NCBI RefSeq assembly: GCF_030852425.1
Contig: NZ_NSDM01000001.1
Span: 930,001 to 994,000, forward strand
From: Saccharothrix longispora
GTDB lineage: Bacteria; Actinomycetota; Actinomycetes; Mycobacteriales; Pseudonocardiaceae
Length of the DNA: 64,000 bases
Reading direction: 5' to 3'
The position numbers and the translations under genes are program-made. Within the stretch, counting starts at the first letter, position 1. Every line of letters begins with the position of its first letter. Positions 1 to 64,000 of this stretch are shown one piece after another. The notes under the pieces are model-generated. The model did not search any database. It saw only the letters and a program-made list of their open reading frames with translations, and was not told where the DNA came from.

Positions 1-189
1 GGTCACACACCATCGGATCGCCTGCCTCGGGCTACACCAGTCGGGCGGGTACCGCACTCCAGACAGATTGGAAGGTGGTCTCCGGTTACGCAAAAGCGAT
101 CCTCGCGCTCATCGTCGTCAGTGAGGCGTGCAGCGCGGATGTGACAAGCCGACTTCACAGTCGGATGATGGAAGTGAACCCATAACCCT
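1..189. other. Unassigned left edge
   Basis: No convincing gene is seen here. No open frame with a ribosome-binding site and actinobacterial codon use is evident. The stretch ends at a strong hairpin at 190-217, so it may be the 3' part or trailer of a gene lying left of the window. Confidence 0.5.
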
Positions 190-217
190 GGGCCCCGGTG
201 CTACGGCACCGGGGCCC
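190..217 (+). terminator. Perfect 12-bp hairpin with TACG tetraloop
   Basis: Two perfectly complementary 12-nt arms (190-201 and 206-217) enclose TACG, closed by a C-G pair. In RNA this is an extra-stable UNCG-type tetraloop. It lies 19 bp before the merR-type start codon. It could end transcription from the left or shape the leader of the downstream gene. No U-tract follows, which is common for actinobacterial terminators. Confidence 0.7.
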
Positions 218-235
218 TCGTGGCGCGGAGGTGCA

Positions 236-592
236 ATGCCGGCAGAGACAAACGAGCCGCAGACCGCGGCGGACAGGTTCGACGACGACCACTACCCCGC
301 CTACACCATGGGCAGGGCCGCGGAGATGCTCGGCACCACACCGGGCTTCCTCCGCAGCCTCGACGAGGTGAAGCTGATCGAGCCCCAGCGCTCGCAGGGC
401 GGGCACCGGCGCTACTCCCGCCACCAGCTCAAGTTGGCGGCGAGGGTCCGGGAACTCGTCGACCGGGGCACCGGCCTGGAGGCCGCGTGCCGCATCGTCA
501 CCCTGGAAGACCAGCTCCAAGAGGCCCAGGACCTGAACAAGCGGCTCGCGCCGCCACCGGAGCAGGACTACCCGCCGCTGCGCGGCGTGTGA
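236..592 (+). CDS. Small MerR-family transcriptional regulator
   Basis: The product is 118 residues. The MerR-type winged helix-turn-helix lies at about residues 20-90: YTMGRAAEMLGTTPGFLRSL forms the recognition helix region, followed by GGHRRYSRHQL, the typical wing. After it comes a short helical tail (VTLEDQLQEAQDLNKRL). There is no C-terminal effector domain, as in other minimal MerR proteins. The frame is open upstream to 128, but the ATG at 236 follows GGAGGTG closely and starts just before the conserved domain, so it was chosen. The target is unknown. Confidence 0.85.
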   Translation: MPAETNEPQTAADRFDDDHYPAYTMGRAAEMLGTTPGFLRSLDEVKLIEPQRSQGGHRRYSRHQLKLAARVRELVDRGTGLEAACRIVTLEDQLQEAQDLNKRLAPPPEQDYPPLRGV

Positions 593-750
593 CGCGGAGA
601 GAACCGGGGACGTCGACCACGGCACACGGGGAACCCCCGACGCGGGTCACACCGACCGCGACGCACCGCCGTCGACGTCCCGGATTCCCGCCCGCCGGAC
701 ACCGGGCACGACCTCACCCGGCAGGGAGCGACATGACGACCGGAAACGAC

Positions 751-787
751 TCAGGGCCCGTCCGAATACCTCTCGGACAGGCCCTGA
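751..787 (-). terminator. Terminator downstream of tRNA-Pro
   Basis: Long inverted repeat: outer arms 751-758 and 780-787 (TCAGGGCC / GGCCCTGA), with an inner CGTCCGA / TCGGACA extension. It begins 7 bp beyond the encoded CCA of the minus-strand tRNA and is its probable terminator. Confidence 0.75.
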
Positions 788-793
788 TCTGTG

Positions 794-870
<77 letters not shown>

Positions 871-913
871 GTCCCGCTCGTCCGACCGGTCACCCGCTCG
901 AACGAGGAGAACT

Positions 914-1873
914 CTACCTGACGTTCCCGCCCACTCCGAACCGGGTATCCCTTTCCGTGCCCGACCGGCTCTGACCTGCGTCGACAGGGCGTGGCACCAG
1001 GGTCAGCAGGCTCGCCTCCGGCCGGCAGGCGAAGCGCACCGGCGCGTACGGCGACGTGCCGAGGCCCGCCGACACGTTCAGCCACGTGCGGGAGCCCCAG
1101 CGCGACACGCCCCGCGCCCGCGAGCGGTCCAGGTCGCAGTTCGTCACCAGCGCGCCGTAGCCGGGGATGCGCAACTGCCCGCCGTGCGTGTGGCCGGCCA
1201 GCACGAGGTCGTAGCCCTCGGCGGCGAACGGGTCCAGCACGCGCGGCTCGGGGGAGTGCGTCACGCCCAGGCGCAGCCCCACGTCCGGCACGGGGCCGCT
1301 GATCTCGTCGAACCGGTCGCGCTTGAGGTGCGGGTCGTCCAGGCCGGCGGCGAACACGTCCACGCCGCCCACCGTGAACGAGTGGCGCGAGTGCGTCAGG
1401 TCCAGCCACCCGCGCTCGAGCATCGCCGCGCGCAGGTCCCGCCACGGCAGCGGGATGCCGTGGATGCGCTTCGTCTTCGCCGACGGCAGCAGGTAGCGCG
1501 CCGGGTTCTTCGGTCGGGGCGCGTAGTAGTCGTTGCTGCCGAACACGAACGCGCCCGGCCGGTTCAGCAGCGGGCCGAGCGCCCGGATCACCGCGGGCAC
1601 GGCCTGCTTGTGCGCGAGGTTGTCCCCGGTGTTGACCACCAGGTCGGGCTCCAGTTCGTCCAGTGCCGCCACCCACCGCTGCTTCGACACCTGCCCCGGC
1701 ATCATGTGCAGGTCGGAGATGTGCAGCACGCGCAGCGGCGACGACCCGGGCGCGAGCACCGGCACGGTGGCCCGGCGCAACGCCCAGAGCCGCCGTTCGA
1801 TCCCCGCCGCGTAGGCGAGCGCGGTGGCGCCCAGGGCGGTCGTGGTGAGCAGCGCTCGGCCCAGCTTGTTCAC
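914..1873 (-). CDS. Metallophosphoesterase, membrane-tethered
   Basis: The product is 319 residues of the calcineurin-like phosphoesterase superfamily (YkuE/CpdA-like). Metal-binding motifs appear in order: ISDLHMMPGQ, NTGDN, FGSNDYY, and GVTHSPEP followed by LAGHTHGGQ. A hydrophobic stretch near the N-terminus (about residues 6-22) suggests a signal anchor placing the enzyme at the membrane. The GTG at 1873 was chosen because VNKLGRALL begins the anchor and the longer frame upstream is low-complexity. Divergent from yqeY with a 64-bp shared promoter region. The substrate cannot be told; cyclic nucleotides, lipid pyrophosphates and other phosphodiesters are all possible in this family. Confidence 0.88.
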   Translation of the reverse strand: MNKLGRALLTTTALGATALAYAAGIERRLWALRRATVPVLAPGSSPLRVLHISDLHMMPGQVSKQRWVAALDELEPDLVVNTGDNLAHKQAVPAVIRALGPLLNRPGAFVFGSNDYYAPRPKNPARYLLPSAKTKRIHGIPLPWRDLRAAMLERGWLDLTHSRHSFTVGGVDVFAAGLDDPHLKRDRFDEISGPVPDVGLRLGVTHSPEPRVLDPFAAEGYDLVLAGHTHGGQLRIPGYGALVTNCDLDRSRARGVSRWGSRTWLNVSAGLGTSPYAPVRFACRPEASLLTLVPRPVDAGQSRSGTERDTRFGVGGNVR

Positions 1874-1937
1874 GAAGTCGAGGGTAGGGGGTTGACCGAT
1901 TCGGGCGGACGGGGGCCTTTCGGTACCGTTCCGCCCC

Positions 1938-2405
1938 ATGGCGGAGCTGAAGGCACGGTTGCAGTCGGACCTCACGGTGTCGATCAAGACCCGGGACACG
2001 GTCCGGGCGGGTGCGCTGCGGATGACGCTCGCGGCCGTGACCACCGAGGAGGTCTCCGGCAAGGTGGCGCGCGAGCTGTCCGACGAGGAGGTCCTCAAGG
2101 TCATCACGCGCGAGGTGAAGAAGCGCAAGGAGGCCGCCGAGGCGTTCGCCGGCGCCGGGCGCACCGAGCAGGCCGAGCTGGAGCGGCAGGAGAGCGCGGT
2201 GCTGGAGGCGTACCTCCCCGCGCAGCTGTCGGACGACGAGCTGGCGACCCTGGTGGACGCCGCCGTGGCGCAGGTGGCCGAGCAGATCGGCGAGCAGCCG
2301 GGGCAGCGCCAGATGGGCCAGGTCATGAAGCTGGTGAACGCGCAGGTGGCGGGCCGCGCCGAGGGCGGTCGAGTGGCGGGTGCGGTGCGGGCGAAGCTGG
2401 CCTGA
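1938..2405 (+). CDS. GatB/YqeY domain protein
   Basis: The product is 155 residues, the full length of free-standing YqeY proteins. It resembles the helical C-terminal domain of GatB, the tRNA-dependent amidotransferase subunit. Seen: MAELKARLQSDL start, KKRKEAAEAFAGAGR, LPAQLSDDEL, and a C-terminal QMGQVMKLVNAQ. YqeY is thought to contact tRNA or nucleic acid, but its physiological role is unsettled. The start at 1938 begins the conserved domain directly. Single gene, divergent from the phosphoesterase. Confidence 0.9.
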   Translation: MAELKARLQSDLTVSIKTRDTVRAGALRMTLAAVTTEEVSGKVARELSDEEVLKVITREVKKRKEAAEAFAGAGRTEQAELERQESAVLEAYLPAQLSDDELATLVDAAVAQVAEQIGEQPGQRQMGQVMKLVNAQVAGRAEGGRVAGAVRAKLA

Positions 2406-2498
2406 GGCCGGCAGTCGTTCACACGATGCGGTGAACGATGTACGGAAACGTTGTTACCGGACATCGGTTGAGACGAAGCGGAACCCCGACCCCCACCT

Positions 2499-2637
2499 GA
2501 CCCGCCCACCAGGACGACCCGCCCACCAGGACGACCGCGCCGAGGGCTGCGGAGCGCGGTCCGAGCTGCCGGCACCGGGCCGGCGACCGGGGGCGAACCC
2601 GGCGGCGGTGAGGTCGGGTGCCGGTGAGGTCGGGTGC
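2499..2637. repeat. Two short tandem duplications between convergent genes
   Basis: A 17-bp unit (GACCCGCCCACCAGGAC) is repeated exactly at 2499-2515 and 2516-2532. A 16-bp unit (CGGTGAGGTCGGGTGC) is repeated at 2606-2621 and 2622-2637. They lie in the 250-bp interval between the 3' ends of yqeY and ponA2, where no gene is seen. Probably replication-slippage products. Confidence 0.8.
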
Positions 2638-2655
2638 CGGGGAGCCGGGCGCAGG

Positions 2656-5160
2656 TCAGCGGCCGGGCGGCTCGACGGGAATCGTGATCTCCGGCGGCTC
2701 GCCCGGCCGACCCGGCGGCTCCCCGGGCCGCCCCGGTCCGGGCTGCCCGGGATCGGGCTGCCCGGGCGCCGGCTGCCCCGTCGTGGGGTCGGTCGGCTGC
2801 GGCGGGGGGACGTAGCCCGTCGAGACCAGGAGGGTGATCACGGTGCCGCGCAGCGCGCTCCCGCGCGGCGACTGGCTGACGACCTGGCCCTTCGGCTGCT
2901 CGGAGTTGCGGTTCTGCGCGGAGACCTTGTAGCCGGCCTCCTCCAGGACGCGGGTCGCGTCGTTGACGTTGCGCCCCACCACGTCCGGCACGCGGATCTC
3001 GCTGCCGCCCTTGAGGTAGCGCTCCTCGACCGGCGGCAGGCCGCGCACCGGCAGTCCTTCGTGGATCTTCGTCATCGTGTCGAACCACGTCCGCGCGGGC
3101 ACCGTGCCGCCGTAGATGTCACCCTTGCCGCACAACCGCGGCGGCCCGGCGTTGACGCAGATCCCGCGCGGGTTGGTGCCGTCGTTGAACGTCTGCACCG
3201 CCCCCGCGAAGTCCGGCGTCGCCCCGATGAACGCCGCGGACTTGTACTCCTCCGTCGTCCCGGTCTTGCCGAGCATCGGCCGCGTCCACTTGAACTGCCG
3301 CGCCGCCGCGGCCGCCGTGCCCCCGGTCTGGTCGTCCTTCGACATGCCCGCCGCCAGCCCGTTCGCCAACGGCTCGGCCACGGCCTGCTCGCAGGGCGCC
3401 TCGTTGACCGGTACCGGCTGACCGTTGCGGTCCAGCACCTTGCCGATCGGCGACGGCGGGCACCACACGCCACCGCTCATGATCGTCGCCGCCGTGTTCG
3501 CCAGCTCCAGCGTGGACACCGGCGCGGGCGACAGCGTGAACGACGCGTTGCCGCCGTTGGACTTGTAGAACTCGGTCTGCGAGATCCGCAGCTGCCGGTC
3601 GCGCGCCTTCGGGTCGGGCCGGGTGCCCGCGATGTTCGTGGCCATCGTCTCGCGCATGCCGAGCCGCGACGCCATGTCCACCACCGGGTCCATGCCCAGC
3701 TGCTCCTCCAGGATCACGAACCCGGTGTTCGGCGAGGTCTGGAGCGCCGTTTGCAGCGACATCCGCGCCGGGACCGAGTCGGAGTCGTTGCTCAGGCAGT
3801 ACCACCGGGTGTTGGGCTCGCCGGTCGACGGGCACTTGGCGCCGCCTCCCTTGAACACGCGCGACACGTGCGAGTGGGGCGTGGCCATCGTGCTCTCGAT
3901 GCCCATGCCCGCTTCGAGCGCCGCCGCCGCGGTGAAGATCTTGTAGATGGACCCGGCGCCGAACTTGTTCTCCACACCGGACGGCAGGTCGAACTGGGTC
4001 TGGAACTGGTCGGCCTTGAGCCCGTAGTCGCGGTTCGCGACGAGCGCGACCACCTCGTGCCGCTCCCTGCCCGGCCGCACGACCGCCATCGTGTTGGCGA
4101 TGCCGTCGCTCGACTTCGCCACCTGCCCCTCGGCGGCGAGCTTGGCGTGCGAGGTGATGGTGCGGTCCAACGTGGTCTGCACGGTGTAGCCGCCGGTCCT
4201 GAGCTGCTCCAGGCTGAACCCGTTGCGCTCCAGGTAGTTCACGACGTACGAGCAGAAGAACCCGTTCTCCGGGCCGGCGCCGACGCAGCCGTTGGGCGGC
4301 GTCCGGACGGGGTTCGCCAGCCCCAGCGGCTCGGCCTTCGCCGCCTCCGCCGCCTCGCGCGACAGCTTGTCGTTCTCGACCATCTTGTCGATGACCTGGT
4401 TGCGCCGCACCAGCGCCTTCTCCGGGAACACCTCCGGGTTGAGCGCGGACGGGCTGTTCACCATCCCGGCGAGCATCGCCGACTGCGCCACGGTCAACTT
4501 GTCGGCGGTGGTGTCGAAGTACGCCTGGGACGCCGCCGCGATCCCGTAGATGGTCGAGCCGAACGGCACCACGTTCAGGTAGCGGGCGAGGATTTCCTCC
4601 TTGCCCAGTTTGCGTTCCAGTTGCAAGGAGATGCGCGCTTCACGTGCTTTTCGCGCAATCGTCTGCTCCTGCGCCTTTTGCTGTTCGACCTGGTTGTTCC
4701 GCGCCACCACGTGCACGAGGTAGTTCTTCACGTATTGCTGCGTGAGCGTGGAGGCACCCTGCGTCACGGCGCCGCTGAACTGGTTGGTCAGCCCGGCGCG
4801 GATCGTGCCCTTCCAGTCCACGCCCTGGTGCTCGTAGAACCGCCGGTCCTCGATCGACACCAGCGCGGCTTTCATGGTGGGGGAGATCTTCTCCGGCGGC
4901 ACGAGCACCCGGTACTGGTCGTAGAGGTACGCGATGGGCGCGCCGTCCTTGTCCGTGATCGTGGAGATCAGCGGGGGATCGGTCGTGACCAGGTCCGCGG
5001 AGATGCTGTCGACCGTGTCGCTGGCTCTGTTCGACACGACCCCCAGCGAGCCCACGACAGGGAACAACAAGCCTGCCAGCAGCACTCCGGCCAGCAGACA
5101 CAGGCCAAGCAGTTTCAGCACGCCGTTCCTGGCTCGCATGCCGGTGAGCGTACGCGGCAC
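2656..5160 (-). CDS. ponA2: Bifunctional class A penicillin-binding protein with PASTA domain
   Basis: Polymerises and cross-links peptidoglycan at the outer face of the membrane. Up to 834 residues: short basic N-terminus, membrane segment (about 13-37), GT51 glycosyltransferase with IEDRRFYEH (catalytic Glu near 104) and GASTLTQQYVKN, then a transpeptidase with GSIYK (nucleophile Ser near 403), SPN (near 476) and GKTGTT (near 630). One PASTA domain follows (about 720-780, VPDVVGRNVNDATRVLEEAG), then a Gly/Pro-rich repetitive tail. GTG 5160 and ATG 5139 are both possible starts, neither with a good ribosome-binding site. Divergent from whiB4, as ponA2 is in mycobacteria. Confidence 0.93.
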   Translation of the reverse strand: MPRTLTGMRARNGVLKLLGLCLLAGVLLAGLLFPVVGSLGVVSNRASDTVDSISADLVTTDPPLISTITDKDGAPIAYLYDQYRVLVPPEKISPTMKAALVSIEDRRFYEHQGVDWKGTIRAGLTNQFSGAVTQGASTLTQQYVKNYLVHVVARNNQVEQQKAQEQTIARKAREARISLQLERKLGKEEILARYLNVVPFGSTIYGIAAASQAYFDTTADKLTVAQSAMLAGMVNSPSALNPEVFPEKALVRRNQVIDKMVENDKLSREAAEAAKAEPLGLANPVRTPPNGCVGAGPENGFFCSYVVNYLERNGFSLEQLRTGGYTVQTTLDRTITSHAKLAAEGQVAKSSDGIANTMAVVRPGRERHEVVALVANRDYGLKADQFQTQFDLPSGVENKFGAGSIYKIFTAAAALEAGMGIESTMATPHSHVSRVFKGGGAKCPSTGEPNTRWYCLSNDSDSVPARMSLQTALQTSPNTGFVILEEQLGMDPVVDMASRLGMRETMATNIAGTRPDPKARDRQLRISQTEFYKSNGGNASFTLSPAPVSTLELANTAATIMSGGVWCPPSPIGKVLDRNGQPVPVNEAPCEQAVAEPLANGLAAGMSKDDQTGGTAAAAARQFKWTRPMLGKTGTTEEYKSAAFIGATPDFAGAVQTFNDGTNPRGICVNAGPPRLCGKGDIYGGTVPARTWFDTMTKIHEGLPVRGLPPVEERYLKGGSEIRVPDVVGRNVNDATRVLEEAGYKVSAQNRNSEQPKGQVVSQSPRGSALRGTVITLLVSTGYVPPPQPTDPTTGQPAPGQPDPGQPGPGRPGEPPGRPGEPPEITIPVEPPGR

Positions 5161-5202
5161 CCGAAGAGGTGATCGAGATCGCGCACAGTTGATTACCCAG
5201 GA

Positions 5203-5218
5203 TGAGTACTCGTACTCA
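5203..5218. promoter_or_regulatory. Perfect 7-2-7 inverted repeat in the ponA2-whiB4 divergent promoter
   Basis: TGAGTAC-TC-GTACTCA lies 43 bp upstream of the ponA2 start and 178 bp upstream of whiB4. Its symmetry and position suggest a binding site for a dimeric regulator acting on one or both genes. The regulator is unknown. Confidence 0.45.
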
Positions 5219-5396
5219 AGACAGGTAACAGGTGGGCAACCCAGGGTTGGAGGTGGAACCGGAAGGCTCTACAGTCCGTCACTGTCCAAGACAGCAGCCA
5301 ACGGCATGACCACTCGTCGTGGTGAGCCTACGGCATCCGCGGCAGGGGTGTGGCGGATTTAGGAAGTCTGGGCACAGGGGAACTGAGGTGGGGGCT

Positions 5397-5687
5397 ATGC
5401 AGCAGGGGGATTGGCGTATCAAGGCTTCGTGCCGCGACGAGGAGCCGGACCAGCTCTTCGTGAGAGGTGCGGAGCAGCGCAAGGCCAAGGTGGTGTGCCT
5501 GGGGTGCCCGGTGCGCACCGAGTGCCTCGCGGAGGCCCTGGACAACCGGATCGAGTTCGGTGTGTGGGGCGGGATGACCGAGCGTGAACGGCGTGCGCTG
5601 CTGCGGCGGCGGCCCGACGTCACCTCGTGGCACGAACTCCTGGACACGGCGCGCCAGGAGCACACCGAGGAGTCCAAGGTCGGGTAG
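5397..5687 (+). CDS. whiB4: WhiB-family iron-sulfur regulator (WhiB4/WblA type)
   Basis: The product is 96 residues. Four cysteines at 12, 34, 37 and 43 (C-x21-C-x2-C-x5-C) bind a [4Fe-4S] cluster. The GVWGG turn follows, then the basic stretch RRALLRRRPDV used in DNA contact. EFGVWGGMTERERRALL and location next to ponA2 mark the WhiB4 (Mycobacterium) / WblA (Streptomyces) branch, known for redox sensing and for repression of antibiotic production in Streptomyces. ATG 5397 was preferred over 5319 because it follows GAGGTGGGG and gives the family length. The two minus-strand ATPases end just beyond it. Confidence 0.92.
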   Translation: MQQGDWRIKASCRDEEPDQLFVRGAEQRKAKVVCLGCPVRTECLAEALDNRIEFGVWGGMTERERRALLRRRPDVTSWHELLDTARQEHTEESKVG

Positions 5688-5690
5688 GAC

Positions 5691-6803
5691 CTACTCGCCC
5701 GCGAGCCGCCGGCCGATCTCCTGCAGGCCGTCCAGGTCGTGCACGTCGGTCGGCAGCGCGGGCACCCCGACCAGCGGAACGCCGGGGTGCGCACGGGTGA
5801 ACCGCGCGAGCAGCCGCTTCTCCCGGTCGGCGACGGCCACGCGGTCCGCGTGCACCCGCAGCACGGCGGCGGCCAGCGGGGCGTCTCCCGTGCGCTCCAG
5901 CCGGTCCGCCGCCGCCAGCGCGCCCGGCGCCGGCAAGGGGGCGAGCACGGGGTGCGTCCGGTTCGCGACCAGGCCGGTCAGCGGCATGTGCTCCGCGCTC
6001 AACCGCTCGACGAAGTAGCTGGCCTCGCGCAGCGCGTCCGGTTCGGCCGCCGCGACCACCAGGAAGCCCGTGCCGGGTGAGCGCAGCAGGTCGTAGGTGG
6101 CCTGGGCGCGCTGCCGGAAGCCGCCGAACATGCTGTCGAACGCCTGCACGAACGTCGACGCGTCCTGGAGGAGCTGGCCGCCCACGATGGTCGACACGGC
6201 CTTGGTGAACAGGCCGAAGCCGGCCCCGACGATCTTGCGGATGCCGCGCCCGCCCGCCCGCGCGGGCGCCGACAACATCTTGATCAGCTTCCCGTCGAGC
6301 ACGGTCGACAGCCGCTGCGGCGCGTCCAGGAAGTCCAGCGCCGAGCGGCTCGGCGGCGTGTCCACGACCACCAGGTCCCACTCGTCCTGCGCGACGAGCT
6401 GACCCAGCTTCTCCATCGCCATGTACTCCTGCGTGCCGGAGAACGACGTGGAGATCGTCTGGTAGAAGGGGTTGGCGAGGATCTGCTCGGCCCGCTCGCG
6501 GCCCGCGTGCTGCCACACCATGTCGTCGAACGTGCGGCGCATGTCCAGCATCATCGCGTGCAGCTCGCCGTCGAAGTCGCCCTCGACGCGCCGCGGGTTG
6601 TTGTCCAGCTCCCGCAGCCCGAGGGACTGGGCGAGCCGCCGCGCGGGGTCGATCGTCAGCACGACCGCGCGCCGGCCCCGTGCCGCGGCCCGCAGGGCGA
6701 GCGCCGCGGCCGTCGTCGTCTTCCCCACGCCACCCGAGCCGCAGCACACCAGCACCCGCGTCTCCGGGTTGTCCAGCAGCGCGTCCACATCCAGCCGGTT
6801 CAC
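5691..6803 (-). CDS. ArsA/Get3-like ATPase, second gene of pair
   Basis: The product is 370 residues. Deviant Walker A near the N-terminus: [15 protein letters not shown]. Switch-type motifs follow ([29 protein letters not shown]). It corresponds to M. tuberculosis Rv3680, one of the bacterial Get3-like (BagAB) pair, for which a chaperone-like ATPase role has been proposed; arsenic export is not implied because no arsB is present. GTG 6803 overlaps the upstream gene stop by four bases (GTGA), so the pair is translationally coupled. Ends 3 bp from the convergent whiB4 stop. Confidence 0.9.
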
Positions 6804-7792
6804 CGCACACCCCGCCCGACCAGCAGTTCCGCCAGCTCGTACAGCGCGGCCACGTCCACCCCGTCGGTCAGGTCCGGCAGCTCGACCGACGGCAGGTCGG
6901 ACTCGGCCAGCTTGTCCTTGGCCCGCTCCTCGGCGAGCACCCCGGCGGCGTGCTCCACGGCCTGCTCGACCAGGCCGTCCAGCACGTCGTCGTCCACGTC
7001 CAGCCCGGCGGCGGCGAGCCCGGCCCGGACCCGGTCCGCGTCCACCCGTCCCTCCGCGGCGGCGGCCACGGACCGCGCGGGCAACCTCGGCGGGCGCACC
7101 CGGTTCACGAACACCGCGCCCGGCCGCAGGTCGGCGGCGTCCAGGTCGGCGACCGCCTCCAGCGTCTCGCGCACCGGCATCTCCTCCAGCAGCGCGACCA
7201 GGTGCACGGCCGTGTCGCCCGAGTGCAGCAGGGTCACCACGCCCTCGCTCTGCCCCTTGATCGGCCCGACCTTGGCCAGGTCGGCCATGGCCCGCGTGAC
7301 GTCGAGGAACCGCACCACGCGGCCGGTCGGCGGCGCGTCCAGCACGACCGCGTCGTACTCGTGCCTGCCGCTCTTGCCGACCCGGCGCACGCACTCCTTC
7401 ACCTTGCCGGTGAGCAGCACGTCCCGCAGCCCCGGCGCGAGGGTGGTGGCGAACTCGATCGCGCCCATCTTCTTCAGCGTCCGGCCCGCGAAGCCCAGGT
7501 TGTAGAACATGTCCAGGTACTCCAGCAGCGCCGCCTCGGGGTCCACGGCCAGTGCCCGGACCTCGCCGCCGCCGGGCGCGGACGCGATGCGCTCCTCGGA
7601 GTACGGCAGCGGCGGCCGGTCGAACAGCCGCGCGATGCCCTGCCGGTTCTCGACCTCGACCAGCAGCACCCGGCGACCGCCGGTGGCCAGCGCCAGGGCG
7701 AGCGCCGCGGCGACCGTGGTCTTGCCGGTCCCGCCCTTGCCCGTGACGACGTGCAGCCGCGCGCGGGTGAGTTCGTCGGTCCAGCCGTTCAC
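6800..7792 (-). CDS. ArsA/Get3-like ATPase, first gene of pair
   Basis: The product is 330 residues. P-loop near residues 17-24 ([13 protein letters not shown]), then [15 protein letters not shown] and [18 protein letters not shown], the switch regions of the ArsA/Get3 family. It matches M. tuberculosis Rv3679 by sequence type and position. It differs from its partner in the first switch (VEVENRQG instead of TIDPARRL), suggesting that only one subunit may be a full ATPase in a heterodimer (inference). GTG 7792 begins immediately before the P-loop strand. Confidence 0.9.
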
Positions 7793-7847
7793 CAGGTCAG
7801 CCTAGGCGCGGACCCCTGGGAGCCGCTGGCCGAGGGACGCCGCCGGC

Positions 7848-8099
7848 TCAATCCCACATGGTGACGAACACCACTCCGATGGCGGTCGCCGCCACCACGC
7901 CCCAGGCCACCACCGACGGCAGCACGTAGGCGATCAGCACGGCCACCACCGCCACCGCGAGCGCCCCGATGCCCGCCGCCCGCCACACCTGCGACCGCAT
8001 CGCGCCCTTCCGGTCGCGGGCCAACGCCATGGCGACCAGCACCATCACCAGCCCGCCCAGCAGGAACGAGCTGGTCGCCACGATCCGCCACGTCTCCAC
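7848..8099 (-). CDS. Small membrane protein
   Basis: The product is 83 residues and not recognised beyond being a membrane protein. Two clear hydrophobic segments (about 8-27 and 42-63, with a third short one near 65-80) are separated by a basic cytoplasmic loop RDRKGAMRSQVWR. Located between the ATPase pair and the divergent DUF4177-like gene. No motif points to a function. Confidence 0.75.
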   Translation of the reverse strand: METWRIVATSSFLLGGLVMVLVAMALARDRKGAMRSQVWRAAGIGALAVAVVAVLIAYVLPSVVAWGVVAATAIGVVFVTMWD

Positions 8100-8216
8100 A
8101 ACCGCAAGTTAGCGCTTCGTGACGGGGGCGTCACCAGGGGAAACCGCAACTCCGCGCGGACCCCGGCCCCGGCCGGCTCGGGCGAGCACGCAGGGTGTCC
8201 GGCTAGGCTGCCCGCC

Positions 8217-8372
8217 ATGCAGACGTGGGAGTACGCGACCGTCCCGCTGTTGATCCACGCCACCAAGGCGATCCTCGACCAGTGGGGCCAGGACGGCTGG
8301 GAGCTGGTCACCGTGCTGCCCAACCCCAGCGGTGAGCAGCACGTCGCCTACCTGAAGCGGCCGAAGGCATGA
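8217..8372 (+). CDS. DUF4177-like small protein
   Basis: The product is 51 residues (MQTWEYATVPLLIHATKAIL start, GWELVTVLP core, VAYLKRPKA end). W-E-Y at the start and GWELV are the signature of DUF4177-type proteins. It matches in size and place the mycobacterial Rv3678A between the ATPases and the RidA-like gene. Its TGA overlaps the ATG of the next gene (ATGA), so the two are coupled. Function unknown. Confidence 0.85.
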   Translation: MQTWEYATVPLLIHATKAILDQWGQDGWELVTVLPNPSGEQHVAYLKRPKA

Positions 8373-8827
8373 GCTGGACCGCTCGCCTGGCCGAGCTCGG
8401 TGTCACCCTCCCCCCGGTCGCGGCGCCCGTCGCCGCGTACGTGCCCGCCGTCCGCAGCGGGCAGCAGGTGTTCACCTCGGGCCAGCTGCCGTTCGTCGAC
8501 GGCGCGCTCGCGGCCACCGGCAAGGTCGGCGGCGACGTGAGCCCGGAGGAGGCCAAGGCGCACGCCCGCACCTGCGCGCTCAACGCGCTGGCCGCCGTGG
8601 ACGCGCTCGTCGGCCTGGACTCGGTGGTCCGCGTCGTCAAGGTCGTCGGGTTCGTCGCCTCCGCCGAGGGCTTCACCGGCCAGCCCGCCGTGGTCAACGG
8701 CGCGTCCGAGCTGATCGGCGAGGTGTTCGGCGACGCCGGCCGGCACGCGCGGTCCGCCGTCGGCGTCGCCGAGTTGCCGCTGGGCGCGCCCGTCGAGGTG
8801 GAGCTGATCGTCGAGATCGGGGAGTGA
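8369..8827 (+). CDS. RidA/YjgF-family protein
   Basis: The product is 152 residues of the trimeric RidA/chorismate-mutase-like fold. Classical RidA hydrolyses reactive enamine/imine intermediates from PLP enzymes. Seen: GQQVFTSGQLPFVDG and ELPLGAPVEVELIVEIGE, the usual C-terminal strand. The catalytic Arg that classical RidA carries in the RxxVxVxxLP region is not obvious (SAVGVAELPLGAPVE), so this belongs to a divergent subgroup and may not be a deaminase. Overlaps the upstream small gene by four bases; same position as Rv3678c. Confidence 0.85.
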   Translation: MSWTARLAELGVTLPPVAAPVAAYVPAVRSGQQVFTSGQLPFVDGALAATGKVGGDVSPEEAKAHARTCALNALAAVDALVGLDSVVRVVKVVGFVASAEGFTGQPAVVNGASELIGEVFGDAGRHARSAVGVAELPLGAPVEVELIVEIGE

Positions 8828-8828
8828 G

Positions 8829-9431
8829 ATGTCGGACACGTGCCACGAGCTGCTGCTGCGGCTCGCCGGGAGGCTCCCGGACGACGTCCTGTGGCGCTTC
8901 CGCGACTGGGCCGCGACGGACGCGATCCTCGTCCTCGCACGCACCCTGCCGCGCACGTTGCTGCACGACCGGATCGGCCTGACCGACCGCGAGCAGGCGC
9001 TGCTCGTGGACGCCCTCGTGCCGCACGGCGCGGACCGATCCGCCATCAGTTCCGTCAGGGGACTGGACGAACCGCCCGATACCGGCTACACCTTCACCCC
9101 GGAATCACCCGATCGGGTGCTGATGGGTGATTCCGCGACCGTGGTGCTCGGGGCAACCCTGCGCGGTCGCCCCGGGGTCGGCGAAGTCCGCTCCTCGTGG
9201 CGGCTGGGCGGGGGCGACGCCAGGAGGCTGGTCCTGGTCGCCGCCACGTCCGGGTACGCCCGGCTGGCCGGTGAACTCCAGCGCGTGCTGCGGGCGCTCG
9301 GCGAGCACGACCCCTGCGTGGAGGTCCTGCCCGCCGGACTTGACCTGCCGCCCTACCACCGGGCGGCGTTGGCGGCCTCGGAACTGGTGTGCACCGGCGC
9401 CGAGGCCGACGGGCACCTGGTGCCCGTCTAG
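8829..9431 (+). CDS. Conserved protein of unknown function, paralogue A
   Basis: The product is 200 residues. I do not recognise a characterised family. It begins one base after the RidA-like stop, so it belongs to the same transcript. N-terminal CHELLLRLAGRLPDDVL is followed by a helical part, then a beta-alpha part (PGVGEVRSSWR, RRLVLVAATSGYARLAGEL, EVLPAGLDLPPYHRAAL). Each of these blocks has a counterpart in the same order in the next gene. No signal peptide or membrane segment. Predicted cytoplasmic. Confidence 0.85.
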   Translation: MSDTCHELLLRLAGRLPDDVLWRFRDWAATDAILVLARTLPRTLLHDRIGLTDREQALLVDALVPHGADRSAISSVRGLDEPPDTGYTFTPESPDRVLMGDSATVVLGATLRGRPGVGEVRSSWRLGGGDARRLVLVAATSGYARLAGELQRVLRALGEHDPCVEVLPAGLDLPPYHRAALAASELVCTGAEADGHLVPV

Positions 9432-9469
9432 AGCTCGTCGCTCCCGCGCGGGCCGGAAGGAGAACAGGC

Positions 9470-10750
9470 GTGACGAACGACGGAGTGGGACTCCCCGTCC
9501 GTTTACACGACCTCCTGTTGTCGTTGGCCGGACGGGTCGACGACGACGCGTTGACGCAGGCCCGGGAGCTGCTCGCGGTCGCCGAGCTGGACAGGGCGGT
9601 GGAACTGCTGGTCGGCTGCCTGCTGGCCGGGCGCATCCCGGTGTCCACGGAGGAGCGTCGCGAGGTGGGGTGGCTGCTGGCGGAGGTCCGCTCGGACCGC
9701 TCGCTCGCCGACCGGTTGTTCGCGGTCGAGCAGGTGCCCGTGCCGCGACACCGGTTCAGCGTCGAGTCCGACCCGGCCGACGGCCTGGGCGACGTGCTGG
9801 GCAGGACCGTGTCGGCGCTGCCGGACGTGCGCGGCGTGCGCGCCACGTGGCGGTCCACGCCGGCCGGCGCCACGCCCGGCCCGCTGCCGCAGCGGATCGT
9901 CCTGGTCGACATCGGTCCGTCCGGCTTCGCGCCGGCGACCGCGTACCGGGTCGACACCGTGCTGCGGAAGGCCGGCATCCGGGCCGCCGTCGAGGTGCTG
10001 ACCGTGGGCACGCCGCTGGGTGAGTACCACGCGGCCGCCGTGACCACGGCGCGCGAGGTGTTCTTCGCGTCCGGTTCCACGACGCCCGGGCCACCACCCG
10101 ACCCCGGCACGTGGTTCGACGGTGACGTCTCGGGTCAGGCACCGGTGGTCGAGCCGGAACCGGTGCCGGTCGAACCCGAGAACGGCTCCAAGTCCCGTCG
10201 TGCGCGCGTCGACTCGTACGAGGGGGCGCAACCGTTCCCGCCCAAGCCGGTCAAGCGGCTGCCGGTGCGCGAGCCCGCCGACGAGCCGCGGTTCGACGGG
10301 TTCCGGGGCAGCGGGGACGGGATCGACGACGTGCGGGCCGACGACGTGCGGGTGCCGGACGTGGCGCCCGAACCCGTCGCCGAGCCCGCGCCGGAACCGG
10401 TCGTGGAACCCGCGCCGGAACCGGTCGTGGACGAGCCGAGGGCCGCGACGCCCCCGGTGGTGCCGCTGTCGTTCCCGCTGCCGGACGACCACCCGCTGTC
10501 GCGCGCCGAGGTCACCACGGAGCTGAACCCGGACGACCTCGCCGCGCTCCAGGCCGCCCTGGCCGACGGGCAGGCGCCGGCGTCCGTGCAGCTGCCGCCG
10601 ACCGTCGACGCCAAGCTCAGCGACCGCGAACGCGCCCTGCTCCAGCAGCTCCACGAGGAGCTGGCGCAGCGCGAGCAGCAGTCGTGGCCGGGCGGGCCGG
10701 AGTTCGTCAACGGCGTGCCGAAGCCGAACAACGGCAGGTTCACCGGCTAG
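9470..10750 (+). CDS. Conserved protein of unknown function, paralogue B, with Pro/Glu-rich tail
   Basis: The product is 426 residues. Residues 1-205 are a divergent copy of the preceding gene (LHDLLLSLAGRVDDDAL, DVRGVRATWR, QRIVLVDIGPSGFAPATAY, EVLTVGTPLGEYHAAAV). Residues 205-345 are disordered and acidic/proline-rich, with a 24-bp tandem repeat (10385-10432) giving PAPEPVVE twice. The end is helical (LSDRERALLQQLHEELAQREQ) with a Gly/Pro/Asn tail. GTG 9470 follows GGAAGGAGAAC, which fixes the start. Possibly an adaptor whose tail makes contacts (inference). Function unknown. Confidence 0.85.
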   Translation: MTNDGVGLPVRLHDLLLSLAGRVDDDALTQARELLAVAELDRAVELLVGCLLAGRIPVSTEERREVGWLLAEVRSDRSLADRLFAVEQVPVPRHRFSVESDPADGLGDVLGRTVSALPDVRGVRATWRSTPAGATPGPLPQRIVLVDIGPSGFAPATAYRVDTVLRKAGIRAAVEVLTVGTPLGEYHAAAVTTAREVFFASGSTTPGPPPDPGTWFDGDVSGQAPVVEPEPVPVEPENGSKSRRARVDSYEGAQPFPPKPVKRLPVREPADEPRFDGFRGSGDGIDDVRADDVRVPDVAPEPVAEPAPEPVVEPAPEPVVDEPRAATPPVVPLSFPLPDDHPLSRAEVTTELNPDDLAALQAALADGQAPASVQLPPTVDAKLSDRERALLQQLHEELAQREQQSWPGGPEFVNGVPKPNNGRFTG

Positions 10751-10953
10751 GGGGCGACCGGGCCCGCTCGGAGGGCTCGCAGCGCGTCGAGCAGCCCGGC
10801 CCCGACGTCCGCGCCCAGCGGGCGGAGGGGCCGGGCCGCCGCGCGGTCCGTCGCCGCCTCGACCCGCACCCGGACCGGGTCGTCGGGGGGCATCCCGCGC
10901 GCGGTCAGGCCCTCGGCGGCCTCGCGCAGCGTCTCGCCGTCCAGTGCGTACAC
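10747..10953 (-). CDS. Small hypothetical protein downstream of oxidoreductase
   Basis: The product is 68 residues from a GTG start four bases after the oxidoreductase stop. Sequence YALDGETLREAAEGLTARG has an amphipathic helical look. No family is recognised. The close spacing suggests co-transcription; the frame could also be fortuitous in such GC-rich DNA. It overlaps the convergent paralogue B stop by four bases. Confidence 0.5.
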   Translation of the reverse strand: MYALDGETLREAAEGLTARGMPPDDPVRVRVEAATDRAAARPLRPLGADVGAGLLDALRALRAGPVAP

Positions 10954-10957
10954 CCGG

Positions 10958-11857
10958 TCAGTGTTCCGCCTTGCGGCGCGCCAGGTCGACGATCCGCTGG
11001 AGGTGCAGGCCCCGGCGCACGTCCAGCGGGTGGTGCGCCGTGCCGCTGTCGACCATCGCCACGAAGTCGTCCAGCAGGTGCGTGAAGCACTGCGCCGCGC
11101 TCGTGCCCCGGTCGGCGAGCACGCGGTGGCCGTGCTCGCCGTACACCGCCACCTCCGAGACGGTCGGCTCCAGCGGCAGCGTCATGCTCAGCGCCGCCGA
11201 ACTCGTCGCACCGCCCTCGTGCCGGAACACCACCTGCCACAGCCCGTGCTCCGACCGGTCCGCCGCGACCACGTCGGTGATCGTGCCCAGGGCGGCGTCC
11301 AGCAGGTCGAACGCGTGCGGGCCGACGTCGTCCAGCGGCCCCCGCTCGTGCCGCCACGGCGAGTGCGAGAACGGCCCGCCCAGCAGCGCGCCCGACAGCC
11401 ACCGGAGGCTGCCGCCCACCCAGCCGCCCGTGCGCGCCAGCTGGTCCAGCTGCTCCCGGACCTCCGGCGCGTACCGGCGGGTCAGCACGACCAGCGACGC
11501 GACGCCGTTCCGGTCCACCGCCTCGGCGAGCCGCTCGGCGTCGGCGAGGGTCGAGGCGATCGGCTTCTCCAGGACGAGGTGCCTGCCCAGCTCCGCGGCC
11601 CGCGTCGCGAGCGGCGCCTGGACCTCCGGCGGCACGGCGAACGCGACCGCGTCCACCTGCTCCAGCAGCTCGTCCGGCGACGCCGCCGTGCTCGCGCCGT
11701 AGGCGTCGGCCAGCGCCGACGCGGCCTCCTCGCGGCGTGCCCACACGGTGGTCAGGCGGGTGCCGGGGTGGTCGGCGAGGCCCGGCGCGTGCACCCGCTC
11801 CGCCCACGGGCCCGCACCGATCAGTCCCACGCGCAGCTGTTCGTCCACGCCGGCCAC
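10958..11857 (-). CDS. Gfo/Idh/MocA-family oxidoreductase
   Basis: The product is 299 residues. The Rossmann fingerprint VGLIGAGPWAERVHAPGL is at the N-terminus, and the family motif LEKPIAS (Lys and Pro near 97-98) marks nucleotide binding and catalysis. PLDDVGPHAFDLLDA corresponds to the catalytic Asp-x3-His helix of the C-terminal domain. Typical substrates are sugars, inositols or biliverdin; nothing nearby narrows this. GTG 11857 is used; a second GTG nine bases later is possible. No transporter or sugar operon is adjacent. Confidence 0.9.
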   Translation of the reverse strand: MAGVDEQLRVGLIGAGPWAERVHAPGLADHPGTRLTTVWARREEAASALADAYGASTAASPDELLEQVDAVAFAVPPEVQAPLATRAAELGRHLVLEKPIASTLADAERLAEAVDRNGVASLVVLTRRYAPEVREQLDQLARTGGWVGGSLRWLSGALLGGPFSHSPWRHERGPLDDVGPHAFDLLDAALGTITDVVAADRSEHGLWQVVFRHEGGATSSAALSMTLPLEPTVSEVAVYGEHGHRVLADRGTSAAQCFTHLLDDFVAMVDSGTAHHPLDVRRGLHLQRIVDLARRKAEH

Positions 11858-11893
11858 CCTAACTTCCGGTCGGCCCGCCCACGGGCGGCCGCC

Positions 11894-12247
11894 CTACCGG
11901 CCGCCGAGGTAGTCGGCCTCGGGGACGAAGATCCGGCCGCCGCCGTCGAAGCGCAGCTCCACGCCGCCCTCCTGGCGCACCACCTCCGGGTCGGCGCCCC
12001 ACCCGCCCGGGACCCGCACGACGTGCCCGTGGTCCTCGCCGCGCCCCAACCACACCTCGTGCTCCGTGCCGCCGATCAACCGGGACCTCTCCTTGACGTA
12101 CACGTTCGGCGTCCCCTCGTCCGTGCTGATCGTGTCCACGGCCGGCAGGAACAGCACCACGGCCGCGACGGCCGTCAGGCCCGTGCCGATCACCGCGCCG
12201 AACCCGAACAGCAGGACGTTGAGCACGCAGCCCTTCTTGGTGTCCAC
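11894..12247 (-). CDS. Single-pass membrane protein with extracytoplasmic domain
   Basis: The product is 117 residues: a short basic N-terminus (VDTKKGC), one membrane segment (about 9-33, LFGFGAVIGTGLTAVAAVVL), then an 80-residue polar domain with repeated Trp/Gly (EVWLGRGEDHGHVVRVPGGW) ending FVPEADYLGGR. Not recognised. GTG 12247 is preceded by GAGGA. Divergent from the Nudix gene with only 29 bp between start codons. Confidence 0.72.
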   Translation of the reverse strand: MDTKKGCVLNVLLFGFGAVIGTGLTAVAAVVLFLPAVDTISTDEGTPNVYVKERSRLIGGTEHEVWLGRGEDHGHVVRVPGGWGADPEVVRQEGGVELRFDGGGRIFVPEADYLGGR

Positions 12248-12276
12248 GGGGAAGATCCTCGTCGTAGGCTCGGTGC

Positions 12277-13080
12277 GTGCGCGAACTACCCGACGAACTG
12301 GTGCTGCCGGCCTCGATGGTCCCGTCCACCCCCACCGGCCCGCCGGTCGAGCCGCGCGACGCGGCGACCGTCGTGCTCGTCCGCGACGGCGACCGGGGGA
12401 TCGAGGCGTTCCTGCTGCGCCGGGTCGCCGGGATGGCGTTCGCGGGCGGGATGACCGTGTTCCCCGGCGGTGGTGTCGACCCGCGCGACGCCGACACCTC
12501 CGTCGCGTGGAGCGGCCCCGCACCCGGGTGGTGGGCCTCGAAGTTCGCCTGTTCGCCCGAACTCGCCGCGGCGCTCGTGTGCGCCGCCGTGCGCGAGACG
12601 TTCGAGGAGTCCGGCGTGCTGCTGGCCGGCCCGTCGGCCGCCACGGTCGTCGCCGACACCACCCCGTACGCGGCGGCGCGGGCCGCGCTGGTGGCGCGCG
12701 AGCTGTCCTTCGCCCGGTTCCTGGCCGACGAGGGGCTGGTGCTGCGGGCCGACCTGCTGCGACCGTGGGCGAACTGGGTGACGCCGCCCGAGGAGCCGCG
12801 CCGCTACGACACCAGGTTCTTCGTCGCCCTGCTGCCCGAGGGGCAGAAGGCGGACGGGGCGACCACCGAGGCGTCGGACGCGGTGTGGCAGCGGCCGGCC
12901 GACGCGCTGGCCGACTGGAAGGCCGGTCGCCGCGCCCTCATGCCGCCGACCTGGGTGACCCTCACCGAGGTGGACGAGCTGGGGTCCGTGAGCGCGGTGC
13001 TGGACGAGTCGCGCGAGGTCTCGAAGATCATCCCCAAGATCGTCCGGGACGGCGACGTGCTGCGGGTGGTCCTGCCGTGA
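12277..13080 (+). CDS. Nudix hydrolase with interrupted Nudix box
   Basis: The product is 267 residues. Nudix signature halves are seen: GGMTVFPGGGVDPRD at about 65-79, and AVRETFEESGVLL at about 107-119. Some 27 extra residues, including a Trp pair, separate the Gly from REtfEE. This resembles the inserted Nudix box of NUDT19-type CoA diphosphatases (family knowledge). The substrate is therefore guessed as a CoA or acyl-CoA type molecule, with low certainty. GTG start; its last bases overlap the MBL-hydrolase start (GTGA), so the two genes are coupled. Confidence 0.85.
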   Translation: MRELPDELVLPASMVPSTPTGPPVEPRDAATVVLVRDGDRGIEAFLLRRVAGMAFAGGMTVFPGGGVDPRDADTSVAWSGPAPGWWASKFACSPELAAALVCAAVRETFEESGVLLAGPSAATVVADTTPYAAARAALVARELSFARFLADEGLVLRADLLRPWANWVTPPEEPRRYDTRFFVALLPEGQKADGATTEASDAVWQRPADALADWKAGRRALMPPTWVTLTEVDELGSVSAVLDESREVSKIIPKIVRDGDVLRVVLP

Positions 13081-13832
13081 GCGCCGAGTACGGGGTGCCG
13101 CGCCGGGTCACGCCGTTCGCGTCGGTCGTGCTCGCCGAGAACCCGGGGGTGATGACCCTGGAGGGCACCAACACGTGGGTCCTGCGCGCGCCGGGCGCCG
13201 ACTCGTGCGTCGTCGTCGACCCCGGCCCCCTGGACCGCGGCCACCTGGACCGCGTGGCCGCCCACGGCCCGGTGGACGCGGTGCTGCTCACCCACGGCCA
13301 CCCCGACCACTCGGAGGGCGTGCACGACTTCGCGCGACTGGTGGGCGCCCCCGTGCACGCGGCGGACCCGGGGTTCGCCACCGTCCGGCTGACCGGCGGC
13401 GAGGTCGTCACCGGCGGCGGCCTGGAGATCACCGCCCTGGCGACGCCGGGGCACACCGACGACTCGGTCTCGTTCCTGGTGGGCGGCGCGGTGCTCACCG
13501 GTGACACCATCCTCGGCCGGGGCACGACCGTGCTGGACGGCGGGCTGGCCGACTACCTGGCGTCCCTGAGGACCCTGGCGGACCTGCCGGAGGGCACCAC
13601 CGTGCTGCCCGGCCACGGCCCGGTCCTGCCGGACGTGGTGGCCGTCGCCCGCGCCTACCTGACCCACCGCGAGGAACGCCTGGCGCAGGTCCGCGCGGCC
13701 GTGGAACGACTCGGTGGCGCACCGACCGCGCGCCAGGTCGTGGAACTCGTGTACGCCGACGTCGACCGCTCCCTCTGGCCCGCCGCCGAGTGGTCGGTGC
13801 GGGCGCAGCTGGCCTACCTCGGGGTGGCCTGA
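13077..13832 (+). CDS. MBL-fold metallo-hydrolase
   Basis: The product is 251 residues. Zinc-binding motif THGHPDHSEG near 77-86, later ATPGHTDDS, LTGDTILG and PGHGPVLP. This is the glyoxalase II / LACTB2-type branch, with a C-terminal winged-helix-like domain (AHREER-type helix then PTARQVVELVY). It corresponds to Rv3677c in position upstream of crp. Members act on thioesters, RNA or quorum lactones, so the substrate is not assigned. Coupled by GTGA overlap to the Nudix gene. Confidence 0.88.
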   Translation: MSAEYGVPRRVTPFASVVLAENPGVMTLEGTNTWVLRAPGADSCVVVDPGPLDRGHLDRVAAHGPVDAVLLTHGHPDHSEGVHDFARLVGAPVHAADPGFATVRLTGGEVVTGGGLEITALATPGHTDDSVSFLVGGAVLTGDTILGRGTTVLDGGLADYLASLRTLADLPEGTTVLPGHGPVLPDVVAVARAYLTHREERLAQVRAAVERLGGAPTARQVVELVYADVDRSLWPAAEWSVRAQLAYLGVA

Positions 13833-13873
13833 CCGCCCGGGGTGGTCCGACCCGGGGTGGTCCGGGGAACCGG

Positions 13874-14422
13874 TCAGACGGTCGTGCGGAGCGGGACGAC
13901 CAGGTAGGTCAGCTCCACGCCGTCCTCGCCCGCCTGCGACGTGAGCACCGTCGACCGCAGGCCGTCCTGGATGCGCAGCTCCACGCGCCTGCCGCTGAAC
14001 GCCTTCAGCGCGTCCGCCAGGTAGTGGGCCTGGAAGGTCTTCGTGACCCGGTTGCCGTCGATCGTGGCCTTGACCGACTCCTCCGACCCGCCCGCCCGCG
14101 GGTCGCTGCCGCGCACGCGCAGCTCGCCGTCGTCGACCTGGAGGGTGACCGAGCCGTGCGGGCCGGAGCAGGGGACCGCCCGGCGGACGGCGCGCGCCAG
14201 CGCGTCGGCCTCCACCATCACCGTGCTGTCGATGACCGCCTCCAGCAGCTTCCGTGTTCGATCGTCGGGGAACGGGGCGGCCGGCGGCGCCGTGCCGGTA
14301 CCTACCGTAGCGAAGCGAACGCCACGAGGTGACGATCCGTCGCCGCCGGCTCCAGCCGCGACGGCGAGCACGGGGTCGGCGGTGAGGTCCACGCGGTGGA
14401 CGCTGGACCCGACCACCGACAA
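13874..14422 (-). CDS. Orphan protein with DNA polymerase III beta-clamp domain III
   Basis: The product is 182 residues. From about residue 50 the sequence follows the third domain of DnaN: FPDDRTRKLLE (the PDYR-type entry), ALARAVRRAV, DDGELRVRGS, FQAHYLADALKAFSGRRVEL, LRSTVLTSQ, and the C-terminal LTYLVVPLR matching the MPxR end of the protein-binding cleft. Domains I and II are absent. A real dnaN is about 370 residues and sits near dnaA, so this is an extra, truncated clamp-like protein. The start is unsure: TTG 14422 or GTG 14416. Whether it binds clamp partners is unknown. Confidence 0.75.
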   Translation of the reverse strand: MSVVGSSVHRVDLTADPVLAVAAGAGGDGSSPRGVRFATVGTGTAPPAAPFPDDRTRKLLEAVIDSTVMVEADALARAVRRAVPCSGPHGSVTLQVDDGELRVRGSDPRAGGSEESVKATIDGNRVTKTFQAHYLADALKAFSGRRVELRIQDGLRSTVLTSQAGEDGVELTYLVVPLRTTV

Positions 14423-14457
14423 TCCCGATCACGGCGGGACCGCGACACCCCGGGGCG

Positions 14458-15696
14458 TCAGCGGGCCGCCAGGTCCATCTCCTCCTGCTTCGGCACCGGC
14501 ACGCCGGCCGCGACCGTGCCGCGGAACACCCACACCAGGACCGCGATCACCAGGCCGGACACCGCCGCCGCCGCGAACGCCGCGCTCGTGCCGCGCGACT
14601 CGACCAGCTGACCGCTCGCCGACTGCCCGATGGCCAGCCCGACGGTGACCGCCGTGACCACCCAGCCGAACGCCTCGGTCGCCGTGCCCGCGGGCGCGAC
14701 CTGCTCGATCGCCGCCGAGTGCGTGGTCGCCTGCGGCGTGATCAGGGTGCCGACCACGAGCAGCGCGCCGGCCAGCCACACCAGGCTGGTGGGCAGCGCG
14801 AGCAGCAGCGACAGCAGCGCGAACCCGCCGAGCAGCACGGGCAGCCGCAGGTGCATGGCCCGCGGGAACGGCTTCATCGCGTACAGCACGCCGAACACCA
14901 CCGAGCTGACCGACCACAGGCTCAGCAGCAGCCCGCCGAGGCCCACGTGACCGGCGTTCGCGGCGGCGGCCGGCACGGCCACCTCGATGAACCCGATCGT
15001 GACGCCGAAGCCGAGGGCCGCGAGCGCCACCGTGCGCATGCCGGGCGAGGCCAGCGCGCCGAGCAGGTCGCGCCGGGCCGGTTCCGGCCGCACGGCGCGC
15101 ACGGTCGGGTCGAACGCGAACCACAGCGAGCCGACCACCATGGACGCCGCGCCGACGATCACGCCGGTGCCCGCCCAGGGTGCCGCGACCAGCACACCGG
15201 CGAGGCCGGGGCCGAGGATGAAGAACACCTCCATGCTGATCGCCTCGTAGGCGTAGCCGGCGAGCCGCGCGGACCCGGCGGGCAGCACGTGCGACCACAG
15301 GGCGCGGGACGCCGAGCCGACCATGGGCTCGGTGAGCCCGACGGCGAACGCGATCGGCACGAGGAGGGGCAGCGGCACGCCCGCCTCGACGGCGGTGACG
15401 GCGAGCGCCACGAACGCGGAGAACAGCACCACGGCCACGAGCAGCGGGCGGGTCGGCCCGAGCCGGTCCATCAGCCTGCCCTGCACGATCGACCCGAGCG
15501 CGACACCGACCAGGGACGACGCCGACACCAGCCCCGCCGCGGCGAACGAACCGGTCTCGCGCTGCACGTAGAGCAGCAGCGAGAGGCCGATCATCGCGAT
15601 CGGGAGGCGGGCGAGCAGGGACGCGACGACGGGGCCGCGCATGCCGGGCGTGGTCAGCGCGGTGCGGTAGTCCGCGAGGCGGGCAGAGTGGGACAT
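14458..15696 (-). CDS. MFS transporter, 12 membrane segments
   Basis: The product is 412 residues with about twelve hydrophobic helices and the loop motif GRLMDRLGPTRP between helices 2 and 3, characteristic of major facilitator drug/solute exporters. The C-terminus is short and cytoplasmic. Substrate unknown. The ATG at 15696 is adjacent to a dense set of GTACCA repeats (15699-15734), so the gene is likely under a dedicated repressor. No regulator gene is immediately beside it; crp lies 430 bp away on the same strand. Confidence 0.88.
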   Translation of the reverse strand: MSHSARLADYRTALTTPGMRGPVVASLLARLPIAMIGLSLLLYVQRETGSFAAAGLVSASSLVGVALGSIVQGRLMDRLGPTRPLLVAVVLFSAFVALAVTAVEAGVPLPLLVPIAFAVGLTEPMVGSASRALWSHVLPAGSARLAGYAYEAISMEVFFILGPGLAGVLVAAPWAGTGVIVGAASMVVGSLWFAFDPTVRAVRPEPARRDLLGALASPGMRTVALAALGFGVTIGFIEVAVPAAAANAGHVGLGGLLLSLWSVSSVVFGVLYAMKPFPRAMHLRLPVLLGGFALLSLLLALPTSLVWLAGALLVVGTLITPQATTHSAAIEQVAPAGTATEAFGWVVTAVTVGLAIGQSASGQLVESRGTSAAFAAAAVSGLVIAVLVWVFRGTVAAGVPVPKQEEMDLAAR

Positions 15697-15698
15697 GT

Positions 15699-15734
15699 GT
15701 ACCAGTATGCGCGCTGTGGTACGCGCGTACCAGT
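15699..15734. promoter_or_regulatory. Candidate operator of the MFS gene
   Basis: GTACCAGT occurs at 15699-15706 and again at 15727-15734, with the inverse TGGTAC at 15717-15722 between them. Pairs of these half-sites form a 6-12-6 and a 6-4-6 inverted repeat just 2 bp upstream of the MFS start codon, overlapping the place of its promoter or leader. Confidence 0.5.
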
Positions 15735-16053
15735 CATTTGGCGGTGCGTTCGATCACCGGGCGCGGCACGCGTGAAGATCGTCCACTTCCCGGGAGGAGT
15801 GTTGCGATCGGATAACAACAATGGGATGACCGGGTGAAACCCCTCGGAAAAGTACCTGCACAAGGGGTCCTTGAGGGTGAACGGCCTTGAGTTGCGGCCA
15901 GGGGGGCGTGCGATCGTGGACCGCACAGCCCGCCGCACCCGTTTCCACGGGTGGCGCGACGGGTAGTCGAACCTCCTTCCGGCGCTGAAGGGTCGGGGCC
16001 TGTGGGCGCCGGAGGAGTGGAACGCGTGATCTGTCGGGGGATGGGTCGCGCGA
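15735..16053. other. Gene-free interval between MFS and crp terminator
   Basis: No protein gene with a plausible start is supported over about 320 bp. Frames open here have arginine-rich compositions typical of non-coding frames. The interval may contain the MFS promoter on the minus strand. Confidence 0.5.
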
Positions 16054-16101
16054 ACAACAGGGCCGGTGCGCCGCGTCGGGGGCGGCGCCCGGCTCTGTTG
16101 T
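16054..16101 (-). terminator. Terminator of crp
   Basis: Outer arms 16054-16066 and 16089-16101 (ACAACAGGGCCGG against CCGGCTCTGTTGT, one mismatch) with an additional GC-rich inner stem. It begins 28 bp past the crp stop on the minus strand. Confidence 0.7.
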
Positions 16102-16129
16102 CACGTGCGGTGCCGAACCGCGGACCTGC

Positions 16130-16804
16130 TCAGCGAGCGCGGCGCGCCAGGCGCTCCGGGTCCAGGATCAGCACGCTCTTGCCCTCCAACCGCAGCCACC
16201 CGCGGTGGGCGAAGTCGGCCAGGGCCTTGTTCACCGTCTCGCGCGACGCGCCCACGAACTGGGCGATCTCCTCCTGCGTCAGGTCGTGGGTGACCCTCAG
16301 CAGACCGGCCTCCTGGCTGCCGAAGCGCTGCGCGAGCTGCAACAGCGCCTTCGCCACGCGGCCGGGCACGTCGGTGAAGATCAGGTCGGCCAGCATGGAA
16401 TTCGTCCGGCGCAGCCTGCGGGCCAGGGCACGCAGCAGCTGCTCGGCGATCTCCGGCCGGTTGGTGATCCACTGCCGCAGCGCGGGGCGGTCCATGCTCA
16501 CCGCGCGCACCTCGGTCACCGTCGTGGCGGTGGACGTGCGGGGGCCCGGGTCGAAGATCGACAGCTCGCCGAACATGTCGGACGGGCCGAAGATCCCCAA
16601 CAGGTTCTCCCGACCGTCCGGCGACTTGCGGCCGATCTTCACCTTGCCGGATTGGATGATGTAGAGCCGGTCGCCCGGCTCGCCCTCCGCGAAGATCACG
16701 TGGCCACGCGGGAATTCAACGGACTCCAGCGTCTGCGCCAGTGCCTCCGCTGCCGCCGGTTCAACCCCCTGGAAGATGCCCGCGCGGGCCAGGGTCTCGT
16801 CCAC
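16130..16804 (-). CDS. crp: Crp/Fnr-family cAMP-responsive regulator
   Basis: The product is 224 residues, the same length as mycobacterial Crp (Rv3676), and very close in sequence. Cyclic-nucleotide pocket: [18 protein letters not shown]. Dimer helix: [23 protein letters not shown]-binding helix-turn-helix: [20 protein letters not shown]. Orthologue also of corynebacterial GlxR, a global regulator. The frame extends to 16834, but GTG 16804 follows AGGAGGGA at good spacing and matches the family start, so it was chosen. Followed by a strong terminator; monocistronic. Confidence 0.95.
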
Positions 16805-16970
16805 CTCGTCCCTCCTGTCGAGACGCGGCGGCATGGTCGAGCGCGTTCCGCCTTCTGGCGGATAAGCGCCTTGCCGCCGATCACTGGGTGCAGTCTAAGG
16901 GCTGTGCGGGAGATCGCCTTCCGGCGCGCCGCCGCACGGTGCCCCGCGACTCGGGGCGGACAGCCCAGAA

Positions 16971-17001
16971 AGGCCCACCGGGGGGTTGACCCCGTGGGCC
17001 T
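16971..17001 (-). terminator. Terminator of the small membrane-protein gene
   Basis: AGGCCCAC (16971-16978) pairs with GTGGGCCT (16994-17001), with further pairing inside. It lies 19 bp past the stop of the minus-strand gene ending at 17020. Confidence 0.65.
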
Positions 17002-17019
17002 CGCCGGTCCTCGCCCCGG

Positions 17020-17271
17020 TCAGCGGCGGGTGCGCCGCTGACGCAGGTTCCTCGCACGACCACCCAGCCTGCGCAGCCGGAACAGCTCCAGCGCGCGGCC
17101 GATGCCGTGCCCGTAGAGGGCCCTGACCTCGTCGGGCCGGGCCGACTCCAGGAACTCCTCGACCTCGTCCTCCTGCACGGCGACGTGGCGCAGACGAGCT
17201 TCCACGCGCTCCATGAAGAGCGCGAAGAACATGATCACGATCGGAACGGCGATGACGAACCAGGCAGTCAT
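17020..17271 (-). CDS. Small single-pass membrane protein (Rv3675-like)
   Basis: The product is 83 residues: one N-terminal membrane helix (MTAWFVIAVPIVIMFFALF), an acidic amphipathic middle (VQEDEVEEFLESARPDEV), and a strongly basic C-terminus ending in RRTRR. By position between crp and nth and by architecture it corresponds to mycobacterial Rv3675. ATG 17271 starts right at the membrane helix. Function unknown. Confidence 0.8.
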   Translation of the reverse strand: MTAWFVIAVPIVIMFFALFMERVEARLRHVAVQEDEVEEFLESARPDEVRALYGHGIGRALELFRLRRLGGRARNLRQRRTRR

Positions 17272-17504
17272 GATGGCTCCGATCCTTGCGCATCCGTTTC
17301 GGCGCGCACTAGAGGGGGGGTCACTCTTGCGGGTGTCGTCGTGCGCTCGTACGTGGGACGTGTGCGGCGGGGACGGGGTTGCCCGGCGGTCGCAGCGGGT
17401 TGTCTTCCCGGAACCGCCACCGGGAAAACGCCGCCCCCGCGCGACCCCGCCCGCCGGCGCCACGTCCGCGTGGTCCCCGGACCGGGCGCAGTAGGGTTCG
17501 GAGC

Positions 17505-18272
17505 ATGGCCAAGAGCGCGGTGAAGCAGCCGGAGACGAGGTTGGGGCTGGTCCGCCGGGCGCGCCGCGTGGTGCGGGTGCTGGCGCAGGGCTACCCGGAC
17601 GCGCACTGCGAACTGGACTTCCGCGACCCGCTGCAACTGCTGGTGGCCGTCGTGCTGTCCGCCCAGACCACCGACGTCCGGGTGAACCAGGTCACGCCCG
17701 CGCTGTTCGAGCGCTACCGCACGGCCCGGGACTACGCCTCGGCGGACCGGGCCGAGTTGGAGGAGCTGATCAGGCCCACCGGCTTCTACCGCAACAAGGC
17801 GACGTCCCTGCAGGGGCTCGGCGCCGCGCTGGTGGAGCGGTTCGACGGCGTCGTGCCGGGCAGGCTGGAGGACCTGGTCACGCTGCCCGGCGTGGGCCGC
17901 AAGACCGCGAACGTCGTGCTGGGCGACGCGTTCGGCGTGCCGGGGATCACCGTGGACACCCACTTCGGCCGGCTCGTCCGCCGCTGGGGCTGGACGCGGG
18001 AGGAGGACCCGGTCAAGGTCGAGCGCGCCGTCGGTCCGCTCGTCGAGCGCAAGGACTGGACGATCGTCTCGCACCGCACGATCTTCCACGGCCGCCGCGT
18101 CTGCCACGCCCGCACGCCCGCCTGCGGCGCGTGCCTGCTGGCGCCCCTGTGCCCCTCCTACGGCATCGGCCAGGTCGACCCGGCCAAGGCGGAGAAGCTG
18201 GTCAAGGGGGAGGAAGCGCCGCACCTGATCGCGCTGGCCGAGCGCGTGAGGGCGGGGGAGAGGTTGGCGTGA
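17505..18272 (+). CDS. nth: Endonuclease III
   Basis: Bifunctional DNA glycosylase/AP lyase for oxidised pyrimidines in base-excision repair. The product is 255 residues. Helix-hairpin-helix [18 protein letters not shown] contains the catalytic Lys. The catalytic Asp lies in [10 protein letters not shown]. The [4Fe-4S] loop is [17 protein letters not shown] (C-x6-C-x2-C-x5-C). ATG 17505 was chosen over the longer frame because the preceding part is low-complexity. Heads a coupled operon: its TGA overlaps the GTG of the next gene. Confidence 0.96.
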
Positions 18273-18886
18273 GCACCCGAGCCCGGTGGGCGGCGGTCGT
18301 CCTGGTGCTGGCGGTGGCGGGCGTCGTCGCCCTGTGGCCGCGTCCGTCGGAGCCCGTCGACACCGGCCCGGTGAGCACCCGGCAGGCCCCGGACGTCGGC
18401 CTCGCCAGGGAACGGGCCGCGCTCCGGCCGTGCGCGCCACCGCCGCGCGACCAGGACCAGCAGGCCGCGGGGGACGTCGGACCGGCCGCGCTGCGCGGCT
18501 TGGAGGTCACCTGCCTCGGCGACGGCGCCCGCGTCGACGTGGCGTCCGCCCTGCCCGGTCGCGCCGTGGTGAACTTCTGGGCGACCTGGTGCGTTCCCTG
18601 TCAAGAGGAACTGAGGGTGCTCGACGCCTACGCCCGGGAGCCCGGCTCGGTGCCGGTGCTGACGGTCCTGGTGGGCAGCAAGGAGGGGGACGGACTGGAG
18701 TTGCTGGCCAAACTCGGTGTGCACCTGCCGTCCGTGCACGACCCGGACGACCGGCTGCGCAAAGCCCTGTCGCCACCGCCGCGCACGCCGGTGACCTACG
18801 TCGTCGGCGCCGACGGTGCGCTCTCGCTCGTGTCCGACCCGCTCGTGCTCACCACCGTCGAGCAGGTGCGCGAGGTGGTCGGATGA
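18269..18886 (+). CDS. Membrane-anchored thioredoxin-like protein
   Basis: The product is 205 residues. An N-terminal signal anchor (about 6-25) is followed by an extracytoplasmic thioredoxin fold with active site [13 protein letters not shown] and cis-Pro segment [10 protein letters not shown]. An extra cysteine pair lies before the fold (RPCAPPP and LEVTCLGDG). Corresponds to mycobacterial Rv3673c. Likely reduces or forms disulfides outside the membrane. It precedes a MarP-type protease, whose family is stabilised by a disulfide, so a link is plausible (inference). Coupled to nth and to the Nudix gene. Confidence 0.9.
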
Positions 18887-19554
18887 CCGCCCTGGCCGAC
18901 CCGGGCGACGTCCCGGAGTGGATGAGCGGGCTCGTCAAGGCCACCGCCGAGATCGACGCCCGAGCCTTCACCCGCATGTCGCCGCCGCCACCGGGCACCG
19001 GGCGGCCCGCCGCCGTGCTCATGCTGTTCGGCGAGGGCCCCGGCGGGCCGGACGTGCTGCTGCTGCGCCGCGCCGACACCCTCGGCTCGCACCCCGGCCA
19101 GGTCGCGTTCCCGGGAGGCGCCGCCGACCCGACCGACGACGGCCCGCTGGACACGGCGCTGCGCGAGGCGTTCGAGGAGACCGGCGTGCTGCGCGAGGGC
19201 GTGCGCCCGGTCGCGCTGCTGCCGGAGCTGCACGTGCCGGTGTCCGGGTTCGTCGTCACGCCGGTGCTCGCGCACTGGCGCGAGCCGTCGCCGGTCGCGC
19301 CGGTCGACCCGGCGGAGACCGCGGCCGTGGCCCGCGTGCCGGTCGCGCACCTGGCCGACCCCGCGAACCGGTTCCGGGTGAGCCACCCGTCCGGCTACGT
19401 CGGGCCCGCGTTCTCCGCCCCGGGCATGTTGGTGTGGGGCTTCACCGCCGGGCTGCTCAACGGCCTGCTGGCGCTCGGCGGGTGGGAACGGCCGTGGGAC
19501 ACCGCGGACGTGCGCGACCTGGACCTCGCGCTGCGCGCAACGGAGATGTCGTGA
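18883..19554 (+). CDS. Nudix hydrolase, CoA pyrophosphatase type
   Basis: The product is 223 residues. LLLRRADTLGSHPGQVAFPG is the UPF0035 motif that marks CoA diphosphatases (NudL/PCD1), followed by the Nudix box ending ALREAFEETGVL. Predicted to split CoA into phosphopantetheine and 3',5'-ADP. Matches Rv3672c in order. The ATG overlaps the upstream TGA (ATGA). The C-terminal segment SAPGMLVWGFTAGLLNGLL is typical of the family. Confidence 0.9.
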   Translation: MTALADPGDVPEWMSGLVKATAEIDARAFTRMSPPPPGTGRPAAVLMLFGEGPGGPDVLLLRRADTLGSHPGQVAFPGGAADPTDDGPLDTALREAFEETGVLREGVRPVALLPELHVPVSGFVVTPVLAHWREPSPVAPVDPAETAAVARVPVAHLADPANRFRVSHPSGYVGPAFSAPGMLVWGFTAGLLNGLLALGGWERPWDTADVRDLDLALRATEMS

Positions 19555-19560
19555 ATCGGG

Positions 19561-20754
19561 GTGGCCGTGAACTGGGTTGACCTGCTGGTCCTGGCGCTGG
19601 CCGCCTTCGCCGCGGTGTCCGGCGCCCGGCAGGGCATGGTCGTCGCGCTGCCCGCGTTCGTCGGCGTGCTCATCGGCCTCGTCCTGGGCACGCAGCTGGC
19701 GCCGCTGGTGGTCGCCCAGTTCGAGAACGTCGTGACCAAGGTCGTCTTCGCGGTCGGCATCGTGGTGCTGCTCGTGGCGCTGGGCGAGACGCTCGGCGTG
19801 TACGTGGGGCGGACGATCAAGCCGCGGGTCAACGCCGGCCCGCTGCGCGGCGCGGACAACGCGCTCGGCGCGATCGTGCAGGGCGCCGTGGTGTTCGTGG
19901 TGGCGTGGATGATCGCGCTGCCGCTCACCGTGGTCGCCGGGCTGCCGTCGCTGGCCAAGGCGCTCAACCAGTCGGTGATCCTGTCCACCGTCGACGACAC
20001 CATGCCGCAGGCCGCCCGGACCCTGTCCGCCGACCTCCAGAGCCTGTTCGACGTGTCCGGCTTCCCGGCCGCGATGGACCCGTTCAACCGCACGCCGCTC
20101 CGCGAGGTCGGCCCGCCCGACCCGGCGCTCAGCCAGGACCCGGTCGTGCAGAACCTGCGGCCCAGCGTGCTCAAGGTGCGCGGGCGAGCCCCGTCGTGCT
20201 CCCGCGCCCTGGAGGGCACCGGGTTCGTGATCTCACCGGAGCGCGTGATGACGAACGCGCACGTCGTGGCCGGCACCACCGAGGTCTCCGTCGAGGTCGG
20301 CCGGGGCCAGTTCGACGCGACCGTCGTGCACTACGACGCGCAGACCGACGTCGCCATCCTCGCCGTGCCGGACCTCAAGGCCGAGCCGCTGCCGTTCCGC
20401 ACCGACGAGATCGCCCAGGGCGAGGACGGCATCGTCCTCGGCTACCCCCTGGACGGCCCGTACACGGCCTCCGAGGCCCGCGTGCGGGAGCGCATCCCCA
20501 TGCTGCGCGGCCCGGACATCTACGACGCGCAGACCGTGACGAGGGACGTCTACACGGTCCGCGCGAAGGTCCGCAGCGGCAACTCCGGCGGTCCGCTGGT
20601 CGACCCGCAGGGCCGCGTCATGGGCGTGGTGTTCGGCGCGGCCGTGGACGACCAGGAGACCGGGTTCGTGCTGACCGCGCAGGAGGTCGCCGACGAGGTC
20701 GCCAAGGCGCCGTCGCTGGTGCGGCGGACGTCGACGCAGACCTGCGCCTCGTGA
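19561..20754 (+). CDS. marP: MarP-type membrane serine protease
   Basis: The product is up to 397 residues: four N-terminal membrane helices of the CvpA type (about 5-165), then an extracytoplasmic chymotrypsin-like protease. Catalytic triad: His in MTNAHVVAG, Asp in DAQTDVAIL, Ser in RSGNSGGPL. Cysteines in APSCSRAL and near the C-terminus (TQTCAS) fit the redox-regulated disulfide known for M. tuberculosis MarP (Rv3671c), required for acid resistance. GTG 19561 and GTG 19567 are alternative starts. Last gene of the nth operon. Confidence 0.94.
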   Translation: MAVNWVDLLVLALAAFAAVSGARQGMVVALPAFVGVLIGLVLGTQLAPLVVAQFENVVTKVVFAVGIVVLLVALGETLGVYVGRTIKPRVNAGPLRGADNALGAIVQGAVVFVVAWMIALPLTVVAGLPSLAKALNQSVILSTVDDTMPQAARTLSADLQSLFDVSGFPAAMDPFNRTPLREVGPPDPALSQDPVVQNLRPSVLKVRGRAPSCSRALEGTGFVISPERVMTNAHVVAGTTEVSVEVGRGQFDATVVHYDAQTDVAILAVPDLKAEPLPFRTDEIAQGEDGIVLGYPLDGPYTASEARVRERIPMLRGPDIYDAQTVTRDVYTVRAKVRSGNSGGPLVDPQGRVMGVVFGAAVDDQETGFVLTAQEVADEVAKAPSLVRRTSTQTCAS

Positions 20755-20764
20755 CCCCCGCGCC

Positions 20765-21691
20765 CTAGACCATCGCCAGGAAGTCCGTGATCAAGCGGCT
20801 CGTCGTGTGGGGCGCCTCCTGGTGGGGGAAGTGGCCCACCTCGGGCAGCACGCGGTACGACGAGCGGGGGCCGGCCCAGGCCGTCGAGTCCGCGGCGGTG
20901 GACTCCAGCAGCACCGGGTCCCGCGCGCCCTGCACCTGGAGGACGGGCACCTCCAGGCGGCGGTCGACGGCTTCGGTGAAGCGGCGGCCGTCGGTGCGCA
21001 GCTGGGAGCGGACGGCCCAGCGGTAGTACTCCATCGCGCTGTGCGCCACACCGGGGATCAGGACTGCCTCGCGGTTGCGGCGGACCACCTCGTCGAACTC
21101 CGGCGACACCGTCCACTTCGGACCGGCCCAGGCGCGCAGCAGGTCGGCCGCGCCGGCTCCGCGGTCCCGGGTCAGGCTCCGCTCGGGCCGCACGGGCACC
21201 TGGAAGCGGAAGATGTGCGCCGCCGCGCGCCCCTGGCCCCGGGGGTGGCGGCGGATGGCGCGGCGCAGCGCCAGGGGGTGCGCCGCGGACACGGCGGTGA
21301 CCGAGCCGACCAGGCGGGGGTGCATGGCGCCGACCGTCCACGCGAGCATGCCGCCCCACGCGTGGCCGACGAGGTGCGCGCGGCTCTCGCCGAGCGCCTT
21401 CACCAGGCCCGCGACGTCACCGGCGAGCGTGAAACCGTCGTAGCCGCGCGGGGGCTTGTCCGAGTCGCCGTACCCGCGCAGGTCCACCGCGACCGCGCGG
21501 TACCCGGCCTCGGCGAACGAGACCAGCTGGTGGCGCCACGTCCACCAGAACTCCGGGAACCCGTGCAGCAGCAGCACGAGCGGCCCGTCGCCCAGCTCGG
21601 CCACGTGCAGCCGGATGCCGTTCGCGGACACGTCGCGGTGCGACCACGGGCCGGGCACGCGGGCCGTCGACGGGTCCGGTGGCAACCGCAC
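20765..21691 (-). CDS. Epoxide-hydrolase-like alpha/beta hydrolase lacking the nucleophile
   Basis: The product is 308 residues in the position of EphE (Rv3670). Oxyanion motif HGFPEFWWTWRHQ and later ARDPVLL (charge-relay Asp) and EVGHFPHQ (catalytic His) are those of epoxide hydrolases. The nucleophile elbow reads LVGHAWGG: the position that is Asp in this family (GHDWGG) is Ala, codon GCG on the coding strand near 21353. It is therefore probably not a normal epoxide hydrolase. It may be a pseudoenzyme or use another mechanism. Ends 10 bp from the marP stop, convergent. Confidence 0.85.
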   Translation of the reverse strand: MRLPPDPSTARVPGPWSHRDVSANGIRLHVAELGDGPLVLLLHGFPEFWWTWRHQLVSFAEAGYRAVAVDLRGYGDSDKPPRGYDGFTLAGDVAGLVKALGESRAHLVGHAWGGMLAWTVGAMHPRLVGSVTAVSAAHPLALRRAIRRHPRGQGRAAAHIFRFQVPVRPERSLTRDRGAGAADLLRAWAGPKWTVSPEFDEVVRRNREAVLIPGVAHSAMEYYRWAVRSQLRTDGRRFTEAVDRRLEVPVLQVQGARDPVLLESTAADSTAWAGPRSSYRVLPEVGHFPHQEAPHTTSRLITDFLAMV

Positions 21692-21695
21692 CGGC

Positions 21696-22163
21696 TCAGC
21701 GGGCGTCGCGGTGGCGCAGCGCCGCGACCGTGTCCCTGGCCGAGTCGATGGTCCGCTGCGGCGCGCGCAGCTTCTTCACCTTGCGGTAGCCGAGGAACGC
21801 GAACAGCCCCGCCGTGACGAGCATCAGCCCGAACACGATGAGGAACGCCGACCAGCGCGGCAGCCACACGTCGAGCAGTTCGGCGCCGAAGAAGAAGAAG
21901 AAGAAAGAGCTGAACAGCAGCACGGTCAGGGCGACGATGAAGTAGACGCTGCCCTTCACGCCCTTCTTGATCTCACCGGCCACCTCGGACTTGGCCAGTT
22001 CGACCTCGGCCCTGACCAGCGTGGACAGGTGGGCCGTCGCGTCGCGCACGAGACCGCCGACCGACGTCTCCCCCGCGATCACCGCCGGGCTCTCCGCGGT
22101 CAACGGGATGGACGGGACAGGTGGCAGTCCGCTGCCGTTGGTGTTCTCCCGAGCGCTGGTCAC
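21696..22163 (-). CDS. Holin-superfamily-like two-helix membrane protein
   Basis: The product is about 155 residues. A polar N-terminus leads to a helical segment (HLSTLVRAEVELAKSEVAGEIKKGVKG), then two membrane helices separated by a short turn (FIVALTVLLFSS...; WSAFLIVFGLMLVTAGLFAFL), and a basic C-terminus. This is the DUF1469 / actinobacterial holin-like arrangement, in the Rv3669 position. Six consecutive phenylalanines arise from a GAA-repeat tract (21892-21906). No lysin gene is near, so this is not phage lysis. Start GTG 22163 or 22196. Four bases upstream of the hydrolase gene, same strand. Confidence 0.8.
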   Translation of the reverse strand: MTSARENTNGSGLPPVPSIPLTAESPAVIAGETSVGGLVRDATAHLSTLVRAEVELAKSEVAGEIKKGVKGSVYFIVALTVLLFSSFFFFFFGAELLDVWLPRWSAFLIVFGLMLVTAGLFAFLGYRKVKKLRAPQRTIDSARDTVAALRHRDAR

Positions 22164-22240
22164 CGCGTCATCGTGCCACGGCCGGCCGGCCGTCACCGCT
22201 CGACCGGCTGATGTCGGGCGGCACTTCTCCGACCCGGACG

Positions 22241-22279
22241 GGAAGGGCGCCCCTCCCGGTCCGGGAGGGGCGCCCTTCC
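22241..22279 (-). terminator. Terminator of acs
   Basis: A perfect 19-bp inverted repeat around a single central base (22241-22259 and 22261-22279), starting 10 bp beyond the acs stop on the minus strand. One of the strongest hairpins in the window. Confidence 0.85.
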
Positions 22280-22289
22280 GCGCGGCCGG

Positions 22290-24266
22290 TCAGTCCTCCG
22301 GGGAGCCGGTCTTCAGGCCCTGGGAGATCAGGTCCATGACGGACGAGTCGGCGAGCGTGGTGACGTCGCCGACCTGCCGGTTCTCCGCGACGTCGCGCAG
22401 CAGGCGGCGCATGATCTTGCCCGAGCGGGTCTTCGGCAGCTCCGGCACGACCATGATCTGCCGCGGCTTCGCGATCGGGCCGATCTCCTTGGCCACGTGG
22501 TCGCGCAGCGCCTTGATCGCCTCCGCGCCGTCCGAGCCCTCGGCGACGCCGCCGCGCAGGATCACGAACGCCACGATGCCCTGGCCGGTGGTCGCGTCGG
22601 TCGCGCCGACGACCGCCGCCTCGGCCACCGTCGGGTGCGACACCAGCGCGGACTCGACCTCGGTGGTGGAGATGCGGTGCCCGGACACGTTCATCACGTC
22701 GTCCACCCGGCCCAGCAGCCAGATGTCGCCGTCGGCGTCGTACTTCGCGCCGTCGCCGGCGAAGTAGTAGCCCTGCTCGCCGAACCGCGACCAGTAGGTG
22801 TCGCGGTAGCGCTGCTCGTCGCCCCAGATGCCGCGCAGCATCGCGGGCCACGGCTCGTCGAGCACCAGGTAGCCGCCACCGCCGTGCGGGACCTCGTTGC
22901 CCTGGTCGTCGACGACCTTCGCGCCGATGCCGGGCAGCGGGCGCTGCGCCGAACCGGGCTTGGCCGCCGTCGCGCCGGGCAGCGGCGAGATCATGATCGC
23001 GCCGGTCTCGGTCTGCCACCAGGTGTCCACGACGGGCGTCTTGCCCGCGCCGATGGTCTCCCGGTACCAGATCCACGCCTCGGGGTTGATCGGCTCGCCG
23101 ACGCTGCCCAGCACGCGCAGGCTGGAGAGGTCGTACCCGGCGGGGATGTCCGCGCCCCACTTCATGAACGTGCGGATCAGCGTCGGCGCGGTGTAGTAGA
23201 TCGACACGCCGTACTTCTGCACGATCTGCCAGTGCCGGCCCTTGTCGGGGGTGTCGGGGGTGCCCTCGTAGACGACCTGCGTGACGCGGTTGGACAGCGG
23301 GCCGTACACGATGTAGCTGTGGCCGGTGACCCAGCCGATGTCGGCGGTGCACCAGTAGACGTCGGTGTCCGGCTTGAGGTCGAACACGGCGTGGTGCGTG
23401 TACGACGCCTGGGTCAGGTAGCCGCCCGAGGTGTGCAGGATGCCCTTGGGGTTACCGGTGGTGCCCGAGGTGTAGAGGATGAACAGCGGGTGCTCGGAGT
23501 CGAACGCCTCCGGGGTGTGCTGCTCGGACTGGCGGTCGACCAGGTCGTGCCACCACACGTCGCGACCCTCGGTCCACTCGACGTCGGAGTTCGTCCGCTT
23601 CACCACGAGCACGTGCTCGACGCTCCCGGCCTTGGCCACGGCCTCGTCCACGGCGGGCTTGAGCGCCGCCGACTTGCCGCGCCGGTACTGGCCGTCGGTG
23701 GTGATCACGAGCTTGGCCCGCGAGTCCTCGATGCGGGTGCGCAGGGCCTCGGCGGAGAAGCCGCCGAACACCACGCTGTGCAGCGCGCCCAGGCGTGCGC
23801 AGGCGAGCATGGAGAAGATCGCCTCGGGGACCATCGGCATGTAGATGGCGACCCGGTCCTCGGCGCCGACACCCAGTTCGACCAGGGCGTTCGCGGCCTT
23901 GGAGACCTCGCGCTGGAGGTCGGCGTAGGTGATGGTCCGGCTGTCGCCGGGCTCGCCCTCCCAGTGGATGGCGACCTGCTCGCCGTGCCCGGACTCGACG
24001 TGCCGGTCGACGCAGTTGTACGCGACGTTGAGCCTGCCCCCGACGAACCACTTGGCGAACGGGGCGTTCGACCAGTCGAGGACCTGCGTCCACTTCGCGT
24101 CCCAGGACAGCCGCTCGGCCTGCTCCGCCCAGAACGCCTCGCGGTCGGCGTCCGCCTCCTCGTAGAGCGCGGCGGTGGCGTTGGCCTGTGCGGCGAACTC
24201 GTCGCTGGGCGGGAACTTCCTGTTCTCGGTCGACAGGTTGTCCAGGGCGGCGTGCGGCTCTGTCAT
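22290..24266 (-). CDS. acs: Acetyl-CoA synthetase (AMP-forming)
   Basis: Converts acetate, ATP and CoA to acetyl-CoA. The product is 658 residues, the normal length. AMP-binding motif ILYTSGTTGNPKG; substrate-pocket WWQTETG; C-terminal PKTRSGKIMRRLLR, whose Lys is the acetylation-regulated catalytic residue. ATG 24266 follows AGGAGGT at 9-base spacing and was preferred to 24302. Single gene ending in a strong hairpin. The 200 bp upstream hold its promoter. Mycobacterial acs also lies between Rv3669 and the Rv3662c-like gene, though the peptide-permease genes found there are absent here. Confidence 0.97.
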   Translation of the reverse strand: MTEPHAALDNLSTENRKFPPSDEFAAQANATAALYEEADADREAFWAEQAERLSWDAKWTQVLDWSNAPFAKWFVGGRLNVAYNCVDRHVESGHGEQVAIHWEGEPGDSRTITYADLQREVSKAANALVELGVGAEDRVAIYMPMVPEAIFSMLACARLGALHSVVFGGFSAEALRTRIEDSRAKLVITTDGQYRRGKSAALKPAVDEAVAKAGSVEHVLVVKRTNSDVEWTEGRDVWWHDLVDRQSEQHTPEAFDSEHPLFILYTSGTTGNPKGILHTSGGYLTQASYTHHAVFDLKPDTDVYWCTADIGWVTGHSYIVYGPLSNRVTQVVYEGTPDTPDKGRHWQIVQKYGVSIYYTAPTLIRTFMKWGADIPAGYDLSSLRVLGSVGEPINPEAWIWYRETIGAGKTPVVDTWWQTETGAIMISPLPGATAAKPGSAQRPLPGIGAKVVDDQGNEVPHGGGGYLVLDEPWPAMLRGIWGDEQRYRDTYWSRFGEQGYYFAGDGAKYDADGDIWLLGRVDDVMNVSGHRISTTEVESALVSHPTVAEAAVVGATDATTGQGIVAFVILRGGVAEGSDGAEAIKALRDHVAKEIGPIAKPRQIMVVPELPKTRSGKIMRRLLRDVAENRQVGDVTTLADSSVMDLISQGLKTGSPED

Positions 24267-24467
24267 GGCGGGGCGTACCTCCTGAATCAGCGTGGTGCGC
24301 ACTGACCGTAGTGCGATTCAGCTCACTGCGCACCAAAAGGTTCAGACCAATTTCGGCCGAGTTCGAAACGCGTGGGTAACTGTGTAACCCGGTCGCGGGC
24401 CCCTGACCACCGTGATCCGGTCGAACGACACGCACGTTGCGACGAGCGGCACCTCGCGTGAGACGGG

Positions 24468-25037
24468 TCACGTGGTCAGCCGGGCCTTCAGCGCGGGCCA
24501 CTCGGCGGCCGTCATCGAGTAGACGACCGTGTCGCGCAGCGACCCGTCCGGCCGGACGCGGTGCACCCGCAGCACGCCCTCGCGGGTCGCGCCGAGCCGT
24601 TCGATGGCGCGTTGCGAGCGCTCGTTGCGCAGGTCGGTGTGCCAGCCGACGCGGAGCGCGCCGAGGTCCTCGAACGCCCGCGTGAGGAGGAGGAACTTGG
24701 CGTTGGTGTTGAGCGCGGTGCGCTGCCAGCGCGTGCCGATCCACGTGTGGCCGATGTAGAGGCCCCGGTTGCGCGGGTCGATCTCGTAGTACGACGTGGT
24801 GCCCGCGACCTCGCCCGTGCGCGGGTCGATCTGCGCCCACGCCAGGCGGGTGGGGTCGTTCAGCGCCTCGTCCACGTACGCCCGGGTGTCGTCGAGGTCC
24901 TTCGGCTGGTCCGAGCTGAGCCACGTCCACGTGTCGGGGTCCTTGCCCGCCTCGTGCAGGCCCTCGACGTGGTCGTGGGACAGGGGTTCGAGGCGGACGT
25001 GCGCGCCGGCGAGCACGGGGCGGTCGTACCAGGTCAT
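24468..25037 (-). CDS. GNAT-family N-acetyltransferase
   Basis: The product is 189 residues of the RimJ/RimL-like subgroup (Acetyltransf_3). N-terminal VRLEPLSHDHVEGLHEAG, the acetyl-CoA-binding LRVGWHTDLRNERSQRAIERLG, and a C-terminal RDTVVYSMTAAEWPAL are typical. The acceptor is probably a protein or small amine; nothing nearby tells. ATG 25037 starts just before the domain. Divergent from the Fic-like gene. Confidence 0.9.
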   Translation of the reverse strand: MTWYDRPVLAGAHVRLEPLSHDHVEGLHEAGKDPDTWTWLSSDQPKDLDDTRAYVDEALNDPTRLAWAQIDPRTGEVAGTTSYYEIDPRNRGLYIGHTWIGTRWQRTALNTNAKFLLLTRAFEDLGALRVGWHTDLRNERSQRAIERLGATREGVLRVHRVRPDGSLRDTVVYSMTAAEWPALKARLTT

Positions 25038-25128
25038 ACCGCGAAGGTATCCTCCGGATTGGCATCGTTGAACATCCAATTCCGACTTCTTCGGAATGAC
25101 CACTTACCGGCGGGTAGTGTGCGGTCCC

Positions 25129-25854
25129 GTGACCGATCCGCTCGCCCCGCTGCTGGACCTGCCCGGCGTGACCGCCGCCGTCGACTCGGCCCGCGACGCC
25201 GTGTTCCAGGTGCACCGGCACCGGGTGAACCTGCGCGGCTGGGCCACCACCGCGGCCGAGGCGTCCGTGCGCGCCGCCCGCGCGTCCGCCGCGCTCGACG
25301 GCGGGGCCACCGCCATCCCCGAGGACGGCGCGGTCACCGACCCGGTGCTGGCCGGCGCGCTGCGCGTGGCCGAGGCGCTGGGCGTGGTGCTCCCGACGTG
25401 GCAGCGCGCGCCCCTGCAGGCCCTGGCCCGGCTCCACGTCCTGGCCGGCGCCGACCTGGGCGGCGACCTGGGCCGCCCCCGGCCGGCGCCGGGCGTGGCC
25501 GAGCGCCTGGACCTGCTGGCGCAGCTCGTGACCGGCGGCACGTCCGCCCCGGGACCGCTGGTGGTCGCCGTCGTGCACGGCGAGCTGATGTCCCTCGCGC
25601 CGTTCGACAAGGCCAACGGGGTCGTGGCGCGTGCCGCGTCCCGCCTGGCCTCCATCGCGACCGGCCTGGACCCGAAGTCGCTCGGCGTGCCCGAGGTCAT
25701 GTGCCTGCGCAGGCAGAACGACTACGCCGCCGCCCTGCACGGCTTCTCCACCGGCGACCCCGAGGGCATCGGCCGCTGGATCGCCTTCTGGTGCGAGGCC
25801 CTGGAGGCCGGCGCCCGCGAGGCGCGGAGCATCGCCGACGCCGCCGCCGGCTGA
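25129..25854 (+). CDS. Degenerate Fic/Fido-like protein (Rv3662c-type)
   Basis: The product is 241 residues. Such proteins are often annotated loosely as oxidoreductase in actinomycetes. The N-terminal AEASVRAARASAALDGG resembles the inhibitory-helix region of class II Fic proteins. The core APFDKANGVVARAASRL aligns with the Fic motif HPFxDGNGRxxR. The catalytic His is Ala and GNGR is not kept, so AMP transfer is unlikely. It matches the Rv3662c-type neighbour of acs. GTG 25129 was taken; ATG 25096 is possible. Ends at the repeat island. Confidence 0.75.
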   Translation: MTDPLAPLLDLPGVTAAVDSARDAVFQVHRHRVNLRGWATTAAEASVRAARASAALDGGATAIPEDGAVTDPVLAGALRVAEALGVVLPTWQRAPLQALARLHVLAGADLGGDLGRPRPAPGVAERLDLLAQLVTGGTSAPGPLVVAVVHGELMSLAPFDKANGVVARAASRLASIATGLDPKSLGVPEVMCLRRQNDYAAALHGFSTGDPEGIGRWIAFWCEALEAGAREARSIADAAAG

Positions 25855-25878
25855 CCCCGGGAGTCCACCCCCGGGCCC

Positions 25879-25941
25879 GGCGAGTCGTACGTCCAGGCAG
25901 GGCGAGTCGTACGTCCAGGTCCGGCGAGTCCGACGTCCGGG
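25879..25941. repeat. 22-bp period direct repeats
   Basis: A 19-bp core GGCGAGTCGTACGTCCAGG occurs at 25879-25897 and 25901-25919. A variant copy lies at 25923-25941, giving an exact 22-bp period. Degenerate copies in the opposite orientation follow the hairpin (about 25985-26020), so the array is arranged head to head around it. Confidence 0.85.
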
Positions 25942-25995
25942 AGCCCTGGGTTCTTCACTCACGAGTGAAGAACCCAGGGCTCCCGGACGTCGGAC
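25928..25995. terminator. Perfect 33-bp inverted repeat between convergent genes
   Basis: Arms 25928-25960 and 25963-25995 are perfectly complementary around two central bases. The repeat lies between the stop codons of the Fic-like gene (+) and kynU (-), so it can terminate both. It is far longer than a terminator needs and merges with the 22-bp repeats, which suggests a dispersed intergenic element. Confidence 0.8.
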
Positions 25996-26024
25996 CCTCG
26001 CGGCCCGGGCGTCGGACTCTCGGG

Positions 26025-27161
26025 TCAGAGGAGTTCCTTGAGGATCGCCGCGGCGCGCTCGGCCTCGTCGAACGTGTTGTACAGCGGTGCGAAGCCGAAC
26101 CGCAGCACGTCCGGCGGGCGGTGGTCGCCGAGGACCTGGCGCTCGGCCAGCTCCTCCACCAACCGCCGCGCGTCCGGGTGCCGCAGGCTGACCTGGTGCC
26201 CGCGCCACTCGTCGGACGGGGTCAGCACCCCGATGCCCGGCAGACCCTCGACCAGCCGCATGAAGTGACCGGTCAGCGCCAGGCCCTTCGCCCGCACGTC
26301 CGCCAGCGACACGTCGTCCCACACGTCCAGCGCGGCGTCCAGGGCCAGCATCGACAGGATGTCCGGCGTGCCCACGCGCGCCCGGGACACGCCGGGGTCG
26401 GGCGTGTACTCCGCCGACATCGCGAACGGCACCTCGTGGCCCGTCCACCCGGTCAACGGCTGCTCGAACGCGTGCTGCGCGTTCCTCGGCACGTACAGGA
26501 ACGCCGGTGAACCCGGCCCGCCGTTGAGGAACTTGTACGTGCAGCCGACCGCCAGGTCCACCTCCAGCGCGTCCAGCTCGATCGGCAGCACGCCCGCGCT
26601 GTGGCACAGGTCCCACACGACCTTCGCGCCCACCTCGTGCGCCTGCCGCGTCAGCGCCGCCATGTCCAGCAGCCGGCCGGTGCGGTAGTCGACGTGGTTG
26701 AGCAGCACGACCGCCGTCGTGTCCCGCAGGTCCAGCTCCTCCGGCGGCGCGGGCCGCAGCGCGAGCCCGGTCAGCTCCGCCACGGAGCGCGCGATGTAGC
26801 CGTCGGTCGGGAACGTCCCGGCGTCGACCACGATCTCGGACCGGTCGGTGTTGCGGACCGCCGCCATCAGCGCCTTGAACAGGTTCACGCTGGTCGAGTC
26901 CGCGACCACGACCTGCCCCGGCGCCGCGCCGACCAGCCGCCCGATCCGGTTGCCGACCCGCTCCGGCGCCTCCCACCAGCCCTCGGACCAGCTGCGGATC
27001 AGCCGTCGGCCCCACTGCCGCTCCACGACGTCGCGCACGCGCCCGGCCACGGCCTTCGGCGGCGCGCCCAACGAGTTGCCGTCCAGGTAGACGACGTCGT
27101 CGTCGAGGTCGAACAGGTCCCTGACGTGCGCCAACGGGTCGTGCGCCACCGGGCCGCTCAC
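26025..27161 (-). CDS. kynU: Kynureninase
   Basis: PLP enzyme that cleaves kynurenine (or 3-hydroxykynurenine) to anthranilate (or 3-hydroxyanthranilate) and alanine. The product is 378 residues. Seen: VYLDGNSLGAPP, SEGWWEAPERVGNRIG, the PLP-Asp region VWDLCHSAGVLP, and the Schiff-base Lys in VGCTYKFLNGGPG. C-terminal VLRFGFAPLYNTFDE is typical. GTG 27161 overlaps the kynA stop by four bases, so the two are one operon with kynA first. No formamidase gene follows. Confidence 0.95.
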   Translation of the reverse strand: MSGPVAHDPLAHVRDLFDLDDDVVYLDGNSLGAPPKAVAGRVRDVVERQWGRRLIRSWSEGWWEAPERVGNRIGRLVGAAPGQVVVADSTSVNLFKALMAAVRNTDRSEIVVDAGTFPTDGYIARSVAELTGLALRPAPPEELDLRDTTAVVLLNHVDYRTGRLLDMAALTRQAHEVGAKVVWDLCHSAGVLPIELDALEVDLAVGCTYKFLNGGPGSPAFLYVPRNAQHAFEQPLTGWTGHEVPFAMSAEYTPDPGVSRARVGTPDILSMLALDAALDVWDDVSLADVRAKGLALTGHFMRLVEGLPGIGVLTPSDEWRGHQVSLRHPDARRLVEELAERQVLGDHRPPDVLRFGFAPLYNTFDEAERAAAILKELL

Positions 27162-27973
27162 ACGTGGCTCCTCGCGGTCCACAGCTCGGGGAAGACGGAG
27201 CGCTGCGCGCGCTTCTCCAACCACGCGACGCCGGCCGAACCGCCGGTGCCGGTCTTCGCGCCCATCGAACGCCGGGTCGCGAGCAGGTGGTCGTGCCGCC
27301 AGCGGGTGAACTCCTCGGCGATGTCGGTCAGCGCCTCGCCCAGTTCGAGCAGGTCCTGCGGGCCGTCGCGGTAGATGTCCGCCCACACGGCCTCGACCTC
27401 GGCGTTCGGCTCGTAGCCCCGGCTCACGTCGCGCGTCAGCACGTCGGCGGGGATCGGCTTGCCGCGGCGGTGCAGCAGGGCGAGCACGTCGTCGTACAGG
27501 CTCGGCTCGTGCAGCAGCGCCTCCAGGGCGTCGTGCTGGCTGGGCACGGCGCGGTGCGGCACGAGCAGCGAGCGGGACTTCTCGCCGAGCAGGAACTCCA
27601 CCTCGCGGTAGCGGCCGGACTGGAAGCCCGAGCCCTCGCCGAGGGCGTCGCGGAAGGAGTTGAACTCGGCGGGGGTCATCCGCGCGATCGGCCGCCACGC
27701 CGCGTTCAGCGCCTGCATGTGCAGCTCGCTGCGGCGCAGGGTGCGCACGGCGGCGCGCACGTCGTCGGCGCGCAGCTCGCCCTGCGCGTGCCGCCACTCG
27801 AAGCACAGCAGGCCGAAGTACAGCTCCATGACCTGGGTGATCACCAGGAACGACATCTCGCGCGGGTCGTCGGACCACTGCTGCTGGAGGCCGTGCAGCA
27901 CGGAGGCGTGCACGTAGTCCTCGTAGGGTGTCGTGCCGCCGAAGTCGAGTTTGGGTGAGACCGGACAAGTCAT
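27158..27973 (-). CDS. kynA: Tryptophan 2,3-dioxygenase
   Basis: Heme dioxygenase opening the indole ring of L-tryptophan to N-formylkynurenine. The product is about 271 residues. N-terminal YEDYVHASVLHGLQQQ, the QVMELYFGLLCFEW helix lining the distal pocket, RYREVEFLLGEKS, and the proximal heme-His segment FTRWRHDHLLATRRSMGAK followed by TGTGGSAGVAWL. ATG codons at 27973, 27982 and 27985 compete; 27973 has the best purine-rich leader. First gene of the kynA-kynU operon, divergent from the Lrp-type regulator. Confidence 0.95.
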   Translation of the reverse strand: MTCPVSPKLDFGGTTPYEDYVHASVLHGLQQQWSDDPREMSFLVITQVMELYFGLLCFEWRHAQGELRADDVRAAVRTLRRSELHMQALNAAWRPIARMTPAEFNSFRDALGEGSGFQSGRYREVEFLLGEKSRSLLVPHRAVPSQHDALEALLHEPSLYDDVLALLHRRGKPIPADVLTRDVSRGYEPNAEVEAVWADIYRDGPQDLLELGEALTDIAEEFTRWRHDHLLATRRSMGAKTGTGGSAGVAWLEKRAQRSVFPELWTARSHV

Positions 27974-28080
27974 GCTTCCCATCATCACCCGGTAAACGGG
28001 TGGGATGAAGAGGCACCGCGACACGCTGACCAGCGAACTTCTCACGATCGCAAATGATTCGGGCGGGTAGCTTCACGGTC

Positions 28081-28530
28081 ATGAGCATCGAGTTGGACGG
28101 CGTCGACCGCGCCCTGCTGGAGGCGCTCCAGGACGACGCGCGGCTGTCGTACAACGAGCTGGCCCGGCGCGTGCACGTGTCGCCGCCGACCGTGGCCCAG
28201 CGCGTGCGGCGGCTGGAGAACGCGGGCGTCATCACCGGCTACCGGGCCGCGGTGGACCCGACGATGGTGGGGCGGCCGGTCATCGCCCTGGTGCGGATGA
28301 AGTGCTACGGCTCGCGGTGCATCACCGTGCACCCCGAGCTGCTCGACGACTGCCCCGAGGTGGTCGAGGTGGTGCGGTTGACCGGGGACATCTGCTCCGT
28401 GGTCAAGGTCGTCACCACGTCGGTCAGCGAGCTGGAGCGGCTGCTCGTCCGGCTGGGCGGCTACGGCGAGACGTCCAGCGCGATGGTGCTGTCGACGCCT
28501 ATCCCGTGGCGCCCGGTGCCAGCAGGGTGA
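28081..28530 (+). CDS. Lrp/AsnC-family regulator, candidate kynurenine regulator
   Basis: The product is 149 residues. N-terminal helix-turn-helix LDGVDRALLEALQDDARLSY to HVSPPTVAQRVRRLENAGVI. C-terminal RAM ligand domain (GDICSVVKVVTTSVSELERLL). Divergent from kynA with a 107-bp gap. Lrp-type KynR controls the kynurenine genes in Pseudomonas aeruginosa, so local autoregulation and kyn control in response to kynurenine or tryptophan is a reasonable inference. Its 3' end overlaps the convergent murQ by 32 bp. Confidence 0.88.
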   Translation: MSIELDGVDRALLEALQDDARLSYNELARRVHVSPPTVAQRVRRLENAGVITGYRAAVDPTMVGRPVIALVRMKCYGSRCITVHPELLDDCPEVVEVVRLTGDICSVVKVVTTSVSELERLLVRLGGYGETSSAMVLSTPIPWRPVPAG

Positions 28531-29434
28531 GCGCCTGCCGCACGTGCCCCTGCGTCTTCCCCAGGGCGTCCGCGGCCAGCGCGGTGGGCACGTCGGCCAG
28601 CAGGTGCACCAGCGCCACCTTGAGGTCGCCGCCCGCGTCTGCCAGCGCCGTCGTGCACTCGTGCTCGGCCAGGCCGGTCGCCTCGCGCAGGATGCGCACC
28701 GTGCGACCGCGCAGCTTCGCGTTCGTGGCGCGCATCGACACCATCAGGTTCGAGTAGGTGCGGCCCAGCCGGACCATCACCGCCGTCGAGAACGACGTCA
28801 GCACCAGCTTCTGCGACGTGCCCGCCTTCATCCGCGTGGACCCGGCGATGGCCTCCGGGCCGGTGTCCACGGCGATCAGCACGTCCACGTCGACCGGCGC
28901 GGTCGCGGTCGGGTTGTTCGACACCAGGACCGTGCGGGCGCCCAGCGCGCGGGCCTCCTCCAGCGCGGCCACGACGAACGGCGTGCGCCCGGACGCCGTG
29001 ACGCCCACCACCAGGTCGCCCGCCACCGCGTGCCTGCGGATCTCGGCGGCGCCGGCGGACGCCTGGTCCTCGACGTTCTCCACCGCGTGGACCAGGGCTT
29101 CCCGCCCGCCCGCGTGGTGCGCGACGAACCAGTCCGGCGGCGTGTTGAACGTCGGCACCAGCTCGGCGGCGTCCAGCGTGGCCAGCCGGCCGGACGTGCC
29201 CGCGCCCACGTAGTGCACCCGCCCGCCGGCCCGCAGCGCGCCCACGGCGAGGTCCGCCGCCCGCGCCAGCTCGGGCAGGACGGCGGCCACGGCGTCGGGG
29301 ACCAGGTGGTCCTCGGCGTTGATCAGCCGCAGCACGTCCAGCGTGGACAGCCGGTCGATGTCCTCGGTCCTCGGGTTCCTGGCCTCGGTGGGGGATTCCA
29401 CGGTGACCACGACGTCGTGCCGCGGCGGCGTCAT
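28499..29434 (-). CDS. murQ: N-acetylmuramic acid 6-phosphate etherase
   Basis: Removes D-lactate from MurNAc-6-phosphate to give GlcNAc-6-phosphate in cell-wall recycling. The product is 311 residues, the normal length. SIS-domain motifs GAGTSGRLATLDAAELVPTF and GVTASGRTPFV, plus the conserved catalytic/signature stretch GPEAIAGSTRMKAGTSQKL. ATG overlaps the murR stop by four bases (ATGA), so they are co-translated. C-terminal DUF-like helical part binds no obvious partner. No MurNAc-specific PTS gene (murP) is seen in the window. Confidence 0.96.
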   Translation of the reverse strand: MTPPRHDVVVTVESPTEARNPRTEDIDRLSTLDVLRLINAEDHLVPDAVAAVLPELARAADLAVGALRAGGRVHYVGAGTSGRLATLDAAELVPTFNTPPDWFVAHHAGGREALVHAVENVEDQASAGAAEIRRHAVAGDLVVGVTASGRTPFVVAALEEARALGARTVLVSNNPTATAPVDVDVLIAVDTGPEAIAGSTRMKAGTSQKLVLTSFSTAVMVRLGRTYSNLMVSMRATNAKLRGRTVRILREATGLAEHECTTALADAGGDLKVALVHLLADVPTALAADALGKTQGHVRQALTLLAPGATG

Positions 29435-30348
29435 TTAGCGGTCTCCCGGCGTCGCCGGCCGTCCGGCCTGGCGCCCAACCGGTGGCCCGCCACCGCGTCG
29501 TACGTCGCCTCCAGGGCGGTCTTCGCGCTGTCCACGTGCCGCTGGGCGACCCCGATGAACAGGCAGTCGATCACGGTCAGCTGCGCGATGCGGCTGGCCA
29601 TGGCGCCCGACCGGAAGGTGGTCTCGCGCGCCGCCGTGGTGAGCACGTGGTCGGCGACCTCGCTGATCGGGGAGCGCGGGAAGTTCGTCAGCGCCACCGT
29701 GGTCGCGCCGCGGTCGCCGGCCACCCGGAGCGCCTCGACGGTCTCCGAGGTGGAGCCGGTGTGCGAGATGCCGACCGCGACGTCGGCCGGGGTGAGGACG
29801 GCGGCCGAGGTGAGCGCGATGTGCGTGTCGTTCCACGCGAAGCAGGTACGCCCTATGCGGTGCAGCTTCTGCTGGAGGTCGAACGCGACGAACGCGCTGG
29901 CGCCGAACCCGTAGACGTCCACCCGGCCCGCGCCCGCGACCGCCTCGACGACCGCTTCCAGCGTCTCGACGTTCAGCTGCTCGGCGGTCTCCTCGACGGC
30001 GCGCGCGTCGGCGAACGCCACCTTGCCGACGACCTGCCGCAGGTCGTCGCCCGGTCCGATGTCGCCGCCCAGGTCGCGGTCGCTGCGCATCGACGTGCGC
30101 GCCGTGTCGGCGGCGAGCGCTATGCGCAGCTCGGGGTAGCCGCCCACCCCGATGGCCTTGCAGAAGCGGGTCACCGTGGTCTCGCTGGTGCCCGCGGCCT
30201 CGGCGACCTCGGTGATGCTGCGGTGGGCGACGGTCGCCGGGTTGTCCAGCACGACCTTGGCCACCCGCTGCTCCGCACGGGCGAGGCCGGGCAGGAGCGA
30301 GCGGATCGTGACCAGGGGGCTGGAATCGGCAGTGTTCTCAGTGGACAC
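29431..30348 (-). CDS. murR: RpiR/MurR-family regulator
   Basis: The product is 305 residues. The N-terminal RpiR helix-turn-helix (SITEVAEAAGTSETTVTRFC, about 43-62) is followed by a sugar-phosphate-binding SIS domain (VDVYGFGASAFVAFD; GISHTGSTSETVEAL). In Enterobacteria and Bacillus the MurR regulator adjoins murQ and responds to MurNAc-6-P or a related product. The coupled position here supports the same role. GTG start without a strong ribosome-binding site. The 100-bp upstream region holds the promoter. Confidence 0.9.
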   Translation of the reverse strand: MSTENTADSSPLVTIRSLLPGLARAEQRVAKVVLDNPATVAHRSITEVAEAAGTSETTVTRFCKAIGVGGYPELRIALAADTARTSMRSDRDLGGDIGPGDDLRQVVGKVAFADARAVEETAEQLNVETLEAVVEAVAGAGRVDVYGFGASAFVAFDLQQKLHRIGRTCFAWNDTHIALTSAAVLTPADVAVGISHTGSTSETVEALRVAGDRGATTVALTNFPRSPISEVADHVLTTAARETTFRSGAMASRIAQLTVIDCLFIGVAQRHVDSAKTALEATYDAVAGHRLGARPDGRRRRETAK

Positions 30349-30448
30349 GTGGGAAACTTACTAACCGGTCAACGGGTGGTCAACGCAGGGTGGGTGCAAC
30401 TCACCCCAACCGTGACCGAATCCCACCACTTGGCGGCAGGGTGGGTGA

Positions 30449-32101
30449 CTAGCGGTCCGCGACCCGCCACCCTTCGGAGTGCAACCCCGCCGGCTCGCGT
30501 TCCGCGTCGAGCAGCACGCCCCGCCGGTCGGTGATCCGCACCGAGTCCACGTACGCGCCCCGGCCGCCGTAACCGGTGCCCTGGACGTACCGCCAGCGGA
30601 ACGCCACCGCCGCCTCGGTCACGACCTCGACCCGCTGCCACCGCCGCTGCCCGTACCCGGTCAGCACCCGGACCTCGCGCCAGGTCGCCCCGTCGTCGGT
30701 CGCCTCCACCACGACCGAGTCGCCCGGGTCGAGGTCCACGAACGCGTCGAACACCAGCTTCCGCTGCCCGGGGCGCTGCTCCAGGGCCCGGGTGGTCAAC
30801 GTGGCGCCGCCCGCGGTCGGTGTGTGCGCGGTGCCGTGCCGCGGCTTCACCGCCATCGCCTGCGCCAAGCCGTTCGCGACCGCCCGGCGGGCCGGGTTGA
30901 TCGAGCCCCAGTCGCGGCTCGGGTGCACCCGGTTGGTCAGCAGGACCGCGATCGACCTCGACAGCGGGTCGAGCACCAGCGTCGTGCCGGTGAACCCGGT
31001 GTGCCCGGCGGCCCTCGCGGAGGTCAGCGCGCCCATGTACCAGCGCTGGTCCAGCTCGAAGCCCAGGCCGTGCGAGTTGCCCGGGAACGCCTGGTTGAAG
31101 TCGGTGAGCATCAGCTCGACGGTGTCCGGCCGCAGGATGCGCCGACCGCCGTACGAGCCGCCGTTGAGGATCGCCTGGCCGAGGACGGCCAGTTCACGGG
31201 CCGTGGAGAACATGCCCGCGTGCCCGGCGACACCGCCCAGCGACCACGCGTTCTCGTCGTGCACGACGCCGCGCACGACGCCCCGGCCGGCCTGGTACTC
31301 GGTCGCCGCGATCCGGTCGAGCTTGCTCGCGGGCGGGTTGTAGCCGGTGTCCTTCAGGCCCAGCGGCGCGGTGATGCCCTCGCGGACCAGCACGTCCAGC
31401 GACGTGCCGGACCACTTCTGCGCGAGCAGCCCCAGCGTGATCAGGTTCAGGTCGGAGTAGACGTACGCGGTGCCCGGCGGGTTGACCGGCGTGGTGTCCA
31501 TGACGGCCTTCACCCGCGACGGCACGTCCGGGTACCGCGACCACAGCGGCAGCCACGCCACCAGGCCGGACGTGTGCGTGAGCAGCTGCTCCACCGTGAT
31601 GGACGACTTGCCGTTGACGCCGAACTCGGGCAGGTGCTCGGCGACCGGGTCGTCCAGCTCGAACCTGCCCAGCTCGTGCTGGCGCATCACGACGATCGAC
31701 GTGAACAGCTTCGAGATCGACGCCAGGTCGAAGATCGTGTCGCGGGTCATCGGCACCCGCTGGTCCTCGGGCAGCTCGACGGCCGAGCCGTCGCCGTAGC
31801 GGACCGCCCAGCCCGTCGGCTCGTGGGTGACCACGGTGCCCTCGTGCGCGAGCAGCGTGACGGCGCCCGCGAACAGGGGGTGACCGGTGGCGTCCGGTCT
31901 CGTGTACTGCTCGACCCGGTCCAGGGCGGCGTCGATCGGGGCCGGGTCGAGCCCGGCCCGTTCCGGGCTGCCGGCGCGCAGCACGGAGCTGTGCGCCCAA
32001 CCGTCGTGCGGCCGGTCGAAGCGGGCCTCGTGGCCGCCGGTGGCGTGCGCGGGTGTCGTGATCACGAGCGTGGTGGCGACAAGCAGGGCAGGGATGCGCA
32101 T
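30449..32101 (-). CDS. Serine beta-lactamase-like hydrolase, AmiE/YbbE type, with C-terminal beta-sandwich
   Basis: The product is 550 residues with an N-terminal signal peptide ending near AHA-TGG. Penicillin-recognising fold: SxxK in LASISKLFT, YxN in VYSDLN, and the KTG-equivalent AGHTGFTG. About 130 C-terminal residues (LVFDAFVDLDPGDSVVVE... ) look like a discoidin or jelly-roll carbohydrate-binding module. In Bacillus the YbbE/AmiE partner of nagZ and namZ removes peptide stems from MurNAc, and context suggests the same. ATG 32101 has GGAGAG upstream and is preferred to ATG 32113. Confidence 0.88.
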   Translation of the reverse strand: MRIPALLVATTLVITTPAHATGGHEARFDRPHDGWAHSSVLRAGSPERAGLDPAPIDAALDRVEQYTRPDATGHPLFAGAVTLLAHEGTVVTHEPTGWAVRYGDGSAVELPEDQRVPMTRDTIFDLASISKLFTSIVVMRQHELGRFELDDPVAEHLPEFGVNGKSSITVEQLLTHTSGLVAWLPLWSRYPDVPSRVKAVMDTTPVNPPGTAYVYSDLNLITLGLLAQKWSGTSLDVLVREGITAPLGLKDTGYNPPASKLDRIAATEYQAGRGVVRGVVHDENAWSLGGVAGHAGMFSTARELAVLGQAILNGGSYGGRRILRPDTVELMLTDFNQAFPGNSHGLGFELDQRWYMGALTSARAAGHTGFTGTTLVLDPLSRSIAVLLTNRVHPSRDWGSINPARRAVANGLAQAMAVKPRHGTAHTPTAGGATLTTRALEQRPGQRKLVFDAFVDLDPGDSVVVEATDDGATWREVRVLTGYGQRRWQRVEVVTEAAVAFRWRYVQGTGYGGRGAYVDSVRITDRRGVLLDAEREPAGLHSEGWRVADR

Positions 32102-32113
32102 CGCTCTCTCCAT

Positions 32114-33382
32114 CTACCGGTAGCGCAGGTATCGCCGGCGGGTGCGGTCGAACGCGGCCAGCTCCTCGGACCAGGCGCCGACCACCTCGTCGGTGCCCGC
32201 GCCCGCGTCGACCATGCGGCGCAGCCGGTCCGAGCCGCTGAGCTTGTCGATCCAGTTGTCCGGCCGCCACGCGAACACCTGCGGGTACCGGGCCTTCGCG
32301 GCGACGATCATGGCCACGGCGGTGCGCGGCGCGTCGAACCGGTCCGGGTCGGTGACGTGCACGGCCACCCCGCCGCACAGCTGGTTCGCGAACTTCTGGA
32401 ACGTCGGCGTGAAGTGGGTCTCGCGGAACCGGACGCCGGGCAGGCCCTGCGCGTTCAGGTCCTCGGCCCACCGCCAGTCCAGGCCCGGCGCGCCGATCGT
32501 CTCGAACGGGCGGGTCGTGCCGCGGCCCTCGGAGAACACCAGGCCCTCGAACAGGCACGTGCCGGGGTAGACCAGCGCGGTGTCGCGCGTCGGCACGTTG
32601 GGGCTGGGCGGGATCCACGGCAGGCCGGTGTCGAGCTGGTCGCGGCGCCAGCCCTTGACGTCGACGACCTCCAGGCCGCCGACCCGCCCGCCGTCGGTCG
32701 GCAGGAACTCGCCGTCGAAGAAGCGGGCCAGCTCGCCGATCGTCATGCCGTGCTGCTGCGCGATCGGCTTGCGGCCGACGCCGGTGGCGTACGCCGGGTC
32801 GAGCTGCGGCCCGCGGGCCCTGCCGCCGACCGGGTTGGGGCGGTCCAGCACGACGAACCGCGCGCCCGTCGCGGCGGCGGCCTGCATCGCCGTGTACATC
32901 GTCCAGATGTAGGTGTAGAAGCGCGCGCCGATGTCCGCGATGTCGAACACCAGCGTGTCCACGCCCGCCTTGGCGACCATGCCGGCGAACTTCGTCGCGT
33001 TCGCGCCGTAGGCGTCGTAGACCGGGATGCCGGTGCGCGGGTCGAGGTAGTCGCCCTCCGAGCCGCCGGCCTGCGCCGTGCCGCGGAAGCCGTGCTCCGG
33101 GCCGAACGCGGCCACCGGCGGCACGCCCGCGGCCACCATGGAGTCGACGATGTGCGTGTGGTCGCGCAGCGCGCCGGTCGGGTTGGTGACGACGCCGACC
33201 TTGGCGCCCGCGAACCGGCGCCAGCCGTCGGCGGCCAGCTGCTCCGCCCCGGTCTCCAACCTCCTCGTCCGGCCGGGACCGGCCGCGGTGTCGGGACCGG
33301 CGGAGGCGTCGGCGGGGAGGGCGGCGAGGGCGGGCGCGGCGAGCGCGCCGGCGAGGAAGTGCCTGCGGTCCACGGCGCTCAC
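32114..33382 (-). CDS. namZ: Exo-beta-N-acetylmuramidase (DUF1343, GH171)
   Basis: Releases MurNAc from non-reducing ends of peptidoglycan fragments outside the cell. The product is 422 residues. A twin-arginine-type signal is visible (VDRRHFLAGALAAPALAAL). DUF1343 motifs: KVGVVTNPTGALRD, AFGPEHGFRG, FDIADIGARFYTYIWTM, VVLDRPNPVGG, and LVYPGTCLFEG. The GTG overlaps the nagZ stop (GTGA), so nagZ-namZ are coupled. Family activity was shown for Bacillus YbbC. Confidence 0.93.
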   Translation of the reverse strand: MSAVDRRHFLAGALAAPALAALPADASAGPDTAAGPGRTRRLETGAEQLAADGWRRFAGAKVGVVTNPTGALRDHTHIVDSMVAAGVPPVAAFGPEHGFRGTAQAGGSEGDYLDPRTGIPVYDAYGANATKFAGMVAKAGVDTLVFDIADIGARFYTYIWTMYTAMQAAAATGARFVVLDRPNPVGGRARGPQLDPAYATGVGRKPIAQQHGMTIGELARFFDGEFLPTDGGRVGGLEVVDVKGWRRDQLDTGLPWIPPSPNVPTRDTALVYPGTCLFEGLVFSEGRGTTRPFETIGAPGLDWRWAEDLNAQGLPGVRFRETHFTPTFQKFANQLCGGVAVHVTDPDRFDAPRTAVAMIVAAKARYPQVFAWRPDNWIDKLSGSDRLRRMVDAGAGTDEVVGAWSEELAAFDRTRRRYLRYR

Positions 33383-35121
33383 CAGGCCAGGCCGTGGCCG
33401 AGCGGGTACGGCGTGGGTCCCGGCACGTCCACCGGGAGCCTGCCCGCCGGACGCACCTCCCCGGTGATGACGCGGGCCAGCGACTCCATCGACACCGCGC
33501 TGTAGGAGTAGGTGGCGAGCCACGTCGGCGCGGCGGTGTGCGCCACGTCGTACGGGTTCTGCGCGGCCACCGCGACCACCGGCTTGCCGGTCGCGAGCAG
33601 CCTGGTCAGCAGGGTCTGCTGGGCGGGCCGGGCCGACAGGCCGTTGGTCAGCACGACCACGACGTCCGCGGCCGCCGCCGCCTGCACGGCCGCCGCGACC
33701 TGGGCCTCGGTCGGCGCGGTGCCGGTCGGCAGGGCCGTGCCGCCGAGGACGCCCGCGAGGGTGCGCGTCGTCGTCTCGCCCCACCCGGTGACCAGTGCGG
33801 CGGTCGGCCTCGCGGCCAGCGGCAGCACGCCCGCGTCGTTGCGCACGGCGGTGATCGTGCGGTCGGTGATGCGGCGCGCGTCGGCCAGGTGCTCCGGTGC
33901 GCCGACGACCGCCCCGACCCCCTCCACGTCCACGCGCGGGCTGGTCAGCATGCCCCGCAGCAGCTTCATCCGCAGCACCCGCAGCACGCTCTGGTCGATC
34001 CGCCGCTCGGTCAGCTCGCCGCCGCGCACGGCCGCGACCACGCTGTCGACCGCCAGTCGGAGGTCCACCGGCATCAACAGCTGGTCCACGCCCGCCTTGA
34101 GGGCCAGGACGGGGATCTCGGCGTCGCCGTGCAGCTGCCGCACGCCCGCCATGGCCAGCGAGTCGGTGATGACCACGCCGTCGTAGTCGAGTTCCTCGCG
34201 CAGCAGGTCCAGCGTCGGCTTGGACAGCGTGGCCGGCTCACCGGAGGGGTCGATCCGCGGCATCGTGATGTGCGCGGTCATGATCGAGTCGATGCCCGCC
34301 GCGATGGCCGCCTCGAACGGTGGCGCGTCCAGCTCCCGCCACTGCTCGGCGGTGCGGTCGACGGTCGGCAGGCTCGTGTGGCTGTCCTCGGCGGTGTCGC
34401 CGTGGCCGGGGAAGTGCTTGGCGGTGGCGCTCACCGAGTCCCGCCCGAGGGGCCTGCCCTGGTAGCCGCGCACCTGGGCGGCGGTCAGCTCGGCGGCCAG
34501 CGCGGGGTCGCTGGAGTACGAGCGGACGCCGATCACCGGGTTCGCCGGGTTCGAGTTGACGTCCGCGTCCGGTGCGAAGTTCTGGTTGACGCCCATCGCG
34601 CGCAGTTCGCGGGCGGTGATGCGGGCGGCGCGCTCGGCGTCCTGGGCGCTGCGGCCCGCGCCGAGCGCCATGTTGCCGGGGAACTGGGTGGCCGGGGCGC
34701 CGATGCGGGTGACGATGCCCATCTCCTGGTCGGTGGAGATGGCCAGCGGGATGCGGCTCGCGCGCTGGAGCCCGTTGGACAGGGTCGCGATCTGGCGCGG
34801 GGTGTCGATGTTGTCGTAGCTGGAGTTGTTGAAGTAGACGACCCCGCCCGGCTGGAACTTCGCCACCACCTCGGCCGGGGAGGCCACGCCGAAGTCGCGC
34901 AGGTTGCCGGGGTGCTGCTCGTCCGGCGCCTGGCCGTGCACGTAGGTGACGAACAGCTGCCCCACCTTCTGCTCCAGCGTCATGCCGCGGGCCAGGGCGG
35001 CGGCCTGCTGCCGCACCTGGTCGACGACCCGCGCCTGGTCGGGCGCGGCGACGGCGAGCGGAGGCGGTGCGGCGGTGGACGCCGCGACCACGGCGACGGC
35101 GGCGACGAGCGGACGGAGCAC
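33379..35121 (-). CDS. nagZ: GH3 beta-N-acetylglucosaminidase, secreted
   Basis: The product is 580 residues. A signal peptide (PLVAAVAVVAASTAAPPPLAVA) is followed by a GH3 domain with the NagZ loop signature KHFPGHGDTAEDSHTSL (catalytic His) and the nucleophile Asp in VVITDSLAMAGV. The GH3 C-terminal domain (LVTGWGETTTRTLAGVL; VVVVLTNGL) is present, so this is the two-domain Bacillus YbbD type rather than the short cytoplasmic NagZ. GTG 35121 follows GGGGAGG at five bases. First gene of the nagZ-namZ-amiE-type operon. Confidence 0.94.
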   Translation of the reverse strand: MLRPLVAAVAVVAASTAAPPPLAVAAPDQARVVDQVRQQAAALARGMTLEQKVGQLFVTYVHGQAPDEQHPGNLRDFGVASPAEVVAKFQPGGVVYFNNSSYDNIDTPRQIATLSNGLQRASRIPLAISTDQEMGIVTRIGAPATQFPGNMALGAGRSAQDAERAARITARELRAMGVNQNFAPDADVNSNPANPVIGVRSYSSDPALAAELTAAQVRGYQGRPLGRDSVSATAKHFPGHGDTAEDSHTSLPTVDRTAEQWRELDAPPFEAAIAAGIDSIMTAHITMPRIDPSGEPATLSKPTLDLLREELDYDGVVITDSLAMAGVRQLHGDAEIPVLALKAGVDQLLMPVDLRLAVDSVVAAVRGGELTERRIDQSVLRVLRMKLLRGMLTSPRVDVEGVGAVVGAPEHLADARRITDRTITAVRNDAGVLPLAARPTAALVTGWGETTTRTLAGVLGGTALPTGTAPTEAQVAAAVQAAAAADVVVVLTNGLSARPAQQTLLTRLLATGKPVVAVAAQNPYDVAHTAAPTWLATYSYSAVSMESLARVITGEVRPAGRLPVDVPGPTPYPLGHGLAW

Positions 35122-35301
35122 GGCGGCCTCCCCACATGAAAACTTCCACCAGAAGGTGGTCGTAATCGGCAAGTTACCCACGTCACAGGGGCGGGTCAAC
35201 GGGTTGCGCTGCGTGGGAATTGTCCTGGGGGCCACCGACAGGGGACCGGCTGCGACCGGTCGTCCGATCGGGTGTCTTTCCGATTCGGGCCCGAACATGA
35301 C
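35122..35301. other. nagZ upstream region
   Basis: About 180 bp between nagZ and the ncRNA terminator. It should contain the nagZ promoter on the minus strand. A CCACC-AGAA-GGTGG inverted repeat at 35146-35159 is a possible regulator site, 25 bp upstream of the start codon. No gene seen. Confidence 0.5.
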
Positions 35302-35328
35302 GTTGGGCCCCTCGTCGAGGGGCCCAAC
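35302..35328 (-). terminator. Terminator of the predicted ncRNA
   Basis: Perfect 13-bp inverted repeat around one central base (35302-35314 and 35316-35328). Confidence 0.8.
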
Positions 35329-35537
35329 ATCGCGGCGCGGACTGTCGAGTTACCAAGCGCGCAACTCGTGTCGTACCGACCTGGCCTCGGCGTCCGGCGT
35401 CCCGGTACGCAGGCCCTAGACGACAAGCCTCCCGCGGCGTGCCGCGCGTGGGTGTCTCGAAGTCCGCGCACGGAGCCCGGTCGGGGTGGACGCCGCTTCT
35501 CCTCCGCTTCGTCCCTGGCCGACCCGAGGTCCGCACC
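35302..35537 (-). ncRNA. Predicted Ms1-like small RNA
   Basis: No protein gene fits this interval, yet it has a complete transcription unit on the minus strand. A sigma-A type promoter (TTGCTG-N17-TACAAA) places the start near 35536. A terminator hairpin lies at 35302-35328. The predicted 5' end GGUGCGGAC (35537-35529) can pair with GUCCGCGCC at 35342-35334, closing a long-range helix that encloses about 185 nt. It lies downstream of and co-directional with the HAD-IB phosphatase, as mycobacterial Ms1/MTS2823 does relative to Rv3661. Ms1 binds RNA polymerase core. Homology is inferred from position and architecture, not from alignment. Confidence 0.65.
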
Positions 35538-35541
35538 TCCA

Positions 35542-35570
35542 TTTGTAGTACGTGTCGCGCGTCACAGCAA
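35542..35570 (-). promoter_or_regulatory. Sigma-A type promoter of the predicted ncRNA
   Basis: On the minus strand the -35 TTGCTG (35570-35565) and -10 TACAAA (35547-35542) are separated by 17 bases. This is one of the best vegetative promoter matches I found in the window. It is 117 bp past the HAD-IB stop codon and has no open reading frame behind it. Confidence 0.7.
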
Positions 35571-35686
35571 GTGCTCGATGGGGTGGACCGGTCAAGCGAC
35601 GTTCCGTAGCGGATCCGGTGCTGTCACAGCGTTTCGGGACGTTCGCGGGTGTCGGTACCGCTGTCCGGGGGGAGGGGCCGGGTGGC

Positions 35687-36499
35687 TCAGCTCCGGCGAC
35701 GGCGGCGCAGCCCGTACCAGGCGGCGCCCGCGACCGTCGCCGCGCCGAGGCCGATGGCCGTGACGGCGACCGTCGCGCCCGAGGGGCGGGGGATGCGGGC
35801 GTGCAGCGACACCGGGTCGGAGAACGTCAGCACCGGCCAGCCGCGCCGTTCGGCGACCCGGCGCAGCGCGCGGTCCGGGTTGACGGCGGTCGGGTGGCCG
35901 ACGGCCTCCAGCAGCGGCAGGTCGCTGATCGAGTCCGAGTAGGCGTGGCAGCGGTCCAGGTCGTAGTGGTGCTCGGCGGCGAGCTGCTTCACGGCGACGG
36001 CCTTGTTCTCGCCCGCGCAGTAGAAGTCCACGTCGCCCGAGTACCGGCCGGCCGAGACGACCATGCGCGTGCCCACGCTGTGCGTCGCGCCGACCATGGT
36101 GGCGATGGGCGCCACCAGCTCCGCGCCGGACGCGGACACCACGACCACGTCGTGGCCCTCGTCCTTGTGCTCGGAGATGAGCTGCGTCGCCTCCTTGTAG
36201 ACCAGGGGGTCGACGATGTCGTGCAGCGTCTCCTCGACGATCGAGCGCACCTGCTCGACGTCCCACCCCTGGCAGAGCGCGGTGATGTGCGAGCGCATCC
36301 GGTCCATCTGGTCGTCGTCGGCGCCGGCCAGCATGAAGACGAACTGCGCGTAGGCGCTCTTGAGCACCGCACGCCGGTTGATGAGGCCCTCTTGGAAGAA
36401 CGGCCGGCTGAACGCCAGCGTGCTCGACTTGGCGATGACGGTCTTGTCCAGGTCGAAGAACGCGGCGACGCGGCTGCCCTCGGTGGCGTGCTCGGTCAC
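35687..36499 (-). CDS. HAD-IB family phosphatase with C-terminal membrane tail
   Basis: The product is 270 residues. Catalytic FFDLDKTVI (nucleophile and acid Asp near 16-18), motif II Ser in VVSASGAEL, Lys in AGENKAVAV, and acidic YSDSISDLPLLEAVG. SerB-related HAD-IB branch. A C-terminal membrane helix (about 242-262) ending in RRRRRS is a tail anchor, which predicts membrane attachment. Corresponds to Rv3661 in M. tuberculosis. Substrate unknown; SCO-type homologues sit beside ssd. The predicted ncRNA lies downstream on the same strand. Confidence 0.9.
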   Translation of the reverse strand: MTEHATEGSRVAAFFDLDKTVIAKSSTLAFSRPFFQEGLINRRAVLKSAYAQFVFMLAGADDDQMDRMRSHITALCQGWDVEQVRSIVEETLHDIVDPLVYKEATQLISEHKDEGHDVVVVSASGAELVAPIATMVGATHSVGTRMVVSAGRYSGDVDFYCAGENKAVAVKQLAAEHHYDLDRCHAYSDSISDLPLLEAVGHPTAVNPDRALRRVAERRGWPVLTFSDPVSLHARIPRPSGATVAVTAIGLGAATVAGAAWYGLRRRRRS

Positions 36500-36640
36500 G
36501 GCTCCAGCTTAGGGCGGTCGGCGGAGCGGACCGGCGCGAGCCGTTCGCCACTTTACGAACTGGATGTGCCGTCGGACGAAATTTCCCCTTCCCTCTGGCG
36601 GAAGGCACGCACGACCCTGGCCCGTGGGGATACAGTAGTG
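36500..36640. other. Left part of HAD-ssd divergent intergenic region
   Basis: No gene is seen. It includes a TACAGT hexamer at 36631-36636, just ahead of the hairpin cluster, that could be a -10 element. A good -35 partner is not evident. Confidence 0.4.
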
Positions 36641-36728
36641 CCGTCCGGCTCGACCGGACGGGTTCAGTCCGACCCCCCGGGACTGAACCGATGACGACCC
36701 CCGTCCCTCCCCCCTGGCGGGGGTCGTC
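36641..36728 (+). ncRNA. Three consecutive hairpins, candidate small RNA or leader
   Basis: Hairpin 1: CCGTCCGG (36641-36648) with CCGGACGG (36654-36661). Hairpin 2: GGTTCAGTCC (36661-36670) with GGACTGAACC (36680-36689), loop of Cs. Hairpin 3: GACGACCCCCG (36693-36703) with CGGGGGTCGTC (36718-36728). The three abut one another, the last looking like a terminator. Located between divergent HAD-IB and ssd genes. The strand cannot be decided from symmetry; plus is suggested by the upstream TACAGT. Confidence 0.4.
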
Positions 36729-36992
36729 CCATGTCCGGGGTCGGTTCGCCCCCGTGGTCCCGCCGCGTTCCCGCGGCCGTTCCCGCCGTCGCCGCCACCG
36801 TTCCGCGTGTCACCTGGACGTGTGCCGCGCCGACGCGTGTCGCACTCCGCCGCCCGGTTCCCGGCCCTCCGGAGTTGTCCACAGGCTGTCAAGTTGTCCA
36901 CATGTCGATCATGAATCGTTGTGTCGTTCCTCACCGCTCGCGACCGTGGACGCCGGAGATCCGCTCCGGGTGGGTCGAGCTGAGGAGGAACG
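36729..36992. other. ssd upstream region
   Basis: About 260 bp with no supported gene. It should carry the promoter of the ssd-tad operon and ends in GAGGAGGAACG, the ssd ribosome-binding site. Confidence 0.5.
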
Positions 36993-38042
36993 GTGGAACG
37001 ACCAGTGGTCCTGGTGTCCGACGCGGTTCTGCTGGACGAGGTCCTGCACGCCGCGGCGGTGGTCGGGTGCGAGGTGGAGCGCGTCGCCGACGCGCCCGCC
37101 CTGCGCGCCCGCTGGCACGACTCGCCGGTGGTGGTGCTGGACGAGGTGTCGGCGGGTGCGGCGGGGGAACTGCCCCGCCGGCCGGGGGTGCACGTGGTGG
37201 CCACCGGCCCGCCGGGCGAGGCGACGTGGCGGCGGGCCGTCGCGCTGGGCGCGGAGCAGGTGCTGGAGCTGCCCGCCGGTCAGGCCGCGCTGCGGGCCGC
37301 GTTCGCCGACGCCCTCGACGGCCCGTCCGGTGACGGCCGGGTCCTCGCGGTCCTGGGCGCACGCGGCGGTGCGGGCGCGTCGGTGCTGGCGGTGGCCGTG
37401 GGCCAGGCCGTGCTGTCGTCCGGCGGCCACGGCCTGCTGGTCGACTGCGACCCGCTCGGCGGCGGCCTCGACCTGACGCTCGGCGCCGAGCGCCAGGAGG
37501 GCCTGCGGTGGCCCACCCTGCACCTCAAGGGCGGTCGCGTCCCGGCGGCGGCGCTCCGCTCGGCGCTGCCCGGCCGCACCGGCAAGCGCGGCAGCCTGAC
37601 CGTGCTGTCCTGCGGCCGGACGGGGCCGGGGCCCGAACCCGCCGCCGTGGTGGCGGTCGTCGAGGCGGGCAGGCGCGCGGGCGGCACCGTCGTGTGCGAC
37701 GTCCCGCGCCAGCTCACCGCCGCCGCGTGCGCGGCGCTCGACCGGGCCGACCTGGCGGTCATGGTGGTGCCCGCCGACGTCAAGGCGTGTATGGCCGCGC
37801 AGCCCCTGGTCGACCAGGTGGCCGACCGGGGCGTTCGGCTGCGGGCCGTCGTGCGCGGCCCCTCCCCCGGCGGTCTGACCAGCGACGAGGTGGCCGAAGC
37901 GGTCGACCTCCCGCTGCTCACCAGCATGCGCCCGGAACGCCGCCTGGCCGCGGCGCTCGACCAGGGCCGCTTCCCCGGCACCACGCGCGGCCCGCTGGCC
38001 AAGGCCGCCCGGGAAGTCCTGGCGGCCCTCAATGACCACTGA
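36993..38042 (+). CDS. ssd: Septum site-determining protein (CpaE/TadZ-like)
   Basis: The product is 349 residues. A short N-terminal receiver-like part (VLVSDAVLLDEVLHAAAVVG) precedes a MinD/ParA-type ATPase fold with altered P-loop LGARGGAGASVLAVAVGQ (no canonical Lys-Thr), LLVDCDPLGGGLDLTLG, and VVCDVPRQLTAAAC. Matches Ssd (Rv3660c), which affects septation in mycobacteria, and TadZ, which localises pilus assembly. Strong ribosome-binding site GAGGAGGAACG before GTG 36993. Heads the tad gene run. Confidence 0.92.
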   Translation: MERPVVLVSDAVLLDEVLHAAAVVGCEVERVADAPALRARWHDSPVVVLDEVSAGAAGELPRRPGVHVVATGPPGEATWRRAVALGAEQVLELPAGQAALRAAFADALDGPSGDGRVLAVLGARGGAGASVLAVAVGQAVLSSGGHGLLVDCDPLGGGLDLTLGAERQEGLRWPTLHLKGGRVPAAALRSALPGRTGKRGSLTVLSCGRTGPGPEPAAVVAVVEAGRRAGGTVVCDVPRQLTAAACAALDRADLAVMVVPADVKACMAAQPLVDQVADRGVRLRAVVRGPSPGGLTSDEVAEAVDLPLLTSMRPERRLAAALDQGRFPGTTRGPLAKAAREVLAALNDH

Positions 38043-38388
38043 CCCGGAGGCAGCCGACCCGATGTGCGCCGACCCGATGTCCACCGGCCCGACCACTGCC
38101 GGATCGACCACTGCCGGCACCACCGGCCCGAAGCCGTTCCTGACCGCCCACCCCAACCACCGACCGCCCTCGACCTTCCGCACCTACCGCCCGACCGGGC
38201 CCGGCGGCGGGAAGCCCGCCGATCCCGACCCGTGCGGTGCCGGGCCGGCGGGGTCCCCCGGTGACCCGGCGGTGCGCGGGGGAGCGCCACCCGGGCAGCC
38301 GGTGCCGTGGCCGAGGCTGCCTCGCGAAGCGGTAGGCGGTGTCCGGGTCCGCTCCACCCGGCTCCGGTCCCGGTGGGGTGCGCGATGA
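38032..38388 (+). CDS. Low-complexity reading frame bridging ssd and tadA
   Basis: 118 residues, Pro/Gly/Thr-rich (TTAGSTTAGTTGPKP, PTGPGGGKPADPDP), ending basic. Its ATG overlaps the ssd 3' end by 11 bp and its TGA overlaps the tadA ATG (ATGA), so it would be translationally coupled on both sides. No ribosome-binding site or family is recognised. It could be a real linker gene, or leader sequence whose translation opens the tadA start. Confidence 0.4.
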   Translation: MTTDPEAADPMCADPMSTGPTTAGSTTAGTTGPKPFLTAHPNHRPPSTFRTYRPTGPGGGKPADPDPCGAGPAGSPGDPAVRGGAPPGQPVPWPRLPREAVGGVRVRSTRLRSRWGAR

Positions 38389-39515
38389 GCGATCTCGTGG
38401 AGCGCGTCCGGCTGAGGCTGGCCAACGGGAGCGGCGACCTGACGTCCGCCGCGGTCGCCGAGGCGGTCCGCTGCGAGGCGGGCGGGGTCCTCGGGGACGA
38501 GGACGTCCAGCGGGCGCTCGCGGTGCTGCGGCAGGAGTTCGTCGGGGCGGGGCTCCTCGAACCGCTGCTGCGCGACCCGGACACCACCGACGTCCTCGTC
38601 ACCGCGCCGGACCAGGTGTGGGTGGACGGTGTCGGCGGCCTGCGCCGGACCGGGATCTGCTTCCCCGACGAACCTGCCGTCCGACGGCTCGCCCAACGGC
38701 TCTCGGCGGTGGCCGGGCGGCGGCTGGACGACGCCGCGCCGTACGTCGACGGGTGGCTGCCCGGCGCGGTGCGCCTGCACGCCGTGTTGCCGCCGATCGC
38801 GCCGTCCACCTGCCTGTCGCTGCGCGTGCTCCGACCGGCGGCGCACGACCTGGCCGCGTTGCAGGCGTGCGGCACGTTCGACGGGCCCACCGCCGAGCTG
38901 CTGCGGGCGATCGTGCGGGCGCGCCAGGCGTTCCTGGTCGTCGGGGGCACCGGGTCCGGGAAGACGACGCTGCTCGCCGCCCTCCTGGGCTGCGTGCCGC
39001 ACCACGAGCGCGTGGTCTGCGTGGAGGACGCGGGGGAGCTGCGACCGGACCACCCGCAGGTCGTCCGGCTGCTCGCCCGCGGCCCGAACGTCGAGGGGGC
39101 GGGCGAGGTGACGCTGCGCGACCTGGTCCGCCAGGCGTTGCGGATGCGCCCCGACCGGATCGTGGTCGGCGAGGTGCGCGGCGCCGAGGTGTGCGAGCTG
39201 CTGTCCGCCCTGAACACCGGCCACGACGGCGGCGCGGGCACCCTGCACGCGAACTCGCCCGCCGAGGTGCCCGCGAGGCTGGAGGCGCTGGCCGCCTCGG
39301 GCGGGCTCGACCGGGCCGCGCTGCACAGCCAGCTCGCCGCCGCGGTCAAGGTCGTGCTGCACGTGCGCCGCGCCGCCGACGGCACCCGGCACCTGGCCGA
39401 GGTCGGCGTCCTGGGCCACCGGGACGGACGGCCGGCGGTGGTCCCGGCATGGCACCGCGACGGCGGTTGGCAGGAGGCGGGCGAGGAGCTCAAGTCCCTG
39501 GTGGGGTGGACGTGA
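38385..39515 (+). CDS. tadA: Tad pilus assembly ATPase
   Basis: The product is 376 residues of the CpaF/TadA secretion-ATPase family, hexameric at the inner membrane, powering pilin polymerisation. Walker A VVGGTGSGKTTLLAALLG; Asp box VVCVEDAGELRPDHPQVVRL; Walker B-type RPDRIVVGEVRGAEV; His box GTLHANSPAEVPARLEALA. N-terminal helical region VERVRLRLANGSGDL matches actinobacterial TadA. ATG 38385 starts exactly there. The stop overlaps the tadB GTG. Equivalent to Rv3659c. Confidence 0.94.
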   Translation: MSDLVERVRLRLANGSGDLTSAAVAEAVRCEAGGVLGDEDVQRALAVLRQEFVGAGLLEPLLRDPDTTDVLVTAPDQVWVDGVGGLRRTGICFPDEPAVRRLAQRLSAVAGRRLDDAAPYVDGWLPGAVRLHAVLPPIAPSTCLSLRVLRPAAHDLAALQACGTFDGPTAELLRAIVRARQAFLVVGGTGSGKTTLLAALLGCVPHHERVVCVEDAGELRPDHPQVVRLLARGPNVEGAGEVTLRDLVRQALRMRPDRIVVGEVRGAEVCELLSALNTGHDGGAGTLHANSPAEVPARLEALAASGGLDRAALHSQLAAAVKVVLHVRRAADGTRHLAEVGVLGHRDGRPAVVPAWHRDGGWQEAGEELKSLVGWT

Positions 39516-40354
39516 GCGGCCTGCTCCCGACCCTCGCGCCGCCGACCCTCCCGCTGCCGGCCCCGGTGCTGCCGGCCCCGGTGCTGCTGGCCTCGGCCGT
39601 GCTGCTGGCCTCGGCCGTGCTGCTGGTGCCGTCGACCTCGGCCCGCCGGCGGCTGACCGGTCCGCGCCGCCGGTCGATCCGCCGCCGGGTCCCCGCACCC
39701 ACGGGACTCGCGGTGCTCGTGGCGGGCGTGGCGCTCGGCCTGCCGGCGGGCGTCGGGGGCGCGATCGCGGGCGCGGCGCTCGCCGCGACCGCGTGGCGCG
39801 TGCACCGCGACACCGCGCGGCAACGCGACCGGCTCCGGGCGACGGGCGCGCTGGCGGACGGCCTGGGCGGTTTCGTCGCGGAGCTGCGCTCGGGCGCCCA
39901 CCCGGCGGACGCCGCGACCGGGGCGGCCGAGGACGCCGAGCCACCCGCGAGGGACGTCCTGCGCGCCATCGCGGCCACGTCGGCTCGGGGCGGTGACGTG
40001 GAGGCGGCCCTGGCCGGCTTCCCGGACGCCCACCACCTCGCCAGGGCGTGGCGGTTGTCCGCGGACCACGGCGTGCCGCTGGCCGACGTGCTCGACGCGG
40101 TGCGCCGGGACCTGGGCCGCCGCACCGCGTTCACCAGGCAGGTGCACGCGCGCATGGCGGGTCCACGGGCCAGCGCGGCGGTCCTGGCCGGCCTGCCGCT
40201 GCTCGGCGTCCTGCTGGGCGAGGCGAGCGGAGCCGGGCCGCTCGCCGTGCTCGCCGGCACCGCTGTCGGCCAGGTCCTGCTGGTGGTCGGTGCGCTGCTG
40301 ATCTGCGGCGGACTGCGGTGGAGCGGGCGACTGACGAGGCAGGTGGTCGCGTGA
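39512..40354 (+). CDS. tadB: Tad inner-membrane platform protein TadB
   Basis: The product is 280 residues: two N-terminal membrane segments, a type II secretion system F domain (ELRSGAHPADAATGAAEDAEP; HHLARAWRLSADHGVPLADVLD), then a C-terminal pair of membrane helices. The first 40 residues are encoded by two tandem duplications: a 15-bp unit at 39554-39583 and an 18-bp unit at 39584-39619, lengthening the first hydrophobic stretch (PAPVLPAPVLLASAVLLASA). GTGA overlaps at both ends couple it to tadA and tadC. Confidence 0.9.
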   Translation: MSGLLPTLAPPTLPLPAPVLPAPVLLASAVLLASAVLLVPSTSARRRLTGPRRRSIRRRVPAPTGLAVLVAGVALGLPAGVGGAIAGAALAATAWRVHRDTARQRDRLRATGALADGLGGFVAELRSGAHPADAATGAAEDAEPPARDVLRAIAATSARGGDVEAALAGFPDAHHLARAWRLSADHGVPLADVLDAVRRDLGRRTAFTRQVHARMAGPRASAAVLAGLPLLGVLLGEASGAGPLAVLAGTAVGQVLLVVGALLICGGLRWSGRLTRQVVA

Positions 40355-40905
40355 GCGCGTTCCTGCTGGCGCTGGCGCTGGTCGTGTTCCCGGTCCGGTC
40401 CGCCGCGAGCGCCAGGGTGAGGCCGCCGCGCCGGCGGCCCCGCAAGTCCAGGGCCCGCCCGCCGGACCCGTTCGCGCAGGCGGCGACCTGGGACCTCCTG
40501 GCCGCGGCGCTGCGGGCGGGGCTCCCGGTGGCCCGGGCGGTGCACGCCGTCCTGGCGGGCGTCCCGCCGGGAGCGGCCGAGCGCCTCCGGGAGGTCGGCG
40601 ATTTGCTGGACCTGGGCGCGGACCCGGTGACGGCCTGGGCGGGCGCCCTGCGCCACCCGGACACGGCTCCGCTGGCCCGCGCCGCCCGGCGGACCGCGAG
40701 GTCGGGCGCGGCCCTGGCGGGGGCCGCCGCGGACCTGGCCGCGGAGGCCAGGGCGACTGTCGCCGACCGGGCCGAGGCGCGTGCGCAACGGGCGGCCGTG
40801 CTGGTGGCGGGGCCGTTGGCGCTGTGCTTCCTGCCGGCGTTCCTGTGCCTGGGTGTCGCGCCCGTGGTGATCGGTCTGATCGGGAAGGTGGGGAAGAGCT
40901 GGTGA
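40351..40905 (+). CDS. tadC: Tad inner-membrane platform protein TadC
   Basis: The product is 184 residues, shorter than proteobacterial TadC and like actinobacterial ones. One N-terminal membrane helix, a T2SSF domain (DLLAAALRAGLPVARAVHAV; RRTARSGAALAGAAADLAAE), and a C-terminal helix LCFLPAFLCLGVAPVVIGLI. Forms the platform with TadB. GTG 40351 overlaps the tadB TGA. The next gene is the pilin-like DUF4244 protein. Confidence 0.9.
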   Translation: MSAFLLALALVVFPVRSAASARVRPPRRRPRKSRARPPDPFAQAATWDLLAAALRAGLPVARAVHAVLAGVPPGAAERLREVGDLLDLGADPVTAWAGALRHPDTAPLARAARRTARSGAALAGAAADLAAEARATVADRAEARAQRAAVLVAGPLALCFLPAFLCLGVAPVVIGLIGKVGKSW

Positions 40906-40928
40906 TTGTCCACAGTGGAGGGATCAGG

Positions 40929-41084
40929 GTGTTGGGAGACGAGGGGATGTCGACGGCCGAGTACGCGATCGGCACGTTGGCCGCCGCGGGGTTGGCGATG
41001 GTGCTCTACGGGATCGTCAACGGCGACTGGGTCGTGGACGCGGTGCGGGGGTTGCTGGAACAGGCCTTCACGGTGGGCCTGTGA
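40929..41084 (+). CDS. DUF4244 Flp-type pilin candidate
   Basis: The product is 51 residues: a short leader VLGDEG, then MSTAEYAIGTLAAAGLAMVLYGIVNGD, one hydrophobic helix with Glu at +5 relative to the Met, as in type IV/Flp prepilins. Likely the major or minor subunit processed by a prepilin peptidase not found in this window. GTG 40929 follows GGAGGG at six bases and was preferred to 40902 and to ATG 40947. Coupled to the next gene by GTGA. Confidence 0.85.
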   Translation: MLGDEGMSTAEYAIGTLAAAGLAMVLYGIVNGDWVVDAVRGLLEQAFTVGL

Positions 41085-41518
41085 GCGGTCGCCGAGGGAC
41101 GCGGGGAGCGGGGGAGCGCGGGAGGGGCCGTCGCCGGGGCGCGTGTCGGCTCGGGGATCGCGGGGCGGTGACGGTCGAGGCCGCGGTCGCCGTGTGCGGG
41201 TTGGTCGTGGTGCTGGCGCTCGGGGTCGGGGCCGTGATGGCGGTGGTCGGGCAGGTTCGGTGCACGGACGCGGCTCGGGAGGTGGCCCGGGTTGTCGCCC
41301 GTGGCGATGAAGGGCTGGCCCGCGGGGTGGTGGACGTCGTCGCGCCGGGAGGGGCCTCGTTCGAGGTGCGGTGGGAGCGGGCGGGGGAAGGGGCGCGGGA
41401 AGGCGGGGGAGGCGGTGCGGGGGTGTGGGTCGAGGTGTGGGTGTCCCGGTTCGGGGTCGAGTTGCGGGCTCGGGCTTACGCGGTGGTGGAGCCGGGTGTC
41501 CGGGAAGGGGGGCGGTGA
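41081..41518 (+). CDS. TadE-family pseudopilin-like protein
   Basis: The product is 145 residues. A basic N-terminus (28 residues with many Arg/Gly) precedes DRGAVTVEAAVAVCGLVVVLA, the TadE signature with conserved Glu. A CTDAAREVARVVARGD stretch and a C-terminal beta-rich extracytoplasmic domain follow. TadE proteins are minor pilins. GTG 41081 is coupled to the DUF4244 gene. A glycine-rich insert (EGAREGGGGGAGVWV) is unusual. Confidence 0.88.
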   Translation: MSGRRGTRGAGERGRGRRRGACRLGDRGAVTVEAAVAVCGLVVVLALGVGAVMAVVGQVRCTDAAREVARVVARGDEGLARGVVDVVAPGGASFEVRWERAGEGAREGGGGGAGVWVEVWVSRFGVELRARAYAVVEPGVREGGR

Positions 41519-41849
41519 CGCGGAGCGCGGGGCCGCGTCCGTCTTCGCGGTGGCCGTGGTGGGCGTGTGGGGCGCGCTGGTGGTCGTCGGAGTGCTGGTG
41601 GGCGAAGGCGTCGTCGCCCGCCACCGCGTCGAGGCCGCCGCCGACCTCGGGGCGCTGGCCGCCGCCTCGTGGGTGGTGGAGGGGGTGGACGTGGCCTGCT
41701 CGCGTGCGGGGCGGGTCGTCGGGCGGATGGGCGCCCGGCTGGACGGGTGCGTGGTCGACGGCTGGGAGGTGGAGGTGGTGGTGAGCGGCGGCGGGTCGTT
41801 GTTCGGCGCGCCCGGCGCTCGGGCTCGGGCAGGCCCGGCCGAAGGGTGA
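41496..41849 (+). CDS. Rv3654c-like TadE-related secreted protein
   Basis: The product is 117 residues. GAASVFAVAVVGVWGALVVV membrane helix, then VARHRVEAAADLGALAAASWVVEG, the hallmark of Rv3654c-type proteins next to TadE in actinobacteria, and a Cys pair (VACSRAG, LDGCVVDG) that probably forms a disulfide. GTG 41496 has GGAG upstream and overlaps the previous gene by 23 bp; the GTG at 41515 is in the wrong frame. Last gene of the tad run. Confidence 0.85.
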   Translation: MSGKGGGDAERGAASVFAVAVVGVWGALVVVGVLVGEGVVARHRVEAAADLGALAAASWVVEGVDVACSRAGRVVGRMGARLDGCVVDGWEVEVVVSGGGSLFGAPGARARAGPAEG

Positions 41850-41932
41850 GCACCGGCCCGCACGACGAACGGTCGATCAGCGGCGGTGAGCGGACTCACA
41901 CGACCGCATATTCGCGGCCTCGGCGCGGATGA

Positions 41933-42023
41933 GGGGTTCTGGCGCCGTTCGGCCGCACCGCGAGGCCGCCGCGCTCGCCGTGCCACATCGACCAGTTGTC
42001 GAACTGCGGGTTACCAGAACCCC
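41933..42023. repeat. Distant 10-bp inverted repeat in tad-PrimPol gap
   Basis: GGGGTTCTGG (41933-41942) and CCAGAACCCC (42014-42023) are perfect complements 71 bp apart. The 267-bp gap holds no gene. Could be a terminator arm pair, a structured leader for the Prim-Pol-like gene, or chance. Confidence 0.35.
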
Positions 42024-42116
42024 CGGTCATGGCGTTAGTTCAAGTGGCGGCACCGACGCGGTGTCGAGGAACGCCCGACACGGTGTCGTGGTCGTGACAG
42101 AGGAGGCGAACGGAAG

Positions 42117-42716
42117 ATGGAGTGGTCGGATAGCTGGCGCGGGGCATTCCGCATCGAGCTGCGCGCGGAGGCGGTCACCCTCGCGTGGCACGGGTGGTCT
42201 GTGCTGCCGGGCACCTATCCGGCGGGCGACCAGTGGGCCGGCCGCGACGGGCTGGAGCACCACGGCCCGGTCCCCGTGCACCACGACTGGGAGGCGCGCG
42301 TCGGCACCGAGCCCGACGAGGTCGCCACCTGGTGGGCCGGCCAGTCCTACAGCGTCCTGCTGGCCACCGGCCACGGTGTGGACGCCGTCGAGGTCAACGC
42401 CGAGCTGGGCCACCGCGCCGCCGTCGCGCTGCGGACCACCGGCAACCCCGTCCCGATCGTCGCCACCCCGGCCGGCCGGTGGATGTTCCTCGTCGCCTCC
42501 GGCGGCTCCGTGCGGGTGAACGACGACGTCCGGCACTACGCCGCCGGCGAGTACGTCCCGCTGCCGCCGACCCCCGCGCACCACGGTGTCGTGCACTGGA
42601 GGGTCAAGCCCCAGGTCTGCGGATGGGTCCTGCCCCCCGCGAGCGTGGTGCAGGACGCCCTCCTCCAGGCGCGGACCACCTCCGACTACGACCTGGTCAC
42701 CGCCGACCGGTCGTGA
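42117..42716 (+). CDS. Stand-alone Prim-Pol-like protein with altered active site
   Basis: The product is 199 residues. The pattern LAWHGWSVLPGTYPAG, EPDEVATWWAGQSYSVLLAT, GVDAVEVNAELG and a C-terminal VHWRVKPQVCGWVLPP is that of the bifunctional primase-polymerase N-terminal domain (archaeo-eukaryotic primase fold). The catalytic acidic pair normally in D-x-D is V-E-V-N here, and no helicase domain is attached, so polymerase activity is doubtful. AGGAGG before the ATG fixes the start. Its 3' end overlaps the convergent helicase by 31 bp. Confidence 0.75.
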   Translation: MEWSDSWRGAFRIELRAEAVTLAWHGWSVLPGTYPAGDQWAGRDGLEHHGPVPVHHDWEARVGTEPDEVATWWAGQSYSVLLATGHGVDAVEVNAELGHRAAVALRTTGNPVPIVATPAGRWMFLVASGGSVRVNDDVRHYAAGEYVPLPPTPAHHGVVHWRVKPQVCGWVLPPASVVQDALLQARTTSDYDLVTADRS

Positions 42717-45064
42717 CCACCGTGGCCGTGCCGGACGTCGTGGGGCCTCTCCCCGACAACCCCGAGCACGACGTCCAGCACGGCCACCCCGCCCGCCTTG
42801 TCCAGCGGATCGTTGCCATTCCCGCACTTCGGCGACTGAACGCAGGACGGGCACCCGGCCGGACACGCGCAAGCAGCGATGGCCTCCCTAGTAGCGACCA
42901 ACCACGGGACTACCGCGTTGAACCCGCGGTCGGCGAACCCGGCACCCCCCGGATGACCGTCGTGCACGAACACCGTCGCCTCCCCGGTGTCCTGGTGCAG
43001 TGCGGTCGAGACCCCGCCGATGTCCCAGCGGTCACAGGTCGCGAAGAGCGGTAGCAGGCCGATCGCCGCGTGTTCGGCGGCGTGCAGTGCGCCGGGGACG
43101 TGCGCCGGAGCCAGACCGGCGCCCCCCGGCGCACTGCCCAGCAACTCCGCCGAGACCGTGTACCAGACCGCGCGCGTCCGCAGCGTCTGCGCGGGCAGGT
43201 CCAACGGCACCGAGTCGACCACCTGACCGGACGACAGCTTCCGCAGGTAGCCGACGACCTGCGAGGTCACCTCCACCTCGCCCAGGCACACCGTGACGCC
43301 GCCGAAGTCCAGCCTCTCGACCTCGCGGACGATCGAGATGTCCTTGGTGTCGCGGGCCGTCGTGGACCAGTCCGGCCGCTCGGCGTGCACCAGCGCGATC
43401 CCGCTGTCCAGGTCGAGCCGGTCGACCACGTACGACTCGCCCTGGTGCAGGTAGACGGCGCCGTCGTGGACGGTCCGGTGCGCCGCGCCGGGGTCGACCG
43501 TGCCGAGCATCCGGCCCGAGTCGGCCTCCACGACCACGACCTGCTCACCGCCCGAGCCGCGGATGTCCACGTCGCCGTGCGGCCGGTCGCGCGACGTCCA
43601 GTACCAGCCGTTCGGGCGCCGCCGCAGCACCGTGCGGGCCACCATGTCGTCGAGCACGGCGAGCGCCGCGTCACCGCCGAAGTCGGCGAGCGAGTCGGGC
43701 GTCAGGGGCAGCTCGGCGGCGGCGCAGGCGAGCTGGGGTTCGAGGACGTACGGGTTCGCCGGGTCCAGCACGGTCGCCTCGACCGGTGTGTGCAGCACGG
43801 CGGACGGGTTGTGCACCAGGTACGTGTCCAGCGGGTCGTCGCGGGCGACGAAGACGACCAGCGCGTCGGAGTCGCCCGTGCGCCCCGCGCGGCCCGCCTG
43901 CTGCCAGAAGGAGGCGAGGGTGCCGGGGAAGCCGGCGACGACGACCGCGTCCAGCCCGACGATGTCGACGCCCAGTTCGAGGGCGTTGGTGGTGGCCACG
44001 CCGAGCAGGTCGCCGGAGGACACCGCCCGCTCCAGGGCGCGGCGCTCCTCGGGCAGGTAGCCGCCGCGGTAGGCGGCGACCCGGCCCGCCAGCTCCGGGT
44101 CGACCTCGGCGAGCACGCGGCGGGCGCCCAAGGCGGTCAGCTCGGCGCCCACGCGGGAGCGGACGAACGCGAGCGAGCGCGCGCCCTCGACGACGAGGTC
44201 GGCCAGGATGCGGGCGGTCTCCGCGCCCGCGGAGCGGCGGACCGGGGCGCCGTTCTCGCCCTCCAGGTCGTCCAGCAGGGGCGGTTCCCACAGGGCGACC
44301 GTGCGGGCCGCGCGGGGCGAGCCGTCGTCGGTGACGGCGGTGCAGGGCAGGCCGAGGAGGGCGGAGGCGGAGGCCGCCGGGTCGGCGACGGTGGCGGAGG
44401 CCAGCACGAACACGGGGTCGGCGCCGTAGCGGTTCGCGATCCGCCGCAGGCGGCGCATCAGCAGCGCCACGTGCGAGCCGAAGACCCCCCGGTACGTGTG
44501 GCACTCGTCGACCACGACGTACGACAGCCCGCGCAGGAACCTGATCCAGCGTGCGTGGTGGGGCAGCACGCCCCGGTGGAGCATGTCGGGGTTGGTGAAC
44601 ACCCAGTTCGCGTGCGCCCGGACCCAGTCGCGCTCCGCCATCGGCGTGTCGCCGTCGAACGGGGCGGCGCGGACGCCGGGCAGGCCCAGCGAGGTGACGG
44701 ACCGGAGCTGGTCCGCGCCGAGCGCCTTGGTGGGCGAGAGGTAGAGGGCGGTCGCCCTCGGGTTGTCGACGAGCGCCGTGAGCACCGGGAGCTGGTACGC
44801 GAGCGACTTCCCCGAGGCGGTGCCGGTGGCGACGACGACGTGCTCGCCGGCGCGCGCCAGGTCCGCCGCCTGCGCCTGGTGCCGCCAGGGTTCCCGCACA
44901 CCGCGGTCGACCAGCGCGGACACCACGTCGGGCGAGGCCCAGGACGGCCACGGCGCGTGGCGGGCGGGTTGCGCGGGCAGGTCCTCGCTGTGCGTCAGCG
45001 GGGATTCACCGACCGGGACCCCGGCGAGCACCCGGTCCAGCAGACGACGTCCCTGGTTCACCAC
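42686..45064 (-). CDS. DEAD/DEAH-box helicase with C-terminal Cys4 (DUF1998)
   Basis: The product is 792 residues, matching Rv3649 and the Hrq1/MrfA-like helicases. Q/Walker A region VVVATGTASGKSLAYQLPVL; motif II VVDECHTYRGVFGSH; motif III ASATVADP; motif VI-type QQAGRAGRTGDSD; metal-binding CACPAGCPSCVQSPKC near the C-terminus. Bacterial relatives such as Bacillus MrfA act in DNA crosslink/alkylation repair. The last 25 residues are His/Gly/Asp-rich (VRHGHGGHDRS). GTG start with a second GTG directly after. Confidence 0.93.
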   Translation of the reverse strand: MVNQGRRLLDRVLAGVPVGESPLTHSEDLPAQPARHAPWPSWASPDVVSALVDRGVREPWRHQAQAADLARAGEHVVVATGTASGKSLAYQLPVLTALVDNPRATALYLSPTKALGADQLRSVTSLGLPGVRAAPFDGDTPMAERDWVRAHANWVFTNPDMLHRGVLPHHARWIRFLRGLSYVVVDECHTYRGVFGSHVALLMRRLRRIANRYGADPVFVLASATVADPAASASALLGLPCTAVTDDGSPRAARTVALWEPPLLDDLEGENGAPVRRSAGAETARILADLVVEGARSLAFVRSRVGAELTALGARRVLAEVDPELAGRVAAYRGGYLPEERRALERAVSSGDLLGVATTNALELGVDIVGLDAVVVAGFPGTLASFWQQAGRAGRTGDSDALVVFVARDDPLDTYLVHNPSAVLHTPVEATVLDPANPYVLEPQLACAAAELPLTPDSLADFGGDAALAVLDDMVARTVLRRRPNGWYWTSRDRPHGDVDIRGSGGEQVVVVEADSGRMLGTVDPGAAHRTVHDGAVYLHQGESYVVDRLDLDSGIALVHAERPDWSTTARDTKDISIVREVERLDFGGVTVCLGEVEVTSQVVGYLRKLSSGQVVDSVPLDLPAQTLRTRAVWYTVSAELLGSAPGGAGLAPAHVPGALHAAEHAAIGLLPLFATCDRWDIGGVSTALHQDTGEATVFVHDGHPGGAGFADRGFNAVVPWLVATREAIAACACPAGCPSCVQSPKCGNGNDPLDKAGGVAVLDVVLGVVGERPHDVRHGHGGHDRSAVTRS

Positions 45065-45345
45065 GCACCCGAGCTTCGCACCACGCGCCGCACCCCCGCA
45101 TACCGGCTCCGCCCACCACTTCCGCGCACCGGGGCGACGTGGCTTTCGCTTCCTGCGCGGATAACGGTGTGTGTACGGATCGGAGCGGGCCGTTGTCTCC
45201 TTGCGCGCTATGAATAGACTCCGCCGCTATCGCATCCAATGAGGGGTGCATCACGTCGTGTCGGGGCTGACAGTCGCGTGAGTGACCCGCCTCACATAAC
45301 GGGGTGTGCCCGAAGTTGGGTTAGGAAAACTCACCAGGAGGACGG
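45065..45345. promoter_or_regulatory. hppA promoter and leader region
   Basis: About 280 bp without a gene. A promoter match TTGTCT (45193-45198)-N16-TAGACT (45215-45220) would give a leader of roughly 118 nt before the hppA ribosome-binding site CCAGGAGGACGG. No riboswitch class is recognised in the leader. Confidence 0.5.
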
Positions 45346-47676
45346 ATGTCCCGGCAATTCCTCGCGGAGGGCCTCGAGCTCTCCGGAGGTGATCGCGGCC
45401 TCGTGGCCGTGGTCGCCGTGGTCGCGCTGGCCGCCCTGGCCGTCGGTTACGTGTTGCTTCGCGAGGTGCTGGCCGCGGGCCAGGGCACCTCCAAGATGCA
45501 GGACATCGCCAGGGCGGTCCAGGAGGGCGCGGCGGCCTACCTCAACCGGCAGTTCCGCACGCTCGGCATCTTCGTGGTCGTCGTGTTCGTGCTGCTGTTC
45601 GCGCTCCCGGCCGAAGACCTCGGCGAGCGCATCGGCAGGTCGCTGTTCTTCATCGTCGGCGCGGTCTTCTCGGCGATCATCGGCTACCTCGGCATGTGGC
45701 TGTCGACCCGCGCGAACGTGCGCGTCGCCGCCGCGGCCAAGGAAGCGGGTGGCCGGGAGAAGGCCATGCGGATCGCGTTCCGCACCGGCGGTGTGGTCGG
45801 CATGTTCACCGTCGGCCTCGGCCTCTTCGGCGCGGCCCTGGTCGTGCTGGTCTACGCCGGTCAGGCGCCCAAGGTGCTGGAGGGCTTCGGCTTCGGCGCC
45901 GCCCTCCTGGCCATGTTCATGCGCGTCGGCGGCGGCATCTTCACCAAGGCCGCGGACGTCGGCGCCGACCTGGTCGGCAAGGTCGAGCAGGGCATCCCCG
46001 AGGACGACCCGCGCAACGCCGCGACGATCGCCGACAACGTGGGCGACAACGTCGGCGACTGCGCCGGCATGGCCGCGGACCTGTTCGAGTCCTACGCGGT
46101 GACGCTGGTGGCGTCGCTGATCCTGGGCACGGCCGCGTTCGGCACGCAGGGCCTGCTGTTCCCGCTGATCGTGCCCGCGATCGGCGTGCTGACGGCGATC
46201 GTGGGCGTCTACATCACCCGCGCGCGCACCGGCGAGAACGGCCTGTCCGCGATCAACCGCTCGTTCTACATCTCGGCGGGCATCTCCGCCGTGCTGTGCA
46301 CGGTGGCCGCGTTCGTCTACCTGCCCAGCTCCTTCGCCAACCTGAACCTCGCCGGCGCGTCCACGGACGCGAGCACCAGCGGCAACCCGGCGCTGATCGC
46401 CACCATCGCCGTGATCATCGGCATCCTGCTGGCCGGCGTCATCCTGTGGCTCACCGGCTACTACACCGGCACCGAGCACAAGCCGGTCAAGGAGGTCGGC
46501 CGGACCTCGCTGACCGGTGCGGCGACCGTCATCCTGTCCGGCATCTCGGTCGGCTTCGAGTCGGCCGTCTACACGGCGCTGGTCATCGGCGGCGCGGTGT
46601 ACGGCGCGTTCCTGCTGTCCGGTTCGGCGATCGTGGCGCTGTTCGCGGTGGCCCTGGCCGGCTGCGGCCTGCTGACCACGGTCGGCGTCATCGTGGCCAT
46701 GGACACCTTCGGCCCGGTCTCCGACAACGCGCAGGGCATCGCCGAGATGTCCGGTGACGTCGACGGCGAGGGCGCGCAGATCCTCACCGAGCTGGACGCG
46801 GTGGGCAACACGACGAAGGCCATCACGAAGGGCATCGCGATCGCGACGGCCGTGCTGGCCGCGACCGCGCTGTTCGGCTCGTACCGGGACGCGATCGACA
46901 AGGCGTTGCGGGGCGTGGGAGCCTCGTTCAACGACTCCGACTTCGTGTCGTTCGCGCCGAACGTGCTGGTCGGCCTGCTGATCGGCGCGGCCGTGGTGTT
47001 CATGTTCTCCGGCCTGGCCGTCAACGCGGTGACGCGGGCGGCGGGCGCGATCGTGTTCGAGGTGCGGCGGCAGTTCCGGGAGAACCCCGGGATCATGGAC
47101 GGCACCGTGAAGCCCGAGTACGGCCGCGTCGTGGACATCTGCACGCGCGACTCGCTGCGCGAGCTGGCCACGCCGGGTCTGCTGGCGGTCATGGCCCCGA
47201 TCGCGGTGGGCTTCGGCCTGGGTGTCGGGCCGCTGGCCGGGTACCTGGCCGGCGCGATCGCCACCGGCACGCTGATGGCGGTGTTCCTGGCCAACTCCGG
47301 TGGCGCCTGGGACAACGCGAAGAAGCTCGTCGAGGACGGCAACCACGGCGGCAAGGGGTCGGACGCGCACGCGGCGACGGTCATCGGCGACACCGTCGGC
47401 GACCCGTTCAAGGACACCGCCGGTCCGGCCATCAACCCGCTGATCAAGGTCATGAACCTGGTCTCGGTGCTGATCGCGCCGGCGATCGTCACGTTCTCGG
47501 TGGGCGCGGACGCGTCGCCCGGGGTGCGGTACGCGATCGCGATCGTGGCCGCCCTGGTGATCGTGGTGGCCGTGGTGGTGTCGAAGCGGCGGGGTACCGC
47601 CATCTCGGACGAGCCGCCCGCCGGGCCCACGTCGGTCTCCTCCGAAGGTGCTTCGGTGGCCAACGGCGCCGCGTAG
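45346..47676 (+). CDS. hppA: Membrane proton-translocating pyrophosphatase, K+-independent type
   Basis: Integral membrane enzyme of 776 residues with about 16 helices, coupling PPi hydrolysis to proton pumping. PPi-binding DVGADLVGKVEQGIPEDDPR and DNVGDNVGDCAGMAADLFES are intact, as is the late GDTVGDPFKDTAGPAINPL. GNTTKAITKG carries Lys where K+-dependent enzymes have Ala, marking the K+-independent H+-pump class. Strong AGGAGG before ATG 45346. Single gene with its own terminator. Absent from M. tuberculosis in this place. Confidence 0.96.
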   Translation: MSRQFLAEGLELSGGDRGLVAVVAVVALAALAVGYVLLREVLAAGQGTSKMQDIARAVQEGAAAYLNRQFRTLGIFVVVVFVLLFALPAEDLGERIGRSLFFIVGAVFSAIIGYLGMWLSTRANVRVAAAAKEAGGREKAMRIAFRTGGVVGMFTVGLGLFGAALVVLVYAGQAPKVLEGFGFGAALLAMFMRVGGGIFTKAADVGADLVGKVEQGIPEDDPRNAATIADNVGDNVGDCAGMAADLFESYAVTLVASLILGTAAFGTQGLLFPLIVPAIGVLTAIVGVYITRARTGENGLSAINRSFYISAGISAVLCTVAAFVYLPSSFANLNLAGASTDASTSGNPALIATIAVIIGILLAGVILWLTGYYTGTEHKPVKEVGRTSLTGAATVILSGISVGFESAVYTALVIGGAVYGAFLLSGSAIVALFAVALAGCGLLTTVGVIVAMDTFGPVSDNAQGIAEMSGDVDGEGAQILTELDAVGNTTKAITKGIAIATAVLAATALFGSYRDAIDKALRGVGASFNDSDFVSFAPNVLVGLLIGAAVVFMFSGLAVNAVTRAAGAIVFEVRRQFRENPGIMDGTVKPEYGRVVDICTRDSLRELATPGLLAVMAPIAVGFGLGVGPLAGYLAGAIATGTLMAVFLANSGGAWDNAKKLVEDGNHGGKGSDAHAATVIGDTVGDPFKDTAGPAINPLIKVMNLVSVLIAPAIVTFSVGADASPGVRYAIAIVAALVIVVAVVVSKRRGTAISDEPPAGPTSVSSEGASVANGAA

Positions 47677-47691
47677 CGCCGAGGGCCGGAA

Positions 47692-47721
47692 GAGCGGGGC
47701 GTCCTCCGGGGCGCCCCGCTC
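47692..47721 (+). terminator. Terminator of hppA
   Basis: GAGCGGGGCG (47692-47701) pairs with CGCCCCGCTC (47712-47721), 16 bp past the stop, followed by a short T-containing stretch. Confidence 0.8.
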
Positions 47722-47789
47722 CTGTTCGTGCCCATTGGTCCGGTCGGGGGCACACTGGGTGCGATGACCGAGATGTTGGGAGCCACTCG

Positions 47790-48365
47790 ATGAGGCTGTC
47801 TGTGCTGGTCGCGGTTGCGGTGTTGGCCGCAGGGTGTTCGTCCGGCGGTGGTCCGGGAGCGCCCGCGCCCTCGTCGGCCGACGCCCGGGACAACCCGGCG
47901 GTCGCCTACATGGACAAGGTGTGCACCGCGGCGTCCACGTTCGTGACGGCGACCAAGACGCCGCCGCGGCTCGACGCGGGCGACCCGGCCGTGCTCAAGG
48001 CCGAGATGGCCGCCTACATGGGGCAGATGGCCGACGCCTACGACCAGACCGCGACCAGGCTGCGGGAGGTCGGGCCGTCGCCGGTGGCCGGTGGGGACGA
48101 GCAGGTCGGGGCCATGGCGACGACGTTCACCGACATCGCCAGGAACTTCTCCGACGCCAAGGCCGCGCTGGACGCGGCGGACGCGAACGACCAGACGGGC
48201 GGGTTGCAGGCCGCCGGTGACGCCATCGCGCGCCTGGACGCGTTCGTGGAGCCCCTGAAGGCGTTGGACGCGTCGCCCGAGCTGACGGCGGCGGCGGAGA
48301 AGGCGGGCGCGTGCCAGGGGCTGCGGAGGTTGACTCCCACGGGTTCGGCGGTACCCACCACGTAG
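47790..48365 (+). CDS. Lipoprotein of unknown function, copy 1
   Basis: The product is 191 residues. The lipoprotein signal ends VLAAGCSSG, so it is anchored outside the membrane through Cys near residue 16. The mature part is helical with two further Cys (DKVCTAAST and KAGACQGLR) in places that could form a disulfide. Predicted four-helix-like repeat pattern (MAAYMGQMADAYDQTATRLRE; FSDAKAALDAADAND). No family recognised. Followed by a second lipoprotein of the same design. Confidence 0.85.
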   Translation: MRLSVLVAVAVLAAGCSSGGGPGAPAPSSADARDNPAVAYMDKVCTAASTFVTATKTPPRLDAGDPAVLKAEMAAYMGQMADAYDQTATRLREVGPSPVAGGDEQVGAMATTFTDIARNFSDAKAALDAADANDQTGGLQAAGDAIARLDAFVEPLKALDASPELTAAAEKAGACQGLRRLTPTGSAVPTT

Positions 48366-48404
48366 TAGGTTGCTCGGTCTCTTGCCGATTCTTTTGGGGG
48401 GATT

Positions 48405-49022
48405 GTGAAGCATCGTGTCGCGCTCGCGGGCGTTTTCGCCGCTGTGCTCGTGAGCGCTGCGTGCGGTGGTGGGTCCGGGAGTGGCACGGCGGGGTCCACG
48501 ACAGGGTCCGCCACGTCGACCACCTCGTCGGCGCCGGCGGCCTCGGCCGACCCGGTCGAGTGGACGGGGACGTTCTGCGAGGGCATCGGGCCGACGATCG
48601 ACGGTGTGATGTCCCTGCTCAAGACCATGTTCGAGGGCGGCGCCGACGACCCGGCCGTGCAGAAGGCCGCGCTGCTCGACTACAGCTCCAAGGCCGCCCC
48701 GGCGTTGACCCGGGCGGGCGAGGAGCTGGAGGACCTCGGCGCGCCCACGGCGGAGGCCCAGGCCCTGCACGACGAGCTGGTGAAGTTCTTCACCGAGTCG
48801 GGGGAGACGCTCACCGAGGTCAGCACCGACCTGGCCGCGCTGGACCCGGCCGACCCGGAGTTCGCCACGAAGCTGGAGCAGCTGGGCGGGGACCAGGCCG
48901 ACCCGTCCAAGCTCCAGGAGCAGATCAAGAAGTTGCAGGACGACCCGCAGCTGGGTGAGGCGTTCACGAAGGCGCCCCAGTGCGTGGCCCTCCAGGAGAA
49001 GATGGCGTCGCTGGGCGGCTGA
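48405..49022 (+). CDS. Lipoprotein of unknown function, copy 2
   Basis: The product is 205 residues. Signal ending LVSAACGGG, then a Ser/Thr/Gly-rich linker, then a helical domain beginning at a Cys (GTFCEGIGPTIDG) and ending at another (FTKAPQCVALQEKM). Same size, helix pattern and Cys placement as the preceding gene, so the two probably arose by tandem duplication, though identity is low. GTG start after GGGGGGAT. Ends in a strong terminator at 49047-49087. Confidence 0.85.
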   Translation: MKHRVALAGVFAAVLVSAACGGGSGSGTAGSTTGSATSTTSSAPAASADPVEWTGTFCEGIGPTIDGVMSLLKTMFEGGADDPAVQKAALLDYSSKAAPALTRAGEELEDLGAPTAEAQALHDELVKFFTESGETLTEVSTDLAALDPADPEFATKLEQLGGDQADPSKLQEQIKKLQDDPQLGEAFTKAPQCVALQEKMASLGG

Positions 49023-49046
49023 CGGCGTCCTGCGCCATTCGGTTGA

Positions 49047-49087
49047 ACAACAGCGCCGGCAATCGGGTGAACTGCCGGCGCTGTTGT
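49047..49087 (+). terminator. Terminator after lipoprotein copy 2
   Basis: Perfect 15-bp arms 49047-49061 and 49073-49087 with an 11-nt loop. Confidence 0.85.
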
Positions 49088-49168
49088 CGTCGGCGTTCCC
49101 GACGGGGGCATCGGTTCAGTCGTTCGGCGACTGGCCGAGGTCGAACGTGTGTTCTACGCTGCTGGGCC

Positions 49169-49747
49169 GTGGGGCAACTGTCCTTCTTCTCGGCCGAGGC
49201 CAGGCAGCCTTGCGTCGGTGACCTGGCCGGCCTGCTGTGCGGGCCCGGCCAGGTGCTGGGGTTCGCGCGCGGTCGGGCGGCCCGGGTGTCGGTCGGGGTG
49301 GACAACCGGGCCCGCGCGGCCGCCGTGGAGGCCGCGCTGGGGGAGCGCGGGGTGCAGGCCCGGGTCGAGCTCGTCGAGGAGTCGTTGCAGGTCACCACCG
49401 CTTTTCGGACCGACCTGACCGGGTTGGCGGGTCAGTGGCTCGTCGACGGGTGCAAGGCGGTGCCGGACGGGTTCGCGCTGGACGGCGGGGTGCTGCGGTT
49501 GTGGGCGCTCGCGTCCGGCCGGTGGATCGAGTCGGGGTACTTCCTGGGCCTGGACCCGGCGGCGCCCGACACGCACGAGGTGTTGCGAAAAGCGTTGGCC
49601 ACGTCGGGCCTGCCCTCGACACTCTTGGCGGAGAAAGCGGGGGGACCGGCTTTGCGCGTCGTCGGTCGCCGGCGGCTCGAACGGCTCGCGGAGCTGGTCG
49701 GACGTGCGCCGCACGGGGTCGCCGAGCGCACTTGGCCGGCTGCGTAG
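49169..49747 (+). CDS. Conserved protein upstream of topA (Rv3647c-like)
   Basis: The product is 192 residues from GTG 49169 (VGQLSFFSAEARQPCVGDLAG). Cytoplasmic alpha/beta protein with no recognised catalytic motif. It has RAARVSVGVDNRARAAAVEA, a conserved FRTDLTGLAGQWLVDG and LRLWALASGRW. Actinobacteria keep this gene just before topA, as with Rv3647c. Frames extending further upstream would run through the lipoprotein terminator, so they are rejected. Confidence 0.85.
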   Translation: MGQLSFFSAEARQPCVGDLAGLLCGPGQVLGFARGRAARVSVGVDNRARAAAVEAALGERGVQARVELVEESLQVTTAFRTDLTGLAGQWLVDGCKAVPDGFALDGGVLRLWALASGRWIESGYFLGLDPAAPDTHEVLRKALATSGLPSTLLAEKAGGPALRVVGRRRLERLAELVGRAPHGVAERTWPAA

Positions 49748-49874
49748 CGCCTCCTCCTGGCGGATGATCAGGCACAGTTGTGTCACCCTGTCCGGACCAG
49801 GGCTGCCCCGGCGGCGACAAAGGACAGTGCACACTGGCGGGTCGGGACACAGTGTTCGAAGAGAGCGGGACGGC

Positions 49875-52643
49875 GTGGCTGGATCGACACGGGCGAAGAA
49901 GGCAAGCGGGGGAGCGGCGAGCGGCAATCGGCGGTTGGTGATCGTCGAGTCGCCCGCCAAGGCGCGCAAGATCGCGTCCTACCTCGGCAACGGCTTCGTC
50001 GTGGAGTCGTCCAAGGGGCACATCCGGGACCTCCCCCGGGGCGCCGCGGACGTGCCCGCCAAGTACAAGGGGCAGCCGTGGGCGCGGCTGGGCGTGGACG
50101 TGGACCACGACTTCGAGCCGCTCTACGTGGTCACGCCGGACAAGAGGTCGACCGTCGCGGAGCTGAAGGAGCTGCTCAAGGGCGTCGACGAGCTGTACCT
50201 GGCGACGGACGGCGACCGCGAGGGCGAGGCCATCGCCTGGCACCTGCTGGACACCCTGAAGCCCAAGGTCCCCGTCCGGCGGATGGTGTTCCACGAGATC
50301 ACCGAGCCCGCCATCCTGGCCGCGGCCGCCAACCCGCGCGACCTGGACCAGGACCTGGTCGACGCGCAGGAGACGCGCCGCATCCTCGACCGGCTGTACG
50401 GCTACGAGGTCAGCCCGGTCCTGTGGAAGAAGGTCATGCCGAAGCTCTCGGCGGGCCGCGTGCAGTCCGTGGCGACCCGGATCGTGGTCGAGCGGGAGCG
50501 CGAGCGGATGAAGTTCGTGACCGCGTCGTACTGGGACGTGTCGGCGACGATGGACGCGGGGGCCGACGCCTCGCCGCGGACGTTCGCGTCGCGGCTGGTC
50601 GCGGTGGACGGGGTGCGGCTGGCGGTCGGTCGCGACTTCGGCTCGGACGGTCGGCTGAAGGCCGGGTCCGAGGTGCGGGTGCTCGACGAGGCGCAGGCGC
50701 GGACCATCGCGAACGGCCTGGTCAACGCGTCGATGACGGTGTCCTCGGTCGAGGAGAAGCCGTACACGCGCAAGCCGTACGCGCCGTTCATGACCTCGAC
50801 CCTCCAGCAGGAGGCCGGGCGCAAGCTGCGCTTCTCGGCCGACCGGACCATGCGCACGGCGCAGAAGCTCTACGAGAACGGCTACATCACCTACATGCGC
50901 ACCGACAGCACGACGCTGTCGGAGACCGCCATCTCGGCGGCGCGGGCCCAGGCGACGGAGCTGTACGGGTCGCAGTACGTGGCGAGCGCGCCCCGGCAGT
51001 ACACCCGCAAGGTCAAGAACGCGCAGGAGGCGCACGAGGCCATCCGCCCCGCCGGTGAGGTGTTCCGCACGCCGGGGCAGGTCGCCCGGGAGCTGGAGTC
51101 CGACGAGTTCAAGCTCTACGAGCTGATCTGGCAGCGGACCATCGCCTCGCAGATGGCCGACGCGCGGGGCAACACGACGTCCGTGCGGATCACCGGCCGG
51201 ACCGCCGGGGGCGAGGCCGTCACGTTCGCCTCGTCGGGCCGGACGATCACGTTCGCGGGCTTCCTCAAGGCGTACGTGGAGACGGTGGACTCGGAGGCGG
51301 GCGGCGAGTCCGACGACGCCGAGTCGCGCCTCCCGCAGCTGGTCAAGGACCAGGTCGTGCAGGCGGCCGAGCTGTCGGCGGACGGGCACTCGACGTCGCC
51401 CCCGCCGCGCTTCACCGAGGCGTCGCTGATCAAGACGATGGAGGAGCTGGGGATCGGGCGGCCCTCGACGTACGCCTCGATCATCAGCACCGTGCAGGAC
51501 CGCGGTTACGTGTGGAAGAAGGGCTCGGCGCTCGTGCCCTCGTGGGTGGCGTTCGCCGTGGTCGGGCTGCTGGAGCAGCACTTCGGCCGGCTGGTCGACT
51601 ACGACTTCACGGCCGCGCTGGAGGACGAGCTGGACGGCATCGCCGCCGGCCGGCAGGAGCGCACGACCTGGTTGTCCGGGTTCTACTTCGGCGGGAACGT
51701 GGGGCCGGAGTCGTCCGTGGGGCGGTCCGGTGGGCTGAAGAAGCTGGTCGGGTCGAGCGTCGAGGAGATCGACGCCCGCGAGGTCAACTCGATCCCGCTG
51801 TTCGCCGACGACGAGGGGCGGACCGTGGTGGTCCGGGTCGGCCGGTACGGGCCGTACCTGGAGCGCGAGGTCGGCGGTCCCGACGGCGAGGTCACCGCGC
51901 AGCGGGCGAACCTGCCCGACGACCTGCCGCCGGACGAGCTGGACCGGGAGGTCGCGGAGAAGCTGTTCTCCACCCCGCAGGAGGGTCGCTCGCTCGGGGT
52001 CGACCCGGTCAGCGGGCACGAGATCGTGGCCAAGGAGGGCCGCTTCGGGCCGTACGTGACCGAGGTGCTGCCGGAGCCGCCGGACGGCAAGAAGGCGGTC
52101 AAGCCGAGGACGGGCTCGCTGTTCAAGTCCATGTCCCTGGACTCGGTGACGCTGGACGACGCGCTCCGGCTGCTGTCGCTGCCGAGGGTGGTCGGCAAGG
52201 ACCCGGAGACCGGCGCCGAGATCACCGCGCAGAACGGCCGCTACGGCCCGTACCTGAAGAAGGGCACCGACTCGCGGTCGCTGACCGGCGAGGACCAGCT
52301 GTTCACGGTGACCCTGGACGAGGCGCTGAAGATCTACGCGGAGCCGAAGAAGCGGGGTCGGGCCGCCGCCGCGCCGCCGCTGAAGGAGCTGGGCGAGGAC
52401 CCGGTGTCCGGCAAGCCGATGGTGGTCAAGGAGGGCCGGTTCGGCCCGTACGTGACGGACGGCGAGACCAACGCGTCGCTGCGCAAGTCCGACAGCGTCG
52501 AGGGCCTGTCCGACGAGCGGGCCTCCGAGCTGCTGGCCGAGAAGCGGGCCAAGGGGCCCGCGCCGAAGAAGAAGGCGCCCGCGAAGAAGGCCCCGGCCAG
52601 GAAGGCGCCCGCGAAGAAGGCACCGGCGAAGGCGAAGGGCTGA
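49875..52643 (+). CDS. topA: DNA topoisomerase I
   Basis: Type IA enzyme relaxing negative supercoils. The product is 922 residues. TOPRIM domain LVIVESPAKARKIASYL with acidic LYLATDGDREGEAIAWHLL; catalytic Tyr in YENGYITYMRTDSTTLSE; the SAGRVQSVATRIVVERERER helix. The C-terminal part has several Topo-C repeats (GRFGPYVTEV, GRYGPYLKKG, GRFGPYVTDG) instead of zinc fingers, as in mycobacterial TopA, and ends in a Lys/Ala/Pro tail that binds DNA. GTG 49875 gives the family N-terminus. Confidence 0.97.
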   Translation: MAGSTRAKKASGGAASGNRRLVIVESPAKARKIASYLGNGFVVESSKGHIRDLPRGAADVPAKYKGQPWARLGVDVDHDFEPLYVVTPDKRSTVAELKELLKGVDELYLATDGDREGEAIAWHLLDTLKPKVPVRRMVFHEITEPAILAAAANPRDLDQDLVDAQETRRILDRLYGYEVSPVLWKKVMPKLSAGRVQSVATRIVVERERERMKFVTASYWDVSATMDAGADASPRTFASRLVAVDGVRLAVGRDFGSDGRLKAGSEVRVLDEAQARTIANGLVNASMTVSSVEEKPYTRKPYAPFMTSTLQQEAGRKLRFSADRTMRTAQKLYENGYITYMRTDSTTLSETAISAARAQATELYGSQYVASAPRQYTRKVKNAQEAHEAIRPAGEVFRTPGQVARELESDEFKLYELIWQRTIASQMADARGNTTSVRITGRTAGGEAVTFASSGRTITFAGFLKAYVETVDSEAGGESDDAESRLPQLVKDQVVQAAELSADGHSTSPPPRFTEASLIKTMEELGIGRPSTYASIISTVQDRGYVWKKGSALVPSWVAFAVVGLLEQHFGRLVDYDFTAALEDELDGIAAGRQERTTWLSGFYFGGNVGPESSVGRSGGLKKLVGSSVEEIDAREVNSIPLFADDEGRTVVVRVGRYGPYLEREVGGPDGEVTAQRANLPDDLPPDELDREVAEKLFSTPQEGRSLGVDPVSGHEIVAKEGRFGPYVTEVLPEPPDGKKAVKPRTGSLFKSMSLDSVTLDDALRLLSLPRVVGKDPETGAEITAQNGRYGPYLKKGTDSRSLTGEDQLFTVTLDEALKIYAEPKKRGRAAAAPPLKELGEDPVSGKPMVVKEGRFGPYVTDGETNASLRKSDSVEGLSDERASELLAEKRAKGPAPKKKAPAKKAPARKAPAKKAPAKAKG

Positions 52644-52660
52644 CGGAGCCCTGGTGGGGG

Positions 52661-53074
52661 GTGGCGGTGGACGGCGTCGAGTTCGGACCCGACGGGACGG
52701 GGGAGCCGCCGCCCCCGCGCCTGTTCACCGACCCCCTGGCGGGGTTGGTGACCGGTGAGGCGGTGCTCCGGCCGGAGGCCGTGACGCCGGTCGTGGTGCC
52801 ACCCCCGGTGGTGCCTCCTGCGGTGGTGCCCCCCGGGGTGGTGCGACCGTCGGCCGTGGTGGCGGCCCCGGTCGTGCGGCGGGCGCGGCGGGCCCCGGCC
52901 ACCGGCGGGCGGGCGCCCGTGGTGCACGCGCCGCCGGGGCGGGCCCGGGTGGGCGCGGGGGAGAAGGGCCGGGGCGGGCTGGTCGCGTTCCTGGTCGTGC
53001 TCGGTGGGCTCGGCGCGCTGCTGTTCCCGGTGGTGCGTGCGATCATCGACGCCGTGGTCGACCTGTTCCGATGA
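52661..53074 (+). CDS. Tail-anchored small protein after topA
   Basis: The product is about 137 residues. An acidic start (DGVEFGPDGTGEPP) is followed by a proline/valine-rich low-complexity middle (VVVPPPVVPPAVVPPGVV), a basic stretch, and one C-terminal membrane helix (LVAFLVVLGGLGALLFPVV). Not recognised. The GTG at 52661 has a purine-rich leader; a longer form could start at CTG 52640 overlapping topA. Seems co-transcribed with topA. Confidence 0.65.
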   Translation: MAVDGVEFGPDGTGEPPPPRLFTDPLAGLVTGEAVLRPEAVTPVVVPPPVVPPAVVPPGVVRPSAVVAAPVVRRARRAPATGGRAPVVHAPPGRARVGAGEKGRGGLVAFLVVLGGLGALLFPVVRAIIDAVVDLFR

Positions 53075-53158
53075 TCTCGCTTCGGTCACCCGAATGGTGG
53101 AGGGGGTCATCCGGGTGAACTGCCCCGGCTAACCTGATGGCCTGCAACAACGGCGGGG

Positions 53159-55189
53159 GTGAGCACCATCCGAGAAGGCGGCACAGCTGCTTCGACCAGC
53201 CACCGGATTCGCAGCGTGTTGGCGATCCGGCCGTTCCGCAGGCTCTGGGGTGTCACCTACCTGTGCAGCGTCGGTGACTGGCTGTCATTGCTGGCGTTGA
53301 CCGGCCTGGTCACGAAGCTGATGGACAGCTACCAGTGGCAGAACTTCTCGCTGAGCCTGGTGGTGCTGACGCAGCTGCTCCCGGGCATCCTGTTCGCCCC
53401 CCTGGGCGGCGTCCTGGCGGACCGGTTCGACCGGCGCAAGATCATGATGGTGTGCGACCTGCTCCGCGGCGGGCTGTTCATCTCGATCGCGCTGGTCGGC
53501 ACGGCGTGGTGGCTGTTCGTCGCGAACTTCCTCGTCGGCTGCTGCGCGATGCTCTGGATCCCCGCCAAGGACTCGGCTGTGCCGAACCTGCTGCGCAGGC
53601 CCGACCAGGTGGAGACGGCCAACCAGCTCGGCCTGGTGATGACCTACGGCATCTCGGTGATCTCCGGCGCGGGCCTGTACTCGATCATCTCCGGCATCCC
53701 CGGCTACCTGCACCTCCAGAGCACCGACCTGGACTTCCGGATCGCGACCATCGCGGTCATGGTCAACGGCGCGCTGTACGTGACCTCGGCCATCCTGGTG
53801 GCGACCCGCATCCCCGAGCTGTCGGGCCGCATCGCGACCGCCAACAGGCGGCGGCGCGAGCAGGGCGAGGCACCCGGGTTCTTCGCCATGATGAGCGACG
53901 GCATGAAGTACGCCGGCCGCACGCCGCTGGTCCGCGGCCTGGTCGTCGGCATGATCGGCGCGTTCGCGGCGGCCGGCGCGGTGATCGGCACGGCCAAGAC
54001 GTACTCGAACTCGCTGCTCGGCGGCGACTCGACGTTCGGCCTGCTGTTCGTGGCCGTGTTCGCGGGCCTCGCGGTCGGCATGGCGACGGCGCCCCGGATG
54101 GCGCGCCGGCTGTCCTACGAACGGCTGTTCGGCGTCACGATCGTGGTCGCCGGCCTGAGCCTGGTGCTGGTCGCCTTCGCGCCGCACCTGTGGGTCGCGC
54201 TGATCGCGGTGGCGTTCGTGGGCGCGTCGGCGGGCATGGCGTTCCTGACCGGCCTGACGATCATCGGCTCGCGGGTCGAGGACGCGATGCGCGGCCGGGT
54301 CGTGGCGCTGGTGCAGACGCTGCTCAAGGTGGTGCTGTTCGCGTCCTCCGCGGCGGCCCCGCTGCTGGTCACGCTGGTGAAGACGCGCACGGTCACGGTC
54401 TTCGACCACCCGATGCAGGTGGACGGGACGCGGCCGGTGATGTTCGGCGCCGGCCTGCTGGCCGCCCTGCTCGGGCTGATCGCCTACCGGCAGATGGACG
54501 ACCGGCGCTCCGAGCCGATCCTGTCCGACCTGATGGCGGCGCTGCGGGGGCGCGGGCGGCGCAAGGGCGGCGTGCTGATCGCCGTCGAGGGCTACACGCG
54601 GCAGGACACGGCGGCGCAGGCGCGGCGGTTGGCCGACGCGCTGCGGGAGGACGGGCGGCAGGTGCTGCTGGCCTCCGACCCCGACCTGGACGAGCAGCGG
54701 CTGCGCAACCTGCTGACCACGGCCGACCTCGCCGGGGTGCGGGCGCACGCCCTGGTCGCCGCCGCGGTGCGCGCGGACGTGGTCGAGCGCGAGGTGCGAC
54801 CGGCGCTGGACGAGGGCGCGATCGTCGTCATGGAGCGGTACGTGGACAGCCCGTTGGCGCACTTCAGCGCGGCCGGCAGCGTCGAGCCCCGGGAGATCGA
54901 GGGCCTGGTCGACTGGGCCACCGGGCGGCTGCGGCCGGACGTGACGGTGCTGCTGGACCGCACGCCCGCCGAGGGCCGCGCGTCGGGCGGGGCGCTGGAG
55001 ACCGTCGAGCACCACTGGCGGGTGCAGCGGCTGCTGACCGAGATGGCGTCCGCCGATCCCGAGCGGTACCTGGTGGTCGACGGCGACGGCACCGAGGACG
55101 AGGTGGCCGAGCGGGTGTCGTCGGCGCTGCTGCCCCTGCTGTCGAGGCGGGCCGGGACGGTGTCGCGGCCGGTGGCGGAAACGTCGTAG
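53159..55189 (+). CDS. MFS permease fused to degenerate thymidylate-kinase-like domain
   Basis: The product is 676 residues. Residues 1-440 are a 12-helix MFS-like permease (GVLADRFDRRKIMMVCDLLRG loop). After a basic linker (RGRGRRKGG), residues 460-660 follow the thymidylate kinase fold: VLIAVEGYTRQDTAAQARRL at the P-loop position, VMERYVDSPLAHFSAAG for the DRY motif, VTVLLDRTPAEGRASGG for the LID strand. The canonical GxxGxGKST P-loop is lost, so phosphoryl transfer is doubtful. Located just before holB, where tmk usually sits. GTG 53159 start. Confidence 0.85.
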   Translation: MSTIREGGTAASTSHRIRSVLAIRPFRRLWGVTYLCSVGDWLSLLALTGLVTKLMDSYQWQNFSLSLVVLTQLLPGILFAPLGGVLADRFDRRKIMMVCDLLRGGLFISIALVGTAWWLFVANFLVGCCAMLWIPAKDSAVPNLLRRPDQVETANQLGLVMTYGISVISGAGLYSIISGIPGYLHLQSTDLDFRIATIAVMVNGALYVTSAILVATRIPELSGRIATANRRRREQGEAPGFFAMMSDGMKYAGRTPLVRGLVVGMIGAFAAAGAVIGTAKTYSNSLLGGDSTFGLLFVAVFAGLAVGMATAPRMARRLSYERLFGVTIVVAGLSLVLVAFAPHLWVALIAVAFVGASAGMAFLTGLTIIGSRVEDAMRGRVVALVQTLLKVVLFASSAAAPLLVTLVKTRTVTVFDHPMQVDGTRPVMFGAGLLAALLGLIAYRQMDDRRSEPILSDLMAALRGRGRRKGGVLIAVEGYTRQDTAAQARRLADALREDGRQVLLASDPDLDEQRLRNLLTTADLAGVRAHALVAAAVRADVVEREVRPALDEGAIVVMERYVDSPLAHFSAAGSVEPREIEGLVDWATGRLRPDVTVLLDRTPAEGRASGGALETVEHHWRVQRLLTEMASADPERYLVVDGDGTEDEVAERVSSALLPLLSRRAGTVSRPVAETS

Positions 55190-55210
55190 CGGCTCGGTAC
55201 GGTCGGCGCC

Positions 55211-56413
55211 GTGAACCGTGGTGGTGCTTGGGCGGGTGTCGTCGGTCAGCCCGAGGCGGTCGCCGTGCTGTCGGCGGCCGCGGAGGCCGCTGCCTCGATC
55301 GTGGCGGGCGGCACGCCCGCGCCGGGCGCGATGACGCACGCCTGGCTGTTCACCGGCCCGCCCGGGTCGGGCCGGTCGGTCGCCGCGCGGGCGTTCGCGG
55401 CGGCGCTCCAGTGCACGACCACCGACGACCGGCCGGGCTGCGGCACGTGCGCCGGGTGCCACACCGCGCTGGCCGGGACGCACTCCGACGTGCGGGTGGT
55501 CGCCCCCGAGGGCCTGTCGATCTCGGTGGGCGACATGCGGGCGCTGGTGCAGGTGTCCGCGCGGCGGCCCACGACCGGGCGCTGGCAGGTGGTGATCATC
55601 GCCGATGCCGACCGGTTGACCGAGGGCGCGGCGAACGCGCTGCTCAAGGCCGTGGAGGAGCCGCCGGCGCGCACGGTGTTCCTGCTGTGCGCCCCGTCTG
55701 GCCACCCGGACGACGTGTCGGTGACCATCCGGTCCCGGTGCCGCGTCGTGTCCCTGGGCACGCCCCGGCCGGCGGCCATCGCGTCGGCGCTGGAGGACGA
55801 GGGCGTCGCGCCGGACGTGGCGTCGTGGGCCGCGTCGGTGTGCGGCGGGAACGTGGGGCGGGCGCGGCGGCTGGCGACCGAGGGGACCGCGCGGGAGCGG
55901 CGCGAGTCGGTGCTGCGCATCCCGCTGGCGCTGAAGCGCCCGGCGGACGTCTTCACCTGCGCCGACCAGCTCGTGTCGGCCGCCGAGGGTGACGCGCTGA
56001 CCGCGACCGAGGGCCGCGACGTGGCCGAGCGGGAGGCGCTGGAGACGGCGATGGGCGCGGGTGGCACCGGCAAGGGCACCGCGGCGGCCACCCGGGGGGC
56101 CAAGGGCGCGCTGAAGGACCTGGAGAAGCGCCAGAAGTCGCGGGCCACCCGCACGCAGCGCGACTCGCTGGACCAGGCGTTGGTCGACCTGGCCGCGTTC
56201 TACCGGGACGTGCTGGTCACCGCGACGGGCGCGGCGGCGACGCTCAACCACCCGGACCGGGCCGGTGACGTGCGCACGGCCGCGTCGTCGTGGACGCCGG
56301 AGTCCACCCTGCGCCGGCTGGAGGCAGTGCTGGGCTGCCGCACCGCGCTGGAGCGCAACGTGAAGCCGAGGATCGCCGTGGAGGCGATGCTCACGCACCT
56401 CCAGCGGGGCTGA
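55211..56413 (+). CDS. holB: DNA polymerase III subunit delta prime
   Basis: Clamp-loader subunit, 400 residues. Walker A-type FTGPPGSGRSVAARAFA; zinc module C-x8-C-x2-C-x2-C (CTTTDDRPGCGTCAGC); sensor-type ALLKAVEEPPARTVFLLC; SRC motif in TIRSRCRVVSL. The C-terminal helical collar domain follows. It corresponds to Rv3644c. It may be co-transcribed with the permease-kinase fusion 21 bp upstream. Its 3' end overlaps the convergent small gene by 23 bp. Confidence 0.94.
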   Translation: MNRGGAWAGVVGQPEAVAVLSAAAEAAASIVAGGTPAPGAMTHAWLFTGPPGSGRSVAARAFAAALQCTTTDDRPGCGTCAGCHTALAGTHSDVRVVAPEGLSISVGDMRALVQVSARRPTTGRWQVVIIADADRLTEGAANALLKAVEEPPARTVFLLCAPSGHPDDVSVTIRSRCRVVSLGTPRPAAIASALEDEGVAPDVASWAASVCGGNVGRARRLATEGTARERRESVLRIPLALKRPADVFTCADQLVSAAEGDALTATEGRDVAEREALETAMGAGGTGKGTAAATRGAKGALKDLEKRQKSRATRTQRDSLDQALVDLAAFYRDVLVTATGAAATLNHPDRAGDVRTAASSWTPESTLRRLEAVLGCRTALERNVKPRIAVEAMLTHLQRG

Positions 56414-56768
56414 CGGGCAGGCCCGCCGAGCGGACCGCGGCGGTCACGGCGGCCGTCGCCCGGTGCAGGGTGGCGACCGACCCCTCGGACAGCCGCACCC
56501 GTTCCGGGACGGCGAACCGCAGCGACACGGTGTGCGCGCCGCGGTGGTCGATCGAGAACAGCATGGACAGGTCGCCGCCCGCGTCGGTGCGCAGGTCGTA
56601 CTCGAACGTGACGTCCGAGTCGGTCCCGTCCTCGCGGTACGCGCTGCCCGCGACGGCCCAGCCCGCTGCGGTCAGCTCGTCCCAGGCGGTCTGGAACGCG
56701 GTGGCGTGGATCGCCTGGAGCGGCTCGGGGCCGTCGGTCGAGACCAGCGTCAGGTCGGGCGTGGTCAT
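56391..56768 (-). CDS. Hypothetical protein
   Basis: The product is 125 residues. Compact predicted alpha/beta protein with a helix (ATAFQTAWDELTAAGWAVAG), strands (VTFEYDLRTD; DLSMLFSID; HTVSLRFAVPERV) and a C-terminal helix (TLHRATAAVTAAVRSAG). Not recognised. ATG 56768 has GGAGG seven bases upstream. Convergent overlap with holB. Upstream gene on the same strand is the large secreted protein, 62 bp away. Confidence 0.75.
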   Translation of the reverse strand: MTTPDLTLVSTDGPEPLQAIHATAFQTAWDELTAAGWAVAGSAYREDGTDSDVTFEYDLRTDAGGDLSMLFSIDHRGAHTVSLRFAVPERVRLSEGSVATLHRATAAVTAAVRSAGLPVSPAGGA

Positions 56769-56830
56769 CGGATGCCTCCGGGCGTGGCGGAATCCCCCGA
56801 CGGTGTGCTTCTCGGCTGGTGCCGGGTCCG

Positions 56831-58426
56831 TTACAAAGGGCTGCTCCAAGTCCTGCCGGAACCGCCGCGCGCCTTCCCGCGCCGCCCGTTCGGCAGCGCG
56901 GCCACCAGGACGACGCCGAGCATCAGCAGGGCGGTACCGGTCCAGAAGATCGGTACCGTCTTGTACGCCGCGCTCGTGTAGGCCAGTTGCGGCGTGCCCG
57001 GCGCCGGTCCGGCCTGGGCGCCGCCACCGGGCCGGGCGGGCGGCGCGGCGCACACCACGCCGCCGGCCGGGGCGGCCGCGCGCACGATCTGCTCACCCAG
57101 GGACACCTGCGCCAGCGCCGAAGGCAGGTTCGGCAGCCCGAGCGCGTCGGTCGGGAGCAGCTGGAGGTCGAGCAGGCGCGCGGTCGCCCCGAGCATGAAC
57201 CCCTTCACCACGGGGCCGCCCTGCTGGAGCGGGCCGTCGACGGCCTGCCCCTTCTGGTTGAGCTGGCCGACCTGGAGCCGCAGGACGCCGATGTCGAGCC
57301 TGGGCAGCGCGTCCGTCAGGCCGCCGACCAAGGGGAGCCGCTGCCCGCCGGCGACGCTGATCGGCACGTCGAGCTTCGGGTTGGCCGCGTCGATCGTGCC
57401 CAGCTCCCGGCCGCCCTGGCCGACCCGGAGCACGGGCGCGGTGTACTCGACCCTCGAGGTGGCCTCGTCACCGGTGGACAGGGCGGTCAGCACGGGCGGG
57501 CTCACCACGTCGACCCGGATCTCGGCGGGGGTGCCCTCGAGCAGCCGCAGGCTCGCGACCTGGAGCGTGGACGTGGACTTCACGGCCTTGTTGGCGCTGC
57601 CGGGGAGGTCCACGACCTCGACGGTGGAGCGGGCGCTCATCGTCTCCGGGAGGCTCAGCAGCGACCCGGTGGCGCCCGTGTCGGGCGTGCCGGAGAGCAG
57701 GCCGCCGAGCCGGCTGAGCGGCCCGGCCAGGCCCTTGACGGCGTCGATCAGCGACTGCTTCGCGGCGGCGTCGAGCTTCGGCGTGTCCTGGGTGAGCATG
57801 CCGGTCAGGTCGGTGGCGCCGGGCAGCGTCGGGATGGCGTTGAGCACGCTGAGGCTCGCCACCGAGGTCCGGGCGTCCGCCAGGGGGCTCACGCACGGAC
57901 CGAGCTCGTCGTCCCAGCGGGCGTGCGCCGAGCCGTCGAGGAGGCCCACCCCGAGCAGCGCGTCCAGCGGCGTGGCGGGCGGCGTGAGACCTCCCGCGAC
58001 CGGCTCGGCGTTGTCCGGCGACGCGGTCTGCACGAGCGTGCCCGGCGTCTGCGGCGCCCGGCCCTGCACGGCGAAGCCCAGCGGCGACGCCTGTGCCACC
58101 GACCGCTCGTAGCTCAGGAACGCCTCGCTGTTGACCTGGGCGCCGGCCAGCCCCACCCCGATCTCCGCCGCCGACTGCCTGGGCAGCTGCTCGCCGAAGC
58201 CGGGCAGGATCGAGCCGGCCGGCGCCGACTCGGGCGCGAGCCGCACCACGGCCAACCCGGTGCCCGCGTCGCCGACCGCGTGGGTCGTGAGCTCCGGCCC
58301 GGCGGACGCGGGGGGCTGACCGGGGTCGTTCGGGCCCGGCACGGGGGTGGTCGTCGGCTGCGCGGACGCGGGGGAGGCGGCGAGCGCGACCAGGATGGCG
58401 GCGGCGGGCAGGGCCGTCAGGCGCAT
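56831..58426 (-). CDS. Large secreted protein with C-terminal membrane anchor
   Basis: The product is 531 residues. Clear signal peptide (MRLTALPAAAILVALAASPA, cleavage near ASA-QP). The mature domain is beta-rich with repeated hydrophobic strands (STLQVASLRLLEGTPAEIRV; RVEYTAPVLRVGQGG; LDIGVLRLQVGQL), then a Gly/Pro/Ala linker, one membrane helix (IFWTGTALLMLGVVLVAAL) and a basic tail. It looks like a cell-surface protein anchored by the helix; no LPxTG motif is present. Family not recognised. The tRNA-Thr gene is divergent. Confidence 0.85.
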   Translation of the reverse strand: MRLTALPAAAILVALAASPASAQPTTTPVPGPNDPGQPPASAGPELTTHAVGDAGTGLAVVRLAPESAPAGSILPGFGEQLPRQSAAEIGVGLAGAQVNSEAFLSYERSVAQASPLGFAVQGRAPQTPGTLVQTASPDNAEPVAGGLTPPATPLDALLGVGLLDGSAHARWDDELGPCVSPLADARTSVASLSVLNAIPTLPGATDLTGMLTQDTPKLDAAAKQSLIDAVKGLAGPLSRLGGLLSGTPDTGATGSLLSLPETMSARSTVEVVDLPGSANKAVKSTSTLQVASLRLLEGTPAEIRVDVVSPPVLTALSTGDEATSRVEYTAPVLRVGQGGRELGTIDAANPKLDVPISVAGGQRLPLVGGLTDALPRLDIGVLRLQVGQLNQKGQAVDGPLQQGGPVVKGFMLGATARLLDLQLLPTDALGLPNLPSALAQVSLGEQIVRAAAPAGGVVCAAPPARPGGGAQAGPAPGTPQLAYTSAAYKTVPIFWTGTALLMLGVVLVAALPNGRRGKARGGSGRTWSSPL

Positions 58427-58552
58427 GTGGTCGTACCTCCCGGTGGTGGCGGCGGCATCGCGCGACGCCCTGTGGGCGGCGTCACGACGCGTTCAACGAC
58501 CCGACCCCCGGTCAGGTGACGGTGCCGGCGTGGGCTATAGTTGTCGCGTCTC

Positions 58553-58626
58553 GCCGCCTTAGCTCAGTCGGCCAGAGCGGCTCACTCGTAATGAGCAGGT
58601 CGTCGGTTCGATTCCGACAGGCGGCT
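58553..58626 (+). tRNA. tRNA-Thr (anticodon CGT)
   Basis: Acceptor GCCGCCT pairs with AGGCGGC. D arm AGCTCAGTCGGCCAGAGC. Anticodon arm GCTCA-CTCGTAA-TGAGC gives anticodon CGT (codon ACG). T arm GTCGGTTCGATTCCGAC. The total is 74 nt and CCA is not encoded. A TATAGT hexamer at 58536-58541 is a likely -10 element. Confidence 0.95.
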
Positions 58627-58638
58627 CGCGAGATCAGG

Positions 58639-58664
58639 AGGCCCCGGACCCCGGTCCGGGGCCT
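58639..58664 (+). terminator. Terminator of tRNA-Thr
   Basis: AGGCCCCGGACC (58639-58650) pairs with GGTCCGGGGCCT (58653-58664), followed by TCTTC. Starts 13 bp past the tRNA. Confidence 0.85.
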
Positions 58665-58766
58665 TCTTCGTCATCAGTGCTCTGATACTGCTCCATCAGG
58701 GTGACGTTTCCACCATCGGCGTCAGCTGTGGGTGAGGGTGTCGTTGCCACCGTGGAGGTGATGCCG

Positions 58767-58931
58767 ATGGGTGCGATGGTCCTGATGACGGTTCTCGCGC
58801 TGCCGCTCGTGGTGCTCGCGGCGCGGGTGGGGCGACGTCGCTGGGTGCGGTGTTCCGTCCGGCGGCGTACCGGGCTGTTCCGGCACTGGACGCTGGACGA
58901 GCCCAGCGGACGTCACCTCATCCGGCCCTGA
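58767..58931 (+). CDS. Small membrane protein
   Basis: The product is 54 residues: one membrane helix (MVLMTVLALPLVVLAARVG), a basic cluster RRRWVRCSVRRR, and a polar tail GLFRHWTLDEPSGRHLIRP. Not recognised. GGAGG lies seven bases before ATG 58767; ATG 58761 is also possible. Its 3' end overlaps the convergent oxidoreductase by 14 bp. Real but unproven. Confidence 0.5.
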   Translation: MGAMVLMTVLALPLVVLAARVGRRRWVRCSVRRRTGLFRHWTLDEPSGRHLIRP

Positions 58932-59865
58932 GGACCGGTGCGGCCACGCGGGTGACCACGTCGCCGTAGCGGCGGGTCAGCTCGGCGCGGGCCTCGGCCG
59001 GCGTGCCGACGACGGCGAAGGCGTGCAGCACCTCGTCGGTCACCAGGCCGGCCATGTCGTCCCAGCGGGAGCGGCGGGACAGGCGGTGCAGCTCCTCGTG
59101 CAGGTCGCCCCAGCCGTGCAGGTCGAGGACCTTGCGGTACGACGGGGTCGAGCCGTAGAACGCGATCCGCCGCCGCACCGCCGCCACGTCCTCGTCGGTG
59201 CACGCCACCAGCGACGGACCGCTGATCCCGAGGCCCGCGAGCGGCTTGCCGGCGCGTGCCCGGCCCCGGCTCAGGGCGGGGAGGGTCACCTCGCGCAGGT
59301 ACCGCTCGGTGGTGAAGTCGTGGCACAGGAAGCCGTCGGCCACCTCGCCCGCCACCTCGGTCATCAGCGCGCCGACGCCCGCCAGCCAGACCGGCGGCGC
59401 GCCGTGCGGGTTGGGTCCGGGGTCGAAGAACGGGGTCATGAGCGTGTGCGCGTAGAACTCGCCCCGGAACCGCAGGCGCTCGCCGGTGGCCCAGCTGTGC
59501 CAGATCGCGCGGACCGCCAGCACGAACTCGCGCATCCGCGCCGCCGGGTGCGACCACGGCATGCCGAACCGCTTGGTCACGTGCGGTTCGACCTGGGAGC
59601 CCAGGCCCAGCTGGAAGCGCCCGCCCGAGAGCAGTTGGAGGTCGTTGGCCTGCACGGCCACCGTCATCGGGTTGCGGGCGAACGCCACCGCGATGGCGGT
59701 GCCCAGGTCCAGGTCGACGGTCCCCGCGACGCGGGACAGCGCGACGAACGGGTCGTGCTTGGTCTCGGCGACCCAGAACCCGTCGCAACCGGCCGCCGCG
59801 GTCTCCCGCGCGGCGTCCAGGACCGTGCGCGGGTCGGGTTCGATCACCAGGCGGTCGACCTTCAT
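58918..59865 (-). CDS. LLM-class F420-dependent oxidoreductase
   Basis: The product is 315 residues of the luciferase-like monooxygenase fold (TIGR03617-like group). Seen: AAAGCDGFWVAETKHDPFVAL, TAIAVAFARNPMTVAVQANDL, GRFQLGLGSQVEPHVTKRFG, and PPVWLAGVGALMTEVAGEVADG for cofactor binding. Uses deazaflavin F420 or FMN; actinomycetes make F420. Substrate unknown. ATG 59865 was chosen as the start of the conserved barrel strand. Monocistronic by spacing. Confidence 0.9.
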   Translation of the reverse strand: MKVDRLVIEPDPRTVLDAARETAAAGCDGFWVAETKHDPFVALSRVAGTVDLDLGTAIAVAFARNPMTVAVQANDLQLLSGGRFQLGLGSQVEPHVTKRFGMPWSHPAARMREFVLAVRAIWHSWATGERLRFRGEFYAHTLMTPFFDPGPNPHGAPPVWLAGVGALMTEVAGEVADGFLCHDFTTERYLREVTLPALSRGRARAGKPLAGLGISGPSLVACTDEDVAAVRRRIAFYGSTPSYRKVLDLHGWGDLHEELHRLSRRSRWDDMAGLVTDEVLHAFAVVGTPAEARAELTRRYGDVVTRVAAPVLRAG

Positions 59866-59942
59866 GCCGCGCACGCTAGTCGGCGGGGGGACCCGCGGGA
59901 TCGCGCCGGCCCTCGGACGCCGGCGCGTCACCCGTGGCACGG

Positions 59943-60236
59943 CTACTCGCAGGCCACGCCGTCGCCGTCGCGGTCCAGCGCGGACCGGTAGCCCGGCTGC
60001 CCGGCGTACAGGGGGGCGGCTCCGGCCGCCCTGGCCGCGGCGCAGTTCGCGTAGTGGGCGGCGTTCGCGGGCGGGTCGGGCCGGGGCGCCGGCTGCGGGG
60101 CGGGCTCGGGCGCCGGCGGCACGGGCGCGGGAGCCCGCGGCGGCACGGGGGCCGGTGCGGGTGCGACCACGTCCGCGCCCGAGCACGGCGCGCCCCACAG
60201 CCCGACCCGTGTCACACGAGGTGACGGGCCGGTCAC
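59943..60236 (-). CDS. Excalibur-domain protein
   Basis: The product is 97 residues. A proline/alanine-rich linker (APAPAPVPPRAPAPVPPAPE) leads to a C-terminal Excalibur calcium-binding domain: YANCAAARAAGAAPLYAGQP then DRDGDGVACE, with DxDxDG-type ligands and a Cys pair. Such domains are usually extracellular, but no clear signal peptide is visible from GTG 60236 (GTGA overlap with the thioesterase stop), so the start or the export route is unclear. Confidence 0.75.
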   Translation of the reverse strand: MTGPSPRVTRVGLWGAPCSGADVVAPAPAPVPPRAPAPVPPAPEPAPQPAPRPDPPANAAHYANCAAARAAGAAPLYAGQPGYRSALDRDGDGVACE

Positions 60237-60685
60237 CGGTTGGGGCGCAACGTCCAGACGACGGTCATCTCGCCGGTCGTGACGCCCTCGGCGTCGGTGA
60301 TGGTCACGTCCACCGGGAACTCCGGCCGGGTGCCCGACTCCAACTCGGCCACCACGTCCGCCGCGGGGCGGCCCAGGACGGCCTCGGCGCGCAGCACGCC
60401 CAGCGCGAGCTTCCGGTAGGCGATCTCCGACCGCACGACCAGCGGCGTGGCCTTGGCCAGGTGCTCCGCGAACGCGGCCATGACGACCGCGCCCGAGGCG
60501 GTCTCCGCGACGCCGAACATCATCGCGGCGTGCGGGCCGCCGACGTGGTTGCGCAGCTCCTCGCGGTCGGGCAGTTCGGCGACCACGCGGTCGCCGGCGA
60601 CCTCCGGGAACTCCACGCCCGAGGTCTTGACCCACGGCACGGCCTGCTTCATCGCGTCGGCGACGAACGAGTGGTCAGCGCTCAC
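60233..60685 (-). CDS. Hotdog-fold thioesterase-like protein (DUF4442)
   Basis: The product is 150 residues. NHVGGPHAAMMFGVAETASGAVVM is the hotdog central helix with its preceding loop, as in DUF4442/PaaI-like thioesterases. The C-terminal strands FPVDVTITDAEGVTTGEMTVVWTL fit. Likely acts on acyl-CoA type substrates. AAGGTG lies six bases before GTG 60685, so this start was preferred to GTG 60694. Coupled to the Excalibur gene downstream. Confidence 0.85.
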   Translation of the reverse strand: MSADHSFVADAMKQAVPWVKTSGVEFPEVAGDRVVAELPDREELRNHVGGPHAAMMFGVAETASGAVVMAAFAEHLAKATPLVVRSEIAYRKLALGVLRAEAVLGRPAADVVAELESGTRPEFPVDVTITDAEGVTTGEMTVVWTLRPNR

Positions 60686-60767
60686 GCGGGTCACCTTACT
60701 CGCGGGTAACCCCTGAGACGCCGGTCACCGGTATTCCGTTTGCGACAACGCCGCCCCAGGGTCCATG

Positions 60768-60799
60768 CTTGTACTCAGCAACTAGTTGGTTGGTGCAAG
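60768..60799. promoter_or_regulatory. 32-bp dyad, candidate MarR operator
   Basis: The perfect palindrome CAACTAGTTG (60779-60788) is flanked symmetrically by CTTG (60768-60771) and CAAG (60796-60799). It lies 16-47 bp upstream of the MarR start codon, the place expected for autorepression of the marR-efflux operon. Confidence 0.6.
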
Positions 60800-60814
60800 C
60801 AAACGGAGTGTGCC

Positions 60815-61333
60815 ATGGTCGTGCCAGTCGGGGGCGAAGTGTCGGTCGAGGACGACCTGGTCGTGGCCGATCGGCTGGGCACGGCGCTGGTGCGCATGAA
60901 CAGGATGCACGCCTGCGTCTCGTCGCACATGAGCAAGTCGGGCATGGACAAGGCGTCGTTCGTCCTGCTCGCGACGCTGAGCCGGCTCGGGCCCGCGCGG
61001 TCGAGCGCCCTCGCCGAAGCGGTCTTCTCCGATCCGTCCACGGTCAGCCGCCAGGTGGCGACGCTGGTCAAGGAGGGACTGGTCGAGCGCCGCGCGGACC
61101 CCGAGGACGGCCGCGCCAGCGTGCTGGCCGTGACCGACGCGGGCGGACACCTGCTGGACGAACGCCGGCGGCAGCGCAACCAGGCGCTCGTCCGGCTCTT
61201 CGCGGACTGGGAGCCGCAGGACCGGCTCCGGTTCATCGAGTACTTCGAGCGCTTCGTGGGGGACTACGAGAAGGCGCTGCCGCATTTCATCGCTGAGAGC
61301 GGACTGGGGCCGCGCTCAGAAGGGGAGAAGTGA
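60815..61333 (+). CDS. MarR-family regulator
   Basis: The product is 172 residues. Winged helix MarR fold: LLATLSRLGPARSSALAEAV, recognition helix SDPSTVSRQVATLVKEGLVE, wing RRADPEDGRASVLAVTDAG, and C-terminal dimer helix RFIEYFERFVGDYEKALPHF. ATG 60815 has GGAG upstream. The MFS efflux gene starts 5 bp after its stop, so this is a typical ligand-released repressor of its own efflux pump. Confidence 0.92.
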   Translation: MVVPVGGEVSVEDDLVVADRLGTALVRMNRMHACVSSHMSKSGMDKASFVLLATLSRLGPARSSALAEAVFSDPSTVSRQVATLVKEGLVERRADPEDGRASVLAVTDAGGHLLDERRRQRNQALVRLFADWEPQDRLRFIEYFERFVGDYEKALPHFIAESGLGPRSEGEK

Positions 61334-61337
61334 CCTG

Positions 61338-63026
61338 ATGTCGGAAACGACGACCCGAGCGGACGCGCCGCCACCCGGCGCCGCCCTGCTCACCCACCGG
61401 CAGATCCTGACGATCCTGTCGGGCCTCCTGCTGGGCATGTTCCTGGCCGCGCTCGACCAGATGATCGTGGCCACGGCCATGAAGACCATCGCGGACGAGC
61501 TGCACGGCCAGACCCTCCAGGCGTGGGCGACCACCGCCTACCTGATCACCGCGACGATCTCCACGCCGCTGTACGGCAAGCTGTCCGACATCTACGGCCG
61601 CAAGCCGATGTACCTGACCGCGATCTCGCTGTTCCTGGTCGGCTCGCTGCTGTGCGGCATCGCGGACACGATGTACGAGCTGGCCGCGTTCCGCGCGGTG
61701 CAGGGCCTCGGCGCCGGCGGTCTGATGTCGCTGGCCATGGCGATCCTCGCGGACATCACCTCACCGCGCGAGCGCAGCCGCTACGCCGGCTACTTCATGG
61801 CCGTGTTCGGTGTCTCCAGCGTCGCGGGCCCGGTCGTCGGCGGCCTGTTCGCCGGCATGGAGTCCTTCCTCGGCACGGCCGGCTGGCGCTGGGTGTTCCT
61901 GGTCAACGTGCCGGTCGCGCTGATCGCGCTGGCCGTCGTGGCGAAGGTGCTGAACATCCCGCACAAGCGGGTGAACCACCGGATCGACTTCCTCGGCGCG
62001 GGCCTGCTCACCGTCGGCCTGGTGCCGCTGCTGATCGTGGCCGAGCAGGGCCGCGAGTGGGGCTGGGCCTCGCCCGCCACCCTCGCGCTGTGCGCCGTCG
62101 GCGTCCTCGGCCTGGCCGGGTTCGTGTGGGCCGAGAAGCGCATGGGCGACGAGGCGCTGCTGCCGCTGCGCCTGTTCAGGCGCCGGACGTTCTCGCTGGG
62201 CAACGCGGTCAACTTCCTGCTCGGCCTCGGCATGTTCGGCGGCATGGTGTCGCTGCCGCTGTACCTCCAGATCGTGAAGGGGTACTCGGCCACCGAGTCC
62301 GGCCTGATGATGCTGCCGATGACGCTCGGCATCATGACGGCGGCGGGCACGAGCGGCAGCATCACCGCGAGGACCGGCCGCTACAAGGTCTTCCCGGTCG
62401 TCGGGTTCGGCGTGATGACCGCGGCGCTGTTCGCGTTCGGCTTCGTCGGCACCGACACGCCGCTGTACGCGCCGCTGGTCCTGATGTTCTTCCTGGGCAT
62501 CGGCGTCGGCCTGAGCATGCAGACCCTGCTGGTGGCGATCCAGAACGACGCCGAGCCGCGCGACATGGGCGTGGCGACCGCCTCGGCCACGTTCTTCCGG
62601 CAGATCGGCGGCACGGTCGGCACCGCGGTGTTCCTGTCCATCCTGTTCAGCACGGTCGGCGACAGGATCGGCGACGCGCTGCGCGCGGCGTTCACCCGGC
62701 CCGACTTCCAGGCGGCGCTGGCGCGGCCCGAGAACCAGGCGTTCGCGGGCGCGCTGCAGAGCGGCCAGGGCTTCGACCTGGACAACACCGAGTTCCTGTC
62801 GACCCTCGACCCGGCGCTGGCGCGGCCGTTCCTGGACGGCTTCTCCGGCTCCATCGACCTGGTGTTCCTGGTCGGCTCGTGCGTGACGCTGGTCGGCTTC
62901 GCGATCATCTGGTTCCTGCGCGAGCTCCCGCTGTCGAACCGGTCCGGCCTGGAGCGGGTCAAGGACGGCGAGGACGCGGCGGCCGCCGAGGACGCCGAAC
63001 GGCCCGCGTCCATCGCGATGCACTGA
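61338..63026 (+). CDS. DHA2-family MFS efflux pump (EmrB/QacA type, 14 helices)
   Basis: The product is 562 residues with about 14 membrane helices. Motif A TPLYGKLSDIYGRKPMYL, motif D1-type ALDQMIVATAMKTIADELHG, and motif C-like GVSSVAGPVVGGLF (antiporter motif). Exports drugs or antibiotics in exchange for protons. Possibly linked to self-resistance in an antibiotic producer, but no biosynthetic genes are in the window. Forms an operon with the MarR gene; ends at a bidirectional terminator. Confidence 0.94.
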   Translation: MSETTTRADAPPPGAALLTHRQILTILSGLLLGMFLAALDQMIVATAMKTIADELHGQTLQAWATTAYLITATISTPLYGKLSDIYGRKPMYLTAISLFLVGSLLCGIADTMYELAAFRAVQGLGAGGLMSLAMAILADITSPRERSRYAGYFMAVFGVSSVAGPVVGGLFAGMESFLGTAGWRWVFLVNVPVALIALAVVAKVLNIPHKRVNHRIDFLGAGLLTVGLVPLLIVAEQGREWGWASPATLALCAVGVLGLAGFVWAEKRMGDEALLPLRLFRRRTFSLGNAVNFLLGLGMFGGMVSLPLYLQIVKGYSATESGLMMLPMTLGIMTAAGTSGSITARTGRYKVFPVVGFGVMTAALFAFGFVGTDTPLYAPLVLMFFLGIGVGLSMQTLLVAIQNDAEPRDMGVATASATFFRQIGGTVGTAVFLSILFSTVGDRIGDALRAAFTRPDFQAALARPENQAFAGALQSGQGFDLDNTEFLSTLDPALARPFLDGFSGSIDLVFLVGSCVTLVGFAIIWFLRELPLSNRSGLERVKDGEDAAAAEDAERPASIAMH

Positions 63027-63067
63027 CCACGGCGCACTGATCGCGGTCACCGATCGGGTGAAAATGA

Positions 63068-63097
63068 AGAGGCCCACCCCTGCGGGGGTGGGCCTCT
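63068..63097. terminator. Bidirectional terminator between efflux pump and ppa
   Basis: AGAGGCCCACCCC (63068-63080) pairs with GGGGTGGGCCTCT (63085-63097) around TGCG. It lies between two convergent genes and can serve both. Confidence 0.85.
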
Positions 63098-63112
63098 CGC
63101 CGTTCACGCTTT

Positions 63113-63616
63113 TCAGTGATCTTCGCCGCGGGCGACCGCGTCCTTCAGGCGCTGGTAGGAGCGGACGATCTCCGCCTCGGCCTCGGTGCGGCCGACCCAG
63201 GTGGCGCCCTCGACGCTCTTGCCCGGCTCCAGGTCCTTGTAGACCTCGAAGAAGTGCTGGATCTCCAGCCGGTAGAACTCGCTCAGGTGGTGGATGTCGC
63301 GCAGGTGCTCCGAGCGCGGGTCCTCCGCCGGGACGCAGAGCAGCTTGTCGTCGCCGCCCTTCTCGTCGGTCATCCGGAACATGCCGATGGCGCGGGAGCG
63401 GATGAGGCAGCCCGGGAACGTCGGCTCCTGGACCAGGACCAGCGCGTCGAGCGGGTCGCCGTCCTCGCCCAGCGTGTCGTCGACGAACCCGTAGTCCGCC
63501 GGGTACTGAGTGGCCGTGAACAGGGTGCGGTCCAGTCGGATGCGCCCCGTCTTGTGATCCATCTCGTACTTGTTGCGGACCCCCTTGGGGATCTCGATGG
63601 TGACGTCGAACTCCAC
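63113..63616 (-). CDS. ppa: Soluble inorganic pyrophosphatase
   Basis: Family I enzyme of 167 residues, cytoplasmic. Metal- and PPi-binding residues are seen in [41 protein letters not shown] (the D-x-D-P-x-D core), and [10 protein letters not shown] with KDLEPGK. The His pair HH is typical of mycobacterial-type PPases. Matches Rv3628. GTG start ([12 protein letters not shown]). With hppA the window encodes both soluble and membrane PPi-consuming enzymes. Confidence 0.96.
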
Positions 63617-63730
63617 TGCGCGGTCCTCGCTCGTCTTCGCCGTTCGTTACGCCACTAGTGTGGACTACGACGTCTCGTCAACCCTTTGCCCCTGGTGTGA
63701 CGTTGCCCGTACTCGACTGCGGAGGATTGC

Positions 63731-64000
63731 GTGCCCGACGAGCCATCGTGGCCGACCGTCGACGGCGACGAGGTGCCGCGCGAGCCGCCGACGGTGCAGG
63801 TCAGGCGTCCCGACCCGCCGACCATGCGCATCCCGGCGCCCGTGCCGCCACCGCCCGCGGCGGTTCCGCCGAGGCCCGCCGCACCGACGCCGCGCCCCCC
63901 GCGCGAGCGGCCGACCGAGATCAAGTCGGAACCTGAACCGGTTCCTGAACCGATCACGGAAAGTGAAGGGGCGTCGCCTGCCGCGCCGCCCGCCAAGCGG
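63731..64000 (+). CDS. N-terminal part of a proline-rich protein, probably a D-Ala-D-Ala carboxypeptidase
   Basis: The gene runs off the right edge; 90 codons are visible. All of it is a disordered Pro/Ala/Glu-rich region (PTMRIPAPVPPPPAAVPPRP; EPEPVPEPITESEG) with no membrane helix yet. GGAGGA five bases before GTG 63731 supports the start. Divergent from ppa, where mycobacteria have dacB (Rv3627c), a PBP4-type carboxypeptidase. Identity is thus inferred from position only. Confidence 0.5.
   Translation, partial: MPDEPSWPTVDGDEVPREPPTVQVRRPDPPTMRIPAPVPPPPAAVPPRPAAPTPRPPRERPTEIKSEPEPVPEPITESEGASPAAPPAKR

Follow-up and report, generated by a model that had tools for sequence, protein, structure and literature searches.

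The Ms1 RNAs of Mycobacterium smegmatis and M. tuberculosis (in the latter known as MTS2823) and scr3559 (Str13) of Streptomyces coelicolor are the closest described relatives of the RNA analyzed here. For M. smegmatis, the sections of the 2014 study drawn on here describe a promoter resembling the sigma-A type, a terminator at 304 nt from the 5' end, a bubble that is important for binding of core RNA polymerase and a rise of about 130-fold in stationary phase, while leaving open what regulates Ms1 and reporting LexA at the M. tuberculosis locus (PMC4191392). The S. coelicolor RNA is about 230 nt long, and according to the portions of the 2022 paper used here its locus was formerly annotated as 6S RNA (ssrS) and its product was immunoprecipitated with core polymerase, neither with HrdB nor with the HrdB holoenzyme (PMC9130861). 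In the relevant part of a RIP-seq study, scr3559 was enriched about 1250-fold on polymerase and more weakly, about 45-fold, on HrdB in stationary phase (PMC11077062). Ms1 candidates have been listed for 824 species, and Saccharothrix, Actinosynnema, Umezawaea and Lentzea appear in Table 4 of that list (PMC9130861). Since this prediction was published at the genus level in 2022, Ms1 in Saccharothrix is not new as such, and the gene described below agrees with the published candidates in genus and synteny; the cited portions of the 2022 paper contain a genus-only listing, with no structure, promoter or covariation for Saccharothrix.

In the window (the whole stretch of 64,000 nucleotides analyzed here) the unit on the minus strand at about 35570-35295 is, with a probability that we put at roughly 0.94, an Ms1 gene, i.e. 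a stand-alone gene with a sigma-A-type promoter, a structured RNA and a hairpin end, whose product would act as a reserve for core polymerase. Homology, architecture, covariation, promoter sequence, synteny and occurrence as a single copy are observed for this gene. A permissive Rfam search of positions 35100-36800 aligned all 304 positions of RF02566 (Ms1) to 35534-35294 on the minus strand with 46.0 bits and an E value of 6e-10, and this match was the only one in the host genome at E 0.01. Because 46.0 bits is below the RF02566 gathering cut-off of 162 bits, we file the locus under the biological Ms1 class and not as a member at the Rfam threshold; Ms1 was absent from the Rfam listing of the whole window at gathering cut-offs. 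The gene was placed at 35294..35536 (minus strand) from the RF02566 match and the family-built model R1 described below, with a predicted start at 35534-35536, a predicted finish at about 35294-35299 and hence a probable length of about 235-243 nt. R1 scored 146.5 bits at this place and 22.5 bits at the next-best place in the host genome. An Ms1-type RNA in the gap between nagZ and the HAD gene, as proposed in a sequence-only reading of this DNA, was thus borne out by a covariance search with the Ms1 model, albeit under its cut-off, by the recovery of sister-family Ms1 with R1, by the covarying architecture, by synteny and by the prediction already published for Saccharothrix.

The RNA could alternatively be 6S RNA proper, which binds the sigma-70/sigma-A holoenzyme and whose release depends on synthesis of a product RNA. 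Both RNAs have the same general shape, a long hairpin with a bubble, 6S likewise binds polymerase, and the stationary-phase habit of the relatives as well as the former ssrS annotation and the HrdB signal of about 45-fold in S. coelicolor would fit; however, no 6S family was listed up to E 10 for 35100-36800, where Ms1 reached 6e-10, and in the cited work the S. coelicolor homologue was immunoprecipitated with core and not with HrdB or its holoenzyme, which makes 6S RNA a highly improbable identity for this locus.

The distribution of Ms1 was analyzed in 150 genomes of the family, the host's included, in 14 control genomes and in a class sample of 197 genomes that again included the host. RF02566 matched 118 of the 150 family genomes at E 0.01 or better and none of the 14 controls, and the gathering cut-off was reached in none of the 150, so that it misses the whole family. 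Ninety match places from the 118 matched genomes were fetched as loci L023-L112; five of these (L046, L049, L072, L082 and L094) were not located by the motif finder and were omitted, leaving 85 loci plus the window. In the class sample RF02566 matches at E 0.001 were found in 16 genomes, 14 of them in the sister family f2, and the nine genomes above the cut-off all belonged to one genus of this sister family, which we take from the origin of the RF02566 model to be the mycobacteria. R1 was built on the core (35471-35334 of the window) of 71 loci from other genera of the family, its alignment comprising 71 of 73 rows after omission of L089 and L109. At E 0.001 it found 60 of the 197 class genomes as compared to 16 for Rfam, missing G267 and G288, which Rfam finds. 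R1 matched 13 of the 14 sister-family Ms1 loci with 43-74 bits (L136 was missed) and all 25 genomes of the window's genus, with one match apiece. All 19 named actinobacterial HAD loci were matched with 24-161 bits, the low end being the three Streptomyces loci among them (24-30 bits, E 0.0001-0.003), and there was no match at the single myxobacterial HAD locus. Of the 32 family genomes lacking an Rfam match, 20 were retested and R1 detected Ms1 in 18.

In the two examined genomes of genus g42 (G042 and G075) neither model found Ms1 and the best HAD relatives were only 35% identical; this genus seems to lack both the HAD orthologue and Ms1. Two other family genomes, G122 and G002, had second copies (L113:8001-8248 and L115:8001-8261, respectively) that scored 112 and 96 bits with RF02566 versus 66 and 58 bits for the ordinary copies, and 82 and 90 bits with R1 versus 112 and 118 bits. 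No HAD match was present in the 16 and 10 kb fetched around them, and a nicotinate phosphoribosyltransferase gene is located at a distance of about 1.6 kb from the copy in G122; the two copies are possible Ms1 paralogues. Second RF02566 matches in G107 and G109 were rejected as false positives that consist of gene ends and ordinary terminators and are not listed by R1. Ms1 was not found on mobile elements: at the sensitivity of the search used, neither the 72,556 plasmid records nor the 50,697 phage records contained a match to the window's Ms1, and 18 viral contigs in which one core pattern was present scored no more than 18.7 bits with R1. In G350, a genome of the same species, two differences from the window fell within the RNA (35538-35302) and more on both flanks.

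The gene order around Ms1 corresponded to that of described Ms1 loci. Upstream on the same strand lies a HAD-IB phosphatase gene of the Rv3661/SCO3558 type (35687..36499, minus strand; TIGR01490, PF12710), whose protein was 83-91% identical to ten Saccharothrix records (nine at 89-91%) and 87% identical to Actinosynnema pretiosum, which points to Saccharothrix or a close relative as the source of the window. A nagZ-type gene, also on the minus strand, borders the gap on the other side. Beyond the HAD gene follow a 6C RNA (36658..36732, plus strand; RF01066, 74.3 bits versus a cut-off of 47) and the gene for the septum site-determining protein Ssd (36993..38042, plus strand; TIGR03815), giving the order Ssd (+), 6C (+), HAD (-), Ms1 (-). 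The window's Ssd gene is of the Rv3660c type, Rv3660c being presumably the Ssd of M. tuberculosis, and B11 of that species is an RNA that we take to be 6C RNA. According to the part of the literature used here, M. tuberculosis carries MTS2823 in forward orientation between Rv3661 and Rv3662c and B11 (MTS2822) in reverse orientation between Rv3660c and Rv3661. The 6C RNA of the window, between the Ssd and HAD genes and upstream of and divergent from HAD, occupies the place matching that of B11. The window thus resembles the MTS2823 locus in the position of Ms1 after the HAD gene and in the further small RNA and gene beyond it, and the SCO3558-adjoining Ms1 of S. coelicolor in its HAD neighbor.

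This arrangement was widespread in the family. Among the loci fetched by their Ms1 match, 80 of 85 had a co-directional HAD gene upstream, the HAD tblastn match ending at a median distance of about 170 bases from the Ms1 RNA; the five without it comprised two second copies (L023 and L025), two loci at contig ends (L050 and L069) and L107, which had no HAD match in its about 1.2 kb of upstream sequence. By the printed coordinates, HAD was upstream and co-directional in all 14 sister-family Ms1 loci, and in the reverse test Ms1 was found in 19 of 20 named loci fetched by HAD. The earlier suggestion that the neighbor is the Rv3661-type phosphatase with Ms1 downstream and co-directional agrees with the TIGR01490 match, the gene order and the family synteny. 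Nine R1 matches in family f18 (L141, L143, L144, L145, L149, L151, L153, L160 and L162) had no HAD match within about 1.5 kb. Ms1 of this family may reside in another neighborhood, and a synteny-based search would therefore miss such copies.

The window's Ms1 appears to have its own sigma-A-like promoter, as judged from its hexamers. The sequence-only reading had described TTGCTG-N17-TACAAA, and both hexamers are present on the minus strand (-35 at 35565..35570, -10 at 35542..35547) and recur in family and sister-family loci. A TTG hexamer located 16-18 nt upstream of a TACAAA-like hexamer was called in 81 of 86 family rows by a script that required TTG, the five rows without a called promoter all belonging to genus g8; in the sister family the same hexamers precede Ms1, with TTGCTG or TTGATG as the -35 in 14 of 14 loci. 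A generic sigma-70 scan listed no promoter at the window's Ms1 hexamers. The predicted start near 35536 held up as well, since both the promoter spacing and an alignment with the +1 mapped in M. smegmatis, which is an A, gave 35534-35536.

At the other end, the proposed perfect 13-bp terminator hairpin stood in part: the 13-base inverted repeat is real, and because its center is a single base, the strong hairpin that it forms has 12 pairs and a loop of 3 nt (35302..35328, minus strand). The hairpin is followed by a poor U-run (GTCATGTTCGG), it was not listed in a terminator scan of the window, and its assignment draws on folding and on congeners with T-runs. Almost no U-run was seen at 35296-35301 (minus strand) in the window and the genome of the same species, while 20 of 21 congeners read had TTT or longer; an inverted repeat is visible 3' of the RNA in the congeners displayed. 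Two minus-strand ORFs overlap the Ms1 interval. A protein-coding reading was dismissed, in line with the earlier statement that no protein frame fits, because the differences between interval lengths in congeners (237, 241, 240 and 239) are not divisible by three and many aligned rows lack the ATG at 35542.

Since the U-run is poor, read-through past the Ms1 hairpin is possible, and nagZ and HAD are both encoded on the Ms1 strand; the RNA might therefore belong to the mRNA of nagZ or HAD, as a fragment of its leader or 3' UTR. Against such a fragment, which we consider extremely unlikely, speak the promoter calls (81 of 86 family rows) and the inverted repeat 3' of the RNA in the congeners, the covariation of the RNA as a unit and the fact that its relatives are mapped independent transcripts. 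For the stand-alone Ms1 gene, transcription would start from the sigma-A-type promoter at 35534-35536 and yield an RNA of about 235-243 nt ending at the hairpin 35328-35302. This agrees with the original estimate of about 236 nt and is shorter than the 304 nt of M. smegmatis Ms1; the difference from mycobacterial Ms1 of about 60 nt is mainly due to one apical stretch (63 model positions versus 10 bases). The length is similar to the about 230 nt of the core-binding S. coelicolor RNA, although the primary sequence of Streptomyces Ms1 has diverged.

Folding of the 235-nt RNA gave a z score of -3.7 against dinucleotide shuffles, none of 200 shuffles reaching its stability. Covariation was counted in an alignment (A1) of 95 family sequences including the window, which represent 95 of 100 distinct rows after omission of the five non-family loci L016-L020, five duplicates having been dropped beforehand. 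The consensus structure of 65 pairs was paired in 94.5% of cells across the 95 sequences and showed two-sided changes in 36 pairs and 449 cells, the shuffles averaging 21.0 and 137.4 (neither number was reached in any of 500), figures that are somewhat favored because the structure was derived, in a separate alignment, from the same loci that were later counted. When partners were slid by 1-3 columns, consensus pairing fell to 31-43%. The structure consists of a 5' hairpin domain (35470..35534, minus strand; helices 1-3, arms 35534-35506 and 35470-35496), with two-sided changes in 16 of 23 pairs, followed by a long closed main domain (35335..35469, minus strand; R1 core 35471-35334), and RF02566 has the same architecture. 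The helix closing the main domain (35469-35462/35335-35342) was 97.6% paired, all seven of its seven pairs were changed on both sides (1 of 500 shuffles reached seven) and its 64 two-sided cells compared to 13.9 in shuffles (0 of 500 reached 64). It encloses a near-invariant core, ACCCACG...GCTTGGT. In the consensus structure the window displays the features of the Ms1 class, namely a long hairpin, a conserved central bubble with adjacent helices and short hairpins near the ends. The window's RNA is thus like M. smegmatis Ms1 and MTS2823 in architecture, sigma-A-like promoter and conserved core, and unlike mycobacterial Ms1 in its score under the Rfam cut-off, its weak U-run and the degraded right half of its promoter palindrome.

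A different closing helix had been suggested before, with nine pairs between the 5' end and the 3' arm (35537-35529/35342-35334). These strands are complementary, yet compensatory changes in relatives were few: four pairs and 14 cells were changed on both sides versus 3.2 and 7.0 in shuffles (reached by 186 and 52 of 500, respectively), and the outermost pair was broken in 51 and one inner pair in 44 of the 95 sequences. Although 83.7% of cells pair as compared to 82.5% in shuffles and the covariation score is 0.174 versus 0.153 (each reached by 1 of 500), relatedness alone can raise both measures; the helix also outdid its slid versions (24-50% paired). We count it as unsupported because its 3' arm pairs far better with 35469-35462, where the two-sided changes are found, and thus rejected it as the closing helix of Ms1. 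The 5' end and the 35469-35462 segment share GUGCG(CG)GAC, and therefore either can pair with the 3' arm. This invites the thought of a switch tied to polymerase release, in which the nine-pair helix displaces the covarying closing helix: GUCCGCGC is complementary to both the 5' GUGCGGAC and the internal GUGCGCGGAC, and the fraction of cells able to pair was, as stated, matched in a single shuffle. With the two-sided cells within reach of 52 shuffles, two of nine pairs broken in about half of the sequences and the 5' strand accounted for by the 5' hairpin, such a switch is very unlikely.

For the Ms1 reading with the covarying closing helix, the RNA would fold into the 5' hairpin domain and the long closed main domain, whose core ACCCACG...GCTTGGT and bubble would bind sigma-free RNA polymerase core. 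Judging from M. smegmatis and S. coelicolor, its level may rise when growth slows, and the RNA may keep core polymerase in reserve and contribute to setting the amount of polymerase; transcript ends, polymerase binding, stationary-phase expression and an effect on the amount of polymerase in the window's organism are all expected from these relatives. The covarying structure fixes the main-domain closing helix, which is needed for testing the polymerase-binding element.

While the identification of Ms1 itself is ordinary in a genus for which it was already predicted, an inverted repeat in its promoter is the most useful new lead. Of the 81 called family promoters, which represent 34 genera, 44 had GTGA-N6-TCAC exactly and 25 more had it with one mismatch at a fixed place between -35 and -10 (69 of 81 with at most one); of the remainder, four had two mismatches and eight had four to six. 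A member with at most one mismatch was present in 30 of the 34 genera and an exact one in 18, whereas other half-site spacings (2-5 and 7-10) occurred in 0-7 of the 81 promoters, and the N6 comprised 50 distinct sextets. Genus-weighted information in promoters with a 17-nt spacer was 1.6-1.8 bits at GTG, 1.2 bits at A and 0.3-1.1 bits across N6, and in the right half-site only 0.55 bits at T and 1.65-1.96 bits at CAC, then low until the -10. The repeat was exact in nine and within one mismatch in ten of the 14 sister-family loci, the other four having TCTA or GCTA for TCAC. In the window a degraded remnant, GTGA-N6-ACAC, is found at 35552..35565, and none of 22 rows of the window's genus, the window included, was exact (15 with one mismatch, two with two, five with four or five); the motif script read 22 of 25 rows and missed L210, L214 and L223, which carry Ms1. 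The three Streptomyces loci show no GTGA-N6-TCAC, an absence outside the order that is weakly tested because a good promoter was called in only two of 13 loci (L155 and L156).

The CRP/GlxR consensus is TGTGA-N6-TCACA, and the Ms1 promoter repeat resembles such an operator in sequence. The window's own site, TGTGA-N6-ACACG, has two mismatches and is no evidence by itself, because 16 places in the window have at most two mismatches and this number is within chance (12 expected). A CRP-type cAMP receptor protein, a candidate regulator of the Ms1 promoter, is encoded at 16130..16834 (minus strand); its best PDB matches were the Crp/Fnr-family regulators 3i54 and 3d0s (E about 1e-121), and it was the best HTH_Crp_2 match of the host genome. 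We tentatively propose, as a possibility to which we give clearly less than even odds, that across the order, in the window's family and its sister family, GTGA-N6-TCAC is an Ms1 operator bound by a CRP/GlxR-type cAMP receptor protein which keeps Ms1 low during growth, and that this control is being lost or altered in the window's genus. With the repeat occupying the spacer from -35 to -10, repression of Ms1 by a bound dimer would be expected: cAMP-CRP on this operator would block polymerase in growing cells, and Ms1 would rise in stationary phase once cAMP-CRP leaves. Such CRP-family gating in the order, relaxed or lost in the window's genus, is less certain than the polymerase-core role, and the repeat could also be the site of a different dimeric regulator. 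In the parts of an M. tuberculosis CRP ChIP-seq report considered here, sites were described upstream of three sRNAs, ncRv13660c among them, and its main text as consulted does not mention Rv3661, Rv3662 or ncRv13661. No link between CRP and Ms1 was found among the top-ranked papers of the mainly open literature searched, which included portions of PMC12709188 and PMC3207917. If the proposal is true, the operator would make the amount of free polymerase depend on cAMP. For the 2014 question of what regulates Ms1 expression, the promoter footprint suggests an answer that can be put to the test.

A separate element, TTGACC...TGTGACGTG(G/A)GTAACTT, was seen at 35160-35210 (minus strand) upstream of the nagZ-type gene; judged by eye, it is kept in Saccharothrix and Umezawaea and partly in Lentzea, and its sequence looks like a nagZ promoter with a GTGAC motif of its own.
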